36,978 nucleotides of DNA from the NCBI GenBank assembly GCA_029249355.1, contig JAQWHO010000104.1, positions 1 through 36,978 of the forward strand, written 5' to 3'. Origin of the DNA: Thalassotalea sp. GTDB lineage: Bacteria; Pseudomonadota; Gammaproteobacteria; Enterobacterales; Alteromonadaceae. The notes under the pieces were generated by a model, which worked only from the letters and a program-made list of their open reading frames with translations, was not told the origin of the DNA and searched no databases. A program made the position numbers and the translations under genes. Positions 1-36,978 of the stretch are shown in pieces; within the stretch, counting starts at the first letter, position 1, and every line of letters begins with the position of its first letter.

Positions 1-807
1 ACCTAATGCACTGTTTAATTTGAAGTTTGCACAACCATTTTCATCTAGCACCACATCAGAGCTATAACAATCCGCTTGATTAAAACAAGAAAAACGACGC
101 ACGGTTTTATCCACTAAACGCCATTGCCACTTGTTTGCTAATTTACAATCTTGGTTATAAAGCGCGATACCTTCTTCTTTTAAGCCTTCAAAAATTTCGC
201 CTTTTGCTCTGGCCACACCACAAAGATCGCCAAAACCTTCTAAATGCGCTGCAGCAATATTATTAATTACGGCTACATCAGGCTGAACAAGCGCTGAGGT
301 ATAAGCAATTTCGCCCATATGGTTCGCACCTAATTCAACTACGGCAAAATCATGTTTTTCTTCTAAGCGTAATAACGTAAGTGGTACACCAATGTCATTA
401 TTAAAATTTCCTTTAGTCGCCAGCACATTACCTAAACGAGATAAAATTGCCGCGACCATTTCTTTCACGGTGGTTTTTCCGCTACTACCCGTTATTGCAA
501 CCGTTTTAGGCGAAACTTTTGCTTTAACGTATGCGCCGATTTTTCCTAATGCCTTATGCGTATCTGCGACAATAATTTGCGGTATAGATAACTGACAATC
601 ATGATCAACAATTACCGCTGCACATCTTGATTTTTGTACTTGTGACAAAAAACGATGCCCATCAAAATTTGTGCCTTTTAGCGCAAGAAATACTTCACCT
701 GATTTTAATGCCCTACTGTCAGTACCAATTTGATGAATAATTTTGTCTTCACCAAGTAATTGGCCATCAAGCGCCTGGGCAATTTCAGATAAATGTAAAG
801 GGATCAT
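1..807 (-). CDS. murF: UDP-N-acetylmuramoyl-tripeptide--D-alanyl-D-alanine ligase, C-terminally truncated by window edge
   Basis: Reverse-strand reading starts MIPLHLSEIAQALDGQLLGEDKIIHQIGTDSRALKSGEVFLALKGTNFDGHRF..., includes ITGSSGKTTVKEM P-loop and KGNFNNDIGVPLTLL; ATG overlaps the murE stop (ATGA); dcw order. Confidence 0.93.
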   Translation of the reverse strand, partial: MIPLHLSEIAQALDGQLLGEDKIIHQIGTDSRALKSGEVFLALKGTNFDGHRFLSQVQKSRCAAVIVDHDCQLSIPQIIVADTHKALGKIGAYVKAKVSPKTVAITGSSGKTTVKEMVAAILSRLGNVLATKGNFNNDIGVPLTLLRLEEKHDFAVVELGANHMGEIAYTSALVQPDVAVINNIAAAHLEGFGDLCGVARAKGEIFEGLKEEGIALYNQDCKLANKWQWRLVDKTVRRFSCFNQADCYSSDVVLDENGCANFKLNSALG

Positions 808-2333
808 GATGCTGCTCCATGAGCATAAAATGAGCGTACTAGCGCTCTTTCGTTGTAGGGAATGTGTTGATTGCCCATGATGATATAATCTTCATGGCCT
901 TTTCCGGCAAGCAATACCACATCTTCTTTTTTAGCTTTTTTAAGTGCTGAAATAACCGCTTGTTGGCGTTCAAGTAACACCGTAATTTTTTCAGGATGCT
1001 GACAACCTTCAAGAATATCTTGAGCAATTAATTCAGCATTTTCTGTTCTAGGATTATCATTTGTCACAATAACGTGATCACTGTTTGATTCAGCAATTTT
1101 TCCCATTAAAGGACGCTTGCCTTTATCTCTGTCACCGCCACAACCAAACACAACCCATAACGCACCAGAACAATGTTGACGACATGCCAATAAAGCATTT
1201 TCTAAGGCATCGGGTGTATGTGCGTAATCAACAATCGCTAACGGCATATCTGAGTTGATGAACGATTCCATCCGGCCAATCACTGGTGATAATGAAGTTA
1301 CCGCAGTAGCAATATCAATAAGGGAAGTTTTTTCAATTAATAACACTGAAATTGCCGCCAGTAAGTTATCAATATTGAAATCACCAATAAGTTGGCTTTT
1401 TATCGTAATGTCACCAAGATGGGTATTTAACTGAAATTCAACACCTTGAGATAAATGTTTAATGTTGCTTGCTTGTGCAAATACTTGAAATTGAGTAATT
1501 GTATGACTACGGCCATAAACCAAAACAGCTTGCTTATCAGACCAAGTCTTTAGCCATTGTTTAGCTTGTGCATCATCACCACTTACAATGGCAACTTGTT
1601 CTGCCGACTGAGTAAATAGTTGATATTTCGCCTGCGCATAATTTTCCATCGTTTGATGATAATCAAGATGGTCACGCGATAAGTTAGTGAAAATAGCAAT
1701 ATCAAATAATTGTGCCGTTACGCGCCCTTGCTCTAACGCATGTGAAGATACTTCCATAGCAACATGAGATTGTTTTGCTTCTTCAAACTGTTGCAATAAT
1801 TGATGGAGTTGTGACGCACCCGGCGTAGTATTATTTATCGGCGTTAATTGGTTAACTTTTCCAGCGCCATTTGTACCAATCACCGAACAATGCTGCCCAC
1901 ACGAATCCAATAATTGCGCAATCATTTGGCTGGTGCTTGTTTTACCATTAGTACCCGTAATTCCTATCATGGTAAGTTTATTTTGCGGTGCTTGATAAAA
2001 CGCTTTAGCTAATGCAAACAAATGATAATTAAGCTGATGAAATTCAATAATTGTAACTTGCAAACCTGCGGCATTTTCTTGATAAGTCACTTGGCCATGA
2101 TCTTCAACAGCATCACATTCAACTAATATTAATTGGCAATTGTTTGCTAACGCATCACTAATAAATTGACTGCCATTCTGCTGCGTACCATTTACTGCGC
2201 AAAAGATATCGCCTGATTTAACTTCACGAGTATCATTTACTAGGTGACGTACTTGCTCATTTAGCGTTAACTTCACCGACAGATCAAATTCAGATAATAC
2301 GCTTTCCACAAAGTAAGCATTGGAGCTAAACAT
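804..2333 (-). CDS. murE: UDP-N-acetylmuramoyl-L-alanyl-D-glutamate--2,6-diaminopimelate ligase
   Basis: ITGTNGKTST P-loop, NNTTPG, HLDYH, and DNPR motif (meso-DAP specificity); between ftsI and murF. Confidence 0.96.
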   Translation of the reverse strand: MFSSNAYFVESVLSEFDLSVKLTLNEQVRHLVNDTREVKSGDIFCAVNGTQQNGSQFISDALANNCQLILVECDAVEDHGQVTYQENAAGLQVTIIEFHQLNYHLFALAKAFYQAPQNKLTMIGITGTNGKTSTSQMIAQLLDSCGQHCSVIGTNGAGKVNQLTPINNTTPGASQLHQLLQQFEEAKQSHVAMEVSSHALEQGRVTAQLFDIAIFTNLSRDHLDYHQTMENYAQAKYQLFTQSAEQVAIVSGDDAQAKQWLKTWSDKQAVLVYGRSHTITQFQVFAQASNIKHLSQGVEFQLNTHLGDITIKSQLIGDFNIDNLLAAISVLLIEKTSLIDIATAVTSLSPVIGRMESFINSDMPLAIVDYAHTPDALENALLACRQHCSGALWVVFGCGGDRDKGKRPLMGKIAESNSDHVIVTNDNPRTENAELIAQDILEGCQHPEKITVLLERQQAVISALKKAKKEDVVLLAGKGHEDYIIMGNQHIPYNERALVRSFYAHGAAS

Positions 2334-4113
2334 GGTTTGGCTCCTTTTGCTCTGTCGTTTTATTTACAGTTGCAGTGTTAGCATCAGGCGCTACATTTAA
2401 CAAACGTAATGCGCCTTTCATCACTCTTGAAAATACTGGCGCTGCCACTTCCCCACCATGATACAAATCACCGCCGGGCTCATTAATAACAACAACGATC
2501 GCTAATTCTGGATTTGAAATTGGCGCAATGCCGGCAAAAAGTCCAACATAGTCATTGCCGTATCCACCAGCCATCGCTTTAAATGCTGTACCTGTTTTTC
2601 CGCCAACTCGATAGCCAGCAACTTTCGCTTGATCAACAGGATGATCATTTACTACATGCTCTAACATGCTAACAACTTCACGACTGTATTTTTTTGAAAA
2701 CACACGTTGTTCTTCAAAAATTGTAGGAGCAACAGAAGCCTGCTGAGTTTTTGACTCTTTAGTAGAAGACTGCTTAAGAATAGTTAATGGACGTTTAATG
2801 CCGCCGTTAGCAATCGTCGCATAAAATCTTGCAAGTTGAAGTGGTGTTGCAGCAACGCCCATTCCATAAGATAACGTTGCTAATTCTATTTTTGACCAAC
2901 GTTGACGGTCATGCATAATGCCTGAGCTTTCACCAATTAAGCCTGTGCCGGTTGATTCACCAAAACCTGCTTCAAAAAATTTATCTAAGAAAAACTCTTT
3001 CGGCATATCTAAAGCAAGCTTAGTGGTGCCCATATTCGACGAGTTGACTAATATGTCAGTTAGGCTTTGCTCACCATGATTACGTGGGTCACTGACACGG
3101 CGGCCACCAATGCGCATTCTGCCCGGATTAGTATCAACAATTGTTTTGCTATTTGCTGAGCCAAATTCTAGCGCCGATAAAACCGTTAACGGTTTCATCG
3201 TTGAGCCTGGTTCATAAAAGTCGGTAATGGCACGATTTCTAAAACGATGAATGGCGACATTACGACGATTATTTGGGTTATAAGATGGGCTATTGACTAA
3301 TGCTAGTATTTCACCTGTATGAACATTGGTTACCACAACCGAGCCAGAGCTTGCTTTAAAGGCTTTTACCGCACCTTTCAATTCAGTATAAGCAAGTGCT
3401 TGAATACGTTGATCAATACTCAACGTTAAATCTTCTGGAGGCGTAGATTCAACATCTTTCAAAACCTCAATGCGATTACCTTTAGCATCTTTACGAAATT
3501 GTTTTTGACCATTTTCACCGGTCAGCAATTGATCATAAACACGCTCAACGCCTTCGATACCTTTATCATCAACATTGGTAAAGCCGACGATATGCGCGCT
3601 AATTTCACCAGTTGGATAAAAGCGTTTTGATTCTTTTCTTAAATGAATTCCTGGAATTTTAAGCTGCTTAATATAAGTCGCCATTGCAGGTGACACTTGA
3701 CGTTCAACATAAACAAAACGCTTTGCTGGATTTCGCGTCACACGTTCTTTAATTTTATTAACATCTTTATCTAATACGTCAGCTAGCGCTTGCCAATGTT
3801 CAACCATCGCCAAGGCATTATTTTGCATGATAATTTTAGGATCAGCCCACACTGTTTCAACAGGAACACTTACCGCTAATTCACGGCCATTTCTATCAAC
3901 AATAGAGCCACGATGTACTTTACTTGACGCCGTTCTTAATGAACGCATGTCCCCTTGTTTTTTTAGCATTTCAGGCTCAACTACCTGAATATATGCTGTG
4001 CGAGCAGCTAAACCTGCATATACAAGCCCAATAACGCCTAGCACGAGGTAAAAACGCCACGCTACAGTTGTTGGTTTATATTTATCAGCTTGATTCTTCA
4101 CACTGCCCTTCAT
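2326..4113 (-). CDS. ftsI: Peptidoglycan D,D-transpeptidase FtsI (PBP3)
   Basis: Single N-terminal TM, PBP dimerisation region (RGSIVDRNGRELAVS), transpeptidase motifs STMK, SSN, KTGT; dcw context. Confidence 0.96.
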   Translation of the reverse strand: MKGSVKNQADKYKPTTVAWRFYLVLGVIGLVYAGLAARTAYIQVVEPEMLKKQGDMRSLRTASSKVHRGSIVDRNGRELAVSVPVETVWADPKIIMQNNALAMVEHWQALADVLDKDVNKIKERVTRNPAKRFVYVERQVSPAMATYIKQLKIPGIHLRKESKRFYPTGEISAHIVGFTNVDDKGIEGVERVYDQLLTGENGQKQFRKDAKGNRIEVLKDVESTPPEDLTLSIDQRIQALAYTELKGAVKAFKASSGSVVVTNVHTGEILALVNSPSYNPNNRRNVAIHRFRNRAITDFYEPGSTMKPLTVLSALEFGSANSKTIVDTNPGRMRIGGRRVSDPRNHGEQSLTDILVNSSNMGTTKLALDMPKEFFLDKFFEAGFGESTGTGLIGESSGIMHDRQRWSKIELATLSYGMGVAATPLQLARFYATIANGGIKRPLTILKQSSTKESKTQQASVAPTIFEEQRVFSKKYSREVVSMLEHVVNDHPVDQAKVAGYRVGGKTGTAFKAMAGGYGNDYVGLFAGIAPISNPELAIVVVINEPGGDLYHGGEVAAPVFSRVMKGALRLLNVAPDANTATVNKTTEQKEPNHV

Positions 4114-4427
4114 TTTAGTTTAACTATCACTTCAGATTTTGCATTTGGCTTAACCATGTTAAGCAATTTTTCGGCTTTGCTTTCGATGGCGCTATGCTCT
4201 GCCAAACTATTTTGTTCTAACAACAAGTTGCGCCATTCAATATCAAGTTCATCTCGTTGTGCTAATAATATTTCTAATTGGCTCGTACTTTGTCGGTTTA
4301 AGTGGGTGAAATAAATCACCGAAAAAGCCGATACAACGACCATTGCCAATAAAATATAAACAACCATGTGTTGTTTAATATCTCGCCACAATTCAAAAGC
4401 CAACACGACTTTTGTGCTTGCGGTCAT
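4110..4427 (-). CDS. ftsL: Cell division protein FtsL
   Basis: 105 aa, single TM followed by coiled-coil-like region, located between rsmH and ftsI with 1-4 bp overlaps. Confidence 0.9.
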   Translation of the reverse strand: MTASTKVVLAFELWRDIKQHMVVYILLAMVVVSAFSVIYFTHLNRQSTSQLEILLAQRDELDIEWRNLLLEQNSLAEHSAIESKAEKLLNMVKPNAKSEVIVKLK

Positions 4428-5368
4428 TACTCTGCCAGTCTCTGTGCCACTCGCATAACAGAACTACGAGAACGCACATTTTCTTCGACTTCTTCTTTAC
4501 TCGGTTTATGCTTTCTACCGACTAAGCTTAATTTTTTACCTTTATTCAACTCTTCTTCACTAATAGGCATGCCTCGAGGCACTTTTTTACCTTGTGAATG
4601 CTTTTTCATAAATTGCTTAACAAGACGATCTTCAAGCGAATGAAAACTGATCACCACTAAACGACCGTCTTCTTTTAAAACATTGAGCGAAGCATTTAGT
4701 ACTTTTTCTATTTGCTCAAGCTCGCTATTGATATACATGCGAATAGCTTGAAAACTACGTGTCGCAGGATGTTTTTTTATTTCACGTTGAGGGGCAATTT
4801 TTTTAATTAACGCCGCTAATTCAACGGTGCGGGTTAACGGATTTTTATCACGAGAATCAACAATGCCATTAGCGATACGCCACGCATGTTTTTCTTCACC
4901 AAACGTACGTAATACCCACGTGATATCTTCGACATCTGCCGTTGCGAGCCACTCTGCAGCCGTTTGTCCACGAGATGTGTCCATACGCATATCAAGAGGG
5001 CCATCTTTCATAAAGCTGAAACCACGTTCAGCTTCATCGAGTTGAGGAGAGGAAACACCTAAGTCAAGCAGAATGCCGTCTACTTGACTTAACAACTGGT
5101 GCTTTTCCGCTATTTGCTGAAGATCAGCAAAGCCATGATGTTCGATACTAAAGCGGGAGTCATCAGCAAATTTCTTTGCTGCTGAGATTGCAGTAGGATC
5201 TCGGTCGATGGCTATTAGTCGCCCTTGGTCAGAGAGCTTAGAAAGAATAAGTCCCGAGTGGCCGCCGCGACCAAAAGTACAGTCGATATAAATACCGTCT
5301 GGTTTCATCGCGAGCCCTGTAATTGCTTCGTCAAGCAACACAGAAATATGAGACTTATCTATATGCAT
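4427..5368 (-). CDS. rsmH: 16S rRNA (cytosine(1402)-N(4))-methyltransferase
   Basis: [26 protein letters not shown] motif, [28 protein letters not shown]; dcw context. Confidence 0.97.
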
Positions 5369-5400
5369 TTTTTGTAAACGCCGTATTGTAATTATTCTAT

Positions 5401-5859
5401 TTATAAAGACAGATCAAGTAATCGTTCTGTTAGTTCAATTTCACCTGATTGTATCTTGGCAATGCCTTGCTGCATTTGTCCTTGCCAAGCTTGCTCGCTC
5501 CAAATTTCAAACTTTTTCAACTGACCAACTAACATAATGTTTTTGTCTAAGCTGGCATGTTGACGCAACGGACCATTAATTAATAAACGACCACTTTTAT
5601 CAATTTCACAATCTGAAGCATTTCCAAGTAGAACTTGTTGCAACAATCTTTCTTGCGGATTCATACTGGATAATCCACAAAGTTTTAATTCAATTTCTTC
5701 CCATTCAGGAAGCGGATAAAGTAGTAAACAAGGATGTTGAATATCAACGGTACACACCATTTTTCCTTCGCAATCAGCAAACAGCTCTTCACGATACCTG
5801 GTAGGTATCGTGATTCTATTTTTGCTATCAAGCGTAATTGAACTGGTGCCTCTAAACAT
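5401..5859 (-). CDS. mraZ: Transcriptional regulator MraZ (start re-assigned to [19 protein letters not shown]; the 5970 start is an over-extension)
   Basis: [24 protein letters not shown] and second AbrB-like repeat [19 protein letters not shown]; first gene of dcw cluster. Confidence 0.95.
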
Positions 5860-5903
5860 AACCCTATTTTTCTTATTTAAAATGAGTAATGGAATCTTTA
5901 AGA

Positions 5904-5928
5904 TCCACAATTCCCCACTTTTCTCCAC
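5904..5928 (-). promoter_or_regulatory. Putative MraZ box (three GTGGR repeats at exact 10-bp spacing)
   Basis: Minus strand reads GTGGAgaaaaGTGGGgaattGTGGA upstream of mraZ; MraZ is known to bind direct TGGGN-type repeats with 5-nt spacers upstream of its own gene. Confidence 0.8.
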
Positions 5929-6036
5929 ATTTATACAGTTTAGTGAGAAATGCAAAGTTATGTCAAGCAAAGAATCGTTATTTCGATCGCGACGATCGCT
6001 AATAAAATTAAGGGATTTAGCGAAGGTGATGAATTT

Positions 6037-6051
6037 GTGGGGTTTTGTGGA
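6037..6051 (+). promoter_or_regulatory. Second, oppositely oriented pair of MraZ-box-like repeats
   Basis: Plus strand GTGGGgttttGTGGA, same 10-bp periodicity, about 110 bp further upstream of mraZ. Confidence 0.4.
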
Positions 6052-6398
6052 TCTCTATCCCTAAAAATGATGAAAATTTAATTTTTTAAGGTCGTTTTTG
6101 AGATCTGTTTGCTGGTTTTAGTGTCAGAAGTGGATGCCCAGAAATGTGAAATAATTAGAAGAAAGTAATTTTACTTTAAAACAATACGTTAAACATCTTT
6201 TATTAACAGAGAAACACTTCGTTGTAACATAAAGTCGCCATAAATGTATTTCTCCAGCCATTATTAAATCAAATATGTTCAAAAGGATGACGACATGTTT
6301 AGCTATCTGGCTCAACAATTAGCTCGCAACCTCTTGCAAATGCTTTTGTCGACAAGTAAGTTATTATCAATAAAATCTCCACTAAAAATAACAATATT

Positions 6399-7865
6399 AT
6401 GAGTAAATTCAACCGCCGTAATTTTATAAAGTCAGTCGCCGCAGTAACTGCTGCAACTATAACAACGAGCCAAGCCTCTCCTGATACTTTTACTCAAGTA
6501 CCTAAAAAATCACCTATATCAAAAAATAAAACCGTTATGGGGCTAACCTCACCTAAAATGTCGACGGTAAGAGTGGGTTTTATCGGCGTTGGTGAACGTG
6601 GTTATGGTCATGTAAAACATTGTTGTCATATAGAAGGTGTTGAAATAAAGGCTATATGTGATCTTCATCAAGATGTGATGGATAAATCCAGCCAATATAT
6701 GATTGAACAAGGATTACAGGTGCCTGATCAATATACCGGATCAGACCTTTCTTATAAAGATATGCTCAGCAGACAAGATATTGATATTGTGATTATTTCA
6801 ACACCGTGGCGCTGGCATACACCTATGTCGGTCGACACGATGGAAAGTGGTAAGCATGCTTTTGTTGAAGTGCCAGCAGCAACCACCGTTGAAGAATGTT
6901 GGCAATTGGTCGATACCGCTGAACGTACACAAAAAAATTGCATGATGATGGAAAACGTCTGTTACGGTCGCGACGAACTTATGGTACTCAATATGGCGCG
7001 CCAAGGTGTATTTGGCGAATTACTGCACGGAGAAGCGGCATATATTCACGAATTGCGTTGGCAAATGAAAGAAATTGATAGAAAAACAGGTTCGTGGCGT
7101 ACTTATTGGCACGCTAAAACCCAAGGTAATTTATATCCGACCCATGGTTTAGGCCCTGTTTCTCAATATATGAATATAAATCGTGGTGATCGATTTGATT
7201 ATTTAACTTCAACTAGCTCACAAGCACTAGGAAGACAGTCATATGCTCAACGAGAATTTCCCGCAGATCATGAACGCAATCAATTAAAGTATATAAATGG
7301 CGACATGAATACCACGGTAATTAAAACGAAGTTAGGTCGCAGTATTATGATTCAACACGACACAACGACACCGCGCCCTTATTCTCGACATAATTATATT
7401 CAAGGTACCAATGGTGCGTTTGCAGGCTTTCCAAATAGAATTGCTGTTGAATCACCGCCAAAAAATATTGCACTACAATATGACAATGAATATCAACAAA
7501 CACTTAAACAATGGCAAGATTCAGGCAAACAAGGTCGAGAACCTTCAGCGCCCAGTTTTCATCGCTGGGATCACCAATTAGACAAATGGCAAGCGGAATT
7601 TGATCATCCTTTATGGTTAAAAATGGGGGATGCAGCAACTAAAAATGGTGGTCATGGGGGGATGGACTTTTTGATGTTGTGGCGAATGATGTATTGCTTA
7701 CAGCATGGTGAAGCACTTGACCAAGATGTTTATGATGCAGCCGCATGGTCGGTTATCGCACCATTAAGTGCTGATTCTGTAACCGATAGAAGTAATAGTA
7801 AAGATATTCCTGATTTTACGCGTGGTGTTTGGCAAACAGCAAAACCTCTCGGCATTATTAGTTAA
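6399..7865 (+). CDS. Tat-exported Gfo/Idh/MocA-family protein, GH109-like (NAD-dependent alpha-N-acetylgalactosaminidase family)
   Basis: N-terminal RRNFIK twin-arginine signal; Rossmann [16 protein letters not shown]109-like [24 protein letters not shown]. Confidence 0.85.
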
Positions 7866-7871
7866 ACTTGT

Positions 7872-8789
7872 ATGACAAACTCAAAAGTTGAAACTTTAGT
7901 TATTCTTGCCGCTGGGCGCGGTTCACGCTTTGGCGGTGCAAAGCAGTTTCATCCCTTTGGTCGGCTTAAAAAAACATTAATGGAATACAACATTTGCCAT
8001 GCTATTAAGAATGGTTTTAAAGAAGTTGTTTTCATTACACAACAAATCCATGGAGAACAGTTGATCTCGCAAGTCATTAATCATTTACCGACTCAAATAA
8101 CATCGAGTATTGTTTTTCAAAATATAACTGACTTGCCCGAAGGCTGCTTTTTAGCTGACTCTAGAGAAAAACCATTAGGTACAGCTCATGCGCTATGGTG
8201 TGCAAGAGACGCGATTAAAGGTAACTTCGTGGTAATAAATGCCGATGATTATTATGGGCAGCAAGCATTCGCATTGATTTCAGCCATTCCTGAAAACTAT
8301 TCATCAGCAATCGTTGCCTACCAACTGACAAAAACATTATCTGAAAACGGCGGTGTCAATCGAGGCATTTGCCAATTATCCGAAAATAATGAATTACTAG
8401 CGCTATCAGAATGCGAAAATATCCAGCAAGTAGATCATAAAATAAGGGGCGAATTAAGCAGTATTACTGATGACATAGAATTAAATGAAAACACGTTAGT
8501 TTCGATGAACTTTTGGTATTTTAATCAGCAAATATTTCCGCTATTAAAACAATTACTGCTTAATACGTTTAAGTCAGATTCGATTCAGTTAGATAGTGCT
8601 GATAAAAAAGAGTGCTATTTACCTGATGTGATTGCCCTATTAAATAATAACGGTGAACACCCTACAAAGGTTTTAACTTCACACGATGCATGGTTTGGCG
8701 TAACATATGCGGCCGATTCAGATAATGTAAATAATAAACTGACTGGATTGGCAGATAGAGGATTATTTTCAGCCCTTTCACAGAATTGA
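7872..8789 (+). CDS. Sugar-phosphate nucleotidyltransferase (NTP_transferase fold)
   Basis: VILAAGRGSRFGGAKQFHPFG signature, VINADDYYG metal-binding region; tight operon with neighbours. Confidence 0.85.
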   Translation: MTNSKVETLVILAAGRGSRFGGAKQFHPFGRLKKTLMEYNICHAIKNGFKEVVFITQQIHGEQLISQVINHLPTQITSSIVFQNITDLPEGCFLADSREKPLGTAHALWCARDAIKGNFVVINADDYYGQQAFALISAIPENYSSAIVAYQLTKTLSENGGVNRGICQLSENNELLALSECENIQQVDHKIRGELSSITDDIELNENTLVSMNFWYFNQQIFPLLKQLLLNTFKSDSIQLDSADKKECYLPDVIALLNNNGEHPTKVLTSHDAWFGVTYAADSDNVNNKLTGLADRGLFSALSQN

Positions 8790-8822
8790 CAAGTTGAAAA
8801 TAAAAGCGAAACCAATGGAAAG

Positions 8823-9911
8823 TTGTCATTCATGAATAACGTTGTAGAAAACACTGCATTAAATAAGGTTCTACCTTTTTATCAATGCTCGATAAATACC
8901 AGTACAGTTTCAGCACTAGGAAATGGTTTAATCAACCAAACTTTCTTAGTAAAGAGTATTGAGCAAAGCTTTGTTTTACAAAAAATTAATCATCATGTTT
9001 TTAAACAACCTCAGCAAGTCATTAACAACGCAGAGCTCATTAATAAGCACCTACAAAACAAAAAAGAACAAGGTCAATATTCGCTAGAGCCAATGTGGCA
9101 AATAACCGCGAATCATGATTCTCCTTTAGTTATTATGGATGATGGTTATTGGCGAGCGATTCAATTTATTCCCAACTGTTATACCGTTGAAGCCGTTGAA
9201 ACTAAAGAACAGGCACATCAAGTTGCATCAGCATTTGGTTTATTTACTTCTGCATTGAGTGACTTCCCTGCCAGTAAACTGGATGAAATCATTCCCGACT
9301 TTCACAATTTAGACTCTCGTTTAGCCCAATTACGAAAAGTCATTGAAAACGATCCTTTGCAGCGATTATCACAATGTCAAAACTTGGTCGACTTTTGCTT
9401 TGATCAGTATGCTTTTATTACGAAAGTTGCAGAATTAGTAGAAATCCTGCCGGTACAAGTAACTCATAATGACACTAAAATTAACAACTTATTATTTAAC
9501 AGTGAATCTAAAAAACCGATAGCCGTTATTGATTTAGATACTTGTATGCCTGGTTTTATCATGCATGACTTTGGCGATATGGTAAGAACCTGTTGTTCAA
9601 CGTTACCAGAAGATGGGGTTGAATTAGATAAGATGCAAATCAGAATGGACATCTTTGAAGCATTATCAGAATCATATATAGATAGTTTTGAAGGTAAAAT
9701 CACTCAATTAGAACAAGAAAGCTTAGTCATTGGCGCACAATTATTGCCCTTTATGATCGGTATTCGATTTTTAACCGACTTTATTGATGGCGACAATTAC
9801 TTTCACACCAAACATCCAGCACATAATTTAGAACGAGCAAAAAACCAATTGAATTTCTTTCATTTGCTCAATAATGCAGAAAATGAATTAACGCATATTG
9901 TTTCTGCATAA
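8823..9911 (+). CDS. Phosphotransferase (APH-like fold), N-acetylhexosamine 1-kinase (NahK)-like
   Basis: LGNGLINQTFLV...FVLQKINHHVFKQPQQVINN N-terminus resembling NahK; catalytic VTHNDTKINNLLF and VIDLDTCMPG APH motifs. Confidence 0.8.
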   Translation: MSFMNNVVENTALNKVLPFYQCSINTSTVSALGNGLINQTFLVKSIEQSFVLQKINHHVFKQPQQVINNAELINKHLQNKKEQGQYSLEPMWQITANHDSPLVIMDDGYWRAIQFIPNCYTVEAVETKEQAHQVASAFGLFTSALSDFPASKLDEIIPDFHNLDSRLAQLRKVIENDPLQRLSQCQNLVDFCFDQYAFITKVAELVEILPVQVTHNDTKINNLLFNSESKKPIAVIDLDTCMPGFIMHDFGDMVRTCCSTLPEDGVELDKMQIRMDIFEALSESYIDSFEGKITQLEQESLVIGAQLLPFMIGIRFLTDFIDGDNYFHTKHPAHNLERAKNQLNFFHLLNNAENELTHIVSA

Positions 9912-10240
9912 GCCTTATCTATTCTCAGATTTTTCACTTTAAAATTTGATCATTAACAACTTAACTTTTAAAGTTAAAGTGATTGGGAATAACTACCACT
10001 CTCTATTCAATCCCTATCTGAGCTAAAACGTTAATCTGTGTTATTACCTAGTTAGCATGATTTGTATTTAGTTAAAATTATTTTTAGTGCTAATCTATTA
10101 ATGTAAGTATAGAAATTTATAACTTGATAACATTTGAAATCCCTATGATTTTACGTTTTATCTATTTTATTTTAATTTGCAATTTGTCTGGAAATGATTC
10201 ACTCATCTAAAAAACCACTCAACCTTTTAGAGGATGTTAT

Positions 10241-11872
10241 ATGAAGTTAAGTTTCAAAGTGGGTGCATTAATCGCCCTTATTTTAGCGTCATTTTTAATG
10301 TTAATGATTGTCGGTTTAACCACATTAAGAATTGCCAGTAGTGATGATAATCAGGCACGCGTTGAACAATTATTCAAATCAGCCTTTAATGTTATTTCTG
10401 AAATTGAAAAATATGTCGCCAGTGGAAAAATGACAGAAGAACAAGCTAAAGAGCTTGCCACTCAAGTACTTCGTGAAAATAAATATAACAAAACAGAATA
10501 TGTTTATGTCGCTGATGAGAACATGACCTTTATTGCAACACCTTTAGATCCTCAGCTTCATGGCACAAGCTTTAATGACTTTAAAGACAGCAAAGGCAGC
10601 AGTGTTGGGACAATTTTACAAAATGCTGTTCGTAATAGTCCAAACGGTATAGCTCAATATGAATGGACGCAAAAACAAGCAGATGGCTCAATTGAAGATA
10701 AACTTTCTATCGCACAAAAAACACCTGTTTGGGGTTGGTATGTTGGAACTGGCATCGGCTTTACCGAAGTTGAAGCTCGCTTTTGGTCTAGCGCAAAGTG
10801 GCAAGTGTTAATTTGTTTAATGCTAACCGGTGCTTTAGGCGTGTTACTTTTTTGGTCGACACGAAAATTATTAGATGATTTAGGTGGTGAGCCTAAGCAA
10901 GTATTACGTTTAGTACAAAAAGTTGCCGCGGGTGATTTAACAGGTTCAACAACTTCTCAAAATTGTACCGCAAGACCTGACTCTATTTTTGGTTCAATGA
11001 TTCAATTACGAGAATCAATGGGGAAAATTTTAGGCAGTATTGATGGTTCAGTACACAAACTTAGAAATGAAACTCACGACGCTAATAATCGCTCCGCTGA
11101 AATTGATAGAACCTTTGAAGCACAACGCTCTGAAATTGATATGGTTGCCACGGCTATGACAGAAATGTCAGCCTCATCACAAACAGTATCAGACAGCGCA
11201 AGTGCTGCGGCTCAATCAACCGTTGAAGCCGATCAACAAGGAATTAAAGCCCACAACATTGTTGATTCAGCCGTTCAGTCGATAGAAAATTTAGCCAGCC
11301 AAATTGATGATGCGAGTATTGTTATTACTGAACTAGGTAATGATGTATCAAATATAGTGTCGGTACTTAATGTTATTCGCGGCATTGCTGACCAAACAAA
11401 TTTATTGGCATTAAATGCTGCAATTGAAGCCGCTAGAGCGGGTGAACAAGGTAGAGGCTTTGCTGTTGTTGCTGACGAAGTTCGAAACCTAGCGAAAAGA
11501 ACGCAAGATAGTACCACTGAAATTCAAAATATGATTGAACGACTTGAATCTGGCTCTCATCGTGGTGTTGAAACTATGAATATGAGTAAATCATCAAGTA
11601 TTGATACGGTAAGTCAAACACAAGAAGCCGCAGAAGCGTTAAATCAAATTGCGCAGGCATTAAGCTCGATTACTGACATGAATAACCATATAGCAACGGC
11701 AGCTGATGAACAGAACAAAGTAGGTGAAGACATTTCTCGCAGAATAAACATGATTGCAGAAAGTTCACATGAAGCGGTTGAGTTGGCTCATTCAGGCAAA
11801 AGTTCCACTGAAGTATTAACTAAGTTAACGGATGAATTAGAAACATTAATGACGCATTTTAAAACGTCATAA
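10241..11872 (+). CDS. Methyl-accepting chemotaxis protein with single Cache sensor domain
   Basis: Two TMs flanking sCache-like domain ([25 protein letters not shown]... [11 protein letters not shown]), HAMP, signalling hairpin [40 protein letters not shown]. Confidence 0.95.
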
Positions 11873-11896
11873 ATCTATATTTTACGTTTTAGAAAC

Positions 11897-11922
11897 AAAG
11901 CCGATACATCATCGGCTTTTTT
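11897..11922 (+). terminator. Rho-independent terminator downstream of MCP
   Basis: AAAGCCGAT-acatc-ATCGGCTTTTTT hairpin plus T-run. Confidence 0.85.
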
Positions 11923-12110
11923 ATTTGCTTCTCTATCTATATAAATAATTTATTTTCAATAAAATTCTAAAGCCACACCGACTAACATAAGTGTAAGAAT
12001 TAAACGAAGATTTTCGTAATTATTCATATAAAAAACAGTTTATTTAAGGCTCTTACTACTTAATATGATTGCCTAGCCCTATCAATACCTAGATTCTTTG
12101 CTATGCTTAT

Positions 12111-12267
12111 TGAAGCTTCGAATGACCACGAAGCTTAGTTTAAAACCAGTTAATGATAATGCTATTAACGGCATTGGTTTCTCGGGGTTTAGTGCGCTTA
12201 AAATATTAACGCTTTGAACAATTAGCTGGTTTTAACAAAGCAGGCCTTGCTCTCCCAGGCCTGCTTT
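12111..12267. other. Densely structured intergenic region (candidate ncRNA or structured element)
   Basis: Perfect 8-bp stem AAGCTTCG/CGAAGCTT (12113-12136), long-range inverted repeat TTAAAACCAGTTAA / TTAGCTGGTTTTAA (approx. 12140-12235), perfect 11-bp stem AAAGCAGGCCT/AGGCCTGCTTT (12237-12267). Confidence 0.4.
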
Positions 12268-12489
12268 ACTTCCTTTCTCATTAATAAAAATCCAATAAAT
12301 TATCTAAAACTGAAGCACTAGAATTAATCGCTTTAACCTAAAGATCTCGTTAACTGTCAATTTAAAAGCTGCTAATTAAAAGTGCTAATTTAAAGGCTTA
12401 GTTGATTGCTGAATTACTGGCGATATAATAATGTGATTTATAATTACCTTCTGACCAATAAAGACAATTAACTTTAATGATTAATTCAA

Positions 12490-12945
12490 ATGAATAACCC
12501 ACTTAATTTAGCCCAATTTTTTCCTTATCAATTAGCAAAATTACAAGCGATAGTCAGCGATGCGATTGCCGAAATATATATGGGTGAATTTAATTTATCC
12601 AAACAAGAATGGCGTGTTTTAGCAATACTGGCGAATGAAAGCTCGCTCAATGCCAAAGAAATTGGTCGTAAAGCAGATCTTGAAAAAATGCCTGCCAGTA
12701 GAGCCATCAAAAAAATGGTTGATGGTAAATTAGTAGAAAAAGTGAGTAATATTAAAGATAAAAGATCATCCCTACTCAAACTTACCAATGAAGGAGAAAA
12801 GTTATATCGTCAACTTGCTCCTCTGGTTAAACAAAGAGAGCAAGAGTTACTTTCAGCATTAAACTCTCAAGAATTAACAACATTAAACAATGCTTTTACG
12901 AAATTAGAAAAACGAGCTCATAAAATTGTAAATCAATCAAAGTAA
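12490..12945 (+). CDS. MarR family winged-helix transcriptional regulator
   Basis: LSKQEWRVLAILANESSLNAKEIGRKADLEKMPASRAIKKMVDGKLVEKVSNIKDKRSSLLKLTNEGEKLYRQL typical of MarR. Confidence 0.9.
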   Translation: MNNPLNLAQFFPYQLAKLQAIVSDAIAEIYMGEFNLSKQEWRVLAILANESSLNAKEIGRKADLEKMPASRAIKKMVDGKLVEKVSNIKDKRSSLLKLTNEGEKLYRQLAPLVKQREQELLSALNSQELTTLNNAFTKLEKRAHKIVNQSK

Positions 12946-12962
12946 TCTCATTTATCTTGGGT

Positions 12963-15900
12963 TTAAAGAGATTTACTTACTACCTGTAATATACTGCTCA
13001 ACAGTAATTCAGCGTTTACTGGTTTAGCAATATGTAAATTCATACCGGCTGCAAAGCTATTTTCTATATCTTCTTGGCGTGCATGAGCTGTCATCGCAAT
13101 AATAGGTAAGTTTTTAAATTTTTCATCTTCGCGTATTAGTTTTGTCGCGGTTAACCCGTCCATCACCGGCATTTGAATGTCCATTAACACCACGTCAAAA
13201 TGCGCTTGTTGCAAGCAATCAATAGCAAGTTGACCATTTTCTACCACGGTAATATTAGCTTGCATACTTTTTAAAAGCTCTTTGGCCACCAATTGGTTCA
13301 CTAAGTTATCTTCCACCAATAAAATATCGATATTCTCGAGATTTTTCGGGGCTTCTTCAATTAGATTTTCTGTAATTTGGCCTTTGGGAATAAGTTTATT
13401 TTCTTGGGTATTAACGTCGGCATTAATATCAAAAATGTTAAACAAATCATAACGAGATAATGGGGCTTCACAAACAATATAAGGTAATTGATATTTATCT
13501 AACAATTCAAAAGACATACTACAGTCACTATTTTGGCTTGGTAAACAAACCGCTAACATGCATTTATTTTTCTCTTCAGCATTTTTTATAGGATGGCAAA
13601 GCTGCTTTGTTAATATCGTACATAAATTCTCATCTACGTTATTAACATCAATAAATAATATATTTAACTTTGAGGCCTGATGATTTTCAATTTCCTCCGG
13701 TGAAGATAATGGATGATGTTGAAAATGGTAATCATCAATTAAGCTGATAAAGCTATTGGGTAATTCATAATTAAGACAAAAAATTTGCACATGATTATTG
13801 TATTCGGCATAAGGATTAACATTGTTTATTTTTAGCGGCAAAACAAAATTAAACTCAGTACCAATACCTTCACTACTCAGTAATTTTATTTCACCACCAA
13901 GTAAATTGATGATCCGTTGGCAGATCGACAACCCTAGCCCTGAACCACCATATTCGCGAGTCATTGACTCATCAGCCTGCATAAAAGCTTCAAACAAATG
14001 ACTTTGTTTCTCTTTAGCAATACCAATACCTGTATCAATAATACGAAAGCGCACTAAAGTATCAATTTCACTAATTGCGATCACCGCTAAGTGAACAGTA
14101 ACATTGCCTTTAAGGGTAAATTTGATCGCGTTATTCAATAAGTTACTGAGCACTTGCACCAAACGCATTTCATCGGTTATGGCAATGAGTGGAACATTCG
14201 ATTCAATATTGACAATAACGTCTAAACCTTTTTGATTGGCATTGCCTATATTTAAGTTAACCGCTTGATTCACAATGCGATCTAAGCTGCATTCAGCTTT
14301 CATAATCGACATATTACCCGATTCAATTTTCGCCAAATCTAGCAACTCATCAATCAAATGCAATAACGCTCCTGAAGCACTTTGCGCATTCTCTAAATGT
14401 TTTTTCTGCTGATTTGAAATAGGTGTTTTTTCAAGTAATGAATGCATACCTTGAATAGCATTTATCGGTGTTCTAATTTCATGGCTCATATTTGCCAAAA
14501 ATTGACTCTTAGTCTGGTTAGCTAGCTCCGCTTGCTCTTTTGCAGCAGCTAACGCAGCATTAATTGCATATTGCTCAGTTACATCACGAATAATAACAAT
14601 GGTACCTAGTACTTGTTGTTCTTGATCATAAAATTCAGAAATGAATAATTCATAGGTATTATCAACGGTTTCTATTACTTGAAAAATACCGTGTTCAGTT
14701 AAAGTCTGCGATTGTTTTTTACTTGCGGCTAATAATGCTGAACCTAATTCGTTACGAATTAAATCCCCTGCTTGGCGCCCTAAAATAGCTTGCTCTTTTT
14801 TACCTATAAAAGTTTCAAACGCTAAGTTACAACCAATTAATACCCCTTTAGGATCATTAAAAATAAGGTAATCTGGTATTGCATCCATCACTGAATGCAA
14901 AATGGCATAATCGTGTTGATGCTGTTTACTTTTTTCTAATAATGCCTGTGTTTTATCATTAACTTTAATATCTAAAATATTATTTTGATCTTTAAGCTGT
15001 TGCATTAAGCTTCTGTTTTGGCTAAAAATATCTCCGACAATATTAAACCAATGTAACCAGCCACTAGGTGGTTGAATTTTTCCATGATCACCTTGCGCAC
15101 TATAAGCAATATGACTAATAAATTGTTGCGTAGGTTTGATAAATGTTTTGCTCGTAACCAAATAAACAACAGCTAATAAAACTATCTGACCAAAAAACAG
15201 TAGAAAAAATAGCCCCATAGATCGTTCAAAAATAGGATCCGTAAACGTTTTATAAGGCTGGTATTTCAGCAGAGTCCAGCCATTTAGTGCAAGCTGCTCT
15301 TTTTGTACTAGCAACGATTTATATTGAGAAGAAGCAGGTAAATTTTGAATGTTTTGCAGTGATAATTCAGCTAATTCTTGTGGCACAATGTCTTGCCAAA
15401 TTGTTTGTCTTTTTAAAGGGAGACTTTGTTGAGTGTGATGTAACAACACCTGACCTTTCTCATCAATAAGCACATAAGTGTCATTTTCACCTACATCTAA
15501 AAGTTCCTTTTTATGAAGTCTTGATAAGTCTATATTGATAATGACAGCACCAATATATTGCTCATTTCGAAACACGGCTCCACCTACTGCGGTATATAAA
15601 CTTTTACTCGCCGTTCCTATATAAGGATCCGACCACAGCAGCGTATTAGAATCACCATCAGTTTTGCTGAGCCGTTTAATATGTTCATTATCAATTAAAT
15701 TATTTGAATATTGCCAATTCGAACGATTTACCCAAGGATAAATACTAACGAACTGATTTTGAGAAACGTAATAAAACCAATTAGCCGTTTCATTAGCATT
15801 TTGTGCCGTCATAAAAGCAGGCGTTAAAGCATGCGCCATTGCTAATTCGCTTGCGAGCATGCCATCAAGATTATTAATATCACCAATGCCGGTTATGTTC

Positions 15901-16253
15901 ACACTAAGCTGCTGGCGATATTTAATAATGTCATGTCGCGGTTTATTTAGATAAAACCTATCCCCTTCTTGAGTAAACAGAGGTATCTTCATCGAGACTT
16001 CATCGGGGAAGTTCAAAGTGTAATTTGCAAAGCTTTGAATCGCCTCAACTGAACTAGCAGCCTGACTAAACTGACGATTAATGTTGTTTGTTTGGCTAAT
16101 TAACTCACTGAGTTCATTCTTTTCAAACGAACGTAACTCTCCATAATATCGATAACTTGCAAGCAATAATGCAGCAAACATTATCGCGATAAAAATCCCT
16201 AATATCGAGAGTTTATAACGTGTTACAACTTGGTTTTTACCCGCTAATGTCAT
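12963..16253 (-). CDS. Hybrid sensor histidine kinase/response regulator (dCache-like periplasmic sensor, PAS, HisKA, HATPase, REC); start re-assigned to MTLAGKNQ
   Basis: Two TMs flanking Cache-like domain, NMSHEIRTPINAIQGM H-box, NNAIKFT, DTGIGI, GGSGLGLSIC; C-terminal REC LLVEDNLVNQ...VLMDIQMPVMDG...AMTAHA...KPV. Confidence 0.93.
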   Translation of the reverse strand: MTLAGKNQVVTRYKLSILGIFIAIMFAALLLASYRYYGELRSFEKNELSELISQTNNINRQFSQAASSVEAIQSFANYTLNFPDEVSMKIPLFTQEGDRFYLNKPRHDIIKYRQQLSVNITGIGDINNLDGMLASELAMAHALTPAFMTAQNANETANWFYYVSQNQFVSIYPWVNRSNWQYSNNLIDNEHIKRLSKTDGDSNTLLWSDPYIGTASKSLYTAVGGAVFRNEQYIGAVIINIDLSRLHKKELLDVGENDTYVLIDEKGQVLLHHTQQSLPLKRQTIWQDIVPQELAELSLQNIQNLPASSQYKSLLVQKEQLALNGWTLLKYQPYKTFTDPIFERSMGLFFLLFFGQIVLLAVVYLVTSKTFIKPTQQFISHIAYSAQGDHGKIQPPSGWLHWFNIVGDIFSQNRSLMQQLKDQNNILDIKVNDKTQALLEKSKQHQHDYAILHSVMDAIPDYLIFNDPKGVLIGCNLAFETFIGKKEQAILGRQAGDLIRNELGSALLAASKKQSQTLTEHGIFQVIETVDNTYELFISEFYDQEQQVLGTIVIIRDVTEQYAINAALAAAKEQAELANQTKSQFLANMSHEIRTPINAIQGMHSLLEKTPISNQQKKHLENAQSASGALLHLIDELLDLAKIESGNMSIMKAECSLDRIVNQAVNLNIGNANQKGLDVIVNIESNVPLIAITDEMRLVQVLSNLLNNAIKFTLKGNVTVHLAVIAISEIDTLVRFRIIDTGIGIAKEKQSHLFEAFMQADESMTREYGGSGLGLSICQRIINLLGGEIKLLSSEGIGTEFNFVLPLKINNVNPYAEYNNHVQIFCLNYELPNSFISLIDDYHFQHHPLSSPEEIENHQASKLNILFIDVNNVDENLCTILTKQLCHPIKNAEEKNKCMLAVCLPSQNSDCSMSFELLDKYQLPYIVCEAPLSRYDLFNIFDINADVNTQENKLIPKGQITENLIEEAPKNLENIDILLVEDNLVNQLVAKELLKSMQANITVVENGQLAIDCLQQAHFDVVLMDIQMPVMDGLTATKLIREDEKFKNLPIIAMTAHARQEDIENSFAAGMNLHIAKPVNAELLLSSILQVVSKSL

Positions 16254-16367
16254 CGAATGATTATCTTTGTATTTGAAAATAAAAAATATTGACCTGATGA
16301 TATAACGAAAAAATGTAAAAATCATGCATTGTACATTTGAGATACATTTCACCTTTTTGGAAAAGTA

Positions 16368-16396
16368 TTGACGTTTTATCATAACCAAGTTAAATT
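16368..16396 (+). promoter_or_regulatory. Predicted sigma70 promoter for GH1-symporter operon
   Basis: TTGACG (16368-16373), 17-bp spacer, TAAATT (16391-16396). Confidence 0.6.
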
Positions 16397-16409
16397 GAAA
16401 GCGCTTCCA
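16396..16409. promoter_or_regulatory. LacI-family operator (TGAAAGCGCTTCCA), copy 1 upstream of GH1
   Basis: Near-perfect match to the palindrome TGGAAGCGCTTCCA found in three intergenic regions of the window. Confidence 0.85.
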
Positions 16410-16428
16410 GAGTTGTCGCCACTCATTT

Positions 16429-16442
16429 TGGAAGCGCTACCA
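16429..16442. promoter_or_regulatory. LacI-family operator (TGGAAGCGCTACCA), copy 2 upstream of GH1
   Basis: Near-perfect match to TGGAAGCGCTTCCA; centre-to-centre 33 bp from copy 1. Confidence 0.85.
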
Positions 16443-16467
16443 AAACTAATTATTAAAAAAGTATCTA

Positions 16468-17799
16468 ATGAAAATTACTCTACCTAAAAATTCGCGCTTA
16501 ACCTCTAAAGATTTCATGTTTGGTGTTGCCACGGCTTCATTTCAGATAGAGGGCGGCGTTGAACATCGCTTACCTTGTATTTGGGATACATTTTGTCGAA
16601 CAGAGGGAGCAATTGCCGATAAATCAAATGGTGATATTGCTTGCGATCATTATCATCTGTGGCAGCAAGATATTGAGATGATAAGTTCTTTAGGAATTGA
16701 CGCATATCGTTTGTCGATATCTTGGGGACGTGTCATGAACCAAGATGGCAGCCCTAATCAAACAGGAATTGCTTTCTACACAAATTTTTTAGATGCATTA
16801 AAAGCTAAAAATATAAAAGCTTTTGTCACTCTTTATCATTGGGATTTACCTCAACACCTAGAAGATGAAGGTGGTTGGCTAAATAGACAAACTGCCTATA
16901 AATTTAAAGAGTATACCGAACTTGTAGTGAAAGCATTTGGTGATCGTGTTTATTCATACGCAACATTAAATGAACCTTTTTGTAGTGCTTATTTAGGCTA
17001 TGAAATTGGCATACATGCTCCTGGAATTAAAGGGAGAGAATTCGGCAAAAAAGCCGCTCACCATTTATTATTAGCACATGGTTTAGCCATGGAAGTTTTG
17101 ACGAATCTCAGCCCAAACACGCTAAATGGTATTGTATTAAATTTCACGCCTTGTTACCCAAATACCGACAATTTAGCCGACATTACCGCAGCTAAATATG
17201 CTGATGACTATTTTAACCAGTGGTATATAAAACCGATTTTTGATGCTCAATACCCTGAAATTTTATCAACCTTGCCTACTGCTGAACATCCAGATATTGT
17301 TGAGGGAGATTTATCTATTATTGCCCATCCTGTTGACTTTTTAGGTGTAAATTATTATACCAGAGCTATATATAAGGCTGATAACAAAGAAGTATTTTCA
17401 CAAGTCATGCTTGATGATGTACCTTTAACGGATATGGGTTGGGAAGTGTACCCGCAAGGTTTCACTGATTTATTAGTAGACCTTAACGAAAAATATGATT
17501 TACCGCCGGTATATATCACTGAAAATGGTGCCGCCATGCCTGATGAAATAACTGATAACGTAGTTATTGATAAAGATAGAGTCAGTTATTATAACACTCA
17601 CCTTAATGCGGTGAATCAAGCAATTGAAAAAGGTGTTGATATTCAAGGTTATTTCGCTTGGAGCTTAATGGACAACTTTGAATGGGCGGAAGGTTATTTA
17701 AAAAGGTTTGGTATTGTTTATGTTGATTATCAAAGTCAAAAAAGAACCATAAAAGCCAGTGGCTATGCTTATCGAGATTTTATTAAACTGCGCAAATAG
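16468..17799 (+). CDS. GH1 family beta-glucosidase
   Basis: FMFGVATASFQIEGG, YHWDLPQHLEDEGGW, acid/base TLNEPF, nucleophile YITENGAA, GYFAWSLMDNFEWAEGY. Confidence 0.96.
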   Translation: MKITLPKNSRLTSKDFMFGVATASFQIEGGVEHRLPCIWDTFCRTEGAIADKSNGDIACDHYHLWQQDIEMISSLGIDAYRLSISWGRVMNQDGSPNQTGIAFYTNFLDALKAKNIKAFVTLYHWDLPQHLEDEGGWLNRQTAYKFKEYTELVVKAFGDRVYSYATLNEPFCSAYLGYEIGIHAPGIKGREFGKKAAHHLLLAHGLAMEVLTNLSPNTLNGIVLNFTPCYPNTDNLADITAAKYADDYFNQWYIKPIFDAQYPEILSTLPTAEHPDIVEGDLSIIAHPVDFLGVNYYTRAIYKADNKEVFSQVMLDDVPLTDMGWEVYPQGFTDLLVDLNEKYDLPPVYITENGAAMPDEITDNVVIDKDRVSYYNTHLNAVNQAIEKGVDIQGYFAWSLMDNFEWAEGYLKRFGIVYVDYQSQKRTIKASGYAYRDFIKLRK

Positions 17800-17847
17800 A
17801 ACGCGCCAATAAAGTCCTAAGCAACAATAATAAGAAGAGAAATTAAC

Positions 17848-19176
17848 ATGCTTAGAATAAAAGAAAAAATAGCTTATGGTTTAGGTGATACCGCAAGTAA
17901 TATCATCTTTCAAACCGTGATGATGTTTCTTCTAATATTTTATACTGACGTGGTAGGACTTTCTCCTGCGTTAGTAGGCACGCTATTTTTAGTTGTTCGA
18001 ATATTTGATGCTATTACTGACCCATTAATGGGCGCTATGGCTGATCGCACTAAAACCAAATGGGGACAATTTAGACCTTATTTATTGTGGTTAGCACTAC
18101 CCTTCGGCTTGATCAGTGTCCTCGCGTTTACCACGTTTGATCTTTCTGAAAATGGTAAAATAATCTACGCTTTTGCTTCATATAGCTTACTCATGATTGC
18201 TTACACTGCCATTAATATCCCATACTCTGCTCTGGGCGGTGTACTTACTGCTGAGCCAAAAGAGCGCGTTTCAGTACAATCGTATCGTTTTGTGTTTGGT
18301 ATGCTTGGTGGCTTAATTGTCGCAGCTGGCACAATGCCCTTAGTGGAATATTTTGGCGCAGGCGATAAAGCCTTAGGTTATCAATATACGATGATCGCAA
18401 TGAGTACTTTAGGTGTCGTGCTGTTTTTACTCTGCTTTGCTGGCACTAAAGAGCGTGTGAGCCCTCCTGATGAGCAAAATTCATCTTTTAAGCAAGATTT
18501 AATGTGCTTATGGCAAAATGATCAATGGCGAATCCTTTGCTTAGCGGGTTTATTATTATTAAGTGGTCAAGTATTACGTGGCACACTGGCTGTTTATTAC
18601 GTTAAATATTATTTAATGAGAGCCGACTTGATTACCCCTTTTATGACCTTAGGTATGATTGGTAGTATTCTCGGTTGTGCTTTATCGCAAACTGTCGCAA
18701 AAAAATTCTGTAAAATAAAAGCCTACATTGCGCTGCAATCAATTGCGGCATTCATCTGTATTATTAGTTACTTTGTTGGCCCTACTCAAATAACGTTAGC
18801 ATTGAGTTTATTTTTTCTGTGGAGTTTCTTTTTACAAATGGCCACACCATTACTTTGGGCGAAAATGGCCGATACCATCGATTATGGCCACTGGAAAACA
18901 GGCGTTAGAATAACCGGTATGGTTTATTCAGCCGTTGTTTTCTTTATAAAATTAGGGGTCGCAATTGGTGGAGCACTCGCGGGTTGGTTACTCGCGTATT
19001 ACGGTTATCAAGCTGACATTGAACAAAATGAAACGACCAAGCATGGCATACTCATATCGTTTACGCTTTTCGCCGCATTAGGCTCTATTATGGTTGCCTA
19101 TGTTATGCGTTGGTACACACTTGATACCAATAAAGTGGAAACAATACACAGTGAACTTCAACAAAAAAAATCTTGA
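17848..19176 (+). CDS. GPH (glycoside-pentoside-hexuronide) family sugar:cation symporter (MFS)
   Basis: KIAYGLGDTASNIIF, FDAITDPLMGAMADRTKTKWGQFRPYLLW typical MelB/GPH motifs; 12-TM-like hydrophobicity. Confidence 0.93.
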   Translation: MLRIKEKIAYGLGDTASNIIFQTVMMFLLIFYTDVVGLSPALVGTLFLVVRIFDAITDPLMGAMADRTKTKWGQFRPYLLWLALPFGLISVLAFTTFDLSENGKIIYAFASYSLLMIAYTAINIPYSALGGVLTAEPKERVSVQSYRFVFGMLGGLIVAAGTMPLVEYFGAGDKALGYQYTMIAMSTLGVVLFLLCFAGTKERVSPPDEQNSSFKQDLMCLWQNDQWRILCLAGLLLLSGQVLRGTLAVYYVKYYLMRADLITPFMTLGMIGSILGCALSQTVAKKFCKIKAYIALQSIAAFICIISYFVGPTQITLALSLFFLWSFFLQMATPLLWAKMADTIDYGHWKTGVRITGMVYSAVVFFIKLGVAIGGALAGWLLAYYGYQADIEQNETTKHGILISFTLFAALGSIMVAYVMRWYTLDTNKVETIHSELQQKKS

Positions 19177-19495
19177 AATATCAAGTTTTTAGAAATGAGT
19201 ATAAATGTTACGTAGTACTTTTATCCTCATAGCTGAGTTATAGCCAGGTTATAATTAGCGTCATACCTAGAACATGATTTTAACGACATAATGTGATTTT
19301 ATACCCTAGGAAAAACCGCCTTTCTCCCTTGAATAATTTATTATAATAATTGTACATAATTCAATATTCCCCACCTATTAAAAATACAATTAATTTCAAC
19401 TACATACCTATACCAATATTAATATATTCTTAACTTATTGCTAATAATTAAGAGTATAAACTCTAATATAATTGCAAGTTTTTTGTACTTTACTA

Positions 19496-19524
19496 TTGAC
19501 CTAAATGAAAAACTGACATAATTT
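19496..19524 (+). promoter_or_regulatory. Predicted sigma70 promoter for TonB-dependent receptor
   Basis: TTGACC (19496-19501), 17-bp spacer, TAATTT (19519-19524). Confidence 0.55.
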
Positions 19525-19525
19525 A

Positions 19526-19539
19526 TGGAAGCGCTTCCA
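19526..19539. promoter_or_regulatory. LacI-family operator TGGAAGCGCTTCCA, copy 1 upstream of TBDR
   Basis: Perfect 14-bp palindrome. Confidence 0.9.
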
Positions 19540-19568
19540 GATAGCTCGCTTATTTTTTTAAACACCTC

Positions 19569-19582
19569 TGGAAGCGCTTCCA
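19569..19582. promoter_or_regulatory. LacI-family operator TGGAAGCGCTTCCA, copy 2 upstream of TBDR
   Basis: Perfect 14-bp palindrome; 43 bp centre-to-centre from copy 1. Confidence 0.9.
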
Positions 19583-19625
19583 AAAAATATAAAATGGTAT
19601 AACTTAAAATGCCTGGGGAAACTAA

Positions 19626-22607
19626 ATGAAAACGTCAAATTTCAAAAAAACTCAACTCGCTAAAAGCTTGTCGATAATTTTAGGAGCAACGGCTATAACA
19701 CCAGTTTTTGCTGCACAAGAAAATGAAACAGATAATATCGAAGTGATCGAAGTTACGGGTATTCGTAGCAGTATGATCAAATCAATGGATATAAAAAGAA
19801 GTTCTCAAGGTATTGTTGATGCAATCAATGCTGAAGATATTGGTAAATTTCCAGATAGTAACTTAGCCGAGTCTTTGCAACGCATTACGGGTATTTCAAT
19901 AGAAAGATCAAACGGTGAAGGTAGTAAAGTAAGTGCCCGTGGATTTGGTCCTAATCGTAACTTGGTGACATTAAATGGTCGTCAATTACCAACTACGACC
20001 GGCGAACGTTCTTTTGATTTTGCCAACCTTGCGGCTGAAGGTGTGAGCGGTGTACAAGTATATAAAACATCGAAAGCAGATGTTCCTACAGGCGGTATTG
20101 GTGCAACAATCAATATTTCTACTCATAAACCTCTTGATAACCCGGGACAAAAAGCGGTATTTAGTTTAGAAGCTTTAGACGATAAATCAACAAAGAAAGG
20201 TTCTGCAACACCACAACTATCAGGTTTATATTCAAATACTTCTGATGATGGAAAGTTTGGTGTTTCAATTTCAGGAAGTTACTCAGAGCGTGAAAGTGGT
20301 AGTCAACAAGGTAAAACAGCTTTTTGGCGAAGTTTTGCTGGTATTCAAGATACTGATTGGAGTGGTCCTAATGCAGCATGGGGTGGTGTAGCAAAAGATG
20401 CTTCACAAACCAATCGTCCTGGTGACGATGATATTTACTCAGTACCACAAAATACAATTTATAAGTTTGAAGAACAACAACGCAAAAGAAGTAACGCACA
20501 GTTAGTTTTACAATATAAGCCGATTGATAGCGTAACAGCCACATTAGATTATACCTACGTGAAAAAAGAGAATGACACACAATTCAACGATATTTCTGTG
20601 TGGTATAACTTTGGTCCAAGTGAAAATACTTGGAGTGACGGCCCTATTTCATCTCCTCTAATTTATTCTGAAACATTTGATCCAAATAACCCAACTGATT
20701 TAGCCATGGGTGGCGCTGATTACAGTGTGAAAGATGAAACAAAATCTTTAGGTTTAAATATCGAATGGCAGGTTAATGATAGCCTTGCTATGCGTCTTGA
20801 CCATCACGACTCTTCTGCACAAAGTGATCCTAATAGTCCTTTAGGATCAAGTAACTTAATAGGTATGGCGGCATTCGTGCGTACTGCTTCAGCAACTGAT
20901 TACTCCGGTGATATTCCGATGCTTTCAGTAACTGGTGGTAACTCAGTGCAAGCGTCAGACATGATAGTTACAGGTAGTGTATTTACCAATGCCAAAAATC
21001 GTGCTGATGTTGAACAAACTCAATTACACGGTAACTATGTTTTTGAAGAAGCCGGCAGCATTGATTTTGGTATAGCGCTTACAAGTTCAGAAAACCGTCG
21101 TCGTGTTAAAAATGTACAGCGTAATAACTGGGGTGGTGAAGGCACTGCAGGTTCTTTTGATGAATCATTATTCCCTCGAGAAAGTATTCATGACCAATTT
21201 GATAATTTAAGCGGTGGTAATTTCGATGGGTTCAACGGCGATGTTGAAATTTTAGAAAACTATTTTGCGTTTGACTTTAATGGTGTAAGAGAGCGTGCAG
21301 TTGACGTTTTAAGTGTTCAAGCAGCAGCATTAGGTGATTGCGGTAATTCATTCTGTCCATCAAGTGACTACGCTTCAGAAACAGACCAATACACCAAAGA
21401 AGAAATGCAATCGGTTTATTTTCAATATAACTATGATGGCGAAATAGGTGATATGCCCTTCGACGTTCACGTAGGTATTCGTTATGAAGAAACTGATGTA
21501 ACTTCTAGCTCCGCTGTTCCAGGCTTTACCGCTGAACCACGCTGGGAAGGTACAAGTGAAGTTTCATTACTAAGCTCTGGCGCTATCGTTTATGGTACAC
21601 AAGAAGCGAGCTACGATCACACGTTGCCTAGTATCAACTTCAATTTAGAAGTTACCGACGATATCATTTTACGTGCTGCTTTCAGTGAAACTATTGGTCG
21701 CCCACAGTACACAAGCATGATCGGTGGCACCAAATTAAATGCCGGTTCACGTGTTGGTGGTGGTACAGGTTCTACCGGTAATGCTGGTTTATTACCTTTA
21801 GAGTCTAAAAATTTCGATTTGTCAGCAGAATGGTACTATGAAGAAGGCAGTTATGTTTCTTTAGGGTATTTCACTAAAGACGTTAAAAACGATATTTTAA
21901 CAACAACAATTAATACTACAACGGATATTGTGAATCCAGCAGATGGCCCTTATGTAGCTGAAGCAAGAGCAGCGGTTGGCAATGATGGTTTAGCACAGCG
22001 CCAATACATTTTTGATACATATGGCGCAACTGACCCTGAACATGTATTTATGGATAATGGCAACATCATTATTCTAGGCAATGCTGCTACTGATAACTTA
22101 ATGAATTTTGGTATTGATACGCCGCAAAACGTCTCTGGTAAAACAGGTTACGATGGTATCGAATTCGCTGTTCAGCATTTATTTGGCGACAGTGGTTTTG
22201 GTGGTATTGTTAACTACACGAAAACAGATACAGATAATGAACATAATGACTTCTTACTTGACTCACAAGTAGCAGAATTAGGTATTAGTGATTCGGCTAA
22301 CGTAGTTGGTTTTTATGAGAAAGACGGTTTATCCGTTCGAGTAGCTTACAACTGGCGTGATAAATTCATTGTAGCATTAGTTCAAGATGGCGGCGCAGGT
22401 CCTGGCCCACGTTATATTGAAGACTACGCTCAAGTTGATATGACTGTAAGCTACGATGTTCCACAAGTTGAAGGTTTAAACATTTTCTTTAATGCTATTA
22501 ATATAACTGAAGAAAATGCTCGTACTAGTGGACGTGATGAACGCCAAGTTTTAGATTCAATTCAACAAGGCGCTCGCTACTCTTTAGGTGCACGTTACAC
22601 GTTCTAA
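19626..22607 (+). CDS. TonB-dependent receptor (carbohydrate-type, proteobacterial)
   Basis: Signal peptide, IEVTGIRSSMIKSMDIKR, plug domain FPDSNLAESLQRITGISIER..VSARGFGPNRNLVTLNGRQLPT, C-terminal aromatic residue (ARYTF). Confidence 0.95.
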   Translation: MKTSNFKKTQLAKSLSIILGATAITPVFAAQENETDNIEVIEVTGIRSSMIKSMDIKRSSQGIVDAINAEDIGKFPDSNLAESLQRITGISIERSNGEGSKVSARGFGPNRNLVTLNGRQLPTTTGERSFDFANLAAEGVSGVQVYKTSKADVPTGGIGATINISTHKPLDNPGQKAVFSLEALDDKSTKKGSATPQLSGLYSNTSDDGKFGVSISGSYSERESGSQQGKTAFWRSFAGIQDTDWSGPNAAWGGVAKDASQTNRPGDDDIYSVPQNTIYKFEEQQRKRSNAQLVLQYKPIDSVTATLDYTYVKKENDTQFNDISVWYNFGPSENTWSDGPISSPLIYSETFDPNNPTDLAMGGADYSVKDETKSLGLNIEWQVNDSLAMRLDHHDSSAQSDPNSPLGSSNLIGMAAFVRTASATDYSGDIPMLSVTGGNSVQASDMIVTGSVFTNAKNRADVEQTQLHGNYVFEEAGSIDFGIALTSSENRRRVKNVQRNNWGGEGTAGSFDESLFPRESIHDQFDNLSGGNFDGFNGDVEILENYFAFDFNGVRERAVDVLSVQAAALGDCGNSFCPSSDYASETDQYTKEEMQSVYFQYNYDGEIGDMPFDVHVGIRYEETDVTSSSAVPGFTAEPRWEGTSEVSLLSSGAIVYGTQEASYDHTLPSINFNLEVTDDIILRAAFSETIGRPQYTSMIGGTKLNAGSRVGGGTGSTGNAGLLPLESKNFDLSAEWYYEEGSYVSLGYFTKDVKNDILTTTINTTTDIVNPADGPYVAEARAAVGNDGLAQRQYIFDTYGATDPEHVFMDNGNIIILGNAATDNLMNFGIDTPQNVSGKTGYDGIEFAVQHLFGDSGFGGIVNYTKTDTDNEHNDFLLDSQVAELGISDSANVVGFYEKDGLSVRVAYNWRDKFIVALVQDGGAGPGPRYIEDYAQVDMTVSYDVPQVEGLNIFFNAINITEENARTSGRDERQVLDSIQQGARYSLGARYTF

Positions 22608-22658
22608 TTATATGAATAACAATTTGTCTCACCATATAGACAATTAGGCTGTAAAAGT

Positions 22659-22693
22659 TAAGGCCGCTAAATTTAATCATTTATGCGGCCTTA
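22659..22693 (+). terminator. Probable terminator downstream of TBDR
   Basis: TAAGGCCGC ... GCGGCCTTA perfect 9-bp inverted repeat, 17-nt loop, followed by TTATTGA. Confidence 0.6.
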
Positions 22694-22882
22694 TTATTGA
22701 ATAAATGATAGTTTTTCTAAAAGATTCTAAAAAAATATACTACCTTTAGTAATAAATTGATGTTTAATACAAACTCCCCCGATAGTTAATGTAATGAACA
22801 AAATGCAGGTTATACTTTTATATTTGTGTATTATTTAGAGTCTTTTAGAAGTACTTTTTTCAGATAAATCTTCGGTAATTAA

Positions 22883-24436
22883 ATGCATAAACCATTAAAA
22901 AAAATAGTGATAGTTGGTGGTGGTTCTGCTGGGTGGCTGACAGCAGGTATAATAGCCGCAGAGCATATATCTAACGAAAATTCTGTGGTTGAAATTACCT
23001 TAGTTGAGTCTGCAGATGTTGCACCAGTTGGTGTAGGTGAAGGCACTTGGCCTTCCATGCGAAGTACGTTAAAAAAAATGGGCATTTCTGAAACTGCTTT
23101 CTTCTTATCGTGTGATGCTAGCTTTAAACAGGGTTCAAAGTTTTCACATTGGACAACAAATACCAACGAACACTATTACCACCCTTTTACCCTACCTAAT
23201 GGTTTTAATGACATAAATCTTGCTCCACATTGGCAACCCTATAGAGACAAAATTAGTTTTGCCGATGCTGTTAACGAACAAAGTCATCTAGGTTTACATA
23301 ATCGAGCGCCTAAACAAATATCAACCGCTGAATATGCGTTTAGTGCCAACTATGGTTATCATTTAGACGCAGGAAAATTTGGCCAATTTTTACAAAAGCA
23401 TTGCACTGAAAAATTACACGTTAAGCATATTATTGATCATGTGATAAAGGTTAATTCTGCGGAAAATGGCGATATAGCCTCGATAAGCACCAAGCAGAAT
23501 GGGGAAATTTCAGGTGACTTATTTATTGACTGCACTGGATCTGCGGCTATTTTATTCGCTAAGCATTATAACATTCCATTTGTCAGCAAAAAACAGGTCC
23601 TTTTTAACGATTCAGCCCTCGCCGTACAAGTACAATACCAAAACGATGAAAGCCCAATAGCTTCTTTTACCCATTCAACAGCACAAAAAGCCGGTTGGAT
23701 TTGGGATATAGGCTTACCTTCGCGCCGCGGTGTCGGGTACACTTATTCCAGTTCACATATTAATGATGAAAACGCCGAAAAAGAATTACGAGCATATATT
23801 ACCCCGTCGCTTGGCGAAAAAGCAGCAGACTCAGCGATGATCAGAAAAATTGCGATTAACCCTGGCCATCGAGAAAAATTTTGGCATAAAAACTGTGTTG
23901 CTATTGGCATGTCGGCCGGGTTTATCGAACCTTTAGAAGCTTCGGCATTAGTGCTAATAGAGCTTTCAGCAAAAATGATCAGTGAACAATTACCCGCCAA
24001 CAGACAAACAATGGACATTATTGCTAAGCGTTTTAATGAAAAATTTTTGCATCGTTGGGAAAATATAATTGATTTTCTAAAATTACATTATGCGCTGAGC
24101 AAAAGAAATGACTCATCGTATTGGCTTGATAATCGTGAGAGTTCTACCATACCTGAAACTCTCCAAGAACAACTAACTTTGTGGAAGTATCATTCACCGT
24201 ATAAGTTTGATGCAACACATACTGAGGAAATGTTTCCGTCCGCGAGCTTTCAATATGTACTTTACGGCATGGGATTTATCACTGAACCTCCTCGTAAAAA
24301 AAGCGTAGACCAATCGCAAGAGGCTGAAAAATTATTTAATGAAAACGTTAATCGCACTAAACAACTATTAACGGCGTTACCGACAAATCGTGAATTAATC
24401 AATAAAATTAAACAATATGGCCTACCAAAAATTTAA
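22883..24436 (+). CDS. Flavin-dependent tryptophan-halogenase-like protein (FDH-1)
   Basis: FAD motif VGGGSAGWLTAG, VGVGEGTWPSM, putative catalytic Lys in ASFKQGSKF, variant W.W.I motif GWIWDIGLPSRRG, GFIEPLEASALVLIE. Confidence 0.88.
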   Translation: MHKPLKKIVIVGGGSAGWLTAGIIAAEHISNENSVVEITLVESADVAPVGVGEGTWPSMRSTLKKMGISETAFFLSCDASFKQGSKFSHWTTNTNEHYYHPFTLPNGFNDINLAPHWQPYRDKISFADAVNEQSHLGLHNRAPKQISTAEYAFSANYGYHLDAGKFGQFLQKHCTEKLHVKHIIDHVIKVNSAENGDIASISTKQNGEISGDLFIDCTGSAAILFAKHYNIPFVSKKQVLFNDSALAVQVQYQNDESPIASFTHSTAQKAGWIWDIGLPSRRGVGYTYSSSHINDENAEKELRAYITPSLGEKAADSAMIRKIAINPGHREKFWHKNCVAIGMSAGFIEPLEASALVLIELSAKMISEQLPANRQTMDIIAKRFNEKFLHRWENIIDFLKLHYALSKRNDSSYWLDNRESSTIPETLQEQLTLWKYHSPYKFDATHTEEMFPSASFQYVLYGMGFITEPPRKKSVDQSQEAEKLFNENVNRTKQLLTALPTNRELINKIKQYGLPKI

Positions 24437-24494
24437 GCCAATATACAATTTAAACACTTTAAAAGTACGTTAAACAACAAATTTGGAAACCCAT

Positions 24495-25223
24495 ATGGCA
24501 AACCATGCATTATTAAACAGTGTCGACCACCAACATTTAAAAGTTATAACTGAACGCTCTGAAGAGTTTGGTGATAACGTTTGGTACACCATGACCTTTC
24601 CTGCAGAGTTTAGATCTGTCCAAGCCTACTACCCTATATTTTTTAATAAAGATCTAAATACTGGTCAGTTTTTTTCTGTGGCATTATTGGGTTTTCAAAA
24701 TAATGAAAACTTGTTTCTATCAAATAAAACATGGGATGCACCTTATATTCCGCTCAGTATCACAAGGCAGCCATTCTTAATTGGCGTACAAAAAGTCGTG
24801 GAAGATGGCGAAGAAAAAGAGCAGAGAGTATTGCATATTGATCTTGATCATCCACGTGTAAATCAAGAAAAAGGCGAAGCACTCTTCTTAGAGTTTGGCG
24901 GTAATTCAGATTATTTGGATAATGCTGCGGATATGCTAGAAGCAATGCATCATGGCATTATTGATAATAAAATATTCATGGAGTTATTAATTGAACACGA
25001 ATTATTAGAACCTTTTACATTAGACATTACTTTAAACGATGAAAGTAATAATCAACTGGTGGGATTCTATACAATTAACGAAGATAAGTTAAAAGAACTA
25101 AGTAGCGAAATTCTAGCAAGCTTGCATTCAAAAGGTTATTTGCAAGCGATTTACATGGCAATTGCTTCACAAGCCAATGTTCGCACGTTAATGAATAAGA
25201 AAAATGCTCTACTTGGTTTGTAA
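24495..25223 (+). CDS. SapC family protein (ATG at 24495 preferred over upstream TTG at 24483)
   Basis: SapC-like architecture: ...FPAEFRSVQAYYPIFFNKD..., SVALLGFQNNENLFL, WDAPYIPLSITRQPFLIG. Confidence 0.82.
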   Translation: MANHALLNSVDHQHLKVITERSEEFGDNVWYTMTFPAEFRSVQAYYPIFFNKDLNTGQFFSVALLGFQNNENLFLSNKTWDAPYIPLSITRQPFLIGVQKVVEDGEEKEQRVLHIDLDHPRVNQEKGEALFLEFGGNSDYLDNAADMLEAMHHGIIDNKIFMELLIEHELLEPFTLDITLNDESNNQLVGFYTINEDKLKELSSEILASLHSKGYLQAIYMAIASQANVRTLMNKKNALLGL

Positions 25224-25270
25224 CTCTCCACTACTCAAAACCTTCAGTTGCATGATAAAAAGGTAAATCC

Positions 25271-26287
25271 GTGTTAACGATTGATCATAAAGTACAAGAA
25301 ATACATAACTGCCAACCAGGTAAAATACCTGAGTTTGTATTATCTTCTGCTGAACCGATAATTTTGAAAGGGTTTGGGGCAAACTGGCCTGCCGTTATTG
25401 CGGGTAAAGAATCACCAAAATCAGCCGCTAACTACTTAAAAAAGTTTTACACCAATACGCCTGTTACCGCTTACTACGGAGCACCAGAAAACAAAGGTCG
25501 CGTTTTTTATAATGAGAACTTAACAGGGTTCAATTTCAATAGCTCAAAAGCAAGTCTTACTCAGGTATTAGATAAACTGCTTGAACACCTCGATGATCCA
25601 AAACCACCTACCATGTATGTCGGTTCAACAGAAATCAACAATTGGTTACCTGGTTACAATGAAGAAAACAACGCTTCAATTGACACTCTAAAGCCACTCA
25701 CCAGTATTTGGATTGGCAATCAAAGTAAAGTCGCAGCACATTTTGATTTTCCGAATAATTTAGCCTGTTGTGTTGTCGGTCGTCGAAGATTTACATTGTT
25801 TCCGCCAGAACAATTAGTCAATTTATATGTTGGCCCAATGGAGTTCGCCCCTGGTGGGCAAGAAATTAGCTTGGTAGATTTTGACAACCCTGATCTTGAA
25901 AAACACCCTAAATTTGAACAAGCGTTAGCCTCTGCCCAAGTTGCTGAATTAGAAGCCGGTGATGCATTATTTTTGCCTAGCATGTGGTGGCATCATGTAC
26001 AAAGCTTAACGGCATTTAATGTGCTAGTAACACATTGGTGGCGTGATAGTCCGGCCTTTATGGGACGACCAAAAAATGCTCTCGACTTGGCTATTTTAAG
26101 CTTGAAAGATTTACCTTTAGCACAAAGAAAAGCATGGCAAGCACAGTTTAACTATTATATTTTTGAGCATGATCAGGAAGATTTTTCACATATTCCACAA
26201 GCAGCACAAGGCAGATTGTCAAAGCCGCTAGACGAATTAATGGCAAAACAAATTCGCGCTGATTTACTCAATAAATTAAAACGATAA
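25271..26287 (+). CDS. Cupin_8/JmjC-like Fe(II)/2-oxoglutarate-dependent oxygenase family protein (GTG start)
   Basis: HFDFPNNLACCVVGRRRFTLFPPEQ (HxD iron ligands) and LFLPSMWWHHVQSL (distal His), as in FIH/cupin_8 proteins. Confidence 0.88.
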   Translation: MLTIDHKVQEIHNCQPGKIPEFVLSSAEPIILKGFGANWPAVIAGKESPKSAANYLKKFYTNTPVTAYYGAPENKGRVFYNENLTGFNFNSSKASLTQVLDKLLEHLDDPKPPTMYVGSTEINNWLPGYNEENNASIDTLKPLTSIWIGNQSKVAAHFDFPNNLACCVVGRRRFTLFPPEQLVNLYVGPMEFAPGGQEISLVDFDNPDLEKHPKFEQALASAQVAELEAGDALFLPSMWWHHVQSLTAFNVLVTHWWRDSPAFMGRPKNALDLAILSLKDLPLAQRKAWQAQFNYYIFEHDQEDFSHIPQAAQGRLSKPLDELMAKQIRADLLNKLKR

Positions 26288-26303
26288 GAAATAAGGTTTT
26301 ATT

Positions 26304-27800
26304 TTGAATACAGCAAACAAAAAAATTAAAAAAGTTGTCATTGCCGGTGGTGGTACCGCAGGTTGGATGACGGCGGCGGCATTAGCAAAATTACTTGGTA
26401 AAAACCTTGAAGTCGTTCTAGTAGAATCGGATGCTATTCCTACTGTTGGTGTAGGCGAAGCAACGATTCCTACTTTGCATATTTTTCATCAATTATTGGG
26501 TATCAATGAACAAGAGTTTATGGCAGCGACAAACGCCACGTTTAAATTAGGTATTTCATTTGAAAATTGGCGTGATGTTAACAAAGACTATATCCACTCG
26601 TTTGGCTTTTTGGGTCAAGGGTGTTGGGCTGCTGGCTTTCAACATTTTTGGTTTAAAGGCCTGGAAAGAGGCATTGTTTCTGATATTGGTGATTACGTTT
26701 CTGAGCATTTAGGCGCAAGAGAGGGTAAGTTTGCCGTATTAGCAAATCAAGAGCTTAATCATGCCTACCATCTTGATGCTGGCCTTTATGCTAAATTTTT
26801 ACAAAAAATTGCCGAAAAACACGGTGCTAAACGCATAGAAGGTAAAATCACTCAAGCAAATTTAGATAATGAGACAGGTTATATTGACTCAATATCGTTA
26901 GCTTCAGGGCAAACAATTGAAGGTGATTTATTTATAGATTGCTCCGGATTTAGAGGCATATTAATTGAAGAAGCTCTTCATACAGGCTATGAAGATTGGA
27001 GCCATGTTCTTCCTTGCGATAGTGCTATCGCAGTACAAACAAAAACAGTGAATAAACCTGTGCCTTATACACGTTCAATTGCTAGAGACTCTGGCTGGCA
27101 ATGGCAAATTCCATTACAAAACCGCACTGGTAATGGCTTTGTCTTTTGCAGTAAATACATGACGGACGAAGAAGCTAAAAAAACACTGTTAGACAATGTT
27201 CAGGGCGAATTATTGAATGAACCTCGGGTGATCAAATATAAAACAGGCACTAGACGTAAACATTGGAATAAAAACTGTGTCGCAATTGGATTATCTTCAG
27301 GTTTTATCGAGCCTTTAGAATCAACGGGGATACATTTATTTCAAAAGGCAATCGTGCGATTAATGCTGATGTTTCCTTCACAAGGTATTAAACAGTCTGA
27401 TATTGATGAGTTTAATAACCAAACGAAAACCGAAATAGATAACATTAAAGACTTTATTATTCTGCATTATAATTTAACCGATCGTACCGATACACCATTT
27501 TGGCGACATTGTCGAAGTATGGAAATTCCTGACACATTAAAACATCGTTTGTCATTATTTGAAGAAAGTGGCCAAGTATTTAAAAAAGCTGAAGAGTTAT
27601 TTGGAGAAACCTCTTGGGTACAAGTTATGCTTGGGCAAGGTTTAATGCCTAAACAGTATCATCCCATTATTGATTTAATGGGCGATGATGAACTCGCTAA
27701 TTTTTTGAATAAAATAAAATCTGGCGTTAGACGTAAAGTCGATAATTGGCCTGATCATAATGAATTCATTCAACATTATTGTAAATCCACAGTAAAATAA
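26304..27800 (+). CDS. Flavin-dependent tryptophan-halogenase-like protein (FDH-2; TTG start)
   Basis: VIAGGGTAGWMTAAAL, VGVGEATIPTLHIFHQLLGI, putative catalytic Lys in ATFKLGISFENW, SGWQWQIPLQNRTGNG (W.W.IP), SSGFIEPLESTGIHLFQKA. Confidence 0.93.
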   Translation: MNTANKKIKKVVIAGGGTAGWMTAAALAKLLGKNLEVVLVESDAIPTVGVGEATIPTLHIFHQLLGINEQEFMAATNATFKLGISFENWRDVNKDYIHSFGFLGQGCWAAGFQHFWFKGLERGIVSDIGDYVSEHLGAREGKFAVLANQELNHAYHLDAGLYAKFLQKIAEKHGAKRIEGKITQANLDNETGYIDSISLASGQTIEGDLFIDCSGFRGILIEEALHTGYEDWSHVLPCDSAIAVQTKTVNKPVPYTRSIARDSGWQWQIPLQNRTGNGFVFCSKYMTDEEAKKTLLDNVQGELLNEPRVIKYKTGTRRKHWNKNCVAIGLSSGFIEPLESTGIHLFQKAIVRLMLMFPSQGIKQSDIDEFNNQTKTEIDNIKDFIILHYNLTDRTDTPFWRHCRSMEIPDTLKHRLSLFEESGQVFKKAEELFGETSWVQVMLGQGLMPKQYHPIIDLMGDDELANFLNKIKSGVRRKVDNWPDHNEFIQHYCKSTVK

Positions 27801-27809
27801 AACGATCAC

Positions 27810-28523
27810 ATGACAAACACCAGCTTACAGGTATCAAGTAATATAACCTTACAGGTGCTAACGGTGGGAAAAGATAAAACCCCCGTGATCGTTATTGATG
27901 ACTTTGCAATAAATACCAATGACATTATCGAACATGCCTGCAACGAGGCGCAATTCAATGCACTTGATAATACTCATTACCCTGGCATTCGTGCACCTTT
28001 GCCAAAAGATTATGTTATCAATGTGCTACAAGCAGTCTATCAAGAAATTTGCCGAATTTATAACATTCCGACCAATTTGCAACTCAAGCCCCAAGAAATA
28101 TACTTTTCTCTAATCACAAAAAAAGCAGAAGAGTTAAGTCTTTTGCAGCGTATGCCGCATTTTGATACTAGTAGACCATTTTACTTTGCAGTTTTGCATT
28201 ATTTAAATGCAGGCGAGCATGGTAATACCGGTTTATTTCGACATAATCCTACAGGGTTAGAAAAAATAGAAAATCACAATACTGAGAAGTATTTAACTGC
28301 TGCACAAAACTTTATTGATACACATGGTGAACGATCACAAACCTATTTTACTGAGTCAGATGAACATTTTGAGCTTTACCATCAGATTGAATATAAACCT
28401 AACCGATTAGTTATTTATCCTGGGCAGTTATTACATTCAATTATCATTTCGCCACAGCATGATATCGACCCTAACCCGAATACAGGTCGCCTCACAGCTA
28501 ACATATTTATAGAGTTCACCTAA
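27810..28523 (+). CDS. DUF6445-like protein, putative Fe(II)/2OG-oxygenase fold
   Basis: HFDTSRPFYFAVLHYLN (HxD) and RLVIYPGQLLHSIII...GRLTANIFIEF (distal His and Arg); follows FDH in operon. Confidence 0.65.
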   Translation: MTNTSLQVSSNITLQVLTVGKDKTPVIVIDDFAINTNDIIEHACNEAQFNALDNTHYPGIRAPLPKDYVINVLQAVYQEICRIYNIPTNLQLKPQEIYFSLITKKAEELSLLQRMPHFDTSRPFYFAVLHYLNAGEHGNTGLFRHNPTGLEKIENHNTEKYLTAAQNFIDTHGERSQTYFTESDEHFELYHQIEYKPNRLVIYPGQLLHSIIISPQHDIDPNPNTGRLTANIFIEFT

Positions 28524-28524
28524 G

Positions 28525-29340
28525 ATGAAAATCCTGTCAACTGACTTTATTCTCGCGTTTTTATTACTCATTAGCACATTATTTTTAAATGTTGATGCTC
28601 TAGCAAAAACTCAGTTTAAATGGCCAAATAATGCCAAAGCAGCGGTTAGCTTATCGTATGATGACGCTTTAAATAGTCAACTGGATAATGCTTTGCCAGC
28701 CCTTATTCATTACGAACTCAAAGCAACTTTTTATTTAACATTAACTTCACCCACTATTGCAAAACGTTTAAATGAGTGGAGAGCGGCGGCGGATTTAGGT
28801 TATGAATTAGGAAATCATTCGCTTAATCATGCCTGTAGAGGCTCTTTACCTAACCGAGAATGGGTGCCTGCGCATAACGATTTAGATAAAAAACTCTTTA
28901 AAGAAATTATTCAAGAAGTACAAACGGCTAACACTTTTTTACAGGCAATTGATGGTGAATTAGTTCGCACATTTACCGTACCATGCACCGACCAAATGGT
29001 TGAGAACAAAAACTACGTTATCGCGTTAAAAGAAAGCTTTGTCGGTATTAAGTCACATGTAGGGAATCCGCCACAAAATATGACTTCATTTAATCGATTT
29101 AACGCTCCAGTAATGGCTCCTAGCAATGTTTCAGGCCAAGTGTTAATTGATTATGTTAAACAGGCAAAAAAATACGGCACCATTGCCCACATTACTTTTC
29201 ATGGTATTGGTGGTGATCACCTTGCGGTGTCAAACGAAGATCATCAAGCGCTTTTAAAATATTTATCGATAAATAAAAACGACTATTGGGTTGATACTTA
29301 CCGAAACATCAGTGAATATCTCTCTAAAAACAATCACTAA
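28525..29340 (+). CDS. Secreted polysaccharide deacetylase (NodB-like) family protein
   Basis: Signal peptide, AAVSLSYDDALNSQLDNALPALIHYELKATFYLT, YELGNHSLNH metal-binding motif. Confidence 0.88.
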   Translation: MKILSTDFILAFLLLISTLFLNVDALAKTQFKWPNNAKAAVSLSYDDALNSQLDNALPALIHYELKATFYLTLTSPTIAKRLNEWRAAADLGYELGNHSLNHACRGSLPNREWVPAHNDLDKKLFKEIIQEVQTANTFLQAIDGELVRTFTVPCTDQMVENKNYVIALKESFVGIKSHVGNPPQNMTSFNRFNAPVMAPSNVSGQVLIDYVKQAKKYGTIAHITFHGIGGDHLAVSNEDHQALLKYLSINKNDYWVDTYRNISEYLSKNNH

Positions 29341-29411
29341 CTACCTCTGTTTTTTATAATACAAAGTGATTGATGACTAAATTGTCGAAATACTAGGGTG
29401 ATAATAAAAAT

Positions 29412-29963
29412 ATGAAAGCAGATATCGAGTCTCATCAATTTAATAAAACACTTTATTTTTATGATCTTGTTTCAAGTTTTTCAATTTCTTTATGCGGCTG
29501 TCCGGTAATTTTTGAAGACCAAATAGACGTCTATAAATCACCACAAGAGTTGCTTAGTTTCCCTGGTTTACATTCTCAAAGTAAACACCTAGCCCCTTAT
29601 CAATTGCGCTCTCAAGCATTAAAGGGTGACATCAATAAAGGTCAACACATTGCCTCTTGTTGCATGATGTTAGCAAATACGGCTTACGAATCAGTCAAGC
29701 ACTATAATGATGGATCTGAGGCTTTTGAATTTTTTAGACATATTAGAAATGCATCTTCGCATTTAAATGTTTTTCAATTTAATCATAAAGAACCGGCTAA
29801 ACCCGCAAAATGGCGAGGTGCAGAAATAAATCAATTATTAAAAGGCGATAAAAACCCGCTACAAAATCAACTTTGTTTTGGCTATTTTATGGGTGTTGCA
29901 GATATTCTGGAATTATTGATGGATATTGAAAAAATAATCATACTTCAACAGAAAGCTAAGTAG
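29412..29963 (+). CDS. Hypothetical protein with HEPN-like RNxxxH motif
   Basis: 183-aa ORF; EFFRHIRNASSHLNVFQF matches the R(N)x3H signature of HEPN-domain proteins; otherwise unrecognised. Confidence 0.6.
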   Translation: MKADIESHQFNKTLYFYDLVSSFSISLCGCPVIFEDQIDVYKSPQELLSFPGLHSQSKHLAPYQLRSQALKGDINKGQHIASCCMMLANTAYESVKHYNDGSEAFEFFRHIRNASSHLNVFQFNHKEPAKPAKWRGAEINQLLKGDKNPLQNQLCFGYFMGVADILELLMDIEKIIILQQKAK

Positions 29964-30068
29964 CTTAGTTCCTGTTAAAGCATGAGTCAGAATGTCAATT
30001 TAAGCAACTAACCTGAGCTCGGCTTAAGAAATCCTTCTCTAGTAGCTATTTTTACTAACTTCAGCGTT

Positions 30069-30108
30069 AAATACACTTGCAATAGACTAGCTATTGACGC
30101 GTGTATTT
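30069..30108. terminator. Candidate bidirectional terminator between convergent genes
   Basis: AAATACAC-ttg-CAATAG-actag-CTATTG-acgc-GTGTATTT nested inverted repeat between convergent 29412 ORF and GH16. Confidence 0.5.
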
Positions 30109-30245
30109 GCCTTGAATTAAGCAAAACTATCAGACTAGATATAAACTTGAAATATAAGTTATATATTTCAATAAATTAAGAATCTATTAAACCGAGTTCA
30201 GGTTAACTAAATTCGAGCTTTTTAGTATAATTTTAGCCAATTCAC

Positions 30246-31391
30246 TTAAAGAATAGGCGCTTGATGACCTTCGATAATTGCCGCATCTTCCCCAATAGTT
30301 TCACAGCCGGCACCATTACTCGGTGATACGGAACATTGGTAAACACGCACATAATCTACTTCAAATGCTTGAGGAAATATACTTTCATCAATACCCTTTT
30401 CATTCACTTGACCAGCCCAATTACCTCCAACAGCAAAATTTAAAAGCATATGGAATTTTTGATCAAATGGCGCACTCCCCTCACCATTAACTAAAACACC
30501 TTCATCGCTCATATATTGGCTATACCAAGTATTATCGCGTTGAGTTGCAAAGTGAATATCATCTACATACCAGCGAATTTCACCCGCTTGCCATTCAATG
30601 GCATATTCATGAAAATCATCTGCAGGACTAGCACCATCTGGTAAATGAAATGATTGATTAGAATAAACATTTTCAGGCCATGCACGACCAAAATGCAAAG
30701 AACCAACGATTCTAGATTCTTCTTGGCCTTCAACCGCTCCGTCTTCATCTGATTGAGTTTTTAAATTCACCACTTCCATAATATCTAACTCACCAGAACC
30801 TGCCCAACCACCATACGCCCAATCGGTTGGTAACATCCAAATAGCGGGCCATGTGCCTTGCCCTGATGGTAGTTTGGCTCTTATTTCAAAGCGTCCATAA
30901 GTCCAATCACCTTTATTTTTACTGCGTAATCTTGCTGAGGTATAAGGCAAAGTCCTTGTGCTTTCAGGGTTGTAGTTTGGGTCATCGTCTTGATCCGCCG
31001 GGCCCGAAAAGTTTTCTCTACGCGCAACTATTTTCAAAACACCTTGTTCAAGATAGGCATTTTCATCACGGTCGGTATAACATTGTTGTTCATCGTTACC
31101 ACCGCCAAAACAGTTCACTTCAAAACTCCATTTAGTTGAATCAATTGCTGCTTGATCAAACTCGTCTTGCCAAACTAATTGCCAGTTTTCGCTCACTAAT
31201 GAAGCAGCAGTAGGATCAACAAAAATATTGTCAATTTCTGGTGAGGTTACTACTGTAGAGTCGCTAACTGGCGTGGTTGCAACATTTTCACTGCTACTTA
31301 TAGTTTTGTTACTTCCAGAGCCGCAGCTAATCACACCGAAGCCTAAAAGAGCAAAAACCAAGGAGGTGACTACAGACTTATTATGATGCAT
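30246..31391 (-). CDS. GH16 family endo-beta-glucanase/laminarinase, lipoprotein
   Basis: Lipobox-like VISC, WQLVWQDEFDQ, catalytic GELDIMEVV (ExDxxE), FHEYAIEWQAGEIRWYVDD, DYVRVYQ. Confidence 0.94.
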   Translation of the reverse strand: MHHNKSVVTSLVFALLGFGVISCGSGSNKTISSSENVATTPVSDSTVVTSPEIDNIFVDPTAASLVSENWQLVWQDEFDQAAIDSTKWSFEVNCFGGGNDEQQCYTDRDENAYLEQGVLKIVARRENFSGPADQDDDPNYNPESTRTLPYTSARLRSKNKGDWTYGRFEIRAKLPSGQGTWPAIWMLPTDWAYGGWAGSGELDIMEVVNLKTQSDEDGAVEGQEESRIVGSLHFGRAWPENVYSNQSFHLPDGASPADDFHEYAIEWQAGEIRWYVDDIHFATQRDNTWYSQYMSDEGVLVNGEGSAPFDQKFHMLLNFAVGGNWAGQVNEKGIDESIFPQAFEVDYVRVYQCSVSPSNGAGCETIGEDAAIIEGHQAPIL

Positions 31392-31478
31392 GGGTAAATC
31401 CTTGTTTTATTATCCTAAGAGTTACAAACTCTAATAAAAAACGCTACCACCGTCAGGCGACAACGATTCTCCATTTGA

Positions 31479-34103
31479 TTACCGACAGCTCATCGTAGCT
31501 TGTTCTGCACTGTTAGGAACAATACTGATCTTCGAATAACTGAGTGTCAATGTACCTTTAGTTGATAACGTTAACGGTGACATAATTTGTGCAAATTCAG
31601 CACCTGAACTTTTTAAACAAGCTAAGTCGATACTGATGGTTTGCCATTCGTTTAAATCAGTGGCTTTCAACAGCGGCGCTATGTCGATAGAGTCTTGACA
31701 ATCACCAGAACAATTCATTGATAACTTAACGGCAGCAGTTGGTGCTTGCTCAAGGCGAACATCAAAGGTTAATGCTGATTTTGCTTCATGATATGCTCTT
31801 AAATCTTCAGGGAAACTACTAAAAATACGTAAGCTTGCCGATTCATTACCATTGAAAGATACTGTTCTTGCATCTTCTTGAACCTCTTTATCTAGCGTTC
31901 TTAACGATATAGCACCTAACGACTGAATATTAGAGGTTACCGTTGCAGATTTTTCACCTGATTGCAAAGCAACGTTCCACGGCTTTTTCACCGCTAATTC
32001 AAAGATTTTTAACTCAGGTAATGACTCTGTAAAAGCAACGGAAGTTTCATTTAAATTATCTGAAAGAATATTTTCTTGCTGATAATTTTCACGTTGATTA
32101 TTTACACCCTGATTATTTACACCCTGATTATTTACACCATAGGTCAAACCAAAACCATACGGTAGCAGTGGCTGATAGTTTTCATCAAAACGATTAACGG
32201 TGGTTTGATCCGCAGTTGCCGGCCATGAAAATGATAACTTACCTTTAAAATCATGATTGATATCGCCATTAGCTTTAGTAAATAACACATCAGCAACGCT
32301 TTTCCCTTCAGAACCAGGTAACCAAGCAGCAACAAAAGCATCGGAAGCATTTAATTCAGCGTTCACCCACATTGGACGACCACTAATAAATACTGAGACC
32401 ACCTTTATGCCTTGCGCTTGTAATCGTTTTAATAAAGCTAAGTCTTGTTTATTACCGCGCTGATATTCAAGATTATCCAGATCGCCATTACCTTCTGCAT
32501 ATGGTTCTTCACCAAAAACAACAATAGCAACATCAGGTTTTTCTTTAAATGAACCATCACTACTTAGTTCAATTGTACCTTCACCTAAAGCAAGTTTTTC
32601 TTTAATACCATCATAAATAGAACTACCACCAGGAAAGTCTGCATTATTATTGCCTGTACCTTGCCACGTAATAGTCCAACCACCTGATTGCTTACCGATG
32701 TTATCAGCGCCATCGCCGGTTACTAGGATATTTTGATGAGGATTTAATGGTAATAAACTTTGATTGTTTTTCAATAATACAAGCGATTCTCGTACCGCTT
32801 GTTGAGCGACTTCACGATGTTTTTGAGCGCCAATCAATGCCGTTTTTCCTGACAGTTTACGGTTTGCAGGACTTGGTTTTTCAAAAAGTCCGGCTCTTAT
32901 TTTTACCCGTAGGATACGACTTACCGCATCATCAATACGCGATTGAGCAATTTCGCCACTTTTTACCTGAGCAATGGTATTTTCATAAAGAGGCTTCCAA
33001 GCATTAGTTGGCACCATAAAAATATCTAAGCCAGCGTTAATTGACTGTGGACAGCTTTCATTGGTACAACCTTTGATTTGACCATGACCATTCCAGTCAC
33101 CAACAACAAAGCCGTCAAAGCCCATACGATCTTTTAATACCTCGGTTAATAAGTATTGATTACCATGATTTTTCTTGCCATGCCAGCTGTTAAAAGATGC
33201 CATTACCGATTGAGAGCCTGCTGATAAACCGCCGACATAACCTTGTGCGTGAATATCAAATAATGCTTGTTCCGTTGCAATATTATTGCCCTGATCATCA
33301 CCTGATTCAGTACCGCCATCACCTAAGAAATGTTTCACGGTACTGATAACACGTTCGTCGCCTAAAAAGTCTTGATCGGCACTGCCTTGCAGTCCTTTAA
33401 CAATTGAGGCTGAGTAATCTCTTACTATCTCTGGATCTTCCGAATAACCTTCGTAAGTTCTGCCCCATCGGTCATCTCGAACAACCGCAACGGTTGGTGC
33501 AAATACCCAATCAATACCTGTAACCATGACTTCTTTGGCAGTGATTGCGGCAATTTCTTCAATTAAATCAGGATTATTTGCTGCGCCTAAACCAATGTTA
33601 TGAGGAAATAAAGTCGCGCCAATAACATTGTTATGGCCATGAACGGCATCGGTTCCCCACATAGTTGGAATTGACGAGCCATCTAATGAGTCATCTATTG
33701 AGGCTTGATACATTGATTCAGCCAGTTTTATCCAATCAGCAGGCGTTGCGTGTTTATTATTGTCAGGAAACGCCCCGCCGCCATTTAAATACGAGCCGAA
33801 GCCATATTTACGCATATCTTCAACTGAGATATCACGAATTTCAGGTTGGATCATTTGCGCGACTTTTTGCTCTAATGTCATCGATGATAAAATCTCGACA
33901 ATTTTGTCTTCAACTTTGTTGTCTTTTTTCACAGCAATATCAAGTACAGGCCAAACGGTAATGTTTAACTGTTCTTTACTTGAAGGAGCTTTTTCAGCAG
34001 CTATTTTTGATTGTTCACTATTACAGGCTATTAATGTTGAAGCACAAGCAACAACAGCTAATGAAGTTGAAAATCGTTTTAAAAAATTTGTTTGAATAGT
34101 CAT
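31479..34103 (-). CDS. GH3 family beta-glucosidase/exo-beta-glucan glucohydrolase (ExoP-like, lipoprotein); start re-assigned to MTIQTNFLKR
   Basis: Lipobox LIAC, GGGAFPDNN, KHFLGDGGT, nucleophile region GFVVGDWNGHG, GH3 C-domain ESLVLLKNNQSLLPL, C-terminal beta-rich extension as in ExoP-type enzymes. Confidence 0.94.
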   Translation of the reverse strand: MTIQTNFLKRFSTSLAVVACASTLIACNSEQSKIAAEKAPSSKEQLNITVWPVLDIAVKKDNKVEDKIVEILSSMTLEQKVAQMIQPEIRDISVEDMRKYGFGSYLNGGGAFPDNNKHATPADWIKLAESMYQASIDDSLDGSSIPTMWGTDAVHGHNNVIGATLFPHNIGLGAANNPDLIEEIAAITAKEVMVTGIDWVFAPTVAVVRDDRWGRTYEGYSEDPEIVRDYSASIVKGLQGSADQDFLGDERVISTVKHFLGDGGTESGDDQGNNIATEQALFDIHAQGYVGGLSAGSQSVMASFNSWHGKKNHGNQYLLTEVLKDRMGFDGFVVGDWNGHGQIKGCTNESCPQSINAGLDIFMVPTNAWKPLYENTIAQVKSGEIAQSRIDDAVSRILRVKIRAGLFEKPSPANRKLSGKTALIGAQKHREVAQQAVRESLVLLKNNQSLLPLNPHQNILVTGDGADNIGKQSGGWTITWQGTGNNNADFPGGSSIYDGIKEKLALGEGTIELSSDGSFKEKPDVAIVVFGEEPYAEGNGDLDNLEYQRGNKQDLALLKRLQAQGIKVVSVFISGRPMWVNAELNASDAFVAAWLPGSEGKSVADVLFTKANGDINHDFKGKLSFSWPATADQTTVNRFDENYQPLLPYGFGLTYGVNNQGVNNQGVNNQRENYQQENILSDNLNETSVAFTESLPELKIFELAVKKPWNVALQSGEKSATVTSNIQSLGAISLRTLDKEVQEDARTVSFNGNESASLRIFSSFPEDLRAYHEAKSALTFDVRLEQAPTAAVKLSMNCSGDCQDSIDIAPLLKATDLNEWQTISIDLACLKSSGAEFAQIMSPLTLSTKGTLTLSYSKISIVPNSAEQATMSCR
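32096..32140 (-). repeat. Three tandem 15-bp repeats within GH3 linker
   Basis: gattatttacaccct x2 then gattatttacaccat, encoding GVNNQ-GVNNQ-GVNNQ; flanked by a degenerate copy (RENYQ). Confidence 0.95.
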
Positions 34104-34110
34104 AAATAAC

Positions 34111-35373
34111 CTATACCTGTTTTGACACAGGCTTACTGCCTGAAAAACCATAATATGCAATAAACACATAACAAATGATTGGTAAGAAAAATGAATTTTG
34201 TAGACCAATACTGTCGGCCAATAAACCTTGAACTAGCGGTAATATTGCGCCACCAACAATGGCTAAGCATAAAATGCCAGAGCCTTGACTGGTGTGCTTT
34301 CCTAAGCCGGTAATCGCTAAACTAAAAATAGTCGGGAACATAATTGAGTTACAAAGACCAACCAACAATATTGCCCACATAGCAAGCTGACCTGACGTGA
34401 CTATGGCAATACAAATTAACACTCCACCAGAAACAGCACAAAACGCGAGTACTTTCCCCGCTGGTAATTTTTGCATAACAGCAGCGCCAATAAATCGCCC
34501 TACCATTGCGCCGCCCCAAAAATAGGCAATATATTTAGCCGCATCTGATTCTTCTAAACCAGCAATATTGGGATCATTTAAAAATGACACTAAAAAACTA
34601 CCAATAGACACTTCAGCGCCTACATAAACAAAAATACCAACAGCGCCTAACACTAAATGACGATATTGCCATGCGCTACCACTAACTTGTTCGTTTTCTT
34701 GTTGCTCTTGTGCGTATTCAACCGTAGGTAATTTAATAAAAGCAAATATAGCGGCAAGTATGAGTAACATTCCCGCTAATAATAAATAAGGAAGTTGCAC
34801 TGACTCTGCCTGTTGCGCCGCTGACATTGTTTCGGCTACTTGGTCGAGTATCAGATATGCACCAAAAAATGGCGCAATTGTCGTGCCCAAAGAATTAAAA
34901 GCTTGAGTAAGGGTTAATCTTGATGAAGCGGTTTCCGCTTTTCCTAATGTACTCACGTAAGGGTTTGCTGACACTTGTAAAAGTGTAATGCCGCTAGCAA
35001 GAACAAATAATGCCAAAAGAAAAACAGGGTAACTATGCATTGATGCTGCAGGATAAAAACCTAAACAACCAAACGCTGCAATAATTAATCCCAGTACAAT
35101 GCCCTTTTGAAAACCTAATTTTTTAACGATATTGCCAGCAGGAATTGAGACTAAAAAATACGCACCGAAAAAACAAAACTGAATCAGCATTGCCTGACTA
35201 TACGTTAAATCAAAAACAGCTTTTAAATGTGGAATGAGAATATCGTTTAAGCAGGTTATAAATCCCCACATAAAAAATAATGACGTTAATGACGTTAGTG
35301 CAAAAGTATAATTTCCATTGCCGTCTTGATTAGCGGGTTCAATGTCCCCTGATTGTACGGATAAACTAGCCAT
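34111..35373 (-). CDS. FucP/GluP-like MFS sugar transporter
   Basis: [51 protein letters not shown], typical glucose/galactose (FHS) MFS motif. Confidence 0.92.
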
Positions 35374-35507
35374 TATTATCTCCTAACATATTCCCCACCT
35401 TCTCGTGTTATCTCTGATTTAAATTCAGTTATCTATTTTATTTTTTCAATAATCATTAAATCTTCCAACCATTTATTATAACGTGAACACAATCTTCAAC
35501 ATAAAAC

Positions 35508-35521
35508 TGGAAGCGCTTCCA
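35508..35521. promoter_or_regulatory. LacI-family operator TGGAAGCGCTTCCA, copy proximal to MFS-GH3 operon
   Basis: Perfect palindrome; abuts minus-strand promoter TTGCAA (35544-35549)-N17-AAGAAT (35521-35526). Confidence 0.9.
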
Positions 35522-35566
35522 TTCTTGATCCATAAAAAATAAATTGCAATGATTTTCTGAACTTTT

Positions 35567-35580
35567 TGGAAGCGCTTCCA
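35567..35580. promoter_or_regulatory. LacI-family operator TGGAAGCGCTTCCA, copy proximal to lacI-type gene
   Basis: Perfect palindrome; 59 bp centre-to-centre from the other copy. Confidence 0.9.
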
Positions 35581-35710
35581 ATTTTGACGAGAATATGCCA
35601 TATTAAAATCCTGTACAGAAGTTGCTGCAGATTTAACTCTTGCTAGTGAAGAGTTTAACTTTCATGTTAAAGTCTACTAGAAAAAATTTTGAACACGCTA
35701 AAGGGTAATA

Positions 35711-36709
35711 ATGGCGACTATTTACGAAGTTTCAGCATTAGCTGGTGTATCACTTTCCTCAGTATCAAGAGTACTTAATGATCATGAGCATGTCAGTGAA
35801 AAAACCAAACAAAAAGTCATGGCGGCTATGGAAGAGCTGGGTTACCGGCCTAATAGTGTTGCGCGTTCTTTAGCGTCTAACCGTTCAAATAGTATTGGTG
35901 TTTTAGTCTCTGAGCTTCACGGGCCTTTTTATGGTGAAATGATCAGTAGTATTGAAATGGAACTAAGAAAGGCAGGAAAACATGCTGTTGTAACGGCAGG
36001 TCATAGTGTAGAAAAAAGTGAAAAAGAAGGTATAAACTTTTTAATCGACCGAAACTGCGATGCCATAATCATATTAATTGATTCACTGTCCAATGAGTTT
36101 TTAATTGAATTATCGAAAGGTTCAACTCCAATCGTAATATTGAACCGTTTGATCCCTGAAATTAAAGAAAACTGCTTCTATATTGATAATGAACTTGGCG
36201 GTTATTTAGCAACAAAACATATTATCGAGCAAGGACATAAAGAATTAGCTTATATTTCTGGCCCGCTATTTAAACAAGATGCCAATGAGCGTTTAAATGG
36301 TCATAAAAGAGCATTAAATGAAGCTAATTTAAAGTTTGATGAAGAACTGTTTTATGAAGGCGACTTTTTAACAACCAGTGGTCGTGTTGGTATTGATCAT
36401 TTAATTAAAACCAAACGTAAATTTACTGCCGCAGTATGCGCCAATGATGAAATGGCTTCTGGTGCGATGAAAGGTGTTAGAGATCATAATATGTCGATTC
36501 CACAAGACTGTTCAGTGATCGGTTTTGATAACGTTTATTTTGCTAATTATCTTCACCCTGAGCTGACAACAATGAATTATCCCATCAAAGAAATGGCGAA
36601 AATGTCAGCACAATGGATATTAAAAAATGTGTATAAACGACCTGATGTGTTTGTGAATAATAAATTTACCCCAGAATTAATTGTCAGAGATTCAATCACA
36701 AAAATTTAG
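35711..36709 (+). CDS. LacI family transcriptional regulator (probable regulator of the beta-glucan locus)
   Basis: N-terminal HTH ATIYEVSALAGVSLSSVSRVLNDHEHVSEKTKQKVMAAMEELGYRPNSVARSLAS and periplasmic-binding-like effector domain. Confidence 0.96.
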   Translation: MATIYEVSALAGVSLSSVSRVLNDHEHVSEKTKQKVMAAMEELGYRPNSVARSLASNRSNSIGVLVSELHGPFYGEMISSIEMELRKAGKHAVVTAGHSVEKSEKEGINFLIDRNCDAIIILIDSLSNEFLIELSKGSTPIVILNRLIPEIKENCFYIDNELGGYLATKHIIEQGHKELAYISGPLFKQDANERLNGHKRALNEANLKFDEELFYEGDFLTTSGRVGIDHLIKTKRKFTAAVCANDEMASGAMKGVRDHNMSIPQDCSVIGFDNVYFANYLHPELTTMNYPIKEMAKMSAQWILKNVYKRPDVFVNNKFTPELIVRDSITKI

Positions 36710-36739
36710 AAGCCATCAACATTTACTTTTTTGGCTTCT
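36708..36739 (+). terminator. Probable terminator downstream of lacI-type gene
   Basis: AGAAGCCA...TGGCTTCT 8-bp inverted repeat overlapping the stop region, followed by a weak T-rich tract. Confidence 0.5.
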
Positions 36740-36770
36740 GAATTTTCAACATTCCTCTAAAAGAATTAAC

Positions 36771-36978
36771 TTACAAATTTTCTTCCGCAAACGAAGCTAA
36801 ACGACTACGAACAACACCGTTTAAATTAATGGTTGTGCTTCCTGGAAAGTCTTTAAAACGCTCAACAATATAGGTTAACCCTGAGGTTAACGCAGTTAAA
36901 TAATTACTGTCTATTTGCGCTAAATTTCCAGAGCAAACAAGCTTAGTGCCTTCACCACAACGCGTGATAATCGTTTTC
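36771..36978 (-). CDS. PhoH family protein, C-terminal part (5' end outside window)
   Basis: Minus strand reads KTIITRCGEGTKLVCSGNLAQIDSNYLTALTSGLTYIVERFKDFPGSTTINLNGVVRSRLASFAEENL*, PhoH-like C-terminus. Confidence 0.8.
   Translation of the reverse strand, partial: KTIITRCGEGTKLVCSGNLAQIDSNYLTALTSGLTYIVERFKDFPGSTTINLNGVVRSRLASFAEENL

Follow-up and report, generated by a model that had tools for sequence, protein, structure and literature searches.

Carbohydrate utilization (CUT) loci with a TonB-dependent receptor (TBDR) combine this receptor, inner-membrane transporters, glycoside hydrolases, and a LacI regulator with shared operators, and the same arrangement is present in the window, i.e., the whole stretch of 36,978 nucleotides of Thalassotalea sp. 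DNA analyzed here. The window differs from these loci by an oxidative cassette behind its TBDR; the term "halogenase" is absent from the main text of the paper describing CUT loci (PMC1790865).

The cassette encodes two flavin-dependent halogenase-like enzymes (FDH1 and FDH2), the second of which is close to the described enzymes Xcc4156 (6y1w) and BrvH (6frl). Xcc4156 and BrvH both brominate indole(s), reject free tryptophan, and have open active sites, and their native substrates are reported as unknown, with larger substrates or peptides proposed by the authors (PMC7336383, PMC5945002). BrvH acts on indole only very weakly, an activity that its authors judged to be probably non-native (PMC5945002). 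Neither main text contains the term TonB (PMC7336383, PMC5945002); in the present case, the operon context is defined. The maturases QhpG, LodB, and GoxB are flavin enzymes related to halogenases that oxidize Trp inside a protein; for instance, QhpG is a monooxygenase acting on protein-bound Trp and a structural relative of the halogenases (PMC7876137).

Gene content and regulatory elements of the locus

The six cassette genes are intact, co-directional, and arranged below the TBDR in the order and at the positions assigned by the sequence-only reading, with intergenic gaps of 58, 47, 16, 9, and 1 bp that likewise agree with it (Table 1). The start codon is ATG in SapC (with an in-frame TTG at 24483), GTG in Cupin_8, and TTG in FDH2. 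Five of the Pfam scores lie far above their cut-offs and that of the deacetylase also exceeds its own (the PF04820 cut-off, for example, is 21), and the PF04820 match spans the full length of both FDH1 and FDH2, which places the two in this family. The N-terminus of the deacetylase is a signal-like segment, MKILSTDFILAFLLLISTLFLNVDALA; the other five proteins carry no such segment.

Table 1. Positions of the TBDR, the cassette genes, and the neighboring elements in the window.
Feature	Position	Strand	Score or basis
Operator pair before GH1, one mismatch each	16396-16442		
Two LacI-type operator palindromes TGGAAGCGCTTCCA upstream of TBDR	19526-19539, 19569-19582 (span 19526..19582)	.	
TBDR, TIGR01782 (Xanthomonas-Caulobacter type), first gene of operon	19626..22607	+	622 bits
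Hairpin just 3' of TBDR stop, 12-bp stem region, 6-nt loop	22660..22692	+	folding
FDH1, flavin-dependent halogenase family, WxWxIG variant of signature	22883..24436	+	PF04820 385 bits
SapC-family protein, cassette subfamily	24495..25223	+	PF07277 241 bits
Cupin_8 / FIH-like Fe(II)/2OG protein	25271..26287	+	PF13621 235 bits
FDH2, flavin-dependent halogenase, intact WxWxIP, near Xcc4156 and BrvH	26304..27800	+	PF04820 634 bits
DUF6445, predicted 2OG-Fe(II) oxygenase fold	27810..28523	+	PF20043 236 bits
Polysaccharide deacetylase, signal-like N-terminus, accessory	28525..29340	+	PF01522 44 bits
183-aa ORF between deacetylase and GH16	29412-29963		
Two further identical LacI-type operators TGGAAGCGCTTCCA, between divergent MFS and LacI genes	35508..35580	.	
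LacI-family regulator	35711..36709	+	Pfam LacI

The cassette is followed on its 3' side by GH16, GH3 with Exop_C, an MFS carrier, and the LacI regulator, and the TBDR is preceded by GH1 and an MFS_2 carrier; the window thereby has the makeup of a CUT/PUL-like locus, i.e., a TBDR, glycoside hydrolases, a transporter, a regulator, and operators in common. Six operator sites were found in the window, compared with 0.13 expected, and paired sites also precede the TBDR in four Colwellia relatives (L018, L029, L030, L045). The LacI regulator is the likely reader of these operators, and because the TBDR operon has the paired sites in common with the glucan genes, both are probably under its joint control, as judged from the sequence.

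Folding energy singles out the hairpin behind the TBDR: z-scores below -2 (mononucleotide shuffles) were obtained after the TBDR in 44 of 54 loci, after FDH1 in 2 of 49, after SapC in 13 of 55, after Cupin_8 in 4 of 56, and after FDH2, which is often the last gene, in 22 of 55. A pattern scan for promoters and terminators gave no excess over shuffles; it probably misses this hairpin owing to a bulge and a weak T run. The hairpin is a possible partial terminator or 3' stabilizer that may permit different levels of receptor and enzymes.

Conservation of the cassette and its linkage to TBDRs

A search of public genomes with SapC yielded 51 homologous loci, a sample biased to close SapC relatives, of which the nearest matches are from Colwellia (81% identity). 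The order TBDR-FDH1-SapC-Cupin_8-FDH2 recurs in 42 of these loci, so the cassette is not a chance arrangement, and a TBDR lies 5' of it in 49; DUF6445 is present in 22 and the deacetylase in 8. The loci span Colwellia, Paraglaciecola, Glaciecola, Microbulbifer, Rheinheimera, Cellvibrio, Shewanella, and others, together with Duganella and Rugamonas, and the ordered ones fall within Gammaproteobacteria including Burkholderiales; one genome of another Pseudomonadota class (L318) has TBDR-SapC-Cupin_8-FDH2 without FDH1. The bias of this set was offset by drawing 40 SapC loci from a spread Pseudomonadota sample, in which SapC occurs in 67 of 199 genomes. All six SapC genes in a cassette context there adjoin a TBDR with an FDH, five of them also Cupin_8, and the remaining SapC proteins form a stand-alone group that was never found beside a TBDR-FDH cassette.

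SapC, Cupin_8, and FDH2 are thus the core of the cassette, FDH1 is a usual member, and DUF6445 is often present. The deacetylase is not a core member, because it occurs in so few loci and its signal-like N-terminus is unlike the other five proteins.

Linkage between FDHs and TBDRs was also counted from the halogenases. In 11 genomes, the window's own excluded, a TIGR01782 TBDR is found within 6 kb of 61 of the 68 FDHs (~3.4 expected); the six same-family genomes contribute 34 of 39 (2.1 expected, 30 of them downstream) and five further genomes 27 of 29 (1.3 expected). Seen from the receptors, 19 of 53 and 20 of 56 TIGR01782 TBDRs have an FDH nearby, leaving about two thirds without one. The window's genome has eleven PF04820 matches, and its FDHs adjoin TBDRs on every contig of sufficient length, two contigs stopping before the expected TBDR position. 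On the TBDR tree, linkage changes ~15 times versus 54 with shuffled labels; it is thus largely inherited, yet repeatedly gained or lost. Hitchhiking, in which the association is historical and without a functional link, is very improbable in view of these gains and losses, through which FDHs have nonetheless stayed by TBDRs, although we know of no deletion phenotype of the cassette.

The glycan, by comparison, varies. FDH loci in the window's genome occur with genes for chitin (GH20), starch (alpha-amylase), and beta-glucan. Elsewhere, the neighbor is a pullulanase for a full cassette in Rugamonas and GH18 for a partial cassette in Cellvibrio. Since beta-glucan, pullulan, starch, and chitin contexts are all represented, the link is to the receptor type and not to the glycan, and the cassette is a conserved module that immediately follows carbohydrate-type TBDRs across the Pseudomonadota, irrespective of the glycan. 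The suggestion that the substrate is an aromatic compound arriving with the algal glycan does not fit the occurrence beside pullulanase, alpha-amylase, and chitinase genes, nor that in Duganella and Rugamonas, which we take not to be marine algal degraders. The independence from the glycan narrows the substrate search.

In agreement with the sequence-only reading, our search of mainly open-access literature found no description or function of the TBDR-FDH-SapC set as a unit; given this scope, priority is not claimed.

Catalytic residues and folds of the cassette proteins

Both FDHs retain the catalytic residues expected of flavin-dependent halogenases, bearing out their initial assignment, and the GxGxxG FAD motif and the W.W.I core are invariant in the two. 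In FDH1, K82, E352, and W.W.I are each present in 49 of 49 sequences, and the Pro of WxWxIP is replaced by Gly in 46 and by Ala in 3. In FDH2, K81 is found in all 55 sequences that have a residue there, E339 in 56 of 56, and the WxWxIP Pro in 55 of 56. The closest solved relative of FDH1 is 2pyx (655 bits, full length), a structural-genomics halogenase without a name or an assigned function, whose structure is unpublished (PMC7336383). FDH2 aligns with 6y1w end to end at 627 bits; it is colinear with Xcc4156 and BrvH throughout, with the same catalytic residues and a one-residue gap to Xcc4156. Curated cut-offs for the maturases are far from reached by FDH2 (36.9 versus 240 bits for QhpG and 26.6 versus 400 for LodB), and no cognate quinoprotein of the QhpG/LodB/GoxB type was seen at this locus.

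The WxWxIG signature of most FDH1 proteins, together with the monooxygenase activity of structural relatives such as QhpG (PMC7876137), would accommodate a different role, in which the FDH-like proteins are flavin oxygenases or redox sensors, the 2OG proteins tie uptake to oxygen, iron, or 2OG, and the cassette regulates TBDR function. This is unlikely given that the catalytic Lys and Glu are invariant in both FDHs, that FDH2 keeps its WxWxIP almost throughout, and that close relatives halogenate in vitro (PMC7336383, PMC5945002).

The two putative Fe(II)/2OG-fold proteins of the initial reading were both upheld. In Cupin_8, H157, D159, N163, and H241 are present in 58 of 58 sequences, with H157, D159, and H241 as the HxD...H iron triad; this triad is shared with the asparaginyl and arginyl hydroxylases FIH and JMJD5, and N163 is FIH-like. 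FIH is an asparaginyl hydroxylase of proteins. The match to FIH (69 bits over ~115 residues) reflects a distant relationship, in which the 2OG-binding Lys of FIH is Arg in Cupin_8. DUF6445 has H117, D119, H209, and R227 in 28 of 28 sequences (triad H117, D119, H209), and its AF2 model (pLDDT 95.8) matches PHD2 (5la9) and OGFOD1 (4nhy) with a Foldseek probability of 1.00; it is therefore predicted to adopt the double-stranded beta-helix fold of 2OG-Fe(II) oxygenases. The Asp of the iron triad separates 2OG hydroxylases from 2OG halogenases, and because both proteins retain it, they resemble the former and not the latter.

For SapC, the AF2 model is confident (pLDDT 95.9), but a fold search against the PDB and viral structures returned no match below E 0.001, and no enzymatic motif was recognized. 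Neighbors of the stand-alone SapC genes offered no clue to function, none being common to more than 4 of 35 loci.

Candidate substrates and significance

The module is presumed to be cytoplasmic because its proteins carry no signal peptides, and it would then act on something made in, or imported into, the cytoplasm that is common to all these TBDR systems. The tentatively favored explanation is an oxidative modification, in the cytoplasm, of a polypeptide made with these TBDRs. The most likely such polypeptide would be either the nascent TBDR or some other protein or peptide of the envelope that is produced along with it. With FADH2, O2, and a halide (probably bromide), the FDHs would halogenate or oxidize indole or phenol side chains, Cupin_8 and DUF6445 would hydroxylate side chains, SapC would be a substrate-binding or scaffold partner, and the modified product would then be exported, with the hairpin 3' of the TBDR keeping enzyme levels below receptor levels. 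A more specific form, namely a dedicated cytoplasmic system that halogenates and hydroxylates side chains of TonB sugar receptors, or of co-made peptides, before export and in which SapC binds the substrate, is somewhat unlikely as a whole. No post-translational modification of TonB receptors of this kind was found described in the literature.

Several observations point toward a polypeptide, i.e., the peptide proposal for Xcc4156 and BrvH, the precedent of QhpG, the folds near DUF6445 that belong to protein hydroxylases, and the match between Cupin_8 and FIH. The conserved order, the TBDR proximity, the cassette-type SapC by TBDRs, the varied glycans, and the invariant catalytic residues were counted in favor of the polypeptide reading; counted against it were the lack of a tracking residue and of a precursor ORF (both detailed below), the roughly two thirds of TBDRs that are unlinked, and the low QhpG/LodB scores.

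The main rival is that the cassette produces or modifies a small indole- or phenol-derived aromatic that aids sugar uptake, signaling, or competition, with the TBDR importing the product or merely being co-expressed. The known substrates of FDHs are small aromatics or aromatics bound to a carrier or a peptide, which agrees with this proposal. So does the bromination of indole by BrvH and Xcc4156 (PMC5945002, PMC7336383), but the reported weakness of the BrvH activity, which its authors consider probably non-native (PMC5945002), speaks against it, as do the variable glycan contexts and the fact that no biosynthetic or export genes recur with the cassette in the loci examined; a small aromatic product is thus possible but doubtful.

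If the favored polypeptide were the receptor and its target a fixed aromatic residue, a residue separating linked from unlinked TBDRs would be expected. A scan over 15 independent linked/unlinked sister pairs found no such tracking residue (best score 6, null mean 5.8, P=0.55). The earlier proposal that aromatic residues of the cognate TBDR are halogenated is thus unsupported in its fixed-residue form. The negative scan removes the simplest protein version; variable residues, or several receptors modified in trans, are compatible with it. In the listed loci, no conserved precursor-like small ORF was found in the gap that separates the TBDR from the cassette, and this gap therefore lacks the hallmark of a RiPP-type system.

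Individual residues had been suggested by a first TBDR set, in which Y743, W234, and W910 appeared to track linkage; in later counts, TBDR reading frames were chosen by profile. W234 and W910 were not replicated in the second genome set, and Y743 was weak there (8/18 versus 7/36, p 0.1). F107 differed in that set (10/18 versus 5/36, p 0.003) but hardly differs in the sister pairs, and Phe is an unlikely FDH substrate.

Modification of several TBDRs or envelope proteins in trans, in which case linkage to one receptor would reflect co-regulation only, would explain how linkage can be strong with no residue separating linked from unlinked TBDRs. It is nevertheless improbable, since the window's genome has about ten FDH genes, each by its own TBDR where the contig allows, which suggests dedicated pairs.

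Several FDHs of this group have been solved with their native substrates reported as unknown (PMC7336383, PMC5945002), and the operon points to the neighboring receptor. SapC, encoded in a third of the sampled Pseudomonadota genomes, has a confidently predicted fold that is without a solved counterpart. The conserved operon makes the substrate question testable, by way of the neighboring receptor and of what depends on SapC and Cupin_8.

Relatives of the halogenase and SapC genes

A relative of FDH2, the second flavin-dependent halogenase family gene of the operon, is present in 81 phage records, the majority of them cyanophages, with an identity of about 30% in those cyanophages that were listed. 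The identity is 46-49% in two fecal 'Bacteriophage sp.' records that lack annotation and may be bacterial fragments. At locus L068 (G000:C103), three consecutive flavin-dependent halogenase genes, two on the forward strand and one on the reverse, are flanked by a TonB-dependent receptor (TBDR) on one side and a GH20/BadF-type kinase/NagA-like GlcNAc locus on the other, which is the highest halogenase gene density found in that genome.

The SapC family, whose fold found no match, includes a large stand-alone group among the loci sampled across Pseudomonadota (L104-L143), with neither TBDR nor halogenase gene and no neighbours in common.

Accessory genes and operators

The 183-aa ORF has no credible family match, and homologues occupy the equivalent position only in L048-L051 among the loci compared. 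In some Colwellia, among them L030, an additional CBM_4_9 gene that carries an operator site of its own lies between FDH2 and the deacetylase gene. Together, the three LacI-type operator pairs in the window delimit what is probably a small regulon at the glucan locus.

Coordinates of the features
Feature	Sequence	Position	Remark
LacI-type operators, three pairs	window	16396-16442, 19526-19582, 35508-35580	
183-aa ORF	window	29412-29963	adjoins deacetylase
CBM_4_9 insertion	L030	13576 and 13792-14958	some Colwellia
Three halogenase genes	L068	2756-7380
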